From Aliidiomarina haloalkalitolerans (GTDB taxonomy: Bacteria > Pseudomonadota > Gammaproteobacteria > Enterobacterales > Alteromonadaceae): 64,000 nucleotides of DNA. Made by a program: the position numbers and the translations under genes. The DNA is taken from positions 124,001 through 188,000 of the forward strand of contig NZ_PIPI01000003.1 in assembly GCF_003987315.1 (NCBI RefSeq). The letters run 5' to 3'. Shown in pieces: positions 1 to 64,000 of this stretch; position 1 is the stretch's first letter, and each line of letters starts with the position of its first letter. The notes under the pieces are model-generated. The model did no database searches, was not told the DNA's origin, and worked only from the letters and a program-made list of their open reading frames with translations.

Positions 1-50
1 ATTGTAACAGTGACTTGCTGTCAGTGCGATTCGAAAAATATATCGGCTAG

Positions 51-1409
51 TTAACGAGATTGATGATCAATTGGGTTAAAAACAGCAACCTTATTTTTGC
101 CTTGGCGTTTTGCATCATACATGGCGCGATCAGCTAAACGCGTGAGTTCACTAATCGACTCTGAGTGCAACGGGTAAAACGCGATACCGATACTGGCGGC
201 TAACTCAATTCGCAGGTCTTGCACGTAGATGGTCTCACAAATCGCGTTGCGAACTTTCTCCGCAGCGCGAAGGGCGGCAGGTTCGAGAGCTGCGCGGTCA
301 TAAAAGCCTGGCAAAGCCACTAGAAACTCGTCACCACCAATGCGTCCAATTAGGTCAGATTGGCGCAAAACACGACCAATACGTTTTGCAACTTTGGCTA
401 AAACCTCATCCCCAACCGCATGCCCATGTTGGTCATTTACGGGTTTAAAGAAATCTAAGTCAATAAATAGTAGTGCTAAGTTATAGCCCTCGCGTTGGCT
501 TACTTTGAGTTGATGATCCAGTAAATCAAAAAATAACGAGCGGTTGGGTAACTGTGTCAGAACGTCATAATGCGCTAACTGTTGGATATGCTGTTGCTGA
601 GTCTTTTGGTCAGTAATTTCGCGGGCAATCCCCATGAATTTCTTAATGGTACCGTCGTCATTAAAAATGGGCGATGCATTTGTGGTGTGCCATTGCAAGT
701 TACCGTGGATGTCGCGAATGCGATATTCCAAGCCACTTTGTTTTTGCCGCGTGGAAATTAGTTTTTCCATGAAGTCGTAACAACGCTGTAAGTCGTCGGC
801 AAAAATGAAGTTGTCGAAGGTTTTACCGACCACGTCGTTGAGATGGTGCCCGAGAATATCCTGCCATGTGGGAGATACATAAGTGATTGTGGTGTCTGGA
901 GCAATGGTATAGATAATGTCGTTGGCACTTTCCACGAGCGCTCTAAAATCGGCTTCACTCGCAGCTAATTTAATTTCATTATTTTTTCGTTTAGTGATGT
1001 CCATGGCATAACCATAGAACACGACGCTGCCGTCGGGATTACGCTCGAAAACATCGAAAGCTTCGACCCAGACGATTTCTTGATTTGGTTTGATGACCCG
1101 AAACTCGGCTTGCCAGCCAAGGTTTTCTTTGACTGCGACAGTGGTGCCGGAGAATACATGCGCACGATCATCGGGGTGAATACGACTGATAAGTGTGTCG
1201 CTGTCGGCCATCACGTCTGCAGCATTGAGACCTACAATATCTAAACAGTTGTCGGAAATATATAAAAATTGATAGTCGCCTTCAGCGCTCTGCCGCAACT
1301 GATATACGAAGCAGGGTAAGTGATGGCCAATAGCTTGGAGCAGTCCAAAGTCAAAGGATTGCGGTTTAGCTGATTTCATGTCGTCTAAAAATGCACCCGC
1401 CACGCTCAA
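51..1409 (-). CDS. PAS-PAS-GGDEF diguanylate cyclase
   Basis: Probable cytoplasmic diguanylate cyclase, making cyclic di-GMP from two GTP. Two PAS sensor domains (about residues 25-140 and 150-267; each ends in the usual D-I-T-x-R/Q PAC-like tail) precede a GGDEF domain starting near residue 280. The signature GGDEF is intact at 358-362, and an RxxD product-inhibition site (RQSD, 349-352) lies five residues before it, so an active, feedback-inhibited enzyme is expected. There is no EAL domain and no membrane segment. The start is TTG at 1409, chosen because AGGA lies 4 bases upstream; an ATG at 1379 (residue 11) is the alternative but lacks a good ribosome site. It is monocistronic as far as can be seen. 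The ligand sensed by the PAS domains cannot be told. Confidence 0.93.
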   Translation of the reverse strand: MSVAGAFLDDMKSAKPQSFDFGLLQAIGHHLPCFVYQLRQSAEGDYQFLYISDNCLDIVGLNAADVMADSDTLISRIHPDDRAHVFSGTTVAVKENLGWQAEFRVIKPNQEIVWVEAFDVFERNPDGSVVFYGYAMDITKRKNNEIKLAASEADFRALVESANDIIYTIAPDTTITYVSPTWQDILGHHLNDVVGKTFDNFIFADDLQRCYDFMEKLISTRQKQSGLEYRIRDIHGNLQWHTTNASPIFNDDGTIKKFMGIAREITDQKTQQQHIQQLAHYDVLTQLPNRSLFFDLLDHQLKVSQREGYNLALLFIDLDFFKPVNDQHGHAVGDEVLAKVAKRIGRVLRQSDLIGRIGGDEFLVALPGFYDRAALEPAALRAAEKVRNAICETIYVQDLRIELAASIGIAFYPLHSESISELTRLADRAMYDAKRQGKNKVAVFNPIDHQSR

Positions 1410-1457
1410 CGTTTCCTAGCGAAAAAATATGTCCTCATCTTTTGTAGCATAATCCAT

Positions 1458-1489
1458 AAAAAAAGGAACGCCAGTGTTTGGCGTTCCTT
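1458..1489 (-). terminator. Rho-independent terminator after azoR
   Basis: Perfect 11-bp stem (AAGGAACGCCA at 1463-1473 with its complement at 1479-1489) and a 5-base loop. Read on the minus strand it is followed by a run of T (the A run at 1458-1464), so it ends the azoR transcript before the diguanylate cyclase gene. Confidence 0.85.
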
Positions 1490-1558
1490 ATTAGCAGTGC
1501 TTGGGGGGATGTACTAATGACTTAAGTACGTATTTAATAACCTAAATGGTTCAGTTCG

Positions 1559-2167
1559 TTAGGCGCTCAGTGCTGAGATTTCTGAGCTAGCCGCTTCGAT
1601 AGCGTTATTGCGGGCTTCAGGGCTTAGGTTAACGCCTTCTGCACGAATAATGGTCACGTCAGTCATGCCAAGGAAACCAAGAACAGTCTTTAAATAGCTT
1701 TCTTGATATTCCATTGCCGCCGCTGCGCCTTCTGAATAGATACCGCCACGTGCTGACGCAAGATACACTTTCTTGCCTTTGACTAAACCTTCAGGTCCAG
1801 CTTCCGTATAACGGAAAGTTCGGCCAGCTTGCGCTACGCGGTCTAACCAAGCCTTCAGCTGACTTGGAATCGAGAAGTTATACATTGGCGCACCAATGAC
1901 TACGACGTCAGCGGCAAATAACTCTTCGAGTAAGGTTTCAGTCAGCGCAAGCTCAACTTGTTGCTTTTCTGTTTGCGCATCGGCCTCAGTTCCGCCAGCT
2001 AACAAAATCTCAGCGTCTAAGTGCTGAATTGGAGTCGTGATGAGGTCACGATTGATCACGGTTGCATCTGAGTTCTCTTGCTGTAAGCGGGCAACGATTT
2101 TGTCGCCAAGTTGACGGCTCACTGACTGCTCACCAAATAAACCAGTTTGTAAATGTAAAATGTTCAT
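1559..2167 (-). CDS. azoR: FMN-dependent NADH-azoreductase
   Basis: Flavodoxin-fold quinone/azo reductase of the AzoR family, reducing quinones and azo compounds with NADH. The product is 202 residues, against 201 for E. coli AzoR. The N-terminal MNILHLQTG strand, the conserved APMYNFSIPSQLKAW FMN-binding segment and a late SARGG loop are visible. The start is taken at ATG 2167, 14 codons inside the longest frame, because GAGGTG lies just upstream and the protein then begins exactly at the family's first beta strand. It is divergent from a LysR regulator gene, a typical arrangement in which the regulator controls the reductase in response to quinone or electrophile stress. Confidence 0.93.
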   Translation of the reverse strand: MNILHLQTGLFGEQSVSRQLGDKIVARLQQENSDATVINRDLITTPIQHLDAEILLAGGTEADAQTEKQQVELALTETLLEELFAADVVVIGAPMYNFSIPSQLKAWLDRVAQAGRTFRYTEAGPEGLVKGKKVYLASARGGIYSEGAAAAMEYQESYLKTVLGFLGMTDVTIIRAEGVNLSPEARNNAIEAASSEISALSA

Positions 2168-2217
2168 ACTGCACCTCAGGGGGGTAGTGATTAAATTTTG
2201 ATGGTGCAATTTTAAAT

Positions 2218-2276
2218 CTGTTCCATAATCATGACTAGATAGCTAAAATGAAAACTGCTGTTCCAAAAATGGAACA
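2218..2276. promoter_or_regulatory. Candidate LysR-regulator operator
   Basis: The octamer CTGTTCCA occurs at 2218-2225 and again at 2258-2265, exactly 40 bp (about four helical turns) apart. The second copy is half of a perfect palindrome, TGTTCC-N6-GGAACA (2259-2276). This layout between azoR and the divergent lysR gene fits a LysR-type recognition site plus activation site. Which protein binds is inferred from position only. Confidence 0.5.
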
Positions 2277-2306
2277 ATAGTCAGTCTCTCCCAAGAGCGA
2301 GGTGTT

Positions 2307-3239
2307 ATGAAAGACATTACTAATTTGGCGCTTTTTGCCCACGTAATTGAAGCAGGCAGTTTTAGCGAAGCCGCGCGACAATTGCAAATGCCGAAGTCGA
2401 CTCTTAGTCGTCGTATTTCGGACCTCGAAGAAGAGCTGGGTGTTCGACTGATTAACCGAACGACGCGCAAACTATACCTAACTGATGTGGGTCGCGAGTT
2501 TTTGGTGCATTGTCAAACCGTAGTGGCCGCTGCGTCTGCTGCGGAGCAAGTGACCCAGTTTGTGCAGGAAAAGCCGCGTGGCAAGGTGCGTATCAGCAGT
2601 CCATATGCCATTAGCCAATCGCTGTTGGCGCAGATATTGCCCGAGTTTATGGCGCGTTACCCAGACGTTTCACTTGATCTAGTCATGACCAACAAACCGG
2701 TTAACTTGATTGAGGAGCAGGTTGATATTGCCTTGCGCGTGCGCGCAGAAATTGAAGAGTCGTCGTTGATTGCGCGGGAGTTACTGCCATCTGCCAATGC
2801 CTTATTTGCAAGCCCAGAGTTGGTCGAACGGCTTGGTGCCCCAGAACACCCGACTGATTTAATGAACTGGCCAGCGTTATCGCTGCACTATTCGTCAGGC
2901 CGCTATTTATGGCAATTTACGAGTGCGACCAATGAAAGCCTCTCGCTGAGCTATCAGCCTCGTTTGATTACCGACGACATGGCCATGCTGCGCGAAGCTG
3001 CTCGTGCGGGGCAGGGCGTGGTTTCATTGCCCACGTACTTATGCCATGAGTACGAAGAGCTTGGTTACATTCAGCGTGTGTTGCCAGCGTGGAAACTACC
3101 TGTCGGTAAACTTCATATGGTGTATCCGTATCGTCGTGGCTTGCTTCCGGCGGTACGGGTATTAATCGACTTTCTGTTGGCAGAAATGCCGCGGGCAGCG
3201 GGTATTGCAGGGATTGGTCGGGAAATTGAAAGGTTGTGA
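2307..3239 (+). CDS. LysR-family transcriptional regulator
   Basis: LysR-type regulator of 310 residues. The N-terminal winged helix-turn-helix (about residues 3-62) has the usual FSEAARQL...KSTLSRRISDLEEELG recognition helices, and the effector-binding domain spans about 90-295. It belongs to the subgroup typified by PA14/AaeR-like regulators with the segment RGKVRISSP after the linker. Divergence from azoR, with a two-copy TGTTCC element between them, suggests control of azoR and of itself. The effector is unknown. The ATG start follows GAGCGAGG about 10 bases upstream and fits the family start. Confidence 0.9.
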   Translation: MKDITNLALFAHVIEAGSFSEAARQLQMPKSTLSRRISDLEEELGVRLINRTTRKLYLTDVGREFLVHCQTVVAAASAAEQVTQFVQEKPRGKVRISSPYAISQSLLAQILPEFMARYPDVSLDLVMTNKPVNLIEEQVDIALRVRAEIEESSLIARELLPSANALFASPELVERLGAPEHPTDLMNWPALSLHYSSGRYLWQFTSATNESLSLSYQPRLITDDMAMLREAARAGQGVVSLPTYLCHEYEELGYIQRVLPAWKLPVGKLHMVYPYRRGLLPAVRVLIDFLLAEMPRAAGIAGIGREIERL

Positions 3240-3282
3240 GCGGCGCAAAATGACCACTCACACCTTTCCGAAAAGCAGGTTC

Positions 3283-3759
3283 TTATAGGTGCTTGAGTAC
3301 GTGCTCAGCACTACTGACGTCAAATTGCTTCTCAGCTTCAACGAAGACGTGTTCAACTTTGCCGTCACGAATGATCATGGCAAAACGCTGGCTACGTACA
3401 CCACCGAATGCACCGGTATCCATGCTTAATCCAAGCTCTTTGACCCACGCGCCGTCGCCGTCTGACAACATCGTCACTTTGCCAGTTGCGCCTTGCTCTT
3501 TGCCCCAAGCGGCCATGACGAATGCATCGTTGACAGCAAGACAATAGATACCGCTAACACCCTTTTCTTTGAATTTGTCGGCGTGCTCAATATAGCCAGG
3601 TAAATGCTGCTCAGAACAGGTTGGGGTAAAAGCGCCAGGTACCGCAAATAGAACATGTAAGCCTTGCTTAAACTGCTCAGCTGGATTGACTTGGTCCATG
3701 CCGATTTGACCTTTTGTGGTGAGGTTACCCGCCGGAACTGCTTGTTGTGCTTTAATCAT
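3283..3759 (-). CDS. Prx5-type peroxiredoxin
   Basis: Thiol peroxidase of the peroxiredoxin-5 family, detoxifying H2O2 and organic hydroperoxides in the cytoplasm. The 158-residue protein carries the catalytic P-G-A-F-T-P-T-C motif with peroxidatic Cys48, a second Cys73 (IYCLAVND), and the late conserved Arg of the GGVRSQRFAM segment. There is no fused glutaredoxin domain, so an external thiol donor is needed. The ribosome site AAAGGA lies 7 bases before ATG. It is convergent with the lysR gene. Its promoter region carries a 10-bp tandem repeat. Confidence 0.92.
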   Translation of the reverse strand: MIKAQQAVPAGNLTTKGQIGMDQVNPAEQFKQGLHVLFAVPGAFTPTCSEQHLPGYIEHADKFKEKGVSGIYCLAVNDAFVMAAWGKEQGATGKVTMLSDGDGAWVKELGLSMDTGAFGGVRSQRFAMIIRDGKVEHVFVEAEKQFDVSSAEHVLKHL

Positions 3760-3790
3760 AATCGAATCCTTTGGTGAGTTGTTCTAGTAA

Positions 3791-3810
3791 GTGTAGCAAA
3801 GTGTAGCAAA
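3791..3810. repeat. 10-bp tandem repeat upstream of peroxiredoxin gene
   Basis: GTGTAGCAAA occurs twice head to tail, about 30 bases before the peroxiredoxin start codon. It may be a regulator half-site pair or simple slippage; nothing more can be said from sequence. Confidence 0.6.
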
Positions 3811-3827
3811 TCGAGCCGGTTCGCGAG

Positions 3828-4745
3828 TTAATTTGAATCTTTCTGCCACACGAGTTCGGCTAATTGCTCGAGATATTCTTTATCGCCCGGGTGGTTCTGA
3901 AACCAACGGTCGAGGTTGGCTAAGAAACGTGGGTCACGACGAATTTGATCAATATGTTGGTTAATCGCTGCCGTTATTTGTTGGCCCCAAGCATTGTTGG
4001 TGCAGCCGATTGCACCGAGTACATGCGTGCCGGCGGTCTCTTTAATTTCAATAAATTCTAGCTGTGTGCCGCCAAGCTCGAGATCGACTTGGTGCAGAAT
4101 TTGATAGTCAATAGTGTAGTCAATACGGTTGCTTTTGATCATCTCTAAAATCGCGAGGGTCGCGTTTTCACCGGTGTGCACCAGCCGATAGCCGCCCACC
4201 GCAGACTGCGACTCGAGAATCGTTTGCAGCGCTGGATAACGGCGGCCAGCCGGGTAACCAAAGCGCCATGAATCGTCAGCAACTAATTGGGTCAGCGCAA
4301 TTGGATTACCATAGCGAGCTTTCATAAGCGCGGCATTGGCTTTCGTGGTAATCACGCCGTGTGGATAATAGAAATGGGTCGGCTCAGAGAAAACCGCGTT
4401 GCCTGACTCAGGCCGATAAATCATGCATGGAAAACATTGATTACGCTCGTCGAATTGTTGAGTGATGCGAGTCTGCGGATAAACGGTTCGAGTTTTAGTG
4501 TAGTCAGGAAGGTGCTCGTCAACGACGTCCATAAGGACATCACAAATACCTTCGTTGCGAAACTGCCCAGAAACGATATGAAACGGAGGCGCTGTGTTGA
4601 TCACCCACGGCAACGCTCGGTCAGTACCGTCGTCAACTTGGCTATGGAGCACTGCAATTGTCAGTGCAGAAAATACGAGTGAGAGCACAATCAGCCTACC
4701 TGTGGTTGAGCAACAAACTTCCAGCTGCAAAATTCCATCTTGCAT
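3828..4745 (-). CDS. Periplasmic solute-binding-like protein
   Basis: A 305-residue exported protein resembling type-2 periplasmic binding proteins (SBP_bac_3-like; the TIGR02285 group of uncharacterised proteobacterial proteins is the closest family I recall). A signal-anchor-like hydrophobic stretch (about residues 17-34) is followed by a strand-rich domain with WVINTAPPFHI, then a second lobe and a C-terminal helix FLANLDRWFQ typical of amino-acid-binding-protein relatives. No transporter permease or ATPase gene is adjacent, so it may be an orphan sensor or binding protein. ATG 4745 is preferred to an upstream TTG (4754) because GAGG lies upstream, though the spacing is short. Confidence 0.6.
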   Translation of the reverse strand: MQDGILQLEVCCSTTGRLIVLSLVFSALTIAVLHSQVDDGTDRALPWVINTAPPFHIVSGQFRNEGICDVLMDVVDEHLPDYTKTRTVYPQTRITQQFDERNQCFPCMIYRPESGNAVFSEPTHFYYPHGVITTKANAALMKARYGNPIALTQLVADDSWRFGYPAGRRYPALQTILESQSAVGGYRLVHTGENATLAILEMIKSNRIDYTIDYQILHQVDLELGGTQLEFIEIKETAGTHVLGAIGCTNNAWGQQITAAINQHIDQIRRDPRFLANLDRWFQNHPGDKEYLEQLAELVWQKDSN

Positions 4746-4941
4746 TGGCCTCAAAAGGAGTGAAGATGTACTTCTTTATGAGGTATATCTCATTATGGAT
4801 GAGAACAACGATGATTAACAATCACGAAGGCTGAAATTTAAACTATTTTTGATCATCAACCATGGTGAGGCAGGTGCTCATTGTTGCAATTTGGGGTACT
4901 CTTGTTTGACAAGGAAACACTATAAAAATAAAAGGGTCATT

Positions 4942-5496
4942 ATGACAGACACTCAGTCTTGGCAAAACGTTGCGAGAAATTACATTTGGTATTTGCGCTT
5001 CGATAAAACAGTTTTAATCGCTTTGTTGTTTGTTTTCGTGGTTATTGCATGGTTTATCGACGCTATCCCGCAGTGGGTGAGTTATGTGAGCGCGGCTGTG
5101 CTCCTGGTTTTATGGGTAATCTTAGTGTTTCTTTGGGCGCCGATTCGTTATCGCGTGACCCGTTACTTGCTTGCCGATGACCGTGTTCACTTTCAATTAG
5201 GTGCGTGGTGGTGGCGGGAAACCTCGGTGACCCATAATCGTTTGCAGCACATCGAAATTCAACAAGGCCCGATCGAGCGTTTGCTCGGAATCTCACGACT
5301 GATTCTCTATACCGCAGGCGGCACAGGCGCCGATTTAGTGATCCCCGGATTACCCATGGACGACAGCGAAGCGATTCGCAATCAATTACTGCAAGACATT
5401 GCGCAAGAAGAAATTAGCGATGAGGCTATTACCAGTGCCGCCCTGACCAGTTCTGCAGAACCGCAAGCCGAAGCTGAGGAACGTCGGCATGACTAA
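4942..5496 (+). CDS. PH-domain membrane protein, YdbS-like
   Basis: Small membrane protein of 184 residues with two adjacent transmembrane helices (about 21-60) followed by a bacterial PH domain of the YdbS/DUF304 type (about 70-150; segment YRVTRYLLADDRVHF...GTGADLVIPGL). The start ATG 4942 has AAGGG 6 bases upstream. The reading frame is open further 5' (to 4849), but that part lacks a ribosome site. A TTGACA hexamer at 4906-4911 may be its -35 box. It overlaps the next PH-domain gene by 8 bases, so the two are translated together. In Bacillus such a pair (ydbS/ydbT) is linked to envelope stress and antimicrobial peptide resistance; the role here is inferred. Confidence 0.8.
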   Translation: MTDTQSWQNVARNYIWYLRFDKTVLIALLFVFVVIAWFIDAIPQWVSYVSAAVLLVLWVILVFLWAPIRYRVTRYLLADDRVHFQLGAWWWRETSVTHNRLQHIEIQQGPIERLLGISRLILYTAGGTGADLVIPGLPMDDSEAIRNQLLQDIAQEEISDEAITSAALTSSAEPQAEAEERRHD

Positions 5497-6925
5497 CCCA
5501 GCACAAGGTTGGAACCGCTTGCCATTAATTGCTTTATTGGCGTTTTTAATCAGTAGCATTCGCATTTTTGTGCGCTTTTTGTACCAAGCGGTGCCAGCAT
5601 TAGTCGGGGTTTATTTTGCCCTGCGTAATCATCTCCAGTTTGTGCCCTATGTCATAGCTGGTTTATTGACCATTTTGTTAATCGCCACGTTTTTGCGTTA
5701 TCGGCGTTTTCTGTGGCAATTCGATGACCAGCGGATTCGTGTCAAGCAAGGGGTATTTAAAGTCACTGAGCTGAACCTTGGGTATGAGCGCATTCAACAG
5801 GCAGATATTCGCCAACCGTTTTGGCTTAAGCCTTTTAACTTAACGGTTCTAAGCTTACAAAGCGCCGGAAGTAAAGGCAAAGAAGTTGAAATCCCAGCCC
5901 TGTCAGCGGCCTTATCGACTGACTTGCAACAGCGCGTGTTGGCCAAATCTCAAGAGGCCAGTGTGGCCGACCAGTCGAGCGCAGAAGTCAGCGATGTGAC
6001 GCATGACTTTGAGCTGCAATTGCCCACAAGCGAAGTTTGGCGCATTGGTTCCATGCAGAATATATTCATTATGATCAGTGCCTTAGTGGCATTCATTTTC
6101 GCCAATCAAACCATGACCAACTACATCACTGAGCAATTTGAGCTTTGGTTGGCCGGGTTTGAATCACAGTTTCAAGCACTCCTTGTCGGGACAGCGTTGG
6201 CGTTGGCATTTTTCGCCACTATTCTGATACTGACCACACTGTATTACTTCAATTTGTTCTATGGCTACCATCTCGTCCGCCAAGGTGACCGCGTGCATTA
6301 TCAAGCTGGTTTGCTGAGTAAACTCTCCCGCAGCTTCCGGATGCCGAAATTACAATTGGTGGAAATGCGTCAAGGCTTAGTCGGTCGCTTATTGCAACGC
6401 TGGAGCGTGCGGATTCTGCAGGCAGGAGCAAACCATGAAAAAGCCGAAGGGCGCTTTACAGTGCCGATTCTAACGTCGTCACGGTTACAGGCACTGACCA
6501 CTGACTTGCAGTTCACCACTGCAGCTTGGCGGCGGGTGCATGGCGCTTTTGTCGTTCGTTACTGGTTAATTATCGGTGTAGCCATGGGCTTGATTTTTGA
6601 GCCGTTGGCCGGTGCTATCAGTGCGGTCGTGGTGTTAGTTTGGCGTTGGGTGTGGTGGCGTCGATTTGGCTGGCATGTCGATGATCAGTGGCTGGTTGTG
6701 CGCACCGCTTGGATCGGACAACGTCAACGGTGGGTGCCGGCCGCGAAAATGCAGCGCGTCAGTATTCAGCAGTCGCCTTGGCAACGATTGTTTGGTTGTT
6801 GTCAGCTGCGTGCTGATACCGCCGGTGGCAGCTTGACTATTCCTTGGTTGCAGCGTGATGCGGCAGAAGCACTGAAAGCACAATTGTTAGAGCTCACAGC
6901 TAGCAACCATAAGCGCTGGATGTAA
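5489..6925 (+). CDS. Multi-PH-domain membrane protein, YdbT-like
   Basis: Integral membrane protein of 478 residues with paired transmembrane segments near 15-70, 190-255 and 355-390. They alternate with three bacterial PH domains (DUF304), each showing the RIQQADI/LQLVEMRQ/MQRVSIQQ type strand followed by a G-R-L-L/F and a T-A-G-G-type turn. This architecture is that of Bacillus YdbT. It overlaps the 3' end of the YdbS-like gene, so the products probably form one complex. It is convergent with fpr, with only 15 bases between. Confidence 0.8.
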   Translation: MTNPAQGWNRLPLIALLAFLISSIRIFVRFLYQAVPALVGVYFALRNHLQFVPYVIAGLLTILLIATFLRYRRFLWQFDDQRIRVKQGVFKVTELNLGYERIQQADIRQPFWLKPFNLTVLSLQSAGSKGKEVEIPALSAALSTDLQQRVLAKSQEASVADQSSAEVSDVTHDFELQLPTSEVWRIGSMQNIFIMISALVAFIFANQTMTNYITEQFELWLAGFESQFQALLVGTALALAFFATILILTTLYYFNLFYGYHLVRQGDRVHYQAGLLSKLSRSFRMPKLQLVEMRQGLVGRLLQRWSVRILQAGANHEKAEGRFTVPILTSSRLQALTTDLQFTTAAWRRVHGAFVVRYWLIIGVAMGLIFEPLAGAISAVVVLVWRWVWWRRFGWHVDDQWLVVRTAWIGQRQRWVPAAKMQRVSIQQSPWQRLFGCCQLRADTAGGSLTIPWLQRDAAEALKAQLLELTASNHKRWM

Positions 6926-6940
6926 GTCACGTTCAGCGCG

Positions 6941-7684
6941 CTATTTCCAGTATTGCTCAACGGTGACATTGCCAGGCTTACGCCGCAGGTTTTTGTCGAG
7001 ACCTTTTTCTAACAAGGCAGCTTTGGCATCGAGGATCATTTCTGGGTTACCGCAGAGCATGACTTGAGCGTTAGAGTCCAAGGTACCGCCCACTTTCGCC
7101 TCGAGCTCGCCGCTGCGAATTAATTGTGGAATACGTTGCTGCAGTGCTCCTGAGCAAGTCTCGCGGGTGACTACAGGTTGATAAATCAGTTGCCCCGGGT
7201 GCTCGAGTTGCCATTGTTGAATGAGTTCTTGGTAGCATAGGTCGTGGCGATAACGAACACCATGCACAAGGTAAATCGTTTTGAATCGTTGCCATGGTAT
7301 TTCGGTGCCAAGCATCGACAAATAAGGGCCGATTCCGGTACCTGTGCTGACTAACCAGAGCGTTTCGCCCTCAGGGATTTCGCTGAGTATAAAGAAACCG
7401 GAAGGTGGCTGACTGACTTCAACGGTATCGCCCGGTATGAGCAAGTCGAGGCGCGGCGAAAGCGCACCGGTTGGTACGCTCGTGATCAGAAAATCAAGCA
7501 CTGGGTCACTTGGGCTATTGACCAAGGAATAGGCGCGTTGCAGTCGCTTTTCGGCACCAGGCAAACCGAGGCGGACAAATTGGCCGGCGACGAAGTCAAA
7601 CGGTGGTGCCTCGACACGCAAACTAAAAAGTTGGTCGTTCCAGCGTTTGTTCTCAATCACGGTACCGGTAAGCCATTGTGCCAT
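6941..7684 (-). CDS. fpr: Ferredoxin--NADP(+) reductase
   Basis: FAD enzyme moving electrons between NADPH and ferredoxin or flavodoxin. It is 247 residues long, like E. coli Fpr (248). An FAD-binding barrel (1-95) contains the RAYSLVNSP flavin motif, followed by the NADP-binding lobe with GTGIGPYLSML and a CGNPEM segment. It ends in the aromatic tail VEQYWK, typical of subclass-I bacterial FPRs, whose terminal Trp stacks near the flavin. It serves oxidative-stress and Fe-S metabolism. It is divergent from the alpha/beta hydrolase gene. Confidence 0.94.
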   Translation of the reverse strand: MAQWLTGTVIENKRWNDQLFSLRVEAPPFDFVAGQFVRLGLPGAEKRLQRAYSLVNSPSDPVLDFLITSVPTGALSPRLDLLIPGDTVEVSQPPSGFFILSEIPEGETLWLVSTGTGIGPYLSMLGTEIPWQRFKTIYLVHGVRYRHDLCYQELIQQWQLEHPGQLIYQPVVTRETCSGALQQRIPQLIRSGELEAKVGGTLDSNAQVMLCGNPEMILDAKAALLEKGLDKNLRRKPGNVTVEQYWK

Positions 7685-7775
7685 GAGTTTCTCCTCGGGC
7701 AGCCAATTTCAGGGTATGTGCGTATAATGAGTGGTTTCGAAAATTTTTCAACCGATAGAATGTAGGGATTTAAGC

Positions 7776-8675
7776 GTGGAAGTGATTGGTGGTATCGAAT
7801 GGTTACGCTGGCAATATCGCACGCCAGAGGGATTCTTGTTAACTGGACTCCGGACGGTTCCGCGCGGTCTACCTGTGCTGCATTTTATTCACGGCAATAG
7901 TTACTCAGGCCTGACCTATTTGCCACTTTGGCAAGAACTCGCAAACGATTACGATATATTTCTACATGATGCTCAAGGCCATGGCGACAGTGAGCACGGT
8001 GGTCGCTTTGTCGGTTGGCAGCGTAGCTCAGAATTGGCAGAAACGGTCTGGCGTCAGTTTCGTCCAGAGTACGAATCAGTTCTGAAAATAGGCGTTGGGC
8101 ATAGTTTTGGCGGTATTCTGACAAGCTTATATGGCGCACGCGACTCACAAGCATTTGACCGAATTTTGTTGCTTGACCCGATTCTGTTTCCCCGTCACTT
8201 ATTGCGTTGGGCAACGTCATTGCGCTTAACCGGGCTTTATCGTTTTAACCCGTATGCTCGCAAAGCAAAAAAGCGGCGAGCTGAATGGGTCAATGCCGAT
8301 GCGGCTTTTGCTAGCCTGCAAAACCGCGGCATGTTCCGGGGCTGGACGGACGAAGCTCTGCGCGCTTATGTTGAGCATGCCATGACCGCCAATCAGCAAG
8401 GTCTATGGCAACTGAAATGTGCGCCGGAGCGCGAAGCTGAGATTTTTAGTAGTTATGCCACTAATTTGTGGCAGGAACTCCCCGCACTCGAAGTTCCGAC
8501 GCAAATACTAGTTGGCGATAGCACGTACCCGTTTGTTCACCAAGCGCTGGAACAGTGGCAGCAATTCGCCCCGCATTTGCCAATTACGCAAACGCAGGGC
8601 GGGCATTGCTTTATGCAGGAGCGGCCGGCGGATGTCGCCAACCAAGTCCGCTCGTTGTTGGAGCTAAAGCTCTAA
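7776..8675 (+). CDS. Alpha/beta hydrolase
   Basis: Alpha/beta-hydrolase-fold enzyme (299 residues) of unknown substrate. The nucleophile elbow GHSFGG, an oxyanion loop FIHGNSYSG, a late acid residue in VGDSTYPF and a C-terminal GGHCF histidine make a complete Ser-Asp-His triad. It is cytoplasmic, with no signal peptide. GTG 7776 is preferred because AGGGA precedes it by 7 bases; the frame extends upstream to a GTG at 7731, but that lies only a few bases after a TATAAT box (7723-7728) and would be at or near the transcript start. The 3' end overlaps the convergent M48 protease gene by 12 bases. Confidence 0.82.
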   Translation: MEVIGGIEWLRWQYRTPEGFLLTGLRTVPRGLPVLHFIHGNSYSGLTYLPLWQELANDYDIFLHDAQGHGDSEHGGRFVGWQRSSELAETVWRQFRPEYESVLKIGVGHSFGGILTSLYGARDSQAFDRILLLDPILFPRHLLRWATSLRLTGLYRFNPYARKAKKRRAEWVNADAAFASLQNRGMFRGWTDEALRAYVEHAMTANQQGLWQLKCAPEREAEIFSSYATNLWQELPALEVPTQILVGDSTYPFVHQALEQWQQFAPHLPITQTQGGHCFMQERPADVANQVRSLLELKL

Positions 8676-10535
8676 AGTCGGCAGCGGTTCACCGATACAC
8701 GCACAAAGCGTAAGTAAGAGCTTTTGTTCTACCACATTAATTTCGCCGTCACTGCGAACACAGGTAATCCAAGCTTGAACAAGCTTAGCTTTGTCGGTGA
8801 CGGACCAAGTATTAATGCGTTCTAAACAGTCACCCAATTCGGCAAAGCTGTATGGTTGCTGACGGAATGGCTGCAAACGCTGACCGAAGACTGCCGCACC
8901 CAAATTAAAGGCCTGCAAAGCGTCGTTATCGTTGTCATGACCGTACCAAGCCAGAACTGAGAGGGTAAACTCGGTATCGCTTTGGCGGCGCACATCCACA
9001 CGCTTCACCCGCCGATTTGGTTCAAATTCCGCGCGCACATAACGGGTCACAATTTGTGTTAAACACCATTCGTAGAGAGATGTTTGCTGATCGGCTTCGA
9101 CCACTTGGTGCAGCGTGTTCAGCAGGGCATAGGCCTCATGCTGCGACAAGGTTTTTAATGCCGGAATTGCACGTTCAACAAAGGCTAGTCGTTTTTCCAG
9201 CTCAAACGGTTTAAGTTTTTCGAAATCAGCTGCTGCACGGGCACTAATTTGTGCAGTGTGTTGACGACTAATTTCTTGCAGTTGCGCAGCGCGAATTTCA
9301 TCGTTGTCGCTCAAAGCCATTGCCAACACCAATGCTTCAGCACCTTCTTGATTGCGCGCTTCGCCGATAAGTTCTTGCTCATTCGCGCTAGCTGGCTGCT
9401 CAAAGGCAGCGCCAATCGTTGCAGCAGTGGTGATGGTTTCGACCATGCGCTGGCGCGACCGCTCTTGTTGAGAACCTGCCGCATTCGCACCTTCTGATTC
9501 TAGCTCAGCCTGTAACTGCGGCCGTGGATTGGCGCGGAACTTGCCGTCCCAGTTAGGGCGAATGCGTTTAATCCGATCCTTTAACGGTGGGTGGGTGGCA
9601 AAAATTGACATGGCTTTACTAATCGCTTGGCCAAAGAACAAATGCGCTGCTTCGTCGGCATTCTTGCTAGCGACTTGGCTGCCGGAACTCAGGGCTCCAA
9701 TTTGCTCTAATGCACCACCGATGCCATCGGGATCACGGGTAAATTGAACTGCCGAAGCATCGGCAAGATACTCACGCTGCCGACTAACGGCGGCCTTGAT
9801 GATATTACCGAACAGGACGCCGATAGAGCCGATAATTAATAGACCAATCCCCAGTAATGGCAGTGGGTTCTTGTCATTTCGGCGGCTATACATGCCGGTG
9901 CGCATGAGCAAATAGCCCGCATGCGAAATAAACAAAATGCCATTCAGAATGGCGATAATACGAATGTTTAAGCGCATGTCACCGTTGAGAATATGCGCAA
10001 TTTCGTGAGCCACAACGCCTTGTAGTTGCGTTCGCGTTAAATTCACCACACTGCCACGGGTAATCCCGATTACCGCGTCTTGCGGCGAATAACCGGCCGC
10101 GAATGCATTAATGCCTTCTTCGTTGTCGAGTAGGTACACCGGCGGCACTGGCATATTCGCCGCAATGGCCATTTCTTCAACGACGTTGAGAATTTTACGT
10201 TCGACTGGGTCGCTACTGTCTGGGCTTAAACGACGGCCGCCTAAGCTCTCTGCGACCACTTTACCGCCACCTTTGAGGACCACCCATTTGTACAGCACGG
10301 CCAGACTAATAGCCGACAGCACCATACCCGTTACCGCCAGAACGATGTCCCAATGTAAATAGAATTCAGGCGCTTGCTGACCGTTTTCGATTTGCCCAAG
10401 GCCACCGCTAAAGGCTGCGACCAAAAGGCCGGTTAGCGTGAGCAAGCAAATAACGGCTAAGCCAAATAAAATAACCAACAGGCGGGTGTTTCGTTTGGCA
10501 ACCGCCTGATGTTCAAAAAAATCCATCGCTGCCAT
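8664..10535 (-). CDS. M48 metallopeptidase with C-terminal TerB-like extension
   Basis: Membrane-bound zinc protease of the HtpX/M48 group (623 residues; E. coli HtpX is about 290). Two transmembrane helices (about 19-42 and 63-83) precede the catalytic domain with HEIAH (177-181). A further hydrophobic pair (about 190-245) and the third zinc ligand region REYLADASAVQFTRDP follow. Beyond about residue 330 lies a long cytoplasmic extension rich in Ala/Gln. It ends in a helical part resembling TerB-like domains (acidic D-G-E-I-N motif then a helix). It lies 10 bases downstream of lemA; the lemA-M48 pairing is common and suggests a membrane quality-control unit. Confidence 0.88.
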   Translation of the reverse strand: MAAMDFFEHQAVAKRNTRLLVILFGLAVICLLTLTGLLVAAFSGGLGQIENGQQAPEFYLHWDIVLAVTGMVLSAISLAVLYKWVVLKGGGKVVAESLGGRRLSPDSSDPVERKILNVVEEMAIAANMPVPPVYLLDNEEGINAFAAGYSPQDAVIGITRGSVVNLTRTQLQGVVAHEIAHILNGDMRLNIRIIAILNGILFISHAGYLLMRTGMYSRRNDKNPLPLLGIGLLIIGSIGVLFGNIIKAAVSRQREYLADASAVQFTRDPDGIGGALEQIGALSSGSQVASKNADEAAHLFFGQAISKAMSIFATHPPLKDRIKRIRPNWDGKFRANPRPQLQAELESEGANAAGSQQERSRQRMVETITTAATIGAAFEQPASANEQELIGEARNQEGAEALVLAMALSDNDEIRAAQLQEISRQHTAQISARAAADFEKLKPFELEKRLAFVERAIPALKTLSQHEAYALLNTLHQVVEADQQTSLYEWCLTQIVTRYVRAEFEPNRRVKRVDVRRQSDTEFTLSVLAWYGHDNDNDALQAFNLGAAVFGQRLQPFRQQPYSFAELGDCLERINTWSVTDKAKLVQAWITCVRSDGEINVVEQKLLLTLCACIGEPLPTLEL

Positions 10536-10545
10536 GCAGCACCCC

Positions 10546-11142
10546 TTAGAACTTCACTTGTGGTGCTTGTTGAATCGCTTCACGATCCTCGAACTCAAGC
10601 AGGCTTGCGTCGGCTGCATGACCAAACATGCCAGCAAAAACTACCGGTGGGAAACCTTGTTTATAGGTGTTGTATTGCATCACCGAGTCATTAAATGCTT
10701 GCCGTGAGAACGCGACTTTGTTTTCGGTCGAAGTGAGCTCTTCCGACAGCTGCGCCATATTCTGATTCGCTTTCAAATCCGGATAGGCTTCCATCACCAC
10801 GTTTAAGCGACCGAGTGCACCAGCAAGTGAACCTTCGGCGCCAGCCAATTGGCCCATAGCCTGAGCATCACCTGGGTTGGCAGACGCATTTTTTAACGCG
10901 GCGGCTGCTTGATTACGGGCTTCAACCACGGCTTCGAGGGTTTCACGCTCATGCTTTAAGTAGGCTTTCGCAGTTTCGACTAGGTTCGGAATTAAGTCGT
11001 AACGGCGTTTTAGCTGCACATCAATTTGCGCGAAGGCATTTTGATAACGGTTTTTAAGCGTAACGAGCTTGTTGTAAATGCCGATGACGTAAAAAACAAC
11101 TAGTACGGCAACGACGATGAAAATCCAAAATGAAATACTCAT
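10546..11142 (-). CDS. lemA: LemA family protein
   Basis: A 198-residue LemA protein with one N-terminal transmembrane helix (about 3-23), then a long four-helix coiled domain with the conserved [13 protein letters not shown]-like segment (here [22 protein letters not shown]), the [13 protein letters not shown] motif and the [11 protein letters not shown] motif. LemA proteins are of unclear function and are often coupled to HtpX-like proteases, as here. It is the first gene of a two-gene unit; its start is divergent from gmk. Confidence 0.92.
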
Positions 11143-11293
11143 TGTTATTATCCTCAGAAAAAGAACTAGTTATGTTATAGCATGCTTTGCGAAATGGGAG
11201 CAGAAAGAGCGTAGGTTATTTCGCAAAAGTGGCGTTTTTTATGACTTCAGTGTACTTTATGTTGCATTCTTCTTTAGCCATCAAGAATTTACT

Positions 11294-11926
11294 ATGTCGA
11301 ATGTCAGCGGAAACTTATTTGTTATTGCAGCCCCCAGTGGTGCTGGAAAGTCTAGTTTAATCAAAGCTTTGCTGGAACGCCACAACGACGGCTCAATGCA
11401 AGTTTCGGTCAGTACAACAACCCGCGCACCTCGCCCCGGTGAAGAAAATGGCGTGCATTATCACTTTGTGAGTGAGGCTGAGTTTCTCCGACAGGTCGAC
11501 AATCATGAGTTTTATGAGTGGGCCAAGGTCTTTAATAATTATTACGGCACGTCGCGCACCGTCATTGAAGACACCCTTGCGAGCGGCGTCGATGTGTTTT
11601 TAGATATCGACTGGCAAGGAACACGACAAGTGAAAGCCGCCTATCCAGGTGTGCATACGATTTTTATCTTGCCACCCTCGAATGAAGAACTCGAGCGTAG
11701 ACTGCGTGTTCGCGGTCAAGATAGTGACGAGGTTATTGCTGGCCGCATGGCGAAAGCACAGGGCGAAATGTCCCACTATGCAGAGTTCAGTTACTTGATC
11801 GTGAATGAAGATTTCGAGGAGTCGGTGGCGAACCTAGAGCACATCGTCATGAGCCAGCGCCTGCGTCGTTCGAAACAACAAATTCGTTATCGCGAAGTTT
11901 TGCAAGCGTTGCTAAAAGAAGAATAA
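11294..11926 (+). CDS. gmk: Guanylate kinase
   Basis: Converts GMP and ATP to GDP and ADP in guanine nucleotide synthesis. The 210-residue product has the P-loop APSGAGKSS near its N-terminus, the GMP-binding [12 protein letters not shown] segment and [16 protein letters not shown]. The open frame extends 59 codons further upstream, but ATG 11294 matches the family start. No strong Shine-Dalgarno sequence is visible. It lies upstream of rpoZ and spoT as in other gammaproteobacteria, linking GTP supply to the ppGpp enzyme. Confidence 0.96.
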
Positions 11927-11979
11927 CACCTACAATCGAGTTAAAAGTGCTTACAAATCAATGCGTCAGCGAATAAAAC

Positions 11980-12008
11980 TTGGCTATGCTGGTTAGTTAA
12001 AGTACAAT
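11980..12008 (+). promoter_or_regulatory. Promoter for rpoZ-spoT
   Basis: TTGGCT (11980-11985) and TACAAT (12003-12008) are separated by exactly 17 bases and lie about 45 bases before the rpoZ start codon. They match 4/6 and 5/6 of the sigma-70 consensus. Confidence 0.65.
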
Positions 12009-12053
12009 TTATGCCCTTTGAAAAACAGTTCAGAATTTTAGCGGAGTGACGAC

Positions 12054-12332
12054 ATGGCACGGGTTACAGTTGAAGAAGCAGTAGATCGGATTGGCAACCG
12101 GTTCGACTTAGTACTAGTGGCAGCGCGCCGCGCACGCCAAATTGCAAACGGCAGAGAAGCGCTGGTCAACACCACAAATGAAAAGCCGACCGTCATTGCG
12201 CTACGTGAAATCGAAGCAGGCCTTGTAACTGCAAACAGCTTAGATCACGACGACCAAGCAGCCCAATATGCTCAAGATGAAGCAGAAGTTGCAGCAATGG
12301 CAGCGTTAAAATCGAGTGATTTAGAAGACTAA
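12054..12332 (+). CDS. rpoZ: RNA polymerase omega subunit
   Basis: Omega subunit (92 residues; 91 in E. coli), which helps fold and hold the beta-prime subunit and forms part of the ppGpp site 1 on RNA polymerase. [29 protein letters not shown] and the [13 protein letters not shown] segment are diagnostic. GGAG lies upstream of the ATG. It is followed by a hairpin and then spoT, the usual order. Confidence 0.97.
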
Positions 12333-12342
12333 TCGCTTTCTT

Positions 12343-12374
12343 CGGCAGTGGCAATCGGTCACTGCCGTCATTTC
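12343..12374 (+). terminator. Hairpin between rpoZ and spoT
   Basis: Perfect 8-bp stem CGGCAGTG/CACTGCCG (12343-12350 and 12360-12367) with a 9-base loop, followed by a weak T-rich stretch (TCATTTCTC). It could be a leaky terminator that lowers spoT expression relative to rpoZ. Confidence 0.45.
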
Positions 12375-12515
12375 TCCCGTTGGCAAAAAGCAATTTTCCC
12401 CTTATTCTCTCTAGTAGAACCTTAATTTTATCTGGACGTGTGCTTCATTTACGAAGCAAAATTGCGCATCGAACCTTAGTGATGTTTGTCCACCAGCAGA
12501 AGTGAGAGTGCTGTC

Positions 12516-14630
12516 GTGTATCTATTTGAAGGATTGCGCACATTAACGGAAAACTATTTACCTGCCGATCAAGTCGATCGTATTGAGCAGGCGTTTCATG
12601 TTGCCTTTGACGCGCACAGCGAACAGAAGCGACAAAGTGGCGAACCTTATATCACTCATCCGGTGGCGGTCTCTTGTATGCTCGCCGAAATGCGGCTGGA
12701 TCACGAAACCCTTATGGCCGCATTGCTCCACGACGTCATTGAAGACACACCTGTTACCAAAGAAGATTTAGCTGAACAATTTGGCCCTACGGTCGCCGAA
12801 CTAGTCGAAGGCGTTTCAAAACTCGACAAACTGCAATTCGACAGTAAAGAAGAAGCGCAAATTGAAAACTATCGCAAAATGATTATGGCGATGGTGCAAG
12901 ATATTCGAGTCATTCTGATTAAGCTGGCTGACCGCACCCATAATATGCGCACAATTGGCTCATTGCGACCCGACAAACGCCGTCGTATTGCCCGCGAAAC
13001 CCTCGAAATTTACGCACCTTTAGCGCACCGGTTAGGTATTCATAACATTAAGAATGAGCTTGAAACGCTAGGGTTTCATGCCCATTATCCATGGCGTGCT
13101 CGATTACTTGAAAGCCAAGTCCGTAAAGCCCGCGGTAATCGCAAGGCCTTACTTGAACGCACCCACAACGAATTGATAGCACGCCTGCAAGAACAGGGCA
13201 TTAAAGCCCGGGTTTATGGCCGCGAAAAGCACTTGTACAGTATCTATAAAAAAATGCTCCACAAAGAGCTAAAGTTTGACCAGGTCATGGACATCTATGC
13301 GTTCCGTGTTGTTGTTGACACAGTCGACACCTGCTATCGCGTGCTTGGTGCTGTACATAATTTATACAAGCCAATCGAAACCCGTTTTAAAGACTACATT
13401 GCGATTCCGAAAAGTAACGGTTATCAGTCGCTACATACTTCATTGAAGGGCCCGCACGGGGTGCCGGTCGAGATTCAAATTCGCACCGAAGAAATGGATT
13501 TGATGGCGGATCGTGGTGTCGCCGCTCATTGGCTCTATAAAGACATTGAAGACAGCAACACCACGGCGCAAGTGCGGGCACAAAAATGGATGCAAAGTCT
13601 GATTGAACTGCAGCAAAGTGCGGGTAACTCATTTGAGTTTATTGAAAATGTAAAATCTGACTTGTTCCCCGATGAGATTTACGTGTTTACACCGGACGGG
13701 CGCATCATTGAATTGCCACAGGGAGCGACACCTGTGGACTTCGCCTACGCAGTCCATACAGATATCGGTAACGCATGTATTGGAGCGCGCGTTAATCACA
13801 AGGCCTACTCACTGAGTAAACCGTTGGAAACCGGGCAAACCGTTGAAATTCGCACAGCACCGGGCTCACGGCCGAATATCGCTTGGCTCAACTTTGTGGT
13901 CACCGGTAAAGCTCGTTTGAAGATCCGCCAATACTTGAAAAACCAAGAACACGATGAAGCTCTGATACTTGGTGAACGTCTGCTGCGCGCTGCGCTTGGT
14001 TCATTTAGTCTAGACGATTTGAAAGAACAAGATTTTGCCCGCGTAGCGGCTGAATTAAAACGTAAAGACAAACAAGATCTATTGCGCGACATTGGCTTAG
14101 GCCACTTGATGAGCGTGGCAGTTGCTCGTCGACTCGTTGGTGATGAGCAACGCATAAAAGCAGCCAGTGGTGATGATGAGCGCGGTCGCAGTTTAGCGAT
14201 TAAAGGCGCTGATGGCTTGCTCTTAAGCTTTGCGAAATGCTGTCGGCCGATTCCCGGCGACGACATTATTGCCCATGTAAGTCCTGGCAAAGGCTTAGTT
14301 ATTCACCGCCGTGAATGTAAAAACGTGCGTGGCCATGAAGACGAGCCTGGTCGTTATTTCCCTGTGCAGTGGGACAACAAGCCAGACTCGCAATTTACCT
14401 CGGAAATACGCGTCGAGATTGTTAATCACCAGGGCGCCTTGGCGCGTTTGACGTCAGCAATTGCGCACACCGGTTGTAATATTCAGGGACTGAAAACGGA
14501 AGAAATTGATGCGACAATCTATTATATTGACGTGGTGTTAACCATTAATAACCGCAAACATTTAGCTGACGTGATGCGCCAAATTCGGAAAATGCCGCAT
14601 GTTCAGCGAGTTTCTCGTTTAAGGAAGTAA
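12516..14630 (+). CDS. spoT: Bifunctional (p)ppGpp synthetase/hydrolase
   Basis: SpoT-type stringent-response enzyme (704 residues; E. coli 702). It contains an HD hydrolase domain with HD at 72-73 in LLHDVIEDT, a synthetase domain with the R-F-K-D motif (near residue 290) typical of bifunctional SpoT/Rel rather than RelA (ExDD), a TGS domain ([12 protein letters not shown]), a Cys-rich CCRPIPGD segment and a C-terminal ACT domain. GTG 12516 is chosen because it yields the SpoT start [10 protein letters not shown]; the frame is open from a TTG 30 bases earlier. It is followed 1 base later by ridA. Confidence 0.95.
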
Positions 14631-14631
14631 T

Positions 14632-15024
14632 ATGTCTAAAGTCATTATTGCCACCGACCAAGCGCCGGCAGCAATTGGTACCTATTCACAAGCGATTAAA
14701 GTTGGTACCACTGTATATTTGTCAGGCCAAATTCCATTAGTGCCAAGCACCATGGAAATGGTGTCACAAGACTTTCGTGAGCAGGCTGTGCAAGTCTTCA
14801 AAAATCTCAGCGCGGTTTGTGAAGCCGCCGGTGGTGAATTGCAAGACATGGTGAAGGTGCAGATTTACCTAATCGACTTAAGCCACTTTGCGGTGGTGAA
14901 TGAAGTCATGGCCGAGTTTTTCCGCACACCTTACCCAGCGCGTGCAGCTATTGAAGTGAAAGGTTTGCCGAAAGGCTCGCAAATCGAAATTGATGGGGTG
15001 ATGGAGTTACCCACCACCAACTAA
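14632..15024 (+). CDS. ridA: RidA-family enamine/imine deaminase
   Basis: RidA hydrolyses reactive 2-aminoacrylate and related enamines produced by PLP enzymes such as threonine dehydratase. The 130-residue length and the conserved SGQIP, CEAAGG, VKVQIYL and [16 protein letters not shown] blocks, with the substrate-binding Arg in PARA, are all present. It begins one base after the spoT stop codon, so it is in the rpoZ-spoT operon. A strong hairpin terminator follows. Confidence 0.95.
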
Positions 15025-15051
15025 ACGTTTCGTTTGAATTACCCCAAATGC

Positions 15052-15090
15052 AAAGGCCAGTGCGATAACGCTCTGGCCTTTGTTGTATTT
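15052..15090 (+). terminator. Terminator after ridA
   Basis: Stem AAAGGCCAG/CTGGCCTTT (15052-15060 and 15073-15081), with a nested GCG/CGC pair in the loop, followed by GTTGTATTT. Confidence 0.8.
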
Positions 15091-15116
15091 AACTGAGGTG
15101 ATTAATTCCGAGCCGT

Positions 15117-16463
15117 TTAAACCTGCGCTTCTTCGACCACATCATCGGCACGAATTGGGCCAAGGACGAAGATGCTTGCCACCGCGACCACGGCCAAGAT
15201 GAAGCAATAGAAGGTATTGACGCTCACGGCTAACGGCGAAATACCGAAGCTTGCTCCCATGAGGAGTGCTTGGGCGCCATATGGCAACACACCTTGCACC
15301 ACACAGGCGAAAATGTCGAGGTAGCTGGCACTTTGCTTCGGCGCAACGCCACCTTCTTTCGCCAATCGCTTACTCACTTCACCCGAGAGCAAAATCGTCA
15401 CGGTATTGTTGGCGACCGCTAAGTTGGTCAGCGCTGTCAAACCAGAAATACCGAAAGCCGCTGAACGTTCTTTACGTTTGCTCAGTTTGGCGGCAACACG
15501 CTCCACTGTATTTGACAGGAAGGCTAAGCCACCTTGCTGGCGGATTAATGCCGACAAGCCACCAATGAGTAACGACAGCAGGAAAATTTCCTGCATGCTG
15601 GTGAAGCCTTCGTAAATATCCTGACTAAATGCGACGACAGCATAGTCGACGGCAACAAAACCAAACACCGCAGCGAGAATAATGCCCAGTGTCAGCACGA
15701 CGAAGACGTTGAGGCCACTGACGGCGAGCGCAATAATGAAGAAGTAAGGTAAGGCGAGCCAATAGTTTGCTTCTGGCACTGCAATCGGGGCGCTTCCAAC
15801 GTCGATAAAGGCCAGCGCAATGACGGTCAGGACCGCCGCCGGAACGGCAATACGTAAGTTTGCGCGGAACTTGTCTTTCATCGCACAACCTTGGGTTCGA
15901 GTTGCGGCAATGGTGGTATCTGAAATGAAGGATAAGTTGTCGCCGAACATCGCACCACTAACCAACACACCTGCCATTAATGCAGGGTTAATCCCCGCTG
16001 CCTGGCTCAAACCTAAAGCAACTGGTGCGAGGGCAGCAAGGGTTCCCATTGAGGTACCCATGGCTGTCGACACAACCGCTGCAATTAGGAAGATTCCCGG
16101 CAGCAAAAATGCCGGAGGAATGATGCTTAAACCGAGTGCCACCATGGCATCAACGCCACCGGTGGCGGCAGCAACGGTAGAAAACGCCCCCGCGAGCAAG
16201 TAAATCAAACACATGGTGATGATGTTGTTGTGGCCAACACCTTCGACAAAGGTTTGAATGCGGCTATTCAACGCTTCCTTACTGAGAATAACCGCTAAAA
16301 TAATCGCCGGTAGGATCGCAACTGGGCTGGCGAGTTGGTAGAACGCCATTTCCACGCCAGATAAATGAAAATAAATGCCGGTGCCCAAAAATAGGGCTAA
16401 AAAAAGTGCCAACGGTAACAATGCGATGGCACTGGCTTTCGGGGGGTTGTTTGTAATAGCCAT
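15117..16463 (-). CDS. Na+/H+ antiporter, NhaC family
   Basis: Polytopic inner-membrane antiporter (448 residues, about 11-12 hydrophobic segments) of the NhaC family. It is expected to expel Na+ for H+, fitting a marine or halophilic lifestyle. Conserved polar membrane motifs include STAMGTSMGTLAALAPVA, SGAMFGDNLSFISDTTIAATRTQG and TNLAVANNTVTILLSG. It is a single gene, convergent with ridA; no regulator is next to it. Exact substrate (Na+, or an organic exchange as in malate-lactate relatives) cannot be settled from sequence. Confidence 0.85.
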   Translation of the reverse strand: MAITNNPPKASAIALLPLALFLALFLGTGIYFHLSGVEMAFYQLASPVAILPAIILAVILSKEALNSRIQTFVEGVGHNNIITMCLIYLLAGAFSTVAAATGGVDAMVALGLSIIPPAFLLPGIFLIAAVVSTAMGTSMGTLAALAPVALGLSQAAGINPALMAGVLVSGAMFGDNLSFISDTTIAATRTQGCAMKDKFRANLRIAVPAAVLTVIALAFIDVGSAPIAVPEANYWLALPYFFIIALAVSGLNVFVVLTLGIILAAVFGFVAVDYAVVAFSQDIYEGFTSMQEIFLLSLLIGGLSALIRQQGGLAFLSNTVERVAAKLSKRKERSAAFGISGLTALTNLAVANNTVTILLSGEVSKRLAKEGGVAPKQSASYLDIFACVVQGVLPYGAQALLMGASFGISPLAVSVNTFYCFILAVVAVASIFVLGPIRADDVVEEAQV

Positions 16464-16607
16464 ATACTTTCCAAATTTACGTTTAGACGTCCAGAAGCAT
16501 AAACATCTTAATTTAAGGTGGCAAGGTTTTTTTTGCTTCGATTCACCATGACCCTAGATTCGGTGTACACTCGTTGTAAGCCAAATAGATCAGCAAGAGG
16601 TATCGGG

Positions 16608-18137
16608 ATGAGCCCAGAAGATTTGCATTTGCAACTACGCAACTTGCGTGACGATGATTACCCCCAGCTGAAGGAGCTGATGGATAGGGTTTATGACGAC
16701 ATTGGTGGCGCTTGGGAAGAGCACACCATTTTACGCCTCATTCGTGATTTTCCAGAAGGGCAAATTTGTCTTGAAGACAACGGCCAAATGGTCGGTGTAG
16801 CACTGACCGTGCGGGTGACCTATGACAAATTCAGCAACCCTCACCAGTATGACGACCTGCTCGGTAAGAAAGATACGATTTTGAACGACGCAAAAGGTGA
16901 CGCTTTGTATGGTCTTGACGTCCTTATCCACCCAGATTACCGCGGCTACCGTTTAGGCCGACGCCTATACGACGCGCGCAAAGAACTGTGTATTCAGTTA
17001 AACCTGAAAGCTATTTTGGCCGGTGGTCGCATTGTCAACTATCACAAGTATGCCGACGACATTACGGCTAGCCAGTATCTCGAGAAGGTTCGTCGGCGCG
17101 AGGTCTATGACCCAATTCTAAGCTTTCAGCTTGCCAACGACTTTGTCGTCAAACGCTTGCTGTATAAGTATTTGCCTGAAGACTTACGCTCGAAAGGTTA
17201 TGCAACTTTACTTGAGTGGAGTAACTTCCTTTACGAGCCGGCTGATACCGTCATTAAAGCGCGTTCTCGTAACGTTCGCGTTGGTGCGATTCAATGGCAA
17301 ATGCGCTTAGTCGATTCAGTTGAAGAGTTATTACAGCAGGTTGAATACTTCGTCGATGCAGTATCGAGCTATAAAAGTGACTTTGCATTGTTCCCTGAGT
17401 TTTTCAATGCACCATTAATGGGCTTAACGGATCAAACTCATCAGATGGAAGCGATCCGCTTCCTTGCTAGTTATACCGAGCGTTTCCGCAAGGAAATGTC
17501 GAATATGGCGGTGAGCTACAACGTTAACATCATTACCGGTTCAATGCCGTTACTGGAAGGTGACTCCTTGTACAACGTCACCTATTTGTGTCGCCGCGAC
17601 GGTTCGGTCGAAGAACAACGGAAAATTCATATTACGCCACACGAAAAGCGTGACTGGGTTATTGAAGGTGGCGATAAAGTCAGTGTATTTGAAACCGACG
17701 CCGGCCGCGTTGGGATTCTGATCTGTTACGACGTTGAGTTTCCGGAGCTCGGTCGATTGATGGCGGACGAGGGTTTAGAAATTCTCTTCGTACCATTCTG
17801 GACCGACACCCGCAATGCTTACCTGCGTGTCCGCCACTGTGCCCAAGCACGCGCCGTAGAGAACGAATGCTATGTGGTCATATGTGGTAGTGTCGGCAAC
17901 CTGCCAGAGGTCGAAAGTCTTGACGTGCAATATGCGCAGTCGAGTGTGTTTTCGCCTTCAGACTTCGCTTTCCCGCACGATGCGGTGATGTCAGAAACCA
18001 CGCCAAATACCGAGATGTTAATGTTCTCTGATTTAAACTTGGATGAACTGCGGTATTTGCACAATGAGGGCTCGGTGACTAACTTGAAAGACCGCCGCAC
18101 CGACTTGTATGGCGTAGTCCGGAAGTGGAACGGTTAA
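16608..18137 (+). CDS. GNAT acetyltransferase-nitrilase fusion
   Basis: Two-domain cytoplasmic protein of 509 residues. Residues about 8-190 form a GNAT N-acetyltransferase domain (acetyl-CoA loop near 111-120, YRGYRLGRRL). Residues about 222-505 form a carbon-nitrogen hydrolase of the nitrilase superfamily, with an intact Glu264-Lys339-Cys373 triad (FPEFF, RKIHIT, ICYDVEFPE). The substrate is unknown; an amide hydrolase coupled to acyl transfer is plausible. ATG 16608 is chosen because AGAGG precedes it, although the frame opens 30 codons earlier. recG starts 9 bases after its stop, so they may be co-transcribed. Confidence 0.88.
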   Translation: MSPEDLHLQLRNLRDDDYPQLKELMDRVYDDIGGAWEEHTILRLIRDFPEGQICLEDNGQMVGVALTVRVTYDKFSNPHQYDDLLGKKDTILNDAKGDALYGLDVLIHPDYRGYRLGRRLYDARKELCIQLNLKAILAGGRIVNYHKYADDITASQYLEKVRRREVYDPILSFQLANDFVVKRLLYKYLPEDLRSKGYATLLEWSNFLYEPADTVIKARSRNVRVGAIQWQMRLVDSVEELLQQVEYFVDAVSSYKSDFALFPEFFNAPLMGLTDQTHQMEAIRFLASYTERFRKEMSNMAVSYNVNIITGSMPLLEGDSLYNVTYLCRRDGSVEEQRKIHITPHEKRDWVIEGGDKVSVFETDAGRVGILICYDVEFPELGRLMADEGLEILFVPFWTDTRNAYLRVRHCAQARAVENECYVVICGSVGNLPEVESLDVQYAQSSVFSPSDFAFPHDAVMSETTPNTEMLMFSDLNLDELRYLHNEGSVTNLKDRRTDLYGVVRKWNG

Positions 18138-18146
18138 GCGTCGGCC

Positions 18147-20249
18147 ATGAGTAAAGCCACAACCGCGCCAACTTCATCGCATTTGGCGCGCATTCCCCTA
18201 ACGAACCTGAAGGGTGTCGGTCCGAAAATGGCCGAGCGCCTTGAGCGTTTGGGTTTGCGCAGTGTGCAAGATGTTCTCCTGCATCTGCCGTCGCGCTATC
18301 AAGATCGCACCAAAATCACACCGATAGCCGCTTTGCGAATGCAAGAATATGCCACCCTCATTGCTGATGTAGTCGATAACCGTGTGCATTTTGGTAAACG
18401 TCGAGCGCTTTTAGTTCGTGTGCGTGACCACTCAGGCGTATTGACCTTGCGTTTTTTCCGTTTCACTGCGGCGCAACAAAATCAGTTTAGTGCGGGCGAA
18501 CGAGTGCACTTGTATGGCGAGGTGCGGCCGGGTCCGACTGGGCCTGAAATGGTGCATCCGGAATGGAAAGTTCTCGCCGATGGCAAAGCGCCATCGTTAG
18601 CTGAGACGTTAACACCGGTTTACCCGACCACCGATGGCGTCCATCAATTGACCTTGCGGCACTTGGTCGAGCAGGCGCTGAGTTACTTAAACAGTGAAAG
18701 CCTTCCGGAGTTACTGCCTGAGTCGTTACGACACGGATTGCCGCAGCTAGCCGAAGCGATACGAGTGCTGCATCAGCCGCCGACGGATGTCGACCAAACC
18801 TTGTTGCTCAATGGCGTACACCCCGCGCAACGGCGTTTAGCGTTAGAAGAGTTACTCGCCCATCAACTGAGCATGCTGCAAGTTCGCCAACAAGCTCAGG
18901 CGGTTAGTGCGGTGTCGTTAGCGCCAGCGCAACGCCTGAAAAAGGAGCTACTAGCGCAGCTGCCGTTTACGCCCACCTCGGCGCAAGCGCGCGTGGTCGC
19001 TGAAGTGGAAGCGGATCTGGCGCAGCCATATCCAATGCTGCGGCTTGTTCAGGGCGACGTTGGCAGTGGGAAAACCTTAGTGGCTGCCCTAGTTGCATTG
19101 GCAGCTATTGAAGCGGGGTATCAAGTGGCTTTGATGGCACCGACTGAACTGCTTGCCGAACAGCACGCGCAAAGCTTTGCCATGTGGTTTGAACCTATGG
19201 GTATTCAGGTGGGGTGGCTGGCTGGGAAAAGCAAAGGGAAGGCGCGCGAAGCGACATTACAGGCGTTAGCCCAGGGTGACATCCAACTGGTCGTCGGTAC
19301 CCATGCGCTTTTCCAAGAGGCGGTGCAGTTTAAAAACCTTGCGTTGGTGATTATTGACGAGCAACATCGTTTTGGTGTTCATCAACGGCTTGCTCTGCGC
19401 CAAAAAGGTGAGCAACTTGGCCAGCATCCGCACCAACTCGTCATGACTGCTACACCGATACCAAGGACGTTAGCCATGACTGCTTATGCGGATTTAGCGA
19501 CCTCGGTGATTGATGAACTGCCACCCGGACGGACACCCGTGCAAACCGTGGCGATACCAGACACTCGTCGCGACCAAGTGATCGAGCGTTTGCGCGGCGC
19601 AGTCGCCGATGAAGGTCGGCAAGTGTATTGGGTGTGTACACTTATTGAGGAGTCTGATGTATTGCAATGTCAGGCTGCCGAAGACACGGCACGGTACTTA
19701 CAGGAAACCTTGCCGAACGTACGCATCGGTTTGGTACATGGGCGCATGAAAGCCGCGGAAAAAGAGCAAGTCATGCAAGCCTTTAAGGCCCATGAATTGG
19801 ACTTGTTGGTGGCAACAACCGTAATTGAAGTTGGTGTCGACGTGCCAAATGCCAGTTTAATGATTATTGAGAATCCCGAGCGTTTGGGGTTAGCTCAATT
19901 ACACCAACTCCGCGGTCGCGTTGGTCGCGGCTCGGTGGCGAGTCATTGTGTGTTGTTATATAAATCGCCGTTATCACAACAGGCAACTGAGCGTTTAAAT
20001 GTGCTGCGTGAGAGCAATGATGGCTTTGTAATTGCCGAGCGAGATCTCGAATTACGTGGGCCAGGTGAGCTACTTGGGGCGCGGCAGACGGGTTTAGTGC
20101 AGATGAAAGTGGCTGACTTAACCCGCGATGCCGATTTATTGCCGCAGATTCGCCAGCTCGCGCAGCGGCTTTTCACTGACTACCCGGCACAAAGCGACGC
20201 ATTAATGCAACGGTGGTTGCCCGATCGCGAGCGTTACGCACAAGTGTAA
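18147..20249 (+). CDS. recG: ATP-dependent DNA helicase RecG
   Basis: Branch-migration helicase that remodels stalled forks and Holliday junctions. It is 700 residues (E. coli 693). The N-terminal wedge region has LKGVGPKMAERLERLG and LPSRYQDRT, then come Walker A GDVGSGKT (near residue 303), the DEQH box (VIIDEQHRFGV), TATPIPRT and the C-terminal QLRGRVGRG motif VI. In E. coli recG follows spoT-trmH; here ridA, nhaC and the GNAT-nitrilase gene lie between. Confidence 0.96.
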   Translation: MSKATTAPTSSHLARIPLTNLKGVGPKMAERLERLGLRSVQDVLLHLPSRYQDRTKITPIAALRMQEYATLIADVVDNRVHFGKRRALLVRVRDHSGVLTLRFFRFTAAQQNQFSAGERVHLYGEVRPGPTGPEMVHPEWKVLADGKAPSLAETLTPVYPTTDGVHQLTLRHLVEQALSYLNSESLPELLPESLRHGLPQLAEAIRVLHQPPTDVDQTLLLNGVHPAQRRLALEELLAHQLSMLQVRQQAQAVSAVSLAPAQRLKKELLAQLPFTPTSAQARVVAEVEADLAQPYPMLRLVQGDVGSGKTLVAALVALAAIEAGYQVALMAPTELLAEQHAQSFAMWFEPMGIQVGWLAGKSKGKAREATLQALAQGDIQLVVGTHALFQEAVQFKNLALVIIDEQHRFGVHQRLALRQKGEQLGQHPHQLVMTATPIPRTLAMTAYADLATSVIDELPPGRTPVQTVAIPDTRRDQVIERLRGAVADEGRQVYWVCTLIEESDVLQCQAAEDTARYLQETLPNVRIGLVHGRMKAAEKEQVMQAFKAHELDLLVATTVIEVGVDVPNASLMIIENPERLGLAQLHQLRGRVGRGSVASHCVLLYKSPLSQQATERLNVLRESNDGFVIAERDLELRGPGELLGARQTGLVQMKVADLTRDADLLPQIRQLAQRLFTDYPAQSDALMQRWLPDRERYAQV

Positions 20250-20275
20250 CTTGAGGTTGACTCGTCTACCCCAGA

Positions 20276-20300
20276 AAAGTCGGCTAAAAGTGCCGATTTT
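20276..20300 (+). terminator. Probable terminator after recG
   Basis: AAAGTCGGC (20276-20284) pairs with GCCGATTTT (20292-20300), with one G-T wobble and a 7-base loop, so the stem's 3' arm ends in T's. It lies about 27 bases after recG. Confidence 0.5.
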
Positions 20301-20322
20301 AAGGCCAGAACACGGTATTCTA

Positions 20323-20351
20323 TTGGGCAATTCGCTCCCATCGTTTACACT
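20323..20351 (+). promoter_or_regulatory. Possible promoter for the ubiE-tat run
   Basis: TTGGGC (20323-20328) and TACACT (20346-20351) are 17 bases apart, with the -10 about 30 bases before ubiE. The match to consensus is only fair. Confidence 0.4.
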
Positions 20352-20382
20352 AAGCATGAATTTGACGTAGTAGGCATTCCCT

Positions 20383-21150
20383 ATGGAAAAAGATATGAAC
20401 AAAGCGCAAGACGACAGCACGCATTTTGGCTTCAAAACCGTTGCGAAAGAGCAAAAAGCAAACATGGTTGCCGGTGTGTTTCACTCAGTCGCGGGCAAAT
20501 ACGACCTGATGAACGACGTGATGTCGTTTGGCATTCACCGTTTGTGGAAACGCTATACCATTGACTGCAGCGGCGTGCGTCCTGGCCAAAAGGTCTTAGA
20601 CTTAGCCGGGGGTACCGGTGACTTAGCTGCTAAGTTTGCGCGTATTGTTGGGCCGACAGGTGAAGTTGTTTTAGCAGATATTAACGATTCAATGCTGCGG
20701 GTCGGTCGCGACAAGCTGCGCGACATGGGAATTGTCGGCAATGTTAGCTATGTTCAGGCAGACGCGGAAAAACTCCCGTTTGAAGACAACACGTTTGACC
20801 TCATTACCATCGCTTTTGGTTTACGTAACGTTACCGACAAGGACGCTGCATTGCGTTCTATGTTGCGGGTATTAAAGCCTGGTGGCCGATTACTGGTTTT
20901 AGAGTTCTCCAAGCCGGAAGCAGAGATGCTCTCAAAGGCATATGACCTTTATTCATTCCACATCATGCCGCGTATGGGTGAGTTTATTGCCAAAGACAAA
21001 GACAGTTATCAATATCTAGCTGAGTCGATCCGCATGCATCCGGATCAAGAAACTCTGAAAGGCATGATGACCGAAGCTGGCTTTGAAAACGTTGAGTACC
21101 ACAACTTAACCGGTGGTATTGTGGCCCTGCATCGTGGGTTCAAATTTTAA
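20383..21150 (+). CDS. ubiE: Ubiquinone/menaquinone C-methyltransferase
   Basis: SAM-dependent methylase adding the C-methyl group in ubiquinone (and, where present, menaquinone) synthesis. It is 255 residues (E. coli 251). [19 protein letters not shown], the SAM site [20 protein letters not shown]-like [15 protein letters not shown] and the [12 protein letters not shown] motif are diagnostic. ATG 20383 has AGG upstream; ATG 20395 is a possible alternative. It overlaps ubiJ by one base, starting a tight ubi-tat run. Confidence 0.96.
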
Positions 21151-21752
21151 TGACCGTGATGCAAGTTCTTCGGGCAAGTGCTGAGCGCACTTTGAACCTT
21201 GGGTTAGCCAATGACCCGGGAGCTGTGCAGCGACTGCAACCGTTGCGTGGTAAGTGCTTTCGTTTACAAGCGAAGGGCTTACCTGAACCGGTCACGATTC
21301 TCTTTCTGAGTGATCGGGTGCATTTAATGGGCCCAGACTATGAAGTAGTCGACTGCGCAGTCACCACGACCTTGAGTGACCTGCCGAAGTTAAGCGATAC
21401 CAGCAATGTCACCAAGATGCTGCAAACTGGGCAAATCGAGATCGTCGGAGACCCAGTGCTGGCCCAGCAAGCCGCGCAGGTGTTTTTGCAGTTGAATGTC
21501 GACTGGGAAGAATTTGTCGCCAATCATTTGGGCGATGTGCCCGGTTATTTGGTCGGCCAGGCGATGACCAAAATCGCAGCCCTGCGGCCGCCGAAAGGGG
21601 CGCTTCAGGACCGTGTGCAAGCCTTCTTAACAGAGGAGCTGCGGGTTGCTGTGCACCCTTTAGAAAAAGCCATACTGGCCGATGATCTGCGTGACTTAGA
21701 ACGCAAAATAAAACAACTTGAAGCGCGCATTGCAGCGCGTGAACAAGCATAG
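21150..21752 (+). CDS. ubiJ: Ubiquinone biosynthesis accessory factor UbiJ
   Basis: SCP2-domain lipid-binding protein that, with UbiK, scaffolds the aerobic ubiquinone (Ubi) complex. It is 200 residues (E. coli 201). The N-terminal SCP2 fold (about 20-125) has the [29 protein letters not shown] segment, and the C-terminal helix (about 170-200) is coiled-coil-like. Its start codon overlaps the ubiE stop (TAATG), and ubiB follows after 14 bases, the standard order. Confidence 0.93.
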
Positions 21753-21766
21753 GAGCAGGCAGCAAG

Positions 21767-23398
21767 GTGCGTGGATTCCGCTTTTACAAGATACTCAGCA
21801 CACTCATGCGCTACGGCTTAGACGACATGATCCCACGCCGTTGGTTGCCATGGTATGTGCGGGCGGTCCGCCGTTCAGCGTTTTGGTTGCGTAATCGCCA
21901 TCGTGATAAGTCGGTCGGCGAACGCTTGCGTTTAGCCCTCGAAGAGCTTGGTCCGGTTTACGTCAAGTTAGGGCAGATGCTGTCGACGCGACAGGACCTG
22001 CTCGATGCCGACATGATCGTGCAACTGTCGATGTTGCAAGACCGCGTGCCACCATTCTCGGGTGAGCACGCCCAAACTATTATTGAAAAAGCGCTCGGTA
22101 TTCAGAGTATTACTGACGTATTCGAAGAGTTTGACGTGCAGCCGCTGGCCTCAGCCTCTATCGCACAAGTGCATACAGCCGTTCTGAAAGAGCCTGCTGG
22201 TCGACAAGTGGTGGTAAAAGTTCTGCGTCCAGGCATCAATAAAACAATCGATGCCGACCTAGAATTGATGGAGGCGGTAGCGCGTTTAGCCGCTCGTTAT
22301 TTACCCGATGGTCGTCGCCTAAAGCCGGTTGAAGTCATTAACGAGTATCGCAAAACTCTCTATAACGAGCTGAGTCTTGACCGTGAAGCGGCCAACGCAA
22401 TTCAGTTACGGCGCAATTTCACCGACTCAGAATTACTTTATATTCCAGAAGTGTATAGCAGCTACACCCGCCCGAATGTCATGGTGATGGAACGGATTTA
22501 TGGTATTCCAGTCAATGACGTTGAGCGACTGAAAGCCAACAACATCGACTTGAAAGTGTTGGCTGAACGCGGAGTTGAAGTCTTCTTTACGCAAGTATTT
22601 CGCGACAGCTTCTTCCATGCCGACATGCACCCCGGAAATATCTTTGTCGACCCAGACTCGGGGGCGAGTCCCCGCTATTTAGCCGTCGACTTCGGTATTG
22701 TGGGAACCTTAAATCGTGAAGACAAACGTTACCTTGCAGCTAACTTCATTGCCTTTTTCAATCGTGATTATCGCAAAGTAGCGGAATTACATATCGATTC
22801 TGGTTGGGTGCCGGACTCGGTCAATGTCGAAGAGTTCGAATCAGCGATTCGCACGGTTTGTGAGCCGATTTTCGAGAAGCCGTTGGCGGAAATCTCGTTT
22901 GCGCATGTGCTGCTGAACCTATTCAATACTGCTCGCCGCTTTGATATGGAAGTGCAGCCACAACTAGTGCTGTTACAAAAAACGCTGTTATATGTTGAAG
23001 GGCTTGGTCGCCAACTCTACCCGCAACTCGACTTGTGGAAAACAGCGAAGCCGTACCTCGAACGTTGGATGCAGGAGCAAATCGGTTGGCGAGCCTTATT
23101 GCGCAATGTCAAAGAACAGGCACCTTATTGGGCGGAAAAGCTGCCGGAAATGCCTGGCTTGTTGTACGATACATTGCAACAGATGCAAAAAGGTGGCCGC
23201 AAACAACGTGAGTGGGCGCAGCAATTTTTGCAACATCAACGCAAAACCGCAGTCAGTCGCTGGTGGAGCTTGCTTGCCGCAAGCCTTTCGGTATCGGCAG
23301 CGGCATTTATTATTACGGACCAGCAGCTTTGGTTAACCGTTCCAACCGCAACATTAGCAGCGGTGGGTTGGCTACAAGCCTGGTGGTCGCGACCTTAA
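21767..23398 (+). CDS. ubiB: Ubiquinone biosynthesis regulatory ATPase UbiB
   Basis: Atypical kinase-like ATPase (543 residues; E. coli 546) needed for ubiquinone synthesis. It has the UbiB-specific K-x-G-Q motif ([14 protein letters not shown]), an Ala-rich loop replacing the glycine loop ([11 protein letters not shown]), the DMHPGN catalytic segment, DFG in VDFGIVG, and two C-terminal hydrophobic helices (about 500-540) anchoring it to the membrane. The start is GTG 21767, with AGGAG/GCAAGG upstream. tatA follows closely. Confidence 0.96.
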
Positions 23399-23422
23399 TC
23401 GGTTTATTTGAGGAGTTTAAGC

Positions 23423-23650
23423 ATGGGTGGCATTGGCATTTGGCAAGTTCTCATGGTGCTGTTAATTATCGTCATTTTATTCGGCGGTAAACGATTACGT
23501 ACGCTTGGTTCTGACCTTGGCACAGCGATTAAAGGCTTCAAGAAAGAAATGAATGAAGACGATAAGAAGGCCAATGGCGAGGTGATTGAGCATCAGCGTG
23601 AAGCCAAAGAAGACGAAAAAACGACTGAAAAACAGAAAGATAAGCAGTAA
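23423..23650 (+). CDS. tatA: Twin-arginine translocase subunit TatA
   Basis: Small pore-forming Tat subunit, 75 residues. [21 protein letters not shown] forms the single N-terminal membrane helix, followed by the [13 protein letters not shown] hinge and amphipathic helix and a charged Lys/Glu-rich tail. ATG 23423 has TGAGGAG upstream and gives the canonical start; a frame 5 codons longer exists. It is in one operon with tatB and tatC. Confidence 0.95.
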
Positions 23651-23658
23651 GTTTCGCT

Positions 23659-24006
23659 ATGTTTGATATTGGCTTCTGGGAACTTCTCATGATCGCTGTC
23701 ATTGGCCTCGTTGTGTTGGGGCCAGAGCGACTGCCGGGCGCAATTCGGTCAGTACAGCGCACGATTGCGAAAGTGCGGGCGTTCGGCAGCAAAATGGAAG
23801 CCGAGATTAATCATGAGCTGCGCGTCAAGGAGCTACATGAGCATCTCAAGCAAATTGAAGCGACGGATGATCTCGACAAGCTTTCCCCAGAACTCAAGCG
23901 CTCGTTGAAGGAACTTCAAGACGCTGCCGCGTCTGTGCAACACCCTTACGCCAAAGAGCAAGAGCAAGTCGAAGAGCAGAAGAGCAGTAAGGATAAAGGC
24001 GAATGA
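23659..24006 (+). CDS. tatB: Twin-arginine translocase subunit TatB
   Basis: TatB (115 residues) recognises Tat substrates together with Tat[27 protein letters not shown] is the hallmark N-terminal helix with the conserved Glu and the G-P hinge; a long amphipathic helix and charged tail follow. It starts 8 bases after tatA and overlaps tatC by 4 bases (ATGA). Confidence 0.95.
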
Positions 24007-24740
24007 GTAGCCCAACCGGTTTACTAGACCACCTCGCAGATTTACGCGCGACATTGCTGCGTAGTGTCAGTGTCGTCCTAGTGATCTTCTTAAGCCTTAT
24101 CTATTTTGCCCGTGACCTCTACCGCTGGTTGGCTGATCCCCTAATGGCGCACTTGCCAGAAGGGGCCAGTATGATTGCCACGGATGTCGGCGCGCCTTTT
24201 TTTGCACCGTTCAAGCTCACTTTAGTGGTTGCGATTCTGGTCGCCATCCCGTTTCTATTGCATCAAATCTGGCGCTTTATTGCGCCGGGTTTGTATCAGC
24301 ATGAGAAGCGTCTCGTCGCACCGCTGCTCATTAGTAGCAGCTTACTTTTTTATGGCGGTATCGCCTTTGCCTACTATGTCGTATTGCCGTTAGCGTTTGG
24401 TTTCTTCACGACCATGGCACCAGAAGGCATTACCATTGCGACCGACATTTCCAGTTATCTAGACTTTGTGTTGAAAATCTTCTTTGCGTTTGGTATCGCT
24501 TTTGAAATTCCCGTCGCCATTCTTTTGTTGTGTTGGAGTGGGGTGGTAACGCCAGAACAATTACGCGCCAAGCGAGCTTATGTCATTGTCGGGGTTTTTA
24601 TTGTCGGCATGCTGTTAACGCCGCCTGATGTTATTTCCCAAACCTTACTTGCGATACCCATGTGGTTACTGTATGAGTTAGGTATTGTGCTTTCGCGTTT
24701 TTATGTGCGCAAACCACCAGAAGAGGGAACAGAAGCATGA
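24003..24740 (+). CDS. tatC: Twin-arginine translocase subunit TatC
   Basis: Six-helix receptor of the Tat pathway that binds the twin-arginine signal. The 245-residue protein has [16 protein letters not shown] (the conserved L-x-E/D-L-R-x-R-L N-terminal motif), [38 protein letters not shown], and the periplasmic-loop Glu region. It overlaps tatB upstream and a small exported-protein gene downstream, each by 4 bases. Confidence 0.96.
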
Positions 24741-25465
24741 AATTCTTCCATTACACAGCGTTGAGTCTAACTGCTCTCGGCCTCACTGCACTGATGTCGA
24801 CGTCTGCAGCGCAGGCACAAGGCCGACCAGCGGCAAATGATAACCAAAATCAGAGCCTCGCAAACCAACTGCGTGTCTGTGCGGCGATAACCGGCAGTAC
24901 CGAGCGTTTGCAATGTTTCGATAGTCTTGCAGCGCGCCTTGAGGGTGACGACCAAACTCGCGGTGCAGCAGCAGCGAGCCGTGGCCAAGCGCGAGCGGCT
25001 GAGGCTCGCCTGCAAGGCATTCAGCAACGTGAAGCAGCCCATGCGGAACGTGATGCACGAGCCGCTGAGCGCGAAGTACGCGAAGAAGAGCGCGGCTCCA
25101 CAGGTGCAGCACAACGTGATGAAGCACTGCGACAAGCTGAAGCTCGAGCGGCTGAAGCAGAAGCGCGAGCACGGGCTGCAGAAGCACGTGAGGCTCAACG
25201 TCGGGCGGAAGCCGAAGAGCGGCAACGTCGCGAACCACCGAGCGAAAAAACCTATTATGAAGTTGTTGATGTTTGGCAAAATCCGGCAGGCCTGCAACGC
25301 ATGCGCATGGACAACGGACAAGTCTGGATGCAACTAAGCTCGGCTGATCGGGTGCAAATTCGTGAAGGACAGCGCTACTTTATCGAGCCTGGGCGTGTCG
25401 GCAATAGCTTCTTCATTGGCGCTGATGGCAGCAATCGCCGTATGCGTGTGCAGTTACAAAGATAG
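24737..25465 (+). CDS. Unknown secreted coiled-coil protein, translationally coupled to tatC
   Basis: Not recognised. A 242-residue exported protein: signal peptide with likely cleavage after AQA (about residue 28); a short module with two cysteines spaced by 13 residues ([21 protein letters not shown], a C-x-I...R-L-x-C-F/Y-D pattern also seen near the N-terminus of several envelope proteins); a long Ala/Arg/Glu-rich coiled coil (about 75-170); and a C-terminal beta-rich domain (about 172-242). The C-terminal domain has V-x-D-V-W...[13 protein letters not shown] and [17 protein letters not shown], resembling a small SH3/OB-like barrel. Its ATG overlaps the tatC stop (ATGA). A periplasmic envelope role is inferred only from the signal and context. 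Confidence 0.75.
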
Positions 25466-25473
25466 GCCCTGCG

Positions 25474-26275
25474 GTGAATTGGACGGACGTCGGCGTTAAC
25501 CTTACCGCAAGCTCGTTATTGCCGCAGGCCGCTGACGTTCTTGCTGCCGCTTGTGCGGCAGATGTCCGTCGCTGCGTTTTAATTGGTACCTCACTTCAAA
25601 CCAGCGTACAAGCGAGCGAACTAGCCAACGCATTCGCTGGCTGCATTAGTACCGCTGGCGTGCACCCGCACGATGCCGCTGAAGTTAGCCAGCAACATCC
25701 CGATTTTATTCGTCAACTTCATGCACTCGCGCAATTGCCGCAAGTGCGAGCTATTGGCGAGTGTGGCTTAGACTACAATCGCAACTACTCACCGCCTGAC
25801 ATTCAACGCAACGTCTTTGCGGCACAACTCGAGTTAGCCGTCGAGTTGCAACTGCCGGTGTACTTGCATGAGCGCGAGGCAATTGGTGACCAGCTTACCA
25901 TTTTAGATCGGTATCTTGACCGTTTGCCGGCAGCGATCGCCCATTGTTTTACGGGCACAAGCTATGAACTTGCGGCCTATCAAGAGCGTGGGTTGTACAT
26001 TGGGGTGACCGGCTGGGTTTGTGATGAAAGGCGTGGTGCCGAGTTACAAGCGGCAGTGCCGAACATAGCGCCGGATAAGCTGTTATTAGAAACCGATGCG
26101 CCCTATTTAATGCCGCGTAATATTCGTCCACGACCAAAAACACGCAACAACACGCCAGCTAATATTCCGTGGGTAGCAGAGCAGGTTGCCGCCCTGCGGC
26201 AGGTCTCTGTGGCGGAGCTTGCTTTGCAAACCACCGCTAATGCGCAGCGCCTATTCGGTGCATGGGAGGCTGCGG

Positions 26276-26286
<11 letters not shown>
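25474..26286 (+). CDS. tatD: TatD-family metal-dependent DNase
   Basis: TIM-barrel hydrolase (270 residues) related to E. coli TatD, a 3'-5' exonuclease involved in DNA repair and quality control. Metal-binding residues are visible in GVHPHDA, GECGLDYNRN, the HERE segment and HCFTG, plus LLLETDAPYLMPR near the end. The N-terminal metal site, usually N-x-H, is N-L-T here (VGVNLTASSL), as in TatD proper. The start is GTG 25474. It overlaps the next gene by 11 bases. Confidence 0.92.
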
Positions 26287-29129
<2,843 letters not shown>

Positions 29130-29164
29130 GCAGGCAACTTTAATCAGAGAGTTCATTCGAATGT

Positions 29165-29198
29165 CGCCAGGCCGCTAACAGCGACTTGGCGCTTTCAA
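29165..29198 (+). terminator. Possible terminator after hemB
   Basis: An imperfect 12-bp hairpin (arms 29165-29176 and 29180-29191, with one A-C mismatch, one G-T wobble and a 3-base loop) is followed by CTTTCAATT. The T tract is poor. Confidence 0.4.
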
Positions 29199-29208
29199 TT
29201 CTGACCAG

Positions 29209-30714
29209 CTAGCGTTGCCTGTTTACAGAATCGGTCAGCAAGGCTAGGCCACCAAATTGCTCCTGCCACGCCACTTCACTGTCGTACAAACTTTGTAAGT
29301 AGGGATTCGTCGCCATAAAATCTGGGGCAAATTGCAGCCGAATTTCATCACCTTCGATTTCAATGTGTGCTTCGGCAATCATCTCGTCATTACGGCGCTG
29401 ACAAGCTAAAACAGCTAAGCGCAGCAAACGGCTTAGGCGAGCAAGAGATTGATAGTCAGGTAAGCTTTCCGGCTGTTCATCGTCGTCAATTATCCCTGAC
29501 ACTGAGCTAATCAAGGCTAACAAATACTCTCGCTGACGTTGTGTGAAACCGGGCAAATTACTATTGGCCAACAAGTAATGACCGTGGCTGCTGGCGTGCT
29601 GGTAGCTCAAGGCTAAGCCAATCTCGTGTAAATAACTCGCTGCTCGCAATAGGGCACCGACGTCTTCGCCAGAGATATCGCACCAACCGCTCGGGGTTTT
29701 GCTGTAATACTCTAATGCGACGCGTTTTACCCGTTGTGCTTGCTGCAGGTCAAGATGATAGGACTGAACCAGGCTCTCGAGTGTACGAAGTTGCACATCG
29801 GGGTGTTGCAGCTCTTCCAGCATGCTGTAAACCAAGCCTTCACGTAAAGCACCTTCAGTGGCTTCAACCGTGGTGATATGTAATGCGCGGAATAAGCCAA
29901 TCAAAATACACAAACCGGAGACAAATGTCGGTTTGCGACTGTCTTTTAAGCCATGCACATTGAGTTTGTCGAAGTGCCCATGCTGAATAGTTTCTTGTAA
30001 CAACTGCTCGAGCCAAACCAGCGTAAAACGTTCCGGTAACCGTCTTACCGTTGCAATCTCTTGCAGTGCTTTAAACGTACCAGATGCACCTAGAACCACG
30101 TCCCAGCCATGTTCCTGATACGCGGCAGCATGTTCGCTCACAATGTCTTCAACGGCGGCAATAGCTGCGTTACAGTTTTCACTGGTGACACTGCCGTCGG
30201 CGAAATAACGTGTGACCCAGGTCACGCAACCCATATCGAGACTGCGTAAGATAGTGGCAGTGAAGCCATGACCTAGTGCTAATTCTGTGCTTGCTCCGCC
30301 AATATCAATGGCTAACAAACGGCCGTGGTGTGCGGTCGTGTGGGCGATACCTTGATAGATGGTTGCTGCTTCTTCGGCACCAGAGATAATTCGTAACGGA
30401 TGACCGAGTGTGCTGCGAACCTGCTCGAGAAATGGGTCGTTGGCTTGTAGTTTTCGCAACGTGGCCGTACCGACTGCGGTGATGTTCTCGGGTGCAATAT
30501 CGCGAACGCGATCAGCAAAAATCGCCAAGCAGTCAAGCGCTCGTTGGCGTGCTTCGGCGGACAAACTGCCGTCATCTTGTAAGCCACTGGCCAGACGGAC
30601 TTTACGTCGGATTTTGGAAACGACTTGAACGGAACCAGCGACCACACGCACAACCAGCATGTGGAAGCTGTTTGAGCCTAAATCGATGGCTGCATAATAA
30701 TCTTTTGAACGCAT
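29209..30714 (-). CDS. gppA: Exopolyphosphatase / guanosine pentaphosphate phosphatase
   Basis: Ppx/GppA phosphatase (501 residues) with the actin-like ATPase fold. The N-terminus YYAAIDLGSNSFHMLVVRVVAGSVQ, DIGGASTEL and the GASGTFKALQE segment resemble E. coli GppA, and the location beside rhlB, divergent from trxA-rho, is exactly that of gppA in E. coli. It should convert pppGpp to ppGpp and may also trim polyphosphate. An HD-like C-terminal helical domain (about 310-480) is present. It lies 25 bases after rhlB. Whether polyphosphate or pppGpp is the main substrate cannot be decided here. Confidence 0.88.
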   Translation of the reverse strand: MRSKDYYAAIDLGSNSFHMLVVRVVAGSVQVVSKIRRKVRLASGLQDDGSLSAEARQRALDCLAIFADRVRDIAPENITAVGTATLRKLQANDPFLEQVRSTLGHPLRIISGAEEAATIYQGIAHTTAHHGRLLAIDIGGASTELALGHGFTATILRSLDMGCVTWVTRYFADGSVTSENCNAAIAAVEDIVSEHAAAYQEHGWDVVLGASGTFKALQEIATVRRLPERFTLVWLEQLLQETIQHGHFDKLNVHGLKDSRKPTFVSGLCILIGLFRALHITTVEATEGALREGLVYSMLEELQHPDVQLRTLESLVQSYHLDLQQAQRVKRVALEYYSKTPSGWCDISGEDVGALLRAASYLHEIGLALSYQHASSHGHYLLANSNLPGFTQRQREYLLALISSVSGIIDDDEQPESLPDYQSLARLSRLLRLAVLACQRRNDEMIAEAHIEIEGDEIRLQFAPDFMATNPYLQSLYDSEVAWQEQFGGLALLTDSVNRQR

Positions 30715-30739
30715 CGGTTAGGCTCCTTTCCTTGGGAAC

Positions 30740-32008
30740 TTATGAAGGCTTCCGTTGACGCGGGCCAGAATGGCGGCGATTGTGCTCGCGACCACTTTGT
30801 AACCGACGCTTTTGTGGAATATGCGGACGAGTTAAGTCTTGCAGTAAAGCATCTGGGTTATACTTGGTGACCGGGATTTCATGTTGAATATATTTTTCGA
30901 TCGCCGGTAAGTTGTAAACGTATTCCTCACACGCAAAACTGACAGCCTTCCCAGATGCACCGGCGCGGCCAGTCCGGCCAATGCGGTGGACATAGTCTTC
31001 GCAGTCATCGGGCAAGTCAAAGTTATACACATGACTCACTGCCGGAATATGTAGGCCGCGAGCAGCAACATCGGTGGCAACGAGAATATCGATTTTACCT
31101 TGCGTAAAATCGTCTAAAATCTTTAACCGTTTGCGCTGCGGCACGTCACCGGTGAGCAAGCCGACGCGATGCTTGTCCGCTAACAGCCAATGATAGATTA
31201 AGCTACAGCCGTGTTTAGTGTTACTAAACACAATGGCTTTATCCGGCCAGTCTTCTTCGATAAGCGTCAGCAATAGCTTAATTTTATCCGGCTTGGACGG
31301 ATAGAAGAGCTCTTCTTCAATTCGGGCACCAGTCATTTGCTCGGGTTCAATTTCAACGCTGGCAGGGTCATTCATTTGCTCATAAGCAAGTTCACGGACA
31401 CGGAATGACAGGGTGGCTGAGAATAGTAAGTTCAAACGCTCTTCAGCGGGTGGCATTTTCCGCAACATGTAGCGGACATCATCAATAAAGCCGAGGTCGT
31501 ACATACGGTCGGCTTCGTCGAGAACAACAACGTCGATATTATCGAGTTTATAAACGCCTTGTTTATAGTAATCGAGCAGTCGACCGCAGGTACCGATGAG
31601 TACGTCGACTCCCTCTTGGAGCTCGGCGCGCTGCGCTTCATACCCTTCACCGCCATACACCACGGCCATTTTTAAGCCACAGCTTTTGGCAATTGCCTGA
31701 CCGTCATTAGCAATCTGCACCGCGAGTTCGCGGGTTGGTGCCATAACGAGTGCCCGAGGTTGGGTTTCATCCGGTTTTCGTTTCGGATGCGTCATTAAAT
31801 GGTTGAATAATGCGACGAGAAAAGCGATAGTTTTCCCGGTGCCAGTCTGTGCTTGACCAGCCACGTCTTTGCCCTGCAACGCAATAGGCAGGCTCATGGC
31901 CTGGATTGGGGTACAGTACTCGAAGCCGATTTGATTTAACGCATCCAGCACTTTAGGATGCAAACCCAATGCGGCGAATTGGGTTTCTGTTAGATGTTTT
32001 TTACTCAT
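30740..32008 (-). CDS. rhlB: ATP-dependent RNA helicase RhlB
   Basis: DEAD-box helicase (422 residues; E. coli 421) of the RNA degradosome. The Q-motif is GFEYCTPIQ, Walker A AQTGTGKT, the DEAD box [12 protein letters not shown] in LLFSATLS, and motif [12 protein letters not shown]. The basic C-terminal tail (after about 395) is a likely RNA/RNase E contact. ATG start at 32008, divergent from trxA. gppA follows in the same operon. Confidence 0.95.
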
Positions 32009-32027
32009 AGGTTGCGAGTTTAACAGT

Positions 32028-32057
32028 TTAGACTTGTAATAAAAAACAGAATATAAT
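32028..32057 (+). promoter_or_regulatory. Promoter for trxA
   Basis: A perfect TATAAT (32052-32057) lies about 50 bases before trxA, with TTAGAC (32028-32033) 18 bases upstream as a weak -35. Confidence 0.6.
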
Positions 32058-32108
32058 GAGCCGCGTTAAAAATATATAGATACGCATGCAACCGATTGGA
32101 GATGCAAC

Positions 32109-32435
32109 ATGAGTGACAAGATTGTTCAGCTAAGCGACGAGAGCTTTGAAGCGGACGTACTAACGGCTGACCAGCCTGTATTGGTTGACTTCTGGGCCGA
32201 GTGGTGTGGTCCATGCAAAATGATCGCGCCAATCCTGGACGAGGTCGCAGAAGAATTTGCTGGTAAATTAAAAATCGGTAAATTAAATGTCGACCACAAC
32301 AACCAAACACCTCCGAAGTACGGTATTCGCGGTATTCCTACCCTGCTACTGTTCAAAAACGGTGAAGTGGTTGGCACCAAGGTAGGTGCAATGTCAAAAA
32401 CACAATTAGCAGAGTTCCTTAACGAACACGTCTAA
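32109..32435 (+). CDS. trxA: Thioredoxin 1
   Basis: General cytoplasmic disulfide reductase of 108 residues (E. coli 109). The active site W-C-G-P-C has cysteines at 33 and 36, with the buried Asp of VDFWAEW and the cis-proline loop [15 protein letters not shown] precedes the ATG. It lies upstream of rho as in most gammaproteobacteria. Confidence 0.97.
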
Positions 32436-32886
32436 GTGTGGGTCTGACACTGATAAGAGGGCGCTGCAAACTCAACTTCGCACCATCAGTGTGACCAACT
32501 AAGAATTGTCAGATGCCTCTGCGGTGAAACTTTCACCAGTATCGTTGAAGATATTGCGTAAAAAGCGAGCGCAGAGGCGTTTAAAAACTGGACGATTTTC
32601 AAATTTAGTGTTACTTTTACTTTCGCAGCACTTCTGAAGCCTTTCTTGCAATCTAACGCTCTACCAAGTTTTTAAGCAGTATTTCATGCAATGAATAGGC
32701 GCAATTCCCATGCGCTGCGTTCAGTGAACCACTCTCTCGCTGGAACGAAATCCGAAATTTAAAATTGATCGTTTTAAAAGATTGAGTCCGAGGTCTTAAC
32801 GAAGAATCGAGTCAATTCGTCTTTCAACAATGGCGGCGCTTTTCTGAGGCGTTCGCGCAGGTAAAACCACGAATAACCTACCCACT
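32436..32886 (+). promoter_or_regulatory. Structured leader of rho
   Basis: A 451-base gene-free stretch between trxA and rho with no convincing ORF. It holds two long-range inverted repeats. The first is GGTC-(TG)-ACACTGAT (32441-32454) against ATCAGTGT-GACC (32485-32496). The second is GCCTCTGCG (32515-32523) against CGCAGAGGC (32570-32578), enclosing the 15-base palindrome GGTGAAA-C-TTTCACC (32523-32537). Downstream is a G-poor, CT-rich tract (about 32620-32670), of the kind Rho loads on. E. coli rho is autoregulated by attenuation in its leader, so the same is inferred here. Confidence 0.55.
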
Positions 32887-34149
32887 ATGAATCTAACCGA
32901 ATTAAAAAATAAACCCGTAAATGATTTAGTCAACCTAGCCGCGGAAATGGGCTTGGAAAACATGGCACGGCTGCGCAAGCAGGACATTATCTTTGCTATT
33001 TTGAAAGCTCACTCTAAGAGCGGTGAAGATATCTTTGGCGACGGCGTGCTCGAAATTCTTCAGGATGGATTCGGTTTCTTGCGTTCTGCAGACTCTTCGT
33101 ATCTTGCTGGCCCTGACGACATCTATGTTTCACCAAGTCAAATTCGCCGTTTCAACTTGCGCACCGGTGACACAGTCGCTGGTAAAATTCGCCCGCCAAA
33201 AGATGGTGAACGCTATTTTGCGCTGCTGAAAATCCGTGAAGTGAACTTCGATAAGCCGGAGAACTCACGGAACAAAATCTTGTTTGAAAACTTAACGCCG
33301 CTGCACGCCAACGAACGTTTGCGCATGGAGCGTGGTAACGGTTCAACCGAAGACATTACCGCTCGAATTCTCGACCTAGCTTCGCCAATTGGTAAAGGTC
33401 AGCGTGGTTTGATTGTTGCGCCACCGAAAGCCGGTAAAACCTTATTGCTGCAAAATATCGCGCAGTCAATTGCGGCGAATCACCCAGACTGTGAACTGAT
33501 GGTATTGCTGATTGACGAGCGTCCGGAAGAAGTAACCGAAATGCACCGTTTGGTGAAAGGTGAAGTAGTCGCCTCAACCTTCGACGAGCCAGCAAGCCGT
33601 CACGTACAAGTTGCCGAGATGGTAATCGAAAAGGCCAAACGTTTGGTCGAGCACAAGAAAGACGTTGTCATTCTGCTCGACTCGATTACCCGTTTAGCGC
33701 GCGCCTACAACACCGTCATTCCAAGCTCAGGTAAGGTATTGACCGGTGGTGTCGATGCTAACGCACTGCATAAGCCAAAGCGCTTCTTTGGTGCAGCTCG
33801 GAATGTTGAAGAGGGTGGTTCTTTAACGATTATTGCAACCGCTTTGATCGATACGGGCTCAAAGATGGACGAGGTTATTTACGAAGAGTTTAAGGGAACC
33901 GGTAACATGGAACTCCACTTGAACCGGAAAATTGCCGAGAAGCGCGTCTTCCCTGCTATCGATTACAACCGTTCAGGTACCCGTCGTGAAGAGTTACTGA
34001 CCACACCTGACGAGCTCCAGAAAATGTGGATTCTGCGCAAAATCATGCACCCGATGGGGGAAATTGAAGCGATGGAATTCCTCATTGATAAATTGGCGAC
34101 AACCAAAACCAATGACGAGTTCTTCGACTCGATGAAGCGCTCTAAATAA
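32887..34149 (+). CDS. rho: Transcription termination factor Rho
   Basis: Hexameric RNA-dependent ATPase that ends transcription at rut sites; 420 residues (E. coli 419). The N-terminal helix bundle [18 protein letters not shown], the cold-shock-like RNA-binding domain (DGFGFLRS...[16 protein letters not shown]), Walker [11 protein letters not shown], the [13 protein letters not shown] Walker B region and the Q/R-loop segments are all present. No strong Shine-Dalgarno precedes ATG 32887, which fits feedback-controlled expression. Confidence 0.97.
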
Positions 34150-34180
34150 GCTTAGTTTCGAGACGCAAAGAAATGAATTG

Positions 34181-34217
34181 AAACTCCCGGTCACGAGTCA
34201 GTGTCGGGAGTTTTTTT
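34181..34217 (+). terminator. Terminator after rho
   Basis: AAACTCCCG (34181-34189) pairs with CGGGAGTTT (34205-34213), ending in an unbroken run of T to 34217. Confidence 0.88.
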
Positions 34218-34288
34218 ATGCAGTTGAAAAAGGAAGCGATAGAGGATTAGCATGTTAAAACTGATATACTGCACCCACTTACAGCAAT

Positions 34289-35773
34289 ATGGCAGCCAGT
34301 ATGAAATATCGTGATTTAAGAGATTTCATCGCTCAGCTTGAGGCGCGCGGTGAATTGAAGCGCATTTCGCAAGAAATCGACCCTTATTTAGAGATGACCG
34401 AAATTGCCGACCGAACCTTGAAGGCCGGCGGGCCGGCACTCCTATTTGAGAACCCAAAGGGCCATGAAACTCCAGTACTGGCGAATTTATTTGGCACGCC
34501 AGAGCGGGTTGCTATGGGTATGGGGCAAACCGATGTGGCTGCCTTGCGTGAAGTGGGTAAGTTATTAGCCTACTTGAAAGAGCCAGAGCCGCCTGCGGGC
34601 TTTAAAGATGCGATGAGTAAGCTGCCATTGTTAAAGAAAGTGCTGTCGATGGCGCCGAAAGTCGTTAAGAAAGCGCCATGCCAAGAAGTCGTACTGAGTG
34701 GTGATGAAGTCGATCTAACTCAAATTCCCATTCAACACTGTTGGCCAGGCGATGTCGCGCCGTTGGTTACGTGGGGCCTGACAGTTACCAAAGGCCCGTT
34801 GAAGAAGCGCCAAAATCTGGGTATTTATCGCCAGCAATTGATTGGCAAGAACAAGCTGATTATGCGTTGGTTGAGCCATCGCGGTGGTGCGCTCGATTTT
34901 CGTGAGTTCTGTCAACAGAACCCAGGGCAACGATTCCCGGTTGCGGTGGCCTTAGGCGCAGACCCAGCGACTATTTTAGGTGCCGTGACCCCCGTTCCGG
35001 ATACCTTGTCAGAGTACGCCTTTGCCGGTTTATTAAGGGATAGTAAAACGGAAGTGGTAAAGTGTCTAAGTAACGACTTGCAAGTGCCGGCAAGCGCCGA
35101 GTTTGTCTTAGAAGGTTATATTGAGCCAAGCGAAATGGCTGCTGAAGGTCCGTATGGTGACCATACCGGCTATTACAATGAAGTGGACGAATTTCCAGTG
35201 TTCACCGTAACCCATATTACCCATCGCCGTGACCCGATTTATCACAGCACCTATACCGGACGGCCGCCAGATGAGCCAGCGATTCTTGGGGTTGCGTTAA
35301 ATGAAGTGTTTGTGCCGATTCTGCAAAAGCAGTTTCCAGAAATCGTCGACTTCTATTTGCCTCCGGAAGGGTGTTCTTATCGGATGGCCGTGGTGACCAT
35401 GAAGAAGTCTTACCCTGGGCACGCCAAACGCGTAATGCTCGGAGTGTGGTCGTTTTTACGGCAATTTATGTATACCAAGTTTGTGATTGTGTGCGATGAC
35501 GACGTTAACGCCCGCGATTGGAAAGATGTGATTTGGGCGATTACAACACGAATGGATCCAGCGCGGGATACCGTCATGATCGAAAATACGCCTATTGATT
35601 ACCTTGATTTTGCTTCACCGGTGTCCGGCCTGGGGTCGAAAATGGGCCTTGATGCAACCAATAAGTGGCCAGGCGAAACCGACCGCGAGTGGGGCACGCC
35701 AATTGTCATGGACGACAAGGTCAAGCAACGTGTCGATGAACTGTGGGATGAACTTGGTATTATGGATTCTTAA
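34289..35773 (+). CDS. ubiD: 4-hydroxy-3-polyprenylbenzoate decarboxylase
   Basis: Prenylated-FMN-dependent decarboxylase of ubiquinone synthesis (494 residues; E. coli 497) that needs the cofactor made by UbiX. The segments [47 protein letters not shown], the [10 protein letters not shown] active-site block and [20 protein letters not shown] are near-identical to E. coli. ATG 34289 or ATG 34301 could start it; neither has a clear ribosome site. fre follows 3 bases later. Confidence 0.96.
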
Positions 35774-35776
35774 TTA

Positions 35777-36478
35777 ATGAAGCAATTAGTAACGAAAGTC
35801 AGGCGTTGTGAGCCATTGAACGAGTTTGTCTATTTCGTCGAGCTCGAATTGCCCGAGCCGATTGAATTTATCGCTGGTCAGTATTTAACGGTCGTCATGG
35901 GCGAACGTGACGAGCGCCCTTTTTCAATTGCTTCAACGCCAGCGCAAAAGCAAACCGTTCAACTTCACATTGGTGCGGCACCGGAGAATCCCTATGCTTG
36001 GGAAGTGATTGAAAAGATTCGCCAAGACGGTGAATTGACCATCAACATTCCCGCCGGCGAAGCCGGTTATGTTGCGAATAGTCAGCGGCCTTTGATTCTT
36101 GTTGCCGGCGGCACGGGCTTTTCCTACACCTGGTCAATTTTACAGCAGCACTTAGCATCTAACAGCCAACGCCCAATTACCTTGTATTGGGGTGGCAGAA
36201 AGTCGCATGACCTGTATTTCCACGATGAATTGCTAGCATTAGCAGCAAAAGACCAACGTTTTCACTACCAACCCGTGGTTGAGTCTCATGTGAACGGTGC
36301 TTGGCATGGACTTAACGGACTTGTCATTCCCGCGGTTCTCGCGGAAACTGCTAATTTAGCCGACTATGATATTTATATCGCGGGACGTTTCGAAATGGTG
36401 CGAGTGGCGCGCGACGCATTTGTCGGCGCAGGGCTGCCGTTGGAACAGCTGTATGGAGACGCCTTGGCGTTTATTTGA
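35777..36478 (+). CDS. fre: NAD(P)H-flavin reductase
   Basis: Reduces free flavins with NAD(P)H (233 residues; E. coli Fre 233). The flavin/ribose contact RPFSIAS and the NAD-binding GGTGFSYTWSIL are visible, as is the C-terminal GRFEMVRVARDAF. The ubiD-fre pairing is conserved in gammaproteobacteria; reduced FMN from Fre may feed UbiX. It starts 3 bases after ubiD and ends before the TPP riboswitch region. Confidence 0.95.
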   Translation: MKQLVTKVRRCEPLNEFVYFVELELPEPIEFIAGQYLTVVMGERDERPFSIASTPAQKQTVQLHIGAAPENPYAWEVIEKIRQDGELTINIPAGEAGYVANSQRPLILVAGGTGFSYTWSILQQHLASNSQRPITLYWGGRKSHDLYFHDELLALAAKDQRFHYQPVVESHVNGAWHGLNGLVIPAVLAETANLADYDIYIAGRFEMVRVARDAFVGAGLPLEQLYGDALAFI

Positions 36479-36496
36479 AGGAACGATGTGATTCTG

Positions 36497-36524
36497 TTGC
36501 AAAGCAAGCTAACTTCGTTATACT
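36497..36524 (+). promoter_or_regulatory. Promoter for the thiamine operon
   Basis: TTGCAA (36497-36502) and TATACT (36519-36524), 16 bases apart, lie about 30 bases before the TPP aptamer. They match 4/6 and 5/6 of consensus. Confidence 0.6.
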
Positions 36525-36554
36525 GCGGCCGCTGCAGTCCGTAACTGCAAGCAA

Positions 36555-36661
36555 ATTACCAAAGGGGTGCCTCGCTTCAAAATATGTGAAGCAACGGCTG
36601 AGATACAAGATGTGAACCCTTTGTACCTGATCCGGTTAATACTGGCGTAGGGATTGGTAAT
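36555..36661 (+). ncRNA. TPP (thiamine pyrophosphate) riboswitch aptamer
   Basis: Classic THI element. The P1 stem is ATTACCA (36555-36561) with TGGTAAT (36655-36661). GGGGTGCC (36564-36571), CTGAGAT (36598-36604), ACCCTTTG then ACCTGATCCGG, and TAATACTGGCGTAGGGA (ending at 36653) follow in the canonical order. When TPP is bound, expression of the downstream thiamine-uptake operon is expected to fall. Confidence 0.96.
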
Positions 36662-36668
36662 GAACATC

Positions 36669-36764
36669 TGTAATTGTGTCGATCTCTAGTGCAACAATTA
36701 CATACCCACCAATTTACGCAGAACCGGATCTCATTCTTTTTTGGAGTTTAGGAAGAAGAGATCC
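36669..36764 (+). promoter_or_regulatory. Riboswitch expression platform hiding the ribosome site
   Basis: Two hairpins follow the aptamer. The first has a perfect 9-bp stem TGTAATTGT/ACAATTACA (36669-36677, 36694-36702). The second is a 12-bp stem with one bulged A: GGATCTC-a-TTCTT (36726-36738) against AAGAAGAGATCC (36753-36764), ending 3 bases before the start codon and covering the purine-rich GGAAGAAGAG ribosome site. The loop of the first hairpin carries a second copy of GATCTCT (36681-36687), also complementary to AGAGATC (36757-36763). Control of translation, rather than termination, is inferred; no U-tract follows either hairpin. Confidence 0.6.
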
Positions 36765-36767
36765 ATC

Positions 36768-38879
36768 ATGAAATTAAATCCCATCACATTAGCACTTTTT
36801 ACTGCCCTAGCTGTTCCTGCAGCGGCTGTTCCAACTGCGTCAGCAGAATCTGACGAGCAGAACATCGAACGTATTACTGTCCAAGGCGAGTTCCGCAATC
36901 GCGGCATTGAAGATGTTGCCGCAAGTGTTTCAGTTTTATCCGCTGAAGACATGCAACAACGCCAAGCGGAGCATTTAGAAGCAGCGTTACTCATGGCCCC
37001 CAATGTTAATTTAGCGGCCGGTGCATCGCGCGCGAGCTTTGTCCAAATTCGTGGTATTGGTGAACGCAGTCAATTTGTTGACCCAATTAATCCTTCAGTT
37101 GGGCTGATGCTCGACGGTATTAATTACAGTGGCTTAGGCTCAGCAGGTCTGTTGTTCGATATTGGCCAAGTTGAGGTATTTCGCGGTCCGCAAAGCACTC
37201 GATTTGGTGCAGACGCCATGGCTGGTATGATTTACATGAGTAGCCAAGCGCTTGAAATGGATGCCAATGGTCAATTTGAGGCGATGCTTGCTAATTACAA
37301 TAGTCGTAGACTTGGGCTCGCCTATGGTGCGAGTGCAAGTGAAGACTTTTTGTGGCGCGGCTCACTGTTTGGCTACCAAAGTGACGGCTTTATCGAAAAT
37401 ATTCACTTAGGCCGCAAAGATACCCAAAACCACGATGAAATCACCTTGCGTCTCAATGCCCGTTGGCTATTGAGTGAGCAGTGGACCGCAGATTTCACCT
37501 ACCATCATTTTAATCTCGACAATGGTTACGATGCTTGGAGTCTCGATCGCAATCGCCAAACCTTGTCCGACACGCCAGGCAAAGATACCTTAGACAGCCA
37601 TGCTGGCCGCATCGCATTGAACTACCTCAGTGATGCAGGTTTTGAATTGCAGCTGATGACCAGTTATTTAACCGCGGACTCGGAATATAGCTTCGACGAA
37701 GACTGGGCATTTGAAGGCATTCGTCCGGGTTGGGAATACAATTCATGGGACGCTTATTATCGCCAGCGTGACCAATTGGAACTGGAAGCTCGCATTCTTT
37801 CTGCTGCCCCCATCCAATTCGGTTCGATCGCCACTGACTGGTTGGTTGGTGTGTACCGGCAAGAGCGCACGCAAGATTTGGATCGGGACTACACCTATTT
37901 AAGTGCGCCATTTAGCAGTCAATACGACACCGAACGCACTGCGGTCTATGGTGAACTTCAGCAACAGCTGAGTGACCGTTTGCGACTAACTTACGGAGTT
38001 CGCTGGGAGCGTTACGACAACGATTACCGCGATAGTCGTGGGATTACTGCAGCACCGAAAGATGACGCCTGGGGTGGCCGGGCGAGTCTCGAGTATCAAT
38101 TGGCACCGATGCAGTCATTCTACACGTCACTTACCCGAGGCTTTAAAGGTGGTGGTGTAAACGGGGAAGCACTCGGTCGCGTCGAAGACCGTAACCTGGA
38201 AGATCATCGTGAGTTTTTGCAGTCACGAGCAACCTTTGACTCTGAATACTTAACGAATCTTGAATTCGGTTATAAAGCGTTTTTACCGGAGCAAAATTTG
38301 TCAGTTCAGCTCAATGCTTTCTATAGCTGGCGCGACGACATGCAAGTGAATGCCTACGTTGAGCGTAACGCTGTGTTTGTCACCTATGTCGATAACGCTT
38401 CCGATGGCAACAACTATGGCGTTGAAGCACAACTTGATTGGCTCCCCACCGAAGCGCTGCGAGTTTTCGTCAACCTAGGCTGGTTAGAAACTGAGTTTAA
38501 TGACCTCGTTTTGCGTGATGGCACGAAGCTCCGTGGCCGCGATCAGGCCCATGCTCCAAACTGGCAGTTGCATGTCGGCGGTGAGTACTCACTACCGCAA
38601 AATTGGATGTTGCGATTGGAACTTGATGGCCGTGACCGGTTCTACTATTCGAATAGCCATGATCAACAATCGTCAGCTTATGGCCTGTTGCACGCACGCT
38701 TAAGCAAAACAGTACAAAACTGGGAGTTTAGTATTTGGGCGCGTAATCTTCTCGACAAAGACTACACCACTCGTGGCTTCTACTTCGGTAACGACCCACG
38801 CAAGGACTATGTTGCGGAAAATTACATTCAGTTTGGTGAACCGCGTCGTGTCGGGGTGACCGCTCGTTATCGTTTCTAA
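36768..38879 (+). CDS. TonB-dependent receptor, probably for thiamine
   Basis: Outer-membrane active transporter of 703 residues. A signal peptide is cleaved about after ASA (residue 23). A TonB box-like stretch (ERITVQGEF) leads into the plug domain (about 30-155, with VQIRGIGERSQFVDPINPSVGLMLDGI and VEVFRGPQSTRFGADAMAG), followed by the 22-strand beta barrel ending in an aromatic residue (ARYRF). ATG 36768 is chosen for its signal peptide and riboswitch spacing. Regulation by a TPP riboswitch and linkage to a PnuC-type permease argue that the cargo is thiamine or a derivative. No siderophore genes are nearby. Confidence 0.88.
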   Translation: MKLNPITLALFTALAVPAAAVPTASAESDEQNIERITVQGEFRNRGIEDVAASVSVLSAEDMQQRQAEHLEAALLMAPNVNLAAGASRASFVQIRGIGERSQFVDPINPSVGLMLDGINYSGLGSAGLLFDIGQVEVFRGPQSTRFGADAMAGMIYMSSQALEMDANGQFEAMLANYNSRRLGLAYGASASEDFLWRGSLFGYQSDGFIENIHLGRKDTQNHDEITLRLNARWLLSEQWTADFTYHHFNLDNGYDAWSLDRNRQTLSDTPGKDTLDSHAGRIALNYLSDAGFELQLMTSYLTADSEYSFDEDWAFEGIRPGWEYNSWDAYYRQRDQLELEARILSAAPIQFGSIATDWLVGVYRQERTQDLDRDYTYLSAPFSSQYDTERTAVYGELQQQLSDRLRLTYGVRWERYDNDYRDSRGITAAPKDDAWGGRASLEYQLAPMQSFYTSLTRGFKGGGVNGEALGRVEDRNLEDHREFLQSRATFDSEYLTNLEFGYKAFLPEQNLSVQLNAFYSWRDDMQVNAYVERNAVFVTYVDNASDGNNYGVEAQLDWLPTEALRVFVNLGWLETEFNDLVLRDGTKLRGRDQAHAPNWQLHVGGEYSLPQNWMLRLELDGRDRFYYSNSHDQQSSAYGLLHARLSKTVQNWEFSIWARNLLDKDYTTRGFYFGNDPRKDYVAENYIQFGEPRRVGVTARYRF

Positions 38880-38946
38880 ACATGCAGTAGGGGTAGAGTG
38901 CGAGAGTGAGAGCTCGCACTCTGCCCACTTTTAAGAGGAAAAAACG

Positions 38947-39201
38947 ATGCAATTATCCGCAGAAATTAGTTTGTACCCACTGGCCGCTGAGTATCGGGCC
39001 ATCATTGGTGAGTTTGTTGAACGTTTAGCACAATATGATGAATTAACGGTGAACACCAATACCATGAGTACCCAGATTTTTGGTGAGTACCGCACCTTGA
39101 TGACAATTTTAACCGACGAACTTGAGCGTGTTTATCAGCAGGTGCCGTCGCAAGTTCTGGTTTGTAAATTTATTAACCGTGACTTAAACCCGCATGGATA
39201 A
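38947..39201 (+). CDS. YkoF-like thiamine-binding protein
   Basis: Small protein (84 residues) of the MTH1187/YkoF thiamine-binding family. A single ferredoxin-like domain with AEISLYPLAAEYRAIIGEFVERL, a middle NTMSTQIFGEY (the S-T...G-E motif that surrounds the ligand) and a terminal strand QVLVCKFINRDL. There is no signal peptide, so it is cytoplasmic. In Bacillus, YkoF accompanies an HMP/thiamine ABC transporter; here it sits between a TonB receptor and a PnuC-type permease. AGAGG precedes its ATG; the next gene starts within its last codons. Confidence 0.8.
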   Translation: MQLSAEISLYPLAAEYRAIIGEFVERLAQYDELTVNTNTMSTQIFGEYRTLMTILTDELERVYQQVPSQVLVCKFINRDLNPHG

Positions 39202-39838
39202 ACTTGTTGAATTACTGGCATTGTCGTCCACCGCTGAACTGATTGCGGTGGCGATGGCGATTGCTTATGTGTTGCTCGCCATCCGCCAAAGTTTGTGGTG
39301 TTGGCCAGCGGCAATTATCAGTGCCAGTATTTATACCGTGCTGTTCTTTCAAGGCCGTCTATACATGGAAACCCTCTTACAGGTCTTTTACGTGGTGATG
39401 GCCGTGTATGGCTACTGGTCTTGGCGTTACAGCAGCGCTGCCCAAAGCGCGCAAACGGAACAATTACCGATTGGACGTAAGTCGTGGCAATGGCATCTGC
39501 AATGGGGCTTAGTTTTATTGCCACTCAGCCTCGCGATTGCCTGGTTATTACAGCGTTATACCGATGCAGATTTTGCTTATCTCGATTCGATTACCACGGT
39601 ATTTAGTTTCTTTGCGACGTTTCTCGTGGCCAGAAAGCTTTTAGAAAACTGGCTTTATTGGATAGTAATTGATTTACTATACGTGGGTTTATTTTGGTTT
39701 AAGGGCTTTCACGCGACGGCGGTGTTGTTTGCGATTTACACAATCATGGCCATCGTGGGTTACTTAAAGTGGCGTCAAGCGCTGCAAAGCCAGCCAACAC
39801 ATAAAACCACAGTGAGCATGGAAACAGTTGCAGAATAA
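39194..39838 (+). CDS. pnuT: PnuC/PnuT-family permease, probably for thiamine
   Basis: Inner-membrane facilitator of 214 residues with about seven hydrophobic segments. PnuC-family marks are IRQSLWCWPAAIISASIYTVLFFQGRLYMETLLQVFYVVMAVYGYWSWR and the late ENWLYWIVIDLLYVGLFWFKG. PnuC proteins move NMN/nicotinamide riboside, whereas the PnuT subgroup, defined by TPP-riboswitch linkage and a neighbouring thiamine kinase, moves thiamine; this gene has both context marks. It overlaps the YkoF-like gene by 8 bases. Uptake would be by facilitated diffusion, with phosphorylation trapping the substrate. Confidence 0.82.
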   Translation: MDKLVELLALSSTAELIAVAMAIAYVLLAIRQSLWCWPAAIISASIYTVLFFQGRLYMETLLQVFYVVMAVYGYWSWRYSSAAQSAQTEQLPIGRKSWQWHLQWGLVLLPLSLAIAWLLQRYTDADFAYLDSITTVFSFFATFLVARKLLENWLYWIVIDLLYVGLFWFKGFHATAVLFAIYTIMAIVGYLKWRQALQSQPTHKTTVSMETVAE

Positions 39839-39895
39839 GGAGATTGTCCGCAGACTATAACGTTATGTAGTAATCGATGATGGGATCTCAAGACT

Positions 39896-40738
39896 ATGGC
39901 ATTTCCAACAAGTTGTTTAGCGCACCTGCCGGTGCATGGTGTTTGGAAAACCCACCCCATTGGCCATGACCTCGCCAACTGTACGTGGCGGATTGAGAAT
40001 GGCGAGCATCAATATATTGTTAAGCAATACTCTCATGACGCTGCTTTTGGCCGTCAAACTGGCGACACCATTCAGCTTGACGCCTTACTTGCCGAACAAG
40101 GTATCGCTCCAGCGGTGGTTTACGCAGATGAGATGACTGGTGTGACGGTTCAAGAGTTTCTCACCGGTGATGTCGTCGCCAGTATCTTTGACCCGATTCA
40201 GCGGGCAGAACAATTGGCTGAAGCGCAACTGCAGGTGCATCAGCTTGGTGTTGACGTTCGGCCTTGGTCGCTCAGTGAGCGTGTGCAAGCTTATTGCAAT
40301 GCACTCGAGGAGCTGAAACCTGGGCGTGGGCGGGAAGCGCGCAGTGACTGTGAAAGTTATGCCAACTTGTTTTCAGCTTGGGAGCATGGGCCGCGAGTTT
40401 TTTGTCATCATGATTTAAGCGCTGAGCATGTTTTTTTTCGTCCTGAGCTAAAAATAATTGACTGGGAATATGCAGGTTATGGTCATCCCGCGTTCGATGT
40501 TGCCTCCACGATCGTGATCAATGATTTGTACGATGACGAAATCGACACATTTATCGAAACCTATAACCAGTCAGCGAAACACATGATCGATCGCGAAGGA
40601 TTGCGCGACTGGATCCGACTCGTGGCCTTGATTAATCGGATATGGTTCCAGCTTCAGGAAGCGTTAGAGGCTGCAGAGGCAGAGAAACGTGAGCAGAAAG
40701 CAACCGCAGCCGACAGTGAGCAAACAACAACAGCCTAA
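39896..40738 (+). CDS. Thiamine/choline-kinase-like phosphotransferase
   Basis: APH-fold kinase of 280 residues, likely to phosphorylate imported thiamine. Visible are the N-lobe lysine of YIVKQY (residue 43), the catalytic loop HHDLSAEH (171-178) with catalytic Asp173, and the metal-binding IIDWEYAGYG with Asp189. The second magnesium ligand of the Brenner motif, normally Asn five residues after the catalytic Asp, is His178 here. The C-terminal tail is Glu/Ala-rich. It is 57 bases after the permease gene, in a TPP-controlled unit; the ThiK assignment rests on context and fold, not on a specific signature. Confidence 0.72.
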   Translation: MAFPTSCLAHLPVHGVWKTHPIGHDLANCTWRIENGEHQYIVKQYSHDAAFGRQTGDTIQLDALLAEQGIAPAVVYADEMTGVTVQEFLTGDVVASIFDPIQRAEQLAEAQLQVHQLGVDVRPWSLSERVQAYCNALEELKPGRGREARSDCESYANLFSAWEHGPRVFCHHDLSAEHVFFRPELKIIDWEYAGYGHPAFDVASTIVINDLYDDEIDTFIETYNQSAKHMIDREGLRDWIRLVALINRIWFQLQEALEAAEAEKREQKATAADSEQTTTA

Positions 40739-40773
40739 TTTCACCTCACTGTTAACTAAGCAGGGGAGCATGT

Positions 40774-42120
40774 ATGGCAAATCGTCAGCGTGAAGACAAT
40801 CATATCGCCGAGCGAGTCTACGGCTATTTAGCGGAAGACGAAGACGCGCGGGTGTGCAAAGATATTCCCGACGAGGCCTGCAGTGAGCAACCGACGGCCT
40901 TTATTCTGCACCTTTGGAGCTTGACCTTAACGAAATTGGGTGACTCTCTCGTCAGCGCTCGCTTAGTCCTACCTTGGATGCTTTCGGTAGCCGGCGCTCC
41001 CGCCTTTTTCATCAGTATGCTCGTACCATTGCGCGAATCGCTGTCCCTATTACCACAATTGTTTGTTGCGCAGCGCATGCGTGAAAAACCAGTGCGGAAA
41101 TGGTTTTGGGTGGTCGGTAGTCTCGGCCAAGCAGCGGCATTAGTGTTGATTGTTTGCGGCTTAATCATGCTCAATAGCGGTGCATTCTCAGCGCTCGCAT
41201 TTGGTTGGTGGACGATAGCTTGGTTGGTGGTTTTCAGTCTGGCTCGCGGTATTTGCTCGGTAGCCAGTAAAGATGTCCTTGGCAAAACCATTTCGAAAAC
41301 ACGACGAGGCCGTTTAACTGGGCTAGCAGCAACGACCGCTGGGTTCATGACCTTAGCGACTGCTACGCTGATACTCTTCGCTCCTGACGTTGAAGGCAGC
41401 CTGATACTATTTATTGGTTTGTTTAGCGCTGCAGCAGTCCTCTGGCTGCTTGCTGCAATAAGTTATGCGCGCATTCCCGAAGTTCCAGGTGCCACTAGTG
41501 GCGGCGGAAATGCGATAACCGAAGCACTGCAATCGCTGCGGCTACTTTGGGAAGACAAGCAGTTTGGTCAGTTTGTACTTACCCGAGCACTGTTAGTGTC
41601 CTCAGCGTTCTCGATTCCCTACATTGTGGTGTTAATTCAACGCCAAACCGACGGTGTCTTAACTGGCTTGGGTGGGTTACTTTTGGCTAGTGGTCTCGCC
41701 GGCATGCTGGCTGGACGTTTCTGGGGAAAATGGTCCGATAGTGCCAGTCATCAAGTCATGGCAGCCGCGGCTTTCATGGCCTCTGCTGTGATGGCGTTAA
41801 CGTTATTGGTTAATTGGGCGAATGCGGAATGGCTTGGCTTGAGCCTAGTTGGTGGCGGCCTTATTTTTCTTGCTGCAGTGGCGCATCATGGCGCCCGAGT
41901 GGGTCGCAAAACTTATTTAGTGGACATGGCCACGCAAGAAAACCGAGCGCAGTATACGGCTGTCAGCAACACCGTCATTGGAGCTTTGCTGTTGCTGGGT
42001 ATGTTGCTCGGTATTCTGGATGAATTGTTTGGCACCGCAATGGTCCTAGTGCTACTCATCGCGGTGGGTGTCATTGCAGGCGTCCGTGCCTTAACATTAC
42101 CAAACGTGACTGCGGATTAA
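40774..42120 (+). CDS. MFS transporter
   Basis: Major facilitator superfamily permease of 448 residues. After a hydrophilic N-terminus (about 45 residues with a Cys pair), about 12 hydrophobic segments follow, with a [10 protein letters not shown] loop between halves 1 and 2 and a cytoplasmic loop near 240-265. The substrate is not recognisable. GGGGAG precedes the ATG, and the gene begins 35 bases after the kinase with no terminator between, so it may be the last gene of the thiamine operon. It is convergent with trhO, their stop codons overlapping. Confidence 0.8.
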
Positions 42121-43037
42121 CCTTCGAGACGACCGTCGCGAATGTGCTTCTCACCGCGTTGTTTCGCAAGCTGGATTTGCTTTTCCCGCTCGGCAAAACG
42201 TTGCTTTTGGTCGGGCGTTGTTTTGTCATAACAGTGCGGACAGCTCACGCCTTTCTGATACAACTCAGAGGCCATTTCTGCAGCCGTAATTGGCATCCGA
42301 CAAGCGTAGCACTGATCGTAAGAACCCTGTTCAAGACCATGTTTAACAGTCACTCGTTGGTCGAAAACAAAGCACTCGCCGTCCCACATGCTTTCTTCGG
42401 CAGGAACTTCTTCTAAGTACTTTAAAATACCGCCTTGCAGGTGGTAGACCTCATTGAAGCCAAGTTCTTTTAGGTAAGCCGTCGACTTTTCGCAGCGAAT
42501 GCCACCGGTACAGAACATCGCGACTTTTTTATGCTTGCCTTTGTCTAAATGCTGTTGCACATACTCAGGAAACTCGCGAAATGTTTCTGTTTTCGGGTTG
42601 ACTGCGCCTTTAAAGGTGCCAACCGCATACTCGTAGTCATTACGGGTATCGATGAGCAGAACCTCGGGATCACTAATAAGCTGATTCCACTCATGAGGTT
42701 TCACATAGGTTCCCACCACGTTCTTCGGATCGATCCAGTCGATACCCATGGTGACGATTTCTTTTTTCAGTTTAACTTTGGTGCGGTAAAACGCTTGCGT
42801 TTCACTGAGGGACTCTTTGTGTTCGATGTCAGCTAGACGCGGGTCGTTGCGCAACCATGCGAGGGTTGCATCAATGCCTTCTCGAGTACCACAAATGGTG
42901 CCGTTAATGCCTTCACGGGCTAGCAATAAAGTGCCTTTGACTTCGTGCTTAGCCATGACGTCGAACAAGGGCTGGCGTAATGCCTCATAATCATTGAGCT
43001 CGACAAACTTGTAGAGCGCAGCGCAGATGTATTGCAT
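42117..43037 (-). CDS. trhO: tRNA uridine(34) hydroxylase TrhO
   Basis: Rhodanese-family enzyme (306 residues) that, using molecular oxygen, makes 5-hydroxyuridine at the wobble position of certain tRNAs. It has an N-terminal ferredoxin-like acylphosphatase-type domain ([17 protein letters not shown]), a rhodanese domain with catalytic Cys176 ([11 protein letters not shown]), and a C-terminal Cys-rich zinc-like tail (CYACRMP and CPHCYDK). ATG 43037 is chosen by family start and AAAGG upstream; the frame extends 34 codons further. Confidence 0.93.
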
Positions 43038-43123
43038 AGGGTAGAAACCTTTCGTTAGCTGGCTGAAACGTAAATTCAGTGCCAGGTGCTTACCAATTGA
43101 TGTTTTGCGGGCGCGGATTATAC

Positions 43124-43159
43124 AAAAAAACGGCAACATGTGCGAATGTTGCCGTTTTT
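43124..43159 (-). terminator. Terminator after dps
   Basis: Perfect 9-bp stem CGGCAACAT/ATGTTGCCG (43131-43139, 43146-43154). On the minus strand it runs into seven T's, ending the dps transcript before trhO. It also has T's on the plus side. Confidence 0.85.
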
Positions 43160-43179
43160 GTAATCTAAATTAATTTTGT

Positions 43180-43653
43180 TTAGCCGAGGTAGGCCGTTAG
43201 CATCCAAGCGGTTTTTTCTTGCTGACTAATGTAATCCGCCATCAGCGAATTTGTGCCTTCGTCGTTTGCATCGCCGGCCAAACTTAAAATTTCACGCTGC
43301 AACGCAATAACGATTTTGTAGCTACTTAAAATGCTTTTTACACACTCGCGACCATCGTGTAAGTCTTTCTCTTCTTTAATTGAGCTTTGTTCTAAATAGG
43401 CTGAATAAGCATGGCGCGGTCGCTGACCCAAGGTCAGAATACGCTCAGCGATTTCGTCAACCTTCAACAGCAAGTCGTTGTAGGTTTCCTCAAACTTAGC
43501 GTGCAGTTCAAAGAAGTTTTCACCGCGCACGTTCCAATGGAATCCGCGCACGTTCATGTAGAAAATTTGATAATTTGCTAATAGCTCATTGAGTTTGTCA
43601 GCGAGTTGTTTAGCGCTTGATTTTTCTAGTCCAATAACATTTAACTGTTGCAT
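43180..43653 (-). CDS. dps: Dps-family ferritin-like DNA-protecting protein
   Basis: Dodecameric iron-storage protein protecting DNA from peroxide (157 residues). The inter-subunit ferroxidase residues lie in FHWNVRGENFFELHAKFEETYNDLLLKVDEIAERI (His at the start, then Asp/Glu). There is little basic N-terminal tail, so DNA binding may be weak. AAGGAG precedes the ATG. Together with katG, gor, dsbG and the peroxiredoxin it adds to an oxidant-defence theme. Confidence 0.94.
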   Translation of the reverse strand: MQQLNVIGLEKSSAKQLADKLNELLANYQIFYMNVRGFHWNVRGENFFELHAKFEETYNDLLLKVDEIAERILTLGQRPRHAYSAYLEQSSIKEEKDLHDGRECVKSILSSYKIVIALQREILSLAGDANDEGTNSLMADYISQQEKTAWMLTAYLG

Positions 43654-43758
43654 GCTTTGGCTCCTTGCGAATCTATGAGTTGATGACTCTTGTACCTTAG
43701 TTTAACAAAACCAAAGTGAACAGCGAGTCATATCTTTCGATTGTAGCATTCGCTTTTG

Positions 43759-45576
43759 CTAGTTTAGTTGTGTTGAATCAATGACTGTCAAAATAGGGTC
43801 ATGATCTGACGACCGGTAAGGCGTTGGCGCGTACCAGTTGCTTTGTTGCCACTCGGTTTTATTCTCTAACGGATACTCAAAGGCAATCGGCTCGTCGGAA
43901 TTAATGTACCAATGGGCCATACCAATGATTGCCGGCAGCATACTTTCATGAACGAGGACGTGGTCAAGGCTACCTTTTTCCCCACGGAACACATAAGAAT
44001 AGCCGTCAGGGTCAAAATCATGGGCTAAATTCCGATAGCCCACGCCGGCTAAAGCAGTGAGCGGATCTTCTTGTTTGTATGAATTAAAGTCGCCAAGTAA
44101 AACAAAGTTATTGTGTTCGATATCGCCTGGGTTGGTGTCGAGCCAGGCGGCAAGTTCTAAGGCCGTTTCAACTCGCAGTGCATTCCAGCAGCTTTGGCCG
44201 TCGCCTTGGTTCGCGTTGGCGTCGTTGCGATCACGCGGACAACTGCCCTTAGATTTGAAATGGTTGGCAATGACAGCAAGTTGCTTGCCAGTTTCATTGA
44301 CGACAAAGTTCTGCAGCAGCGGTGGTCGACTGCCCCAGCTAAATGCGCCCGCGGTCGTCCACAGCAATTCACCCACGGGTGTAACAGTCGCCGGCTTATA
44401 AATAATCGCCTGCGTAATTGCGTCGGAACCAACTCGGCTCGCATCGGCAGCCACGTAAGCGAATACTTGCTCACCGGCAGCTTCATTCAGGCCGCGGGTT
44501 AAATCTGCAAGAGCACTATGTTGACCAAAACCGTCGTTCTCCATTTCCATTAAGGCATAGATATCCGCGTCAAGAGCAATCATAGTCGCAATTGTCCGCG
44601 CCCGTTGACGTTCAAATTCAGCCGCTGTTGCTGCCCCGCGAGGCGTTGGAAAACCGGCACCTTGACCATCACCGTTGAAGTAATTGAGGACATTAAAGGC
44701 GACCACGCGCACGTCGCCGTCAGCAAAGTGCGGGACGTCGGGACGCGGATTGGTGGCGATAAATTCCGGCTCTAATACCGGATGTAAATGATAGTTCTGG
44801 CCGACGCGGACAATCACACCTTCAAGCTGTCGCACGGTATCACCGCTGCGAACGGGATTATCGATCTGCAGGCCTCCGGTTGGATAGGGAATCTGCGTTG
44901 GATATTCGTCGTAGGAGCCGTCATCGAGAACTAGCCGTTTAGCTTGATTTTTAGCGCTATGAGCCGCAGCTAAAGGACCAGGCTCGACGACTTGCGTTGC
45001 GGTCCATAAGCGCTCGCTGGCAAGGTCGAGGGTGCCAAACCGCGCAAGCTGGTAATGGCCAATCACCACCATATCGTGATTGATTCGTACTCGCTGGAAA
45101 AGATATTCGCCCAATGAATCTGCTTGGGTCAGAGGTAAATTCAGTTCGTGAGTTTTAAACTCGGCTTGGCCGCAGCGCTCAATTTCAGTCGTATTGTGCA
45201 ATTGCCAATGGCCTTGGCCGGCCTGTAATGTTCCTGTGACTTGCAGTTTATCGCCAACGTTAACGCTACCAATCAATTCATGATCGGCAACGAAAACAGC
45301 ACCGGCACCGTCGGTCGCACTCATGAAAAAGCCACCAAGTTGCTCGGTACCCTGAAACGTACCATGAACAACACCGCTGAGAACCACCTCTTGCTGGTCA
45401 TAGTTGGCTAAGGTGCTAAAGCGAGCATTGGTGTTTTCGCAGATGTCTAAATTGGCGGTCATGTTACCTTGCTGGTCGCTGTTTGAAGCTGGGCTGCAAG
45501 CAACCGCGAACAGTGCAACGGCAATCGCTGCCAAACTGGATTTAAAAGGATATTGAGAATTGCGAGCGTTTATCAT
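43759..45576 (-). CDS. Secreted ExeM/NucH-type nuclease
   Basis: Extracellular or surface endonuclease of 605 residues. A signal sequence with a lipobox-like AVAC (Cys27) suggests a lipoprotein. An OB-fold (about 45-110, GVVHGTFQGTEQLGGFFMS...VGDKLQVTGTL) and a linker lead to an endonuclease/exonuclease/phosphatase domain (about 285-600). The latter has RVVAFNVLNYF, MEMENDG, ANHFKSKG, LLGDFNSY and the terminal SDHDP metal/catalytic motifs. Relatives degrade extracellular DNA for nutrients and biofilm remodelling. Its start overlaps the pheA stop by 4 bases, an unusual partner. Confidence 0.86.
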   Translation of the reverse strand: MINARNSQYPFKSSLAAIAVALFAVACSPASNSDQQGNMTANLDICENTNARFSTLANYDQQEVVLSGVVHGTFQGTEQLGGFFMSATDGAGAVFVADHELIGSVNVGDKLQVTGTLQAGQGHWQLHNTTEIERCGQAEFKTHELNLPLTQADSLGEYLFQRVRINHDMVVIGHYQLARFGTLDLASERLWTATQVVEPGPLAAAHSAKNQAKRLVLDDGSYDEYPTQIPYPTGGLQIDNPVRSGDTVRQLEGVIVRVGQNYHLHPVLEPEFIATNPRPDVPHFADGDVRVVAFNVLNYFNGDGQGAGFPTPRGAATAAEFERQRARTIATMIALDADIYALMEMENDGFGQHSALADLTRGLNEAAGEQVFAYVAADASRVGSDAITQAIIYKPATVTPVGELLWTTAGAFSWGSRPPLLQNFVVNETGKQLAVIANHFKSKGSCPRDRNDANANQGDGQSCWNALRVETALELAAWLDTNPGDIEHNNFVLLGDFNSYKQEDPLTALAGVGYRNLAHDFDPDGYSYVFRGEKGSLDHVLVHESMLPAIIGMAHWYINSDEPIAFEYPLENKTEWQQSNWYAPTPYRSSDHDPILTVIDSTQLN

Positions 45577-46742
45577 GCAGTGGGTCCTATCGCAGTTTCG
45601 GGAATATTGACATGGGTTGCTTTCACGCGCTCATCCGCGTAGCAGCCTAAAACTTTAATAAAGCGGGTCATCGCTTTTAATTCTTTTGCCGCTTGTTGCC
45701 ATTGGGGACTTTGCTCATGAACGGCTAAGTCCACATAGAACAGCTCTTCCCATGGGTTGCCTGGCATCGGACGCGACTCAAGCTTAATGAGGTTCAACTG
45801 ATGCTGGCGCAGAACAATCAAAGCGTCTGCCAATGCCCCGGGTTGATTATGGGTGGCCATGATGAGACTCGTGCGCGCCGGTAGTTGCTGAGGAACGTGC
45901 ACAGGCGTTCGCTGTACCATTATAAAACGAGTTTGGTTACCCGGTTGGTCAGCCAAGTTATCGGCTATGGCGACTAAACTAAATAAGGCACCACCGCCTT
46001 GCGAACCAAGGGCGGCCGTACCTGGAGTTGTTTGCTGAGCGACGATTTCCATGGCATGGGCAGACGAAGGGCAGGCAAGAACGGTGACGTTTTGCAGTTG
46101 ACTCAAATATTGTGAGCACTGGGCAATAGCTTGCGGATGACCATAAATCGTATGTACTGGAGCGTCTTTATGTTCAGGTTGCACCAAAATGTGGTGTTCA
46201 ACCGCCAAGTAGGTTTCTGCAACGATGTGTAGGTGTGTGTGGCGTAATAAGTCATACACTTCGTTAATTGAGCCCGATGTCGAGTTTTCGATCGGCAGAA
46301 TTCCTAATGGCGCACGACCTTCTTCGACCGCGGTCAGTATCTCGCGAAAACTATGGCAGGACAGGCCTTGAAATTGGCATTGACGCCGGGTTGCATAGCC
46401 ATAAGCCGCTTGATGCGAATAGCTTCCAGCGGTGCCAAGGTGGGCAATCGTTAGCATGCCGGGGTGACTCGACTCTTGCATCCACGCTTGTTGCGTAAGC
46501 ACCGAGTCTTCAATAATAATTTGGTACAAGCGAGCTAAATAATTGGGGTCGAGACCAAGCGCTTGGCCTTGCTCCATGAGCTTGAGCAGGAGCGAGGCTT
46601 CGCGCTCAGTATCACGAACAGCACCTTCGTGTTTAGCTTTGTGCTGTGCCACGGCTAACGCAATGTCGCGGCGCTCGGCGAGGGCGCGAATAATTTTTTT
46701 ATCGATAGCTTCGATGTGTAGGCGAAGTTCTTTTAGTTCCAT
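45573..46742 (-). CDS. pheA: Bifunctional chorismate mutase/prephenate dehydratase
   Basis: P-protein of phenylalanine synthesis (389 residues; E. coli 386). The AroQ chorismate mutase domain (1-90, with RALAERRDIALAVAQHK and the ESLL helix-like EASLLLKLMEQG), prephenate dehydratase (about 104-280, TSGSINEVYDLL and NQTRFIMV) and the C-terminal ACT domain with ESRPMPGNPWEELFYVDL for Phe feedback are all present. The start context is duplicated 14 bases upstream. It overlaps the secreted nuclease gene. No Phe-rich leader peptide was seen. Confidence 0.95.
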   Translation of the reverse strand: MELKELRLHIEAIDKKIIRALAERRDIALAVAQHKAKHEGAVRDTEREASLLLKLMEQGQALGLDPNYLARLYQIIIEDSVLTQQAWMQESSHPGMLTIAHLGTAGSYSHQAAYGYATRRQCQFQGLSCHSFREILTAVEEGRAPLGILPIENSTSGSINEVYDLLRHTHLHIVAETYLAVEHHILVQPEHKDAPVHTIYGHPQAIAQCSQYLSQLQNVTVLACPSSAHAMEIVAQQTTPGTAALGSQGGGALFSLVAIADNLADQPGNQTRFIMVQRTPVHVPQQLPARTSLIMATHNQPGALADALIVLRQHQLNLIKLESRPMPGNPWEELFYVDLAVHEQSPQWQQAAKELKAMTRFIKVLGCYADERVKATHVNIPETAIGPTA

Positions 46743-46759
46743 AGGTGTAGTTCCATAGG
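46734..46759. repeat. Direct repeat duplicating the pheA start region
   Basis: TAGTTCCATAGG occurs at 46734-46745 and 46748-46759, 14 bases apart. On the minus strand each copy contains ATGGAACTA. The downstream copy is the pheA start; the upstream copy opens a seven-codon out-of-frame reading frame (MELHLWN, stop) that ends inside the pheA start region. Confidence 0.7.
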
Positions 46760-46822
46760 ATCTGACTCAACGGTTGACTGCAGCTCAAAGATAACATGAA
46801 ATGTGAGTAATTGGCGGTTAAA

Positions 46823-46836
46823 TCAGGATCTCCTGA
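46823..46836. promoter_or_regulatory. Palindrome between pheA and a divergent gene
   Basis: TCAGGA-TC-TCCTGA, a perfect 6-bp inverted repeat with a 2-base centre, in the 126-base region between two divergent start codons. A possible operator; no binding protein can be named. Confidence 0.4.
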
Positions 46837-46868
46837 CTTGCCTAAATTCCTCTAATAAGAGAACGATT

Positions 46869-47489
46869 ATGTTGTTGAAATTTACCGTGTGGTCGGCTGG
46901 CTTAATAAGCCTGATAACTTCCGCAAATGTGATTGCCGATACAAGCCCGACTCGCGTTACACCTTCAGCTCCGCACACGGAGTTTTTTCAAGAATTGGCG
47001 AGTTTATGCGGGAAAGCATTCGCGGGTACCCGAGTGGTTGAACGTCCGGGGCGCGACTTGTTAGTGGGCAATGAGCAATTACGCGTGCATTTTCGCGAGT
47101 GTACAGACAATCAGGTTTTTGCACCGTTTCACATTGAACGCCCAGAGCACGGTGATTGGGATCGTTCCCGAACTTGGATATATACGCATTATGATGACCA
47201 TCTAACTCTGAGTCATGACCATCGAGAAGCCGACGGTAAAGAGTCGGACGATACAGGCTATGGTGGCGCGACGGTGACCCCTGGAAGCGCTAACCAACAA
47301 CTGTTTATTTTTACTGAACGTACTGGCGAACAGGGTGAAGTGCTTGGTTGGCGCATCGAGTTAGAACCGGGTAAGCGTTATTCTTATGGCACCATGGCAG
47401 ACGGTGACTGGACTTGGCGCGTGGATTTCGACCTCAGCCAAGAAGTAGACATTCCGCCAGCCCCATGGGGTTACGACGAGCTCGAGTGA
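46869..47489 (+). CDS. Unknown secreted protein
   Basis: Not recognised. It is 206 residues with a signal peptide (cleavage about after IA-D, residue 24) and a single soluble beta-rich domain: LCGKAFAGTRVVERPGRDLLVGNEQLRVHFREC (two cysteines likely to form a disulfide), IERPEHGDWDRSRTW, LSHDHREADG and a C-terminal WTWRVDFDL. The His/Asp-rich HDHREADGKESDD stretch could bind metal. ATG 46869 is preferred for AAGAGA upstream and the signal peptide; the frame opens 22 codons earlier. It is divergent from pheA and upstream of udk, with no clear operon. Confidence 0.75.
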   Translation: MLLKFTVWSAGLISLITSANVIADTSPTRVTPSAPHTEFFQELASLCGKAFAGTRVVERPGRDLLVGNEQLRVHFRECTDNQVFAPFHIERPEHGDWDRSRTWIYTHYDDHLTLSHDHREADGKESDDTGYGGATVTPGSANQQLFIFTERTGEQGEVLGWRIELEPGKRYSYGTMADGDWTWRVDFDLSQEVDIPPAPWGYDELE

Positions 47490-47651
47490 TTTCAGCAGAG
47501 CAAGTAATTTGAGGAGAAAAAGCGGCGGTTTGGCGGTGATTTGTCGCGAAATTACGAATTTCATGTTTATAAATGCGTCATAATTCGGGATAATGCCGGG
47601 GCTTCAACTGCGAAGCTGTCGTTTTTGGTGCTGCTTTACATAGGGTTACTT

Positions 47652-48284
47652 GTGGGAAAAACAACCATTATTGCTATTGCCGGTCCGTCGGCGTCAGGGA
47701 AAAGCCTTTTTGCTTCAACGGTTTATCAGGAGCTTGTGGCAGAGCTTGGCGGTGAGCGAATTTCTGTGTTGTCAGAAGACGCTTATTACCGTGATCAAAG
47801 TCATTTGCAGCTTGAACAGCGCGTTCTCACCAATTATGACCACCCTAGTGCGTTTGAACATGAACTTTTAGCAGAACATTTGCGCCAGCTGCGCGCAGGT
47901 AACGCTGTGGCAATGCCGCAGTACAGCTACAAAGAGCATACTCGTTTACAAGAGACCATTACCGTCACGCCCGCGCGTGTTATTTTGGTTGAAGGCATTT
48001 TGTTGTTGTGTGACCCGCAATTACGTGAGCAGTTTGATATTTCAGTATTTATGGACACGCCTCTCGATATTTGTCTACTGCGTCGTATCAACCGAGATAT
48101 CGAAAAACGCGGCCGCTCGCTCAGTTCAATTACTGAGCAATACGAGCAATATGTTCGTCCGGCATTTTTTGAGTTTATTTTTCCATCGAAGCAGTTTGCC
48201 GACTTAGTCGTCACTCGCGGTGGACAGAACGAAATCGCCATCGATATTATTAAAACAAAAATTCGACAGTTATTGGCAGAGTAG
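47652..48284 (+). CDS. udk: Uridine kinase
   Basis: Phosphorylates uridine and cytidine to UMP and CMP in pyrimidine salvage (210 residues; E. coli 213). P-loop [22 protein letters not shown], the [12 protein letters not shown] substrate segment and [13 protein letters not shown] are diagnostic. The start is GTG 47652, with AGGG 7 bases upstream; the frame opens 37 codons earlier. It lies 55 bases before nupC, forming a nucleoside uptake-and-salvage pair. Confidence 0.93.
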
Positions 48285-48339
48285 TGGTAAGCTCGGTCAC
48301 TCAGAAACAGAATAAGAACGACCTAAAGGATAAGAATGC

Positions 48340-49551
48340 ATGATTAGCCTGATTGGAATGGCCGTGTTGCTATTAGTGGCCTTCGGATTTTCGACGGCCC
48401 GGAAAAATATTCGTTGGCGCACGGTAGGCTTTGCTTTTGCTCTGCAAGCAGGCTTAGGCGCTTTCGTATTGTATGTGCCAGTAGGGCAGGAAATCCTTGG
48501 GAATATTGCCTTTGGCGTTGCTGCGGTGATTGATTTTGCCGGTGCGGGCATCTCGTTTTTATTCGGTGACTTAGGGAATTACTCACAAGGCTTTATTTTT
48601 GCCATTCACGTGCTTTCCGTCATTATCTTTTTCTCAGCATTAATCTCTGTTCTGTACCACATTGGCATTATGACCAAAGTTATTAACCTGATTGGTGGTG
48701 CGCTTCAAAAGCTGCTCGGTACCAGCCGTCCAGAGTCGATGTCTGCGGCAGCAAATATTTTCGTCGGCCAGACCGAAGCACCGTTAGTTGTGCGGCCATT
48801 TATTCCGAATATGACTCGCTCTGAGTTATTTGCGGTTATGGTTGGTGGTTTGGCGTCTATTGCTGGTTCAGTTTTGGCAGGCTATGCAGGCCTCGGTATT
48901 GAGCTGAAGTACCTAATTGCTGCATGCTTTATGGCTGCACCAGGTGCACTTCTGATGGCAAAAATTATTGTCCCAGAAACCGAAGAACCAAATAACGAAC
49001 TTTCCCATGTACCGACTGAAGAGCGTCGTGCCAATGTGATTGACGCTGCCGCATCGGGCGCTTCGAGCGGTATGCAGTTGGCGCTTAACGTGGGTGCCAT
49101 GTTGCTCGCGTTTGTGGCCTTAATTGCCATGATCAACGGTATTCTCGGTTGGCTTGGTGGCTTCGTCGGTAATGAAGACCTGACCATGCAGCTTATCTTT
49201 GGCTTCATTTTCCAACCATTGGCTTTCATCATGGGTATTCCATGGGAAGAAGCACAAGTTGCTGGTAGTTTTATTGGTCAAAAATTGGTCATCAATGAGT
49301 TTGTTGCTTACCTCGATTTTGCTCAGTACAAAGATCAAATGAGCATGCAAAGCCAAGTTATTATCACGTTTATGTTGTGCGGTTTTGCTAACTTCTCCTC
49401 GATCGCAATTCTTCTTGGTGGCTTAGGCGGTATGGCTCCGTCGCGGCGCAAAGACATTGCTACCCTCGGCATGCGTGCGCTCCTCGCGGCAACTCTTGCC
49501 AACCTCATGAGTGCCTGTATTGCAGGCTTCTTCTTTGCCTTGGCGTCGTAA
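48340..49551 (+). CDS. nupC: Concentrative nucleoside transporter, NupC family
   Basis: Na+- or H+-driven nucleoside importer (CNT family, 403 residues, about 10 membrane segments). Conserved blocks include [15 protein letters not shown] (the G-Q-T-E-A-P substrate/cation motif), [35 protein letters not shown] and [25 protein letters not shown]. Its place just after udk supports nucleoside uptake linked to phosphorylation. In a marine bacterium Na+ coupling is likely, but that is inference. Confidence 0.93.
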
Positions 49552-49718
49552 TCGACGCCATTTGGCATAGCTCTTGTACTGCTGACATTTCTATACATTT
49601 GGTCTAGTGCAGGGCATTCCTCTTTTTGCGATAATATTGCGTAAATCTGAACGTATTGCGGTGAACTTGCGTACATAGCAGGTCTAACAAACACACCGAA
49701 GTAGAATGGAGTAGAACC

Positions 49719-50408
49719 ATGAAACGAATGCACCAGCCGCTGATGTTATTAGCAATGGCCCTGTGCTTGTTGATCGCACCGGCAATGCAGACCGTGCAAG
49801 CTGAGGAAATTGACACCTCGAACCCGTTCAAGTTGCTCGAGCAAGTGTCTGAGCGCATGACCAAGCGGATCGCTGAAGAGCGCGAAACCATCGAGGCCAA
49901 CCCAAATTACCTGCGTGAGATTATGGCTCAAGAGTTGTTGCCTTATTCGGATTATCAATTCGCTGCACGCGCAGTAATGGCACGCAATTGGGGACGCTTA
50001 AATGAGCAGCAGCAAAATGACTTCGTTGCGGCTTTTCGTGATTACCTCGTAACCACTTATGCTCGCGTATTTACCCAGTATGATGAAAACAAACATCGGA
50101 TTGTTTTTGCGCCGGCAGGTAATTTTGAAAATGAGCGTCGCGTTACTGTGCGTGCGCAATTGATTGAAGAAGGTGGTCGCCCGCCAATTCGTATTGAATT
50201 CCAAATGCAGCGTCGTAATCCGCAAGCACCGTGGATGGCTTTTGATCTCGTTGCTGAAGGTGTGAGCATGCTTAACGCACAACGCTCTGAAATGGAAGCT
50301 TCACTGCGCCAGAACGGCATTGAAGGTACAATTCAATTGTTGCGCGACCGTGCAGCGGTAGAAATCGACCTCAATGAAGACTTAGACGTTTCTGACTTTA
50401 CGAGCTAG
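49719..50408 (+). CDS. MlaC/Ttg2D-like periplasmic phospholipid-binding protein
   Basis: Exported protein of 229 residues with a signal peptide (cleavage near VQA-EE, residue 28) and a MlaC fold: YRDYLVTTYARVFTQY-like FAAFRDYLVTTYARVF, and the late PWMAFDLVAEGVSMLNAQRSEM motif (family W-x-V-x-D-V-x-x-x-G-V-S). MlaC carries phospholipids between outer and inner membranes. No mlaABDEF genes are adjacent, so this is a solitary paralogue. GGAG precedes the ATG. It converges on an unknown outer-membrane-like gene, overlapping by 4 bases. Confidence 0.85.
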   Translation: MKRMHQPLMLLAMALCLLIAPAMQTVQAEEIDTSNPFKLLEQVSERMTKRIAEERETIEANPNYLREIMAQELLPYSDYQFAARAVMARNWGRLNEQQQNDFVAAFRDYLVTTYARVFTQYDENKHRIVFAPAGNFENERRVTVRAQLIEEGGRPPIRIEFQMQRRNPQAPWMAFDLVAEGVSMLNAQRSEMEASLRQNGIEGTIQLLRDRAAVEIDLNEDLDVSDFTS

Positions 50409-51469
50409 TCGCCGTACCACATTTCGAATTCTATCCCAACATGCCACGAGCCACGTCTGCGTTCAATCAACTCCTGACGTGGCCAGTGCATGCCGGTCCA
50501 AACCTCAAAATACAGCCAGTCACGCTTAAAACGACTACGGTGTATTAATCGAAAACCATAATCGCGCACGGGCACTTCAGCTTTAGTTTCACCGCGGTAA
50601 AAAATCTCTGTGGCAACCGCACGTTCTTCGGCATAGACATGGTAGAGCGACGCGCTTGATCCCCAGCGGTAACCGTCGATGCGCTCGGCTCGTGTGACGT
50701 CAACTGCATAACGTGACAACCAAGCAGGGTCGGGACTAAATTCCCAGTCAAGGCCTTGATACACGCCAAAACCGTCGCTATCGCGCCAAAACAGACTAGT
50801 TCGCGACCGCAATTGCTGATGGTCGGTCAGTCGCTGTTGGTAAATGTAACGTCCTTGGGTATACAGGTCGCCTTTCAGCCCGCGGCGTACGCCCGCACTA
50901 AAACTTAAACGATTGGTTTCGCCTTGATTTGGGTTAAAACCGAGACCAAGAATCCACTCCTCGTCGCCTTGTACCGAACTGAAAATGGATGAGCGGCGGT
51001 AATTTGGTTCGCCGAAGCTATAGTCGTCCACACTGGTGCGCCCAACGATTGCTGAAAAACGATTCTTGGTGTTGGGCAAGGGCACTTCAACGCGCAGACT
51101 AGATCCTAATTTGAAGCCCTCATATTCGCTCCACTGCGGCTCTATGGACAATCGACCTTGCGCGCGACCGGTTTCATCGAAGCTGCGGTTATCGCCAAAG
51201 AAATTGTCAAACCAGCGCGCAGTGCCATCGACAGAGTATTCGACACCGGATTTGAGCGAGTCTAACCAAGATAACTCAAGCTCTGGCTCGTCGTCTTCTT
51301 GGTTTTTTTTGGGGTCGTCCTTTTGTTCTTTTTCGCTCGCAGATTGCTGGCGCTGTTCCGTATCAGGAACCCGCTCAGCATGTGCGGCAGCGACACTTAG
51401 CGGGTGCATACTGACAACACAGGCACTGAATAGCCAAATTATTTGCACAGCTTTCATTCCATGTTTCAC
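50405..51469 (-). CDS. Unknown outer-membrane beta-barrel-like protein
   Basis: Not recognised. It is 354 residues with a signal peptide (cleavage about AHA-E, residue 32), then a hydrophilic, highly charged Gln/Glu/Lys/Asp stretch (about 33-64), then about 280 residues of alternating hydrophobic/polar strands with frequent aromatic girdle residues, ending in EFEMWYGD. This pattern suggests a 10-12-strand barrel facing the outer membrane. The C-terminus is not the usual terminal Phe. Start ATG 51469 or 51457. A phospholipid-related partnership with the convergent MlaC-like gene is possible but speculative. Confidence 0.7.
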   Translation of the reverse strand: MKHGMKAVQIIWLFSACVVSMHPLSVAAAHAERVPDTEQRQQSASEKEQKDDPKKNQEDDEPELELSWLDSLKSGVEYSVDGTARWFDNFFGDNRSFDETGRAQGRLSIEPQWSEYEGFKLGSSLRVEVPLPNTKNRFSAIVGRTSVDDYSFGEPNYRRSSIFSSVQGDEEWILGLGFNPNQGETNRLSFSAGVRRGLKGDLYTQGRYIYQQRLTDHQQLRSRTSLFWRDSDGFGVYQGLDWEFSPDPAWLSRYAVDVTRAERIDGYRWGSSASLYHVYAEERAVATEIFYRGETKAEVPVRDYGFRLIHRSRFKRDWLYFEVWTGMHWPRQELIERRRGSWHVGIEFEMWYGD

Positions 51470-51663
51470 ATCTATGTGAGTTGAAGTTTTAGATTGCCCG
51501 AATCCTGACGCAAGGTCTAGATAGGGCTTATCGATTTTCTCGTAAAGTTTTTGCTAAAGACTCTATGTTACAATTCGAGCAATTTTGTCTCGTTCAAGCG
51601 TTAAAGCTGAGGCAAGTATCGCTTTTGAATTAAATGTAGCAGTAATTTTGTAAGGATGATGGA

Positions 51664-53019
51664 ATGACCAAACATTATGACTATTTAAGTATTGGTGCCG
51701 GCAGCGGTGGTATTGCCTCAGCCAATCGAGCAGCAATTCGCGGCGCAAAGGCCGCCGTAATTGAAGCCAAGGCCGTTGGTGGTACCTGCGTGAACGTGGG
51801 TTGCGTGCCGAAGAAAGTCATGTGGTACGGTGCTCACATTGCTGAAGCGATTAAATACAGTAGCGCTTATGGATTTCAGCTCGAACAAAATGGTTTTGAC
51901 TGGGCGACTTTGGTGAAGAACCGCGAAGCGTACATTGAACGAATTCACGGTGCTTATCATCGCGGCTTTGCGGGTAACCAAGTTGAGTACATTGAAGGGT
52001 TTGCAAAGTTTGTTGGCCCTAATGCAGTGGAAGTGAATGGTGAGCGTATTACTGCTGACCATATCACGATTGCTGTGGGCGGGCGGCCGACCATTCCAGC
52101 GGTGCCGGGAGCAGAGCATGGAATTGATTCTGACGGCTTCTTTGCGCTGACCGAACAACCAAAGAAAGCGGTTGTCGTGGGTGCTGGCTATATCGCGGTG
52201 GAAATCGCTGGCGTTTTGAGTGCATTAGGCACGGACACCCATTTACTCGTGCGTCAAGACCGGCCATTACGTAGCTTTGACCGCGATATTATCGACACCT
52301 TAATGGGTTTAATGGAGCGTCACGGACCGACCGTTCACGGTTTCTCCGAAGTTAAGGAAGTGCGCAAGAATGACAATGGCACGTTAACGGTTGTGACTGT
52401 GAATAATGAACAGCTCACCGATGTTGACTGCTTAATCTGGGCAATTGGTCGAGAGCCAGCAACCGATAAGATTGGGCTCGAAGCGGCTGGTGTAACAACC
52501 GATGAGTATGGCTTTATTCGTACCGACAAATACCAAAATACTAACGTTGATGGTATTTATGCAGTCGGTGATATTACCGGTGAAGCACAGTTGACACCAG
52601 TTGCAATCAAGGCCGGTCGGATGCTTGCTGAGCGACTCTTCAATCCAGAAATGCCAGACGCTCATATGGATTACAGCCTGATTCCGACTATTGTGTTCAG
52701 TCACCCAGCGATCGGGACGGTTGGCTTAACGGAAGTTGAAGCTGTTGAACAGTACGGCGAAGAGCAAGTAAAAGTCTATAAGTCAGGCTTTGCGGCTATG
52801 TATAACGCTATTACACCGTATCGTGAACTGAGTCACTTCAAGCTCGTTTGTGTTGGTGAGGATGAAAAAGTAGTGGGCTTGCATGGCATTGGTGAAGGTA
52901 TGGATGAGATCCTTCAAGGCTTTGCCGTGGCGATTAAAATGGGAGCTACCAAAGCCGATTTTGATGCAACTGTGGCATTGCATCCGACCAGCGCTGAAGA
53001 GTTTGTGACTATGCGTTAA
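51664..53019 (+). CDS. gor: Glutathione-disulfide reductase
   Basis: NADPH- and FAD-dependent reductase of oxidised glutathione (451 residues; E. coli Gor 450). FAD site [14 protein letters not shown], redox-active cysteines 42 and 47 ([14 protein letters not shown]), NADPH site [23 protein letters not shown], and the C-terminal active-site [14 protein letters not shown] are present. It maintains the cytoplasmic thiol pool. A bidirectional terminator separates it from the convergent katG. Confidence 0.96.
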
Positions 53020-53070
53020 GTTGCATCGATGCAGCACCATGCATCGTCCGGCAAAACGCAAATGCTATAA

Positions 53071-53101
53071 AAAACCGGCACTTATGTGCCGGTTTTGTTT
53101 T
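53071..53101. terminator. Bidirectional terminator between gor and katG
   Basis: AAAACCGGCAC (53071-53081) pairs with GTGCCGGTTTT (53086-53096) around a TTAT loop. T runs follow on both strands, so it can serve gor (plus) and katG (minus). Confidence 0.88.
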
Positions 53102-53125
53102 TGCTTGCTTTAGCGGGTTGCTTGA

Positions 53126-55378
<2,253 letters not shown>

Positions 55379-55440
55379 TTACACCTATAGGTATAGCAAC
55401 AGGTTCTAGTTCTCACAAACTTATAGAATCGTTTGCGTTA

Positions 55441-55455
55441 ATAGATTTTCTCTAT
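55441..55455. promoter_or_regulatory. OxyR-like half-site upstream of katG
   Basis: ATAGATTTTCTCTAT matches the OxyR element ATAG-N7-CTAT, with the conserved T at position 6. A convincing second element at the expected 22-base phase is not seen, though other ATAG tetramers occur nearby (55387, 55393, 55423). Regulation of katG by OxyR is common and is inferred here. Confidence 0.45.
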
Positions 55456-55526
55456 CAATAGCAAGAACTTGTATTAAACAGACGTTTTAAAGGTTCAGCA
55501 AGATAAGTACCTACCAATAGTCTGCG

Positions 55527-55553
55527 ACAAAAAGCCGCCTGATTCGGCGGCTT
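55527..55553 (-). terminator. Terminator after the M56 protease gene
   Basis: Perfect 8-bp stem AAGCCGCC/GGCGGCTT (55532-55539, 55546-55553) with a 6-base loop, followed on the minus strand by a T run. Confidence 0.82.
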
Positions 55554-55594
55554 GTGCATATCGTTAATACCAACGATTATTTCTGGATTGAGTG

Positions 55595-56779
55595 CTATGG
55601 CATCTCAAAAGCAATAGCAACTTGATAGTCACGCCCTTGATGGCGTGGGTCAAAACGCCAGCGCTTCAGTGCATCGACCGCGGCGTCATGGAAAATTTCG
55701 TTTGAGCGTGACACTTCCACCCAAATGTTTTCGGTTGTGCCTTCATTGGTGATATCGAAGCGTAGCTGAACCATGCCTTCTAGCCCTTGCTCAACAGCCT
55801 CAGCAGGATAGCGCGGATTAACCCGGACGATCGGGGTCGGTGTTGGGCGTTCGACCGCTTCAGCGGCTGTGGTTGTAAATTGCTCGGTAGTTGCTGGATT
55901 AAATAAAAATAACCAGGTTGCTGCCGCAGTAATCAGCACAGCAACAAGCGGCCACGAACTGTAGCCTTTCTGGCTAGCGAGATGTTGTAAACGTTGTTTC
56001 ATGGGATGAGCTCCATATTGATTAAGGTGCGGTGTGCCAAATGTGAAAGCGATTTGGCTAGGTTGGTAATTTGTCAGGCTACTTGCAAGCAAGGCCTGTC
56101 CGTAGGTTTTCGTATCGTCGGGGTTACGCGCGAGAATGACAGCGTCGCAAGCGAGTTCTTGGTCTTGCCGGTAGTGGCGATAGGCTAACCACGCGAGTGG
56201 ATTAAACCAGTTGGCTGCTAACAGGATGTACGCAAGAAGATTAAAATGAAGGTCGCCTCGCTGCCAATGCAGACGCTCATGTTCGATAATCAGCTCTTGT
56301 TGGCGCGGCGAAAAACGCTGCTGAAAATCGACTGGCAGCAGCAATTTTGGCCGCCACAAGCCAATAATAGCGGGTGAGCTAATTTGATTCAGCTGACACG
56401 CCTGTAACGGCAGGTTTTGTGCTGTCTCAATGTTGTTGTTTGCACGCAGACGCCGGTAAAAGATCAGCGTTGTCGTCAGCATCCAAGCGATGAGCGCAAG
56501 TGTGCCAATTGCCCAAATCCACACCCCTAAATAGGACTGCGTGGCAATGTAGCTATCAGCATTTTGCACAACGCCCGGTGTCACACTAAATTGTAACGGC
56601 ACCAACTCCTGCACTGGCATGCGCGGTAGCCACGGGATTAAGGCGGCGATTGGAACCGCGAACCATAAACTATACTGAACCCGCGGCCCGAGTACACGTA
56701 AGACGGGCCCCCGGCAAAGAAGCAATACGGCACAGGCTATGGCGACTAACCAAAGGCTGGTTGTTATTGAGTTAATCAT
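55595..56779 (-). CDS. M56 (BlaR1-like) metallopeptidase with TonB C-terminal domain
   Basis: Membrane protease/sensor of 394 residues. Three N-terminal transmembrane helices (about 5-22, 35-50 and 84-106) flank an M56 catalytic domain with HERLH (167-171) and the third zinc ligand Glu208 (QELACD). A fourth helix (277-293) exports a TonB C-terminal domain (about 316-394, NPRYPAEAVEQGLEGMVQLRFDI...ALKRWRFDP). BlaR1 itself carries a penicillin-binding sensor there; this one carries TonB-C instead. It overlaps the BlaI-type repressor gene by 4 bases, so the two form a sensor-repressor pair. The signal is unknown. Confidence 0.9.
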   Translation of the reverse strand: MINSITTSLWLVAIACAVLLLCRGPVLRVLGPRVQYSLWFAVPIAALIPWLPRMPVQELVPLQFSVTPGVVQNADSYIATQSYLGVWIWAIGTLALIAWMLTTTLIFYRRLRANNNIETAQNLPLQACQLNQISSPAIIGLWRPKLLLPVDFQQRFSPRQQELIIEHERLHWQRGDLHFNLLAYILLAANWFNPLAWLAYRHYRQDQELACDAVILARNPDDTKTYGQALLASSLTNYQPSQIAFTFGTPHLNQYGAHPMKQRLQHLASQKGYSSWPLVAVLITAAATWLFLFNPATTEQFTTTAAEAVERPTPTPIVRVNPRYPAEAVEQGLEGMVQLRFDITNEGTTENIWVEVSRSNEIFHDAAVDALKRWRFDPRHQGRDYQVAIAFEMP

Positions 56780-57147
56780 TGTTTGTCCTCGAGTTTAGCG
56801 ATCAATGACTTGAGTTCATCGATATCACTGTCGCTCAGCTTTCCTTTCTCAGCAAAGTGAGCGACGAGGGGCGTGACCTTGCCAGCAAACAGCCGTTGCA
56901 CGAAACTTTGACTTGCTTGTTGCTGATAGGCTTGCTGCGAAACTGCAGGCGAGTACAGGTAGCTGCGACCTTGTTTGGTAAAGGTTATCGCTTGCTTTTG
57001 GGTTAACCGATTCAGCATGGTTTTGATGGTTTTCTCATGCCAATCAAACTCTTGCTGCAATTGCGCAACAATTTCCTGAGCAGATTGTGGCGAGTGTTTC
57101 CACAATACTTGCATGACATGTAATTCTGCATTGCTTACTTCAACCAT
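56776..57147 (-). CDS. BlaI/MecI/CopY-family repressor
   Basis: Winged-helix dimeric repressor of 123 residues: VSNAELHVMQVLWKHSPQSAQEIV and WHEKTIKTMLNRLTQKQAITFTKQGRSYLYSP are the BlaI-type DNA-binding elements; the C-terminal helices dimerise. The linker that BlaR1-type proteases cut in BlaI is represented by the region around YQQQASQSFVQRLF. ATG 57147 is chosen because GGAG lies 6 bases upstream; the TTG two codons earlier would overlap that site. Two matching palindromes lie directly upstream, so it should repress itself and probably the divergent gene. Confidence 0.92.
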   Translation of the reverse strand: MVEVSNAELHVMQVLWKHSPQSAQEIVAQLQQEFDWHEKTIKTMLNRLTQKQAITFTKQGRSYLYSPAVSQQAYQQQASQSFVQRLFAGKVTPLVAHFAEKGKLSDSDIDELKSLIAKLEDKQ

Positions 57148-57158
57148 GAACAACTCCG

Positions 57159-57196
57159 ATTACAATTGTAATTTATCTATTGATTACATATGTAAT
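57159..57196. promoter_or_regulatory. Two BlaI-type operators
   Basis: Perfect 14-bp palindromes ATTACAATTGTAAT (57159-57172) and ATTACATATGTAAT (57183-57196), 24 bp start to start. Both have the TACA-N2-TGTA core of BlaI/MecI operators. They sit between the repressor gene and the divergent Sel1/TonB-C-like gene, over a minus-strand promoter region whose -35 is probably TTGACT (complement of 57202-57207). Confidence 0.85.
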
Positions 57197-57300
57197 TCTT
57201 TGAGTCAAGGTATTTTTTATACAAGGTCTTTAAATTTATCTAGAATTAATTAACAATCAGGTAACAAACTGGGGCTAACACCAGACTAAAGGAGCTTACT

Positions 57301-58389
57301 GTGAAGAAATTTTCGACCTTGGTGACAGCGACTGCGTTAGCAGTTGGCCTATTAACCGTGCAAGTCACGGACGTTCGTGCCGAACAAGAGCGAGGCACTA
57401 TGCTCGAGGCTGTTAGTGCTCTTGCGAATCAAGAGTTTGCTGCTGCCTATAATCAATTTCGTAAGTTTCTTGATCTGGGTAGTCCAGACGCTGCCTACAA
57501 CCTAGGCTTACTTGCGATTGAAGGAGCAGGTACTGAGTACGACCCAGTTAAATCGCTGGCTTTTTTTAAGGCTGCAGAATTATGGGGGCATCCTGGCGCC
57601 GCTTCGATTGCCGAACAAATCGAGCCGCACTTGAACGCCGAAGAGCTTGCTGAAGTGAGTGCGCAGGTTGCGCAACTACAAGCGGCTGTGATTGTTCCGT
57701 TCGATGCTGAACAATGGCCGCGTCGTGACTTCCAACTACCAGCACCGACTCGCCGAAATGCTCCGGATTACCCAGCGCAAGCCGCTCGTCAAGGTATTCA
57801 AAGTTGGTTAGATTTGCTGCAAATTACCGCGCCAAATGGCCGAGTGATTACTTCAGTACCAGTAAATACAGTTCATCCGGGTATTTTCCGTAGTTTCAAG
57901 CGTACTGAAGGCAGCTGGCGCTTTGAGCGTGGCGAGCAAGTGCTGGTGCGCGCAGTGCGGTTAACATTCTCGCTTGACGATGAAGCGCAATTCATTCAAG
58001 ACATGAAAAACGAATATATTCGTGTTTTACCGCTTGCGACCGCAGGTATTGCTCAGAACCAATTCTTTTTGGCCAATTTAGCAGCTTTAGCACAAGACAA
58101 TAACTACGACGCGCCCGAGCTGCGCAGTGTCGATGTGCAAATGTGGCTTGAGCGTGCGGCGCGCGGTGGGCATGTCCAAGCGCAGCGTTATTTAGCAATG
58201 CGCTATGGTCGTAAAGAATGGGCTGATCATTTAATTGCTCGTGACGACCTCATTACACAAACCTATTACGGCATGCAAATGTATACTTATGGTGGTACTG
58301 CTGAAGTGCGGGCAGAAGGAGAGCGCCTAGTGCGCGATGCCTCTTCACGCGGCGAAGCCCATGCGCGGGAAATTATCCGTCACCTGTAA
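57301..58389 (+). CDS. Secreted Sel1-like / TonB-C-like protein
   Basis: Exported protein of 362 residues with a signal peptide (cleavage about VRA-EQ, residue 27). Two Sel1/TPR-like helical repeats (about 32-112; AAYNLGLLAIEGAGTEYDPVKSLAFFKAAE) are followed by a domain resembling the TonB C-terminus (about 152-226: NAPDYPAQAARQGIQSWLDLLQI...HPGIFRSFKRTEGSWRF) and more helical repeats to the end. The start is GTG 57301 with AAAGGAG upstream. It faces the BlaI operators, so co-regulation with the M56 sensor is likely; both proteins carry a TonB-C-type fold outside the cytoplasm. The function is unknown. Confidence 0.8.
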   Translation: MKKFSTLVTATALAVGLLTVQVTDVRAEQERGTMLEAVSALANQEFAAAYNQFRKFLDLGSPDAAYNLGLLAIEGAGTEYDPVKSLAFFKAAELWGHPGAASIAEQIEPHLNAEELAEVSAQVAQLQAAVIVPFDAEQWPRRDFQLPAPTRRNAPDYPAQAARQGIQSWLDLLQITAPNGRVITSVPVNTVHPGIFRSFKRTEGSWRFERGEQVLVRAVRLTFSLDDEAQFIQDMKNEYIRVLPLATAGIAQNQFFLANLAALAQDNNYDAPELRSVDVQMWLERAARGGHVQAQRYLAMRYGRKEWADHLIARDDLITQTYYGMQMYTYGGTAEVRAEGERLVRDASSRGEAHAREIIRHL

Positions 58390-58407
58390 TGGAAGATCTC
58401 GTCTGAT

Positions 58408-58443
58408 AAAAAAGGCCGCTGCTTGATGCAGCGGCCTTTGTAC
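58408..58443. terminator. Bidirectional terminator
   Basis: Perfect 12-bp stem AAAGGCCGCTGC/GCAGCGGCCTTT (58411-58422, 58428-58439) between two convergent genes, with A's before and T's after it, usable on both strands. Confidence 0.85.
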
Positions 58444-58465
58444 TTTTAGTCGTTAATGTGTGTAT

Positions 58466-60154
58466 TTACTCACTGATGCGCGGAGCGGGAATTTCTAAAC
58501 CTGACTGAAATAAGGTTAAGCTTGTTGCTGGCCCTTCAGCAGGCAAGGTAAATTCCATCTCAATTCCTATTTCCGCGTTGTAAACCCGGCTTGCGCTTTC
58601 TGGATACACTGGGAATGCACCTTGTCCAGTTGCTTGCGCAAGTAACTGTTCGCCTTCGAGGCGCAAGGTAATCACAAAGCCCGGTTGTAACTCATAGGCG
58701 CCCAGTAGGCGCTGCAGCTGCTCGGCTGAAAGTTCTGCGCGTTGACGAGTTGAGACTTGGTCGCTAACGCGCTCGGCAAACTCAGGTATTGCGCTGTTCA
58801 CTTGGAAAAAATTTACCCCACTGACAGCGCCATCATCCGCTAGCACCATTGTAAAATAGGCTAATGAGCCATCGAGAACAAACGTGGTTTCGCTAATCGG
58901 CTGCGCTCGGCTGGCAGTGCCGCCTTGGCGCTGGCTGTATAGCTGACCATCACGAACCTGCAAAGTGCGCTGTGTCGTTGCATTTATCTGATAGGTGCCG
59001 TGGTAGCGTTCTAGGGTTTCCACCGGTAACTCGATGCGGTCTTCTTCAATGGGGAATGGCTGCCCTGCCGCGTACGCTGCTAAGCGGTAGGCAAGTGTTG
59101 CTGGCATGGGTTGATGACCCGCAAAATTGCTTAAAAAAACGACAGACACCTGTGCGTCCGGTAACCAAACGGCTGAAGTATTAAAGCCATGAATACCGCC
59201 ATCATGACTGATCATCGGCATGCCAGCTAAAGAGCCTACGAGTAACCCGTAACCATATTCACCGGTGATTTCGTCTTCACGAATCATGGCTGCATAGCTT
59301 TCTGGCTGTAAGACTTCACCTTGGTGCAGCGCTCGTTGCCAACGGTCGACTTCTAGCGCTGTGGCTTTTAGCGCTCCTGCTGCGTGTGGCTGGCTAAGGC
59401 TGATCCAAGGCGCATTGACAACGCCTTGCTCGGTATCAATTTGGTAACCACGGGCACGATGACGCAGAATCGGCTCACTGCCAAAATAGCGTGTTTGCTC
59501 AACACCAATTGGCGCCAGCAAAGCCTCGGCAATATACTCGTCCCATGCGTTGCCACTTAACTTTTCAATAATTGCCCCTAACAAAACATAGCCGGAATTG
59601 TTGTATCGGAACGCAGTCCCAGCTGGGAAGTCGGGCTCGAGGTCCATAAATGTTTCGAGCAGATCTGCGGTGCTGACATGGCGGCGCATCGGGTCGCCGG
59701 TGACGTACCCAGGTATATTGGTGTAGCTCGGTATGCCTGAACTGTGATTGAGCAATTGGTGAATGGTGACGTGCTTATAACGGCTTTCAGGCCAAAACTT
59801 TTCTAAAGTATCATCCAGCGCTAAATGACCTTCTTCGATCAGTTTCATGATAGCTGCCGCCGTGTATTGCTTGGTCACCGACGCCAGTCGCATGATACTG
59901 TGTTCGCTCAGCGGTACCGCCATCTCCATGTCGGCCATACCGACTGCACCGGAGAAGAGGATTTCATTCTGCCGCGAAACGACAACGGTTGCGCCAGGCA
60001 TGTCGGCACTGTAGATCGACTCAAGAACCGTTTGATAGTGGTTCGTCGATTGGGTGTCCGTTGCAGATTTTGGCGATTCCGCTTGGTTACAAGCAGTCAG
60101 TGTCATGAGTGCTGCCAAAGCACAGAAAGTGGCTCGAGCTAGGAAAAGTTTCAT
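58466..60154 (-). CDS. Beta-lactamase-family serine hydrolase lipoprotein
   Basis: Lipoprotein of 562 residues: signal with lipobox LTAC (Cys22), then a class C beta-lactamase/DD-peptidase-fold domain (about 40-370) with the catalytic S-V-T-K (Ser92, Lys95), Y-N-N (Tyr184) and a late H-D-G motif (ISHDGGIHGF). A C-terminal beta-rich part (about 385-562) repeats the PETYxG-like LERYHGTYQI and LLGAYELQPGF modules seen in such hydrolases. Actual substrate (muropeptide, ester, D-amino peptide) is unknown. Its promoter holds a 22-bp tandem repeat. Its closeness to a BlaI/BlaR1-like pair hints at joint action. Confidence 0.88.
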   Translation of the reverse strand: MKLFLARATFCALAALMTLTACNQAESPKSATDTQSTNHYQTVLESIYSADMPGATVVVSRQNEILFSGAVGMADMEMAVPLSEHSIMRLASVTKQYTAAAIMKLIEEGHLALDDTLEKFWPESRYKHVTIHQLLNHSSGIPSYTNIPGYVTGDPMRRHVSTADLLETFMDLEPDFPAGTAFRYNNSGYVLLGAIIEKLSGNAWDEYIAEALLAPIGVEQTRYFGSEPILRHRARGYQIDTEQGVVNAPWISLSQPHAAGALKATALEVDRWQRALHQGEVLQPESYAAMIREDEITGEYGYGLLVGSLAGMPMISHDGGIHGFNTSAVWLPDAQVSVVFLSNFAGHQPMPATLAYRLAAYAAGQPFPIEEDRIELPVETLERYHGTYQINATTQRTLQVRDGQLYSQRQGGTASRAQPISETTFVLDGSLAYFTMVLADDGAVSGVNFFQVNSAIPEFAERVSDQVSTRQRAELSAEQLQRLLGAYELQPGFVITLRLEGEQLLAQATGQGAFPVYPESASRVYNAEIGIEMEFTLPAEGPATSLTLFQSGLEIPAPRISE

Positions 60155-60178
60155 ATCCTTACCTGTATGAAGTTGTTT

Positions 60179-60222
60179 TTGTTTTAGATAAACGCAACTA
60201 TTGTTTTAGATAAACGCAACTA
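60179..60222. repeat. Perfect 22-bp tandem duplication
   Basis: Two head-to-tail identical 22-bp units (60179-60200 and 60201-60222; each starts TTGTTTTAGA and ends GCAACTA) lie 25-68 bases upstream of the serine hydrolase start, in its promoter or leader. Confidence 0.95.
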
Positions 60223-60249
60223 TAGCGAAATTATTCCAGTCTGCGTATT

Positions 60250-60278
60250 TTTCCAAATGAATTGTTTTCATTAGGAAA
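60250..60278. promoter_or_regulatory. Long inverted repeat upstream of dsbG
   Basis: TTTCCAAATGAA (60250-60261) and TTCATTAGGAAA (60267-60278) are complementary in 11 of 12 positions across a 5-base spacer. A candidate operator in the 195-base region between the divergent serine hydrolase and dsbG genes. Confidence 0.5.
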
Positions 60279-60349
60279 TTTGAATGTTTAATAGATTTCC
60301 GTATGATGCAAAGTTCATCACATCAATGCAGTTGTAAAAGGAGTCATGC

Positions 60350-61117
60350 ATGCGCTTAAATTCTTGGGGTATCGGAGTTGTTGCTGCGAGCACTTTCATG
60401 TTTAACCAGACGCTCGCCGAGAGCTTACCGAAGCCTATCGAGATGCTTGCTCAGCAGGGACTAACCATCGTTGATACCTTTGAAGCTCCGGGTGGGCTTG
60501 TCGGTTATGCAGCGCGTTTTCAAGGCCAAGCCATCGCTCTCTATTTAACCCCAGACGGGGAACATGTACTTATTGGTAACTTGTTGAATCTTGCTGGTGA
60601 AGATATCGCAGCAGAACCCTTGTATCAGGCTGTGATTGGTCCTGAACAGGAACGTGCTTGGAATTTGATGGCCAATGCTAAATTAGTGCAAGACGGCGAT
60701 GTTAATGCACCGCGGGTGATTTACACGGTTACCGACCCAAATTGTCCGTATTGTCATCGTTTCCGCGAAGCGGCACAGCCTTGGATAGATGCCGGGTTAG
60801 TTCAATTGCGGCACTTAATGGTCGGAATTATTCGTGAAGAAAGCCTTACCCAAGCAGCCGCAATTATGGGGGCACCGGATCCGACGGCGGCGTTAGAACA
60901 ACATTTAGCGCGTTTAAACCGCGGTGGCATCGAAGCGACGCCGCGTTTTGTGCGAATTGGTAATGACGTCATTCGTGATAATCACCGCATTATTCGCGAA
61001 CTCGGTATTAGCGCCACACCTGTGGTGTACTACCGAGACAATAATAATCATGTCCAAGTGATTCGAGGTATGCCGCAACCGAACATGTTGGAGGCGGTAT
61101 TTGGGCCGCGTCCATAG
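60350..61117 (+). CDS. dsbG: Periplasmic thiol:disulfide interchange protein DsbG
   Basis: DsbC/DsbG-family protein (255 residues; E. coli DsbG 248) with a signal peptide (about 1-23), an N-terminal dimerisation domain and a thioredoxin domain with active site Cys132-Pro-Tyr-Cys135 in VTDPNCPYCHRF; the cis-Pro loop is ISATPVV. CPYC plus this sequence favours DsbG, which rescues sulfenylated cysteines, over DsbC (CGYC). GGAG precedes the ATG. No dsbD gene is in the window. Confidence 0.9.
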   Translation: MRLNSWGIGVVAASTFMFNQTLAESLPKPIEMLAQQGLTIVDTFEAPGGLVGYAARFQGQAIALYLTPDGEHVLIGNLLNLAGEDIAAEPLYQAVIGPEQERAWNLMANAKLVQDGDVNAPRVIYTVTDPNCPYCHRFREAAQPWIDAGLVQLRHLMVGIIREESLTQAAAIMGAPDPTAALEQHLARLNRGGIEATPRFVRIGNDVIRDNHRIIRELGISATPVVYYRDNNNHVQVIRGMPQPNMLEAVFGPRP

Positions 61118-61130
61118 TCTTTTCGTCACG

Positions 61131-61163
61131 ACAAAAACAGCAGCCTAGGGCTGCTGTTTTTGT
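61131..61163. terminator. Terminator overlapping a stop codon
   Basis: Perfect 15-bp stem (61131-61145 with 61149-61163) and a TAG loop. It serves dsbG on the plus strand. On the minus strand it contains the last codons of the YciI-like gene, whose stop codon (61145-61147) lies in the loop. Confidence 0.88.
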
Positions 61164-61657
61164 ATGCGCTCGTGGGTTGCGGGAACAGTTAACAGTGCGG
61201 CGCTGCCATACCATTGTGTCATGCGTAATTTAAACACACCTTTTTGAATCGCAGGGTCACGAGCGGCCAACGCTTGTGCTTCTTGCACATCGCTGGTTGC
61301 AAATAAATAGAGCCCGCGGAGATCACCGCCATTCACAAAAGGGCCAGCTAGAACGAGATGACCCTCATTAGCGAGTTGATTAATAGTTGCCATGTGCCCA
61401 CGCTGCAATTGCATGCGCTCTTCTTGACTCAGACCGGTTGCATCGCCGGTTTCCAAAAAAGCGAGAACGTAAAGCCGCATGCCATAGTCGTCGGCCCCTA
61501 GCTCAGCAGCCAGTTGCTCGTCATATCCGTTTGTCATACTGTCTTTCGATACGGTGCTCTTGGTAGACGTTTCCTGAGCGGAAATGCTTGCGCAAAAAAA
61601 TAGCAGTAAGGCTAACATGGCTTTGATTGTGAAATGCCTAGTTCCTGTGAATGCCAT
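61145..61657 (-). CDS. Secreted YciI-like protein
   Basis: Exported protein of 170 residues. A signal peptide (about 1-27, ending SAQE) is followed by a linker and a YCII-related dimeric alpha-beta barrel domain (about 60-155): YVLAFLETGDATGLSQEERMQLQRGHMATINQLANEGHLVLAGPF...GLYLFATSDVQEAQALAARDPAI. YciI-domain proteins are normally cytoplasmic and of unclear enzymatic role; export is unusual. GAGGA precedes ATG 61657. A BlaI-type core palindrome lies 33 bases upstream. Confidence 0.82.
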   Translation of the reverse strand: MAFTGTRHFTIKAMLALLLFFCASISAQETSTKSTVSKDSMTNGYDEQLAAELGADDYGMRLYVLAFLETGDATGLSQEERMQLQRGHMATINQLANEGHLVLAGPFVNGGDLRGLYLFATSDVQEAQALAARDPAIQKGVFKLRMTQWYGSAALLTVPATHERIQKQQP

Positions 61658-61689
61658 AGGTTTCCTCGAGGTGGTTGCGGGTGATATTG

Positions 61690-61699
61690 TACAATTGTA
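61690..61699. promoter_or_regulatory. Possible remote BlaI-type operator
   Basis: TACAATTGTA, identical to the 10-bp core of the BlaI operator at 57161-57170, lies between the divergent YciI-like and DUF2165 genes. The flanks do not extend the palindrome to 14 bp (left flank TG, right flank GT). Confidence 0.4.
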
Positions 61700-61762
61700 G
61701 TGTAGTTCGCTATGTTAGCACAGAAGCAGTAACACAGAATTAACAATTGGAGGTTAAGTTGG

Positions 61763-61863
61763 ACTCCTCACTAGGCAGAAATATCTGCCATAGGAGTGGA
61801 AGCCTAAACTGACTGGCACGCAGTATTCACTTCTTCTCTCAATAACAAGAAAATGGAGAAGAA
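61763..61863 (+). promoter_or_regulatory. Structured leader of the DUF2165 gene
   Basis: A nested hairpin, ACTCCT (61763-61768) with AGGAGT (61792-61797) enclosing GGCAGA (61774-61779) with TCTGCC (61784-61789) around an AATA loop. It is followed by a second hairpin, TTCTTCTC (61831-61838) with GAGAAGAA (61856-61863), that covers the ribosome site GGAG two bases before ATG 61866. The arrangement resembles a translational riboswitch or thermosensor; I do not recognise a known class. Confidence 0.5.
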
Positions 61864-61865
61864 CC

Positions 61866-62354
61866 ATGGCTTTACGTACTATTAAAATTCTACTCGTCGC
61901 AGCAATTGGCTTCATGTGTTTGTTTTACGCCTTGCAGAACATCGCCAACTTAGATGCCGCACACGGTTTTGTTGCAGCGGTCTTTAGCAACGCTGGACAT
62001 GAGATCTATCCCAATACCTTCTTTTTTGCGATTGAATCATCGGTCATTGTTTGGATTTGCCTCATCTTGATTATCACCCTTGAAGCGCTCGCCGGAATTG
62101 TGGCGCTTGCAGGTGCATTTGCAATGTTGCGTGCACGGCGTGAGGAGGCCAGTCTATTTAATGAGTCGAAATACTTTGCGTATCTGGGCGCTGGTATCGC
62201 ACTGTTGGTTTGGTTTGGATTATTTACAGTTCTCGGCGGTGCGTTCTTTCAAATGTGGCAAACGCCGCTTGGGGGTGGGTCGCTAGAAGGCTCATTTCAA
62301 TATTTAGGCTCTATTGCGCTAGTCACCTTATTTGTTAGTATGCCGGACCATTAG
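61866..62354 (+). CDS. DUF2165 membrane protein
   Basis: Integral membrane protein of 162 residues with four hydrophobic helices (about 5-25, 50-80, 82-92 merging, 103-128, 143-158). It matches the DUF2165 family by its small size, N-terminal helix, F-F-A-I-E-S and E-A-L-A-G-I segments. Function unknown. The ribosome site GGAG lies inside a hairpin of the leader. A CatA-like gene follows 53 bases later. Confidence 0.78.
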   Translation: MALRTIKILLVAAIGFMCLFYALQNIANLDAAHGFVAAVFSNAGHEIYPNTFFFAIESSVIVWICLILIITLEALAGIVALAGAFAMLRARREEASLFNESKYFAYLGAGIALLVWFGLFTVLGGAFFQMWQTPLGGGSLEGSFQYLGSIALVTLFVSMPDH

Positions 62355-62407
62355 TAGTTTTTAGCTGCCGAGGTTGCTATGCCTCGGTAGCTTTTTACGG
62401 AGCCGAG

Positions 62408-63061
62408 ATGAAGACCTATCTAGATTTAAAGAGTTGGAATCGCCAAGCACACTTCGAGTTTTATCGACATTTTGACGAGCCATTCTTTGGCCTCTGCGTC
62501 GACATTGATTGTGGTCGCGTATTGCAATGGTGTAAGGCGCAAAATCAGTCATTTTACCTGTTTTACGTGCATAAAATTGCTCAAGTGGTGAATGAGATAG
62601 AATCGTTTCGCTATCGACTTGAAGGTGAGCAGGTTGCGGTTTACGACGAGGTGGCAATGGGGGCGACAGTCGACCGAGCCGACGGTAGCTTTGGTTTTTC
62701 GTTCATTCCTTTTGTGCAAGACTTCCATGAGTTTGCTCGCGGTGCTGAAGCTGAATTTGCCCGGGTGCGGGCACGAACAGACCTAGAGCCTTCGAATGGT
62801 ACCGACAATGTTATTCACTTTTCAGCTGTTCCATGGGTGAAATTTACCGCCTTAAGCCATGCTCGGCGTTTCTCGACAAGCGATAGCTGTCCAAAAATAT
62901 CGGTCGGCAAGGTCACCAAGGTTCCAGCTTTTGATGCTGCTGGAGACCTAGTACAGAAACAAGTAATGCCGGTTTCAGTGCATGGTCACCATGCCTTGAT
63001 GGATGGCGCTGATATTGCTCGTTTTATGCACCGGCTGGAAGTGCTATTTGCGGAAGTTTAA
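62408..63061 (+). CDS. CatA-type chloramphenicol acetyltransferase homologue
   Basis: Trimeric acetyl-CoA-dependent O-acetyltransferase of the classical (type A) CAT fold, 217 residues. The N-terminus W-N-R-Q-A-H-F-E-F-Y-R-H, ISALPWV-like HFSAVPWVKF with the transition-state serine, and the catalytic HHALMDG (HHxxxDG) align along the whole length with CAT enzymes. Chloramphenicol may or may not be the natural substrate. There is no mobile element or composition change around it, so it looks like a resident chromosomal gene. Confidence 0.85.
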   Translation: MKTYLDLKSWNRQAHFEFYRHFDEPFFGLCVDIDCGRVLQWCKAQNQSFYLFYVHKIAQVVNEIESFRYRLEGEQVAVYDEVAMGATVDRADGSFGFSFIPFVQDFHEFARGAEAEFARVRARTDLEPSNGTDNVIHFSAVPWVKFTALSHARRFSTSDSCPKISVGKVTKVPAFDAAGDLVQKQVMPVSVHGHHALMDGADIARFMHRLEVLFAEV

Positions 63062-63074
63062 GGCAGCTAGCTCG

Positions 63075-63110
63075 AAAAAAAGGGCTGCAATTGTTTCGCA
63101 GCCCTTTTTT
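63075..63110. terminator. Bidirectional terminator after the CatA-like gene
   Basis: AAAGGGCTGC (to 63088) pairs with GCAGCCCTTT (from 63098) around a 9-base loop, with A and T runs outside. It serves the CatA-like gene (plus) and the YeeN-like gene (minus). Confidence 0.86.
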
Positions 63111-63166
63111 ATATCGTTATTTCACTCGAAGGGTCGCCTTAAGTAGGTCGACTTAATGCGCCTGAG

Positions 63167-63883
63167 TTACCACTGTGCGTTGTGAAATACGCGCTGAACG
63201 TCGTCACAATCTTCGAGCATATCGAGGAATTTTTCCATCATAGGTAAATCCTCAGCCGGCAAGTCCATCATGGTTTGTGGTACGAATTGAATTTCGTCGA
63301 CTTCAAATTCAATACCCTCAAAGGCGCTTAAGAGTGCTTGCTTGGTTTTCGCATACTCAGTATTCGGTGCGAATACAGTAATTTTTCCGTCTTCAGCTTC
63401 AACGTCTGTGACGTCTACATCGGCTTCCATGAGCGCTTCGAGCACTGCGTCCTCGTCGTCACCGGCAAACTTGAAAATCGAGCAATGATCAAACATGTGA
63501 GCAACCGAGCCCGGCGCACCAAGTTTGGTTTTGGTTTTGGTGAAACAGTTGCGCACTTCACCAACTGTTCGATTTGGATTGTCAGTTAAGCACTCAACGA
63601 TAACCATGCAGTTGCCAGGACCAAATCCTTCGTAACGGGCAGGAGAATAGTCTTCGCCGCCGACGCCAGACGCTTTGTCGAGCGCATTCTGGATCACGTG
63701 GGCTGGTACTTGGTCTTTGCGGGCGCGGTCAATTAAACCCCGTAATGACAAGTTCGCTGCGGGGTCAGTACCACCACTTTTCGCGACTACATAAATTTCA
63801 CGACCATATTTGCTGTAAATTCGGCTTTTTGTCGTAGCTGTTTTGGCAATCGAATCTTTTCGGTTTTGAAACGCGCGACCCAT
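63167..63883 (-). CDS. YebC/PmpR-family protein, YeeN type
   Basis: YebC/PmpR family (238 residues, the same length as E. coli YeeN). The [16 protein letters not shown] segment, [15 protein letters not shown], the [23 protein letters not shown] core and AGSV-like PGSVAHMFD are typical. Family members act as transcription regulators and/or help ribosomes pass proline-rich stretches. ATG 63883 has AGGA 7 bases upstream; the frame opens 25 codons earlier over a short tandem repeat. Confidence 0.9.
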
Positions 63884-63949
63884 AATTAAATCCTGTCTAA
63901 CAATGAATGTGCTTGCGCCGAAGCGGTGGCATTGCTGTTGATCGATGTT

Positions 63950-63973
63950 GTTGAGCAATGTCGTTGAGCAATG
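63950..63973. repeat. 13-bp-period direct repeat
   Basis: GTTGAGCAATG occurs at 63950-63960 and 63963-63973, upstream of the YeeN-like gene. A short duplication with no recognised role. Confidence 0.6.
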
Positions 63974-64000
63974 CCGTCAATTTATCATGACTTACCCGAG

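Follow-up and report, generated by a model that had tools for sequence, protein, structure and literature searches.

What does the single TPP riboswitch of Aliidiomarina haloalkalitolerans control, and do the genes below it form a complete route for thiamine from the outside of the cell to the cofactor? We analysed a stretch of 64 kb (the window) in which five genes lie on one strand downstream of a TPP aptamer. They encode a TonB-dependent receptor, a YkoF-like protein, a PnuC/PnuT permease, an APH-fold kinase, and an MFS permease. We conclude that the locus is very probably an operon through which a predicted thiamine auxotroph salvages the vitamin, controlled at translation by an OFF switch that senses TPP. 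Its features are:

36497–36524, + strand: candidate sigma-70 promoter, TTGCAA-16-TATACT (9/12 consensus matches; position before the aptamer)
36553–36670, + strand: TPP riboswitch aptamer (RF00059; Rfam 72.5 bits, gathering score 54.3)
36722–36730, + strand: anti-aptamer box AACCGGATC, complementary to GATCCGGTT of the aptamer at 36629–36637 (helix shuffle test)
36726–36764, + strand: hairpin GGATCTC...GAGATCC, which sequesters the receptor gene's ribosome-binding region AGGAAGAAG (folding, shuffles, covariation)
36768–38879, + strand: TonB-dependent receptor of the omr1/OMthi type, 703 aa from ATG (Plug 63.3 bits, barrel 111.7 bits)
38890–38927, + strand: intercistronic hairpin with a 14-bp stem, loop AGTGAGAG, and tail ACTTTTAA, and no longer U-run (folding and shuffles)
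38947–39201, + strand: YkoF-like single-domain protein, 84 aa (below Pfam cut-offs; predicted-fold matches)
39194–39838, + strand: PnuC/PnuT-family inner-membrane permease, 214 aa (PnuC family 175.8 bits)
39896–40738, + strand: APH-fold kinase, thiamine-kinase-like, 280 aa (APH 79.5 bits)
40774–42120, + strand: MFS permease, 448 aa, facultative last gene of the presumed transcript (profile match and predicted fold)

The aptamer (E = 2.5e-12) is the sole Rfam match at the gathering score within the 64 kb, and at E 0.001 no second TPP match turned up anywhere in the 2.68 Mb genome. An earlier note on this DNA had placed a TPP aptamer at the head of this five-gene set, and the Rfam match and its position, the family searches, and the conserved gene order (see below) bear this out. 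The ykoF and pnuT reading frames share an 8-nt overlap, and the remaining gaps are 67 nt (receptor to ykoF), 57 nt (pnuT to kinase), and 35 nt (kinase to mfs). For the receptor, the best start is the ATG at 36768 (the list of open reading frames began at a TTG at 36741). The promoter candidate is supported solely by its location immediately 5' of the aptamer; sigma-70-like sites in the region (4, vs. a shuffle mean of 6.1) are not above chance.

Between the aptamer and the receptor gene, the leader contains an expression platform with two mutually exclusive helices: the anti-aptamer helix and the ribosome-site hairpin, which have GGATC in common. Both helices, with at least 7 shared bases, are found in all 17 leaders from the genus, and the anti-aptamer helix reaches a shuffle P of 0.05 or less in 16 of these (the exception, G004, is at 0.075). 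More broadly, the box and the hairpin occur in 43 of 44 leaders. We analysed covariation of the hairpin in 34 of the 43, omitting seven near-duplicates of leaders that were kept and two leaders with long loops (L093 and L094): 92.4% of cells pair, 4 of the 7 pairs are altered on both sides, and the covariation score was reached by 0 of 500 shuffles. The count of pair types in these 34 leaders was not above shuffles (84/500). Elsewhere the hairpin has weaker support, with P ≤ 0.05 in 18 of a further 31 named leaders (11/11 of the Idiomarina type and 7/20 of the rest) and in 3 of 9 outgroup leaders.

We infer from these patterns that the leader holds a conserved translational OFF switch, with repression predicted when TPP is bound. 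At low TPP, the aptamer's 3' half (GATCCGGTT...GATTGGT) would pair with the downstream ACCAATTTACGC..AACCGGATC, which would remove GGATC from the ribosome-site hairpin and let the receptor be translated. If TPP is bound, the aptamer would retain its 3' half, GGATCTC would pair with GAGATCC, and translation would stop. The two states differ little in energy (−59.2 vs. −58.0 kcal/mol). However, even when we forced the anti-aptamer helix to form, the ribosome site was still largely paired in the energy model (unpaired probability of 0.10 to 0.58 per base). The ON state is weak in this model, so we only propose that the ribosome site becomes exposed.

The order of the genes is kept in many genomes, so the arrangement is not due to chance. 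The receptor and pnuT lie under the aptamer in 26 of the 36 genomes that have a TPP aptamer: 17/17 in the genus, 5/5 in others of the family, and 4/14 in others of the order. (We examined 50 of 52 aptamer matches; the remaining two are the aptamer of the window itself and a match in G022 that, at 50.1 bits, is below the cut-off.) Among these 26 loci, the YkoF-like gene is present in 22 and missing in 4, and the kinase has a match in 25 (short and weak in G024 and G026). We also collected 80 named loci via the YkoF-like protein, and in these pnuT is adjacent in 76, the kinase in 71, and the receptor is just upstream in 46; 43 have a TPP motif upstream and 37 do not. The four-gene core is also found in other Idiomarinaceae, Microbulbifer, Zhongshania, and others. 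The earlier note had suggested a search of the Idiomarinaceae for the same gene order, and there the order is indeed conserved.

The fifth gene is another matter. The MFS protein scores below the Pfam cut-off (MFS_1, 29.3 vs. 33.4 bits), and a profile sequence search of solved structures gave nothing useful, but its predicted model (mean pLDDT 79.7) has the MFS fold: it has 294 PDB matches at E ≤ 0.001, and the best 50 listed are MFS transporters by title. The gene sits at the end of the presumed transcript in this species, and the thiamine route as we propose it would not require it. It could be a true part of that route, either by providing a second path for thiamine import at the inner membrane or by exporting excess thiamine or a breakdown product. 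It directly follows the kinase in 8 of the 17 genomes of the genus, counting the window, and in 11/11 other Idiomarinaceae loci (L097–L107), the longest kinase and mfs reading frames overlap in several genomes, and in the window it has a GGGGAG ribosome site, 35 nt after the kinase stop. Also, its first Foldseek matches are the choline transporters FLVCR1/2, which carry a quaternary amine. We nevertheless find this role doubtful. The FLVCR matches are weak (TM 0.64–0.69 and 14–15% identity, among 294). A flagellin gene on the opposite strand intervenes in 7 of 17 genus genomes, and the homologue is missing in 2 of 17 that retain the receptor, pnuT, and the kinase. It is present in none of the 57 non-Idiomarinaceae loci (of the 80 named loci, only the 23 from Idiomarinaceae carry it), and in three relatives its homologues adjoin genes that we read as DUF72 and aspS, rimO, or others unrelated to thiamine. 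Furthermore, a ubiD-fre-thi-mfs block is syntenic, so the adjacency of the kinase and mfs may be inherited order. The opposite view, that the intervening flagellin genes make the MFS gene simply unrelated, is softened by the direct adjacency in Idiomarina loci. Overall, the MFS gene, which the earlier note had counted in the set, is not a dependable member.

We expect the genes to be cotranscribed. A terminator scan found no U-tailed terminators between them (its three sites fall within coding sequence), which agrees with the note's statement that no terminator is visible, but that statement overlooked the strong hairpin between the receptor and ykoF (38891–38926 in the folding scan, −28.7 kcal/mol, z = −4.95, reached by 0/200 shuffles). 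A hairpin is found at this position in 5 of 17 genus genomes, with altered stem letters and a similar loop. It might split the operon, so that transcripts stop or are trimmed there and the downstream genes, ykoF to mfs, have weak expression or a promoter of their own. The strength of the 14-bp stem, its recurrence, and four T shortly past the stem in the window would fit such a split. However, none of the five copies has a run of five or more T right after the stem, a promoter scan found no promoter-like site in the spacer, and the other genus genomes with ykoF have a short spacer without such a hairpin. We view a split as unlikely; a role in processing or stabilisation is more likely for this hairpin than one in termination. 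We tested it as a dispersed repeat, and a covariance model from 3 copies, run against the 17 genomes at E ≤ 1, gave one place each and only in G001, G003, G005, and G006. (This search missed the window copy, which was caught when the window was searched on its own, at E = 0.0013.) In the receptor tree the five genomes with the hairpin do not group together, as the window and G005 join G012, G015, and G016 (89/85), but in the kinase tree they nearly do (96/92), so gain or loss of the hairpin is possible.

Does the cell need thiamine? We did not find ThiC, ThiE, or ThiG in its genome (29 contigs, 98.97% complete), and we did find ThiL (336.1 bits), so the cell should need intact thiamine, although the missing genes could in principle fall in assembly gaps. 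With no ThiE to join the pyrimidine and thiazole precursors, the expected cargo is thiamine itself or a close form; a precursor (HMP or thiazole) as the cargo is rejected for this genome. A route via TPK is also rejected, with a TPK domain in 0/17 genus genomes. No ThiB importer scored above the cut-off in the 17 genomes (two were weak, at 22.1 and 19.5 bits), in a narrow test that only 1 of 14 controls passed. Across the genus, 12 of 17 genomes are missing thiC, and the receptor tree places those 12 in a single group (96/95). (ThiG had a weak match in G013, at 18.9 bits, below the cut-off.) The earlier note had only inferred the cargo and had suggested a search for missing biosynthesis genes; these results, from the lack of thiC, thiE, and thiG to the presence of thiL and the lack of TPK or ThiB, now support thiamine.

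The gene content also upholds the note's view that outer-membrane, inner-membrane, and trapping steps are all in one set. The receptor carries plug and barrel domains, directly under a TPP riboswitch and beside a PnuT-type gene, as expected for the omr1/OMthi type. (The 11 solved structures that match it at E ≤ 0.001 are pesticin, colicin I, and ferrichrome receptors.) It would draw thiamine through the outer membrane using TonB energy, and the permease would let it cross the inner membrane. The permease belongs to the PnuC family (NCBIfam TIGR01528, nicotinamide riboside transporter, 91.7 bits vs. a cut-off of 42.45), and the models used do not separate PnuT from PnuC; the NCBIfam search gave no match to a PnuT-specific model, and the gene context favours thiamine. 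The kinase would phosphorylate thiamine to TMP, trapping it, and ThiL, encoded elsewhere, would make TPP. Thiamine is the probable substrate: the best NCBIfam match of the kinase, and of 5 tested relatives, is thiamine kinase (TIGR02721). However, its score is far below the cut-off (87.8 vs. 299.45 bits), which leaves it outside ThiK as that model defines it. The catalytic loop motif of ThiK is HxDxxxxN, whereas the loop here is HHDLSAEH, with His where the family usually has Asn. All 17 genus kinases have this His, and in the named loci His is found in 20/71 and Asn in 51/71, which brings to notice a kinase clade whose catalytic loop is altered.

It is very improbable that the permease and kinase instead serve nicotinamide riboside or a nucleoside-like compound, with the TPP riboswitch signalling a general vitamin shortage: the permease does exceed the PnuC equivalog cut-off, and its sole solved-structure match is PnuC (4qtn), but TPP control, a partner with the YkoF/MTH1187 fold, and a thiamine-kinase-like enzyme all indicate thiamine, the genome has no other visible source of thiamine without the locus (thiC, thiE, thiG, and the ThiB importer were not found), and the accessible part of PMC5613172 describes thiamine transport by PnuT in a heterologous host and a deletion phenotype in Bacteroides.

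The sequence scores of the YkoF-like protein are below the Pfam cut-offs (Thiamine_BP, 21.0 vs. 24.9 bits; Ykof, 18.2 vs. 21 bits), so a test of the fold was needed, and the fold supports the assignment. The model (pLDDT 86.9), which was built from 51 sequences (the window and 50 of the 80 named loci), has a ferredoxin-like fold of the MTH1187/YkoF type. It has 14 Foldseek matches at E ≤ 0.001, to MJ1052, SP2199, TM0486, a DUF77 protein, YBL001c, and MTH1187, which we take to be one family, and YkoF comes next (E = 0.009–0.010). Query-scaled TM scores are 0.74–0.76 for MJ1052, 0.77 for TM0486, 0.72 for MTH1187, and 0.71–0.75 for YkoF. Unlike the YkoF chains in the PDB, which have 180–200 residues, it is one domain of 84 aa. 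No signal peptide is evident by eye. It is probably a protein of the cytosol, and its most likely ligand is thiamine, which it would hold or hand on between the permease and the kinase.

In 76 of the 80 named loci the YkoF-like gene adjoins one of the pnuT type, and 5 of these are from Bacteroidetes; one of the Bacteroidetes loci stands directly under a TPP aptamer (Rfam scan of 10 of the 80). Tentatively, we suggest that single-domain YkoF-like proteins are soluble carriers in the cytosol that are paired with PnuT-type facilitators in two phyla and that move thiamine from the permease's inner mouth to the phosphorylating enzyme, so that facilitated diffusion becomes efficient capture. In some Aliidiomarina, the intercistronic hairpin with its conserved loop would then set the ratio of receptor to capture module. 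Our literature search on YkoF with PnuT found no test of such a role; the paper that it turned up, in the portions available, names PnuT among the classes of thiamine transporter and cites YkoF only in its reference list, with no link between them. The locus draws attention to this small family beside pnuT in two phyla and to its possible role in PnuT-driven uptake.

How does the locus compare to known systems? The proposed switch has the same design as the TPP riboswitch of E. coli thiM, a translational OFF switch that hides the ribosome site, but the downstream gene and the alternative pairing are different. The literature listings that we searched for Idiomarina or Aliidiomarina and thiamin gave nothing that bears on this locus. 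In marine bacterioplankton, omr1 is, like the receptor in the window, a TonB-type protein near a TPP riboswitch, and in clusters of SAR86 and Flavobacteriales it is regarded as a candidate B1 transporter (PMC10881298). The available text of that paper mentions no neighbouring kinase or MFS gene, and it treats ykoF as a separate B1/HMP marker. In Shewanella oneidensis, according to the available parts of three papers, SO2715 is a receptor with a TPP riboswitch (PMC2659441), it falls in a receptor cluster with thiamin among the listed substrates (PMC3400609), and SO2713 is pnuT (PMC5955497). Compared by description, this is likely the same core locus, and from the locus-tag numbering our guess is that SO2714 is the YkoF-like protein.

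The closest parallel in print is in Bacteroides, where OMthi, pnuT, and tnr3 are under TPP riboswitches and most genomes carry all three as one operon (PMC5613172, accessible part, as for the statements that follow). In B. thetaiotaomicron without thiamine biosynthesis, loss of the receptor or of pnuT raises the need for thiamine about tenfold. Both systems have a TPP riboswitch, a TonB-type receptor, and a PnuT-family permease. In Bacteroides the third gene encodes an enzyme named thiamine pyrophosphorylase, whereas here it is an APH-fold kinase, with ThiL elsewhere and no TPK domain in the genus, and YkoF-like and MFS genes are not mentioned there. The earlier note's suggestion that the set is undescribed is not supported: TPP-riboswitch control of a receptor, PnuT, and an enzyme for phosphorylation is published for Bacteroides, and in S. 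oneidensis a riboswitch-linked receptor and pnuT are two locus tags apart. As the core belongs to a class of loci already recognised, it offers little surprise, and the genes added to it vary the theme modestly. The locus gives a concrete, testable reading of how a predicted B1 auxotroph would scavenge the vitamin, from the outside to the cofactor, under one switch.

The locus is real and well conserved, a probable operon for thiamine uptake and trapping. It spans 5.6 kb and holds a TPP aptamer plus five genes, all on the + strand. Gene calls and family searches bear out the five genes and the order that the earlier note had read from the DNA alone:

36553-36670, + strand: TPP aptamer (RF00059), 72.5 bits against a cut-off of 54.3
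Most likely start ATG 36768, + strand: receptor gene, a TonB receptor with plug and barrel
+ strand: YkoF-like gene, with an 84-aa product that scores below the Thiamine_BP and Ykof cut-offs
+ strand: permease gene of the PnuC family (pnuT)
39896-40738, + strand: kinase gene, APH fold; the top NCBIfam match is a thiamine kinase, with a score far below its cut-off
+ strand: MFS permease gene, with a weak Pfam score

The gene content of the cell points to thiamine as the cargo. A search of the genome (2.68 Mb in 29 contigs; completeness 98.97%) at a threshold of E 0.001 gave a single TPP aptamer. ThiL is present (336.1 bits), and we found no ThiC, ThiE, or ThiG. On this gene content, the precursor parts of thiamine could not be joined, so the cargo should be thiamine itself. 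Imported thiamine would be converted to TMP by a kinase, and ThiL would complete the conversion. The TPK domain was found in none of the 17 Aliidiomarina genomes (this one included). Neither was a ThiB above cut-off, which is a narrow test, as that cut-off was passed by just 1 of 14 controls. Five of the 17 genomes have thiC, thiE, and thiG, and each of the five carries a second TPP aptamer, placed by its coordinates shortly ahead of thiC. The 12 genomes without them cluster together in the receptor tree (96/95), in keeping with a single loss. Among the 11 other Idiomarinaceae genomes, thiC is present in 4.

The kinase has an altered catalytic loop. The usual catalytic loop of APH kinases is HxDxxxxN, and here the loop is HHDLSAEH. 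All 17 kinases of the genus have histidine at the usual place of the asparagine. In the named genomes described below, 20 of 71 kinases have histidine and 51 have asparagine (including four of the Idiomarina type). Also, the stem leading to the 12 thiC-less genomes is 1.46 changes per site in the kinase tree versus 0.15 in the receptor tree. With so long a stem, the kinase may have changed fast on this branch; given the long branches, we treat this as a lead only.

To describe how widely the gene set is shared, we begin with the aptamer, which occurs in 36 of the 38 genomes searched (52 matches overall; 50 of these loci were fetched, and the remaining two are the match in the window and one that scored under the cut-off). 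Of the 36 aptamer-bearing genomes, 26 have a receptor gene and pnuT downstream of an aptamer: 17/17 in the genus, 5/5 in the rest of the family, and 4/14 in the rest of the order. The YkoF-like gene is found at 22 of these 26 loci (it is absent from genomes G013, G014, G024, and G033) and a kinase match at 25 (G017 has none, and those of G024 and G026 are short and weak). Searching named genomes with a YkoF-like profile turned up 433 relatives, and we used the best 80, of which 12 duplicate genomes of the genus set. Among these best 80 of 433, pnuT adjoins the YkoF-like gene at 76 loci, a kinase is present at 71, the receptor gene is immediately upstream at 46, a loose TPP motif is found at 43, and the MFS gene is present at 23, every one from the Idiomarinaceae. 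An Rfam scan of five Pseudoalteromonas loci with ykoF, pnuT, and the kinase gene (L108, L110, L116, L132, and L144) found no TPP aptamer at cut-off. (Among these five, the receptor gene is adjacent only in L144.) A similar scan of five Bacteroidetes loci found the aptamer in one, a Flavobacteriales contig (L155, 607-994) where it lies directly before the YkoF-like gene, which is followed by pnuT. This is the same pairing of YkoF-like gene and pnuT in another phylum.

The AlphaFold model of the YkoF-like protein (pLDDT 86.9) has a beta-alpha-beta-beta-alpha-beta order. Its top Foldseek matches are MJ1052, SP2199, TM0486, a DUF77 protein, and MTH1187, with YkoF ranking lower; when a sequence profile was compared with solved structures, YkoF was the best match (E 1.2e-5). 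No signal peptide was evident by inspection, so we take the protein to be cytosolic.

The leader of the receptor gene can form two competing structures. Downstream of the aptamer, an anti-aptamer box, AACCGGATC (36722-36730), is complementary to the aptamer's GATCCGGTT, and the pairing is lengthened by ACCAATTTACGC with GCGTA..GATTGGT. The GGATC of the box is also the first part of a hairpin, GGATCTC...GAGATCC, which covers AGGAAGAAG at the ribosome site. Both helices, with at least 7 bases in common, are found in all 17 leaders of the genus. There, the anti-aptamer helix reaches p ≤ 0.05 in 16 leaders and the hairpin in 17, by single-base shuffles of sequences that are related. For 31 other named leaders, the corresponding counts are 25 and 18, and the hairpin reaches this level in only 3 of 9 outgroup leaders. 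Box and hairpin occur together in 43 of the 44 leaders that have a receptor gene and a TPP motif (the exception, L127, is without the box). We aligned 34 of these 43 for covariation. In the hairpin, 92.4% of cells are paired, both sides vary in 4 of the 7 pairs (matched by 5 of 500 shuffles), and the covariation score was reached by none of 500 shuffles; the number of pair types was within the usual range (84 of 500). For the window's leader, the energies of the two states are −59.2 and −58.0 kcal/mol, and this near-equality fits the requirement of a switch. In the energy model, the ribosome site is freed only in part. Because no U-run follows the leader hairpin, translational control is the preferred reading of the switch.

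A second structure, a strong hairpin between the receptor and ykoF genes (38890-38927, GGGTAGAGTGCGAG-AGTGAGAG-CTCGCACTCTGCCC, −28.7 kcal/mol, z −4.95), had been overlooked in the earlier note. Counting this genome, 5 of the 17 of the genus have a hairpin at this site (the others are G005, G001, G003, and G006). The stem letters differ across the five, and the loop is similar (AGTGAGAG, ATGTGAGAG, or ATGTGTGAG). In 10 of the remaining 12 the spacer is short and lacks anything like this hairpin, and G013 and G014 are without the ykoF gene. When the 17 genomes were searched with a model of the hairpin at E ≤ 1, no further site came up; that search missed the window's own copy, which a separate search found. 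We suggest that the hairpin may set the dose of the receptor relative to the inner genes.

The MFS gene directly follows the kinase gene in 8 of the 17 genomes of the genus and at all 11 other Idiomarinaceae loci (L097-L107). At several loci, the two genes overlap in their longest frames. In 9 of the 17, an opposite-strand flagellin gene follows the kinase gene (L032, L035, L039, L040, L041, L043, L045, L048, and L049; assigned by Pfam runs on two of the nine genomes), at a place that corresponds to the spacer at 40739-40773 in the window. It separates the kinase and MFS genes in 7 genomes, and in the other 2 (G013 and G014) we found no MFS homologue. L032 and L040 have an additional opposite-strand frame beside the flagellin gene. 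The neighbours of the MFS homologues of G018, G020, and G021 read as unrelated to thiamine. The homologue of G004 (L035, 6018-7340) has one in-frame TAA. Conservation of the MFS protein is high (75% mean column identity across 18 sequences), and its model has the MFS fold, with FLVCR1/2 topping the Foldseek list, weakly. The gene probably shares the operon transcript here but not necessarily the function. (The next gene, 42117-43139, encodes a rhodanese domain and is on the opposite strand here and on the same strand in G012, G015, and G016.)

Parts of this system are familiar. Rodionov 2002 is reportedly the founding paper, and there is said to be work on PnuT in Shewanella woodyi. OMthi, pnuT, and tnr3 of Bacteroides have been described and tested (PMC5613172); a TPP riboswitch lies ahead of the gene for the TonB receptor SO2715 (PMC2659441), with thiamin among the substrates of its receptor cluster (PMC3400609), and SO2713 is pnuT, a predicted thiamin transporter (PMC5955497). 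Other papers report omr1 as a sea-water marker of possible B1 transport (PMC10881298), omr genes under TPP regulation in metagenomes (PMC2211319), and, in work on TonB transporters, PnuT as a neighbour of receptors assigned to thiamin (PMC2771747). Passages of two riboswitch regulon surveys (PMC3766115, PMC3223726) give no detail on this locus, and the excerpts returned by a literature search for YkoF with PnuT made no link between the two. The core genes are of a known kind, and around this core are additions specific to the Idiomarinaceae.
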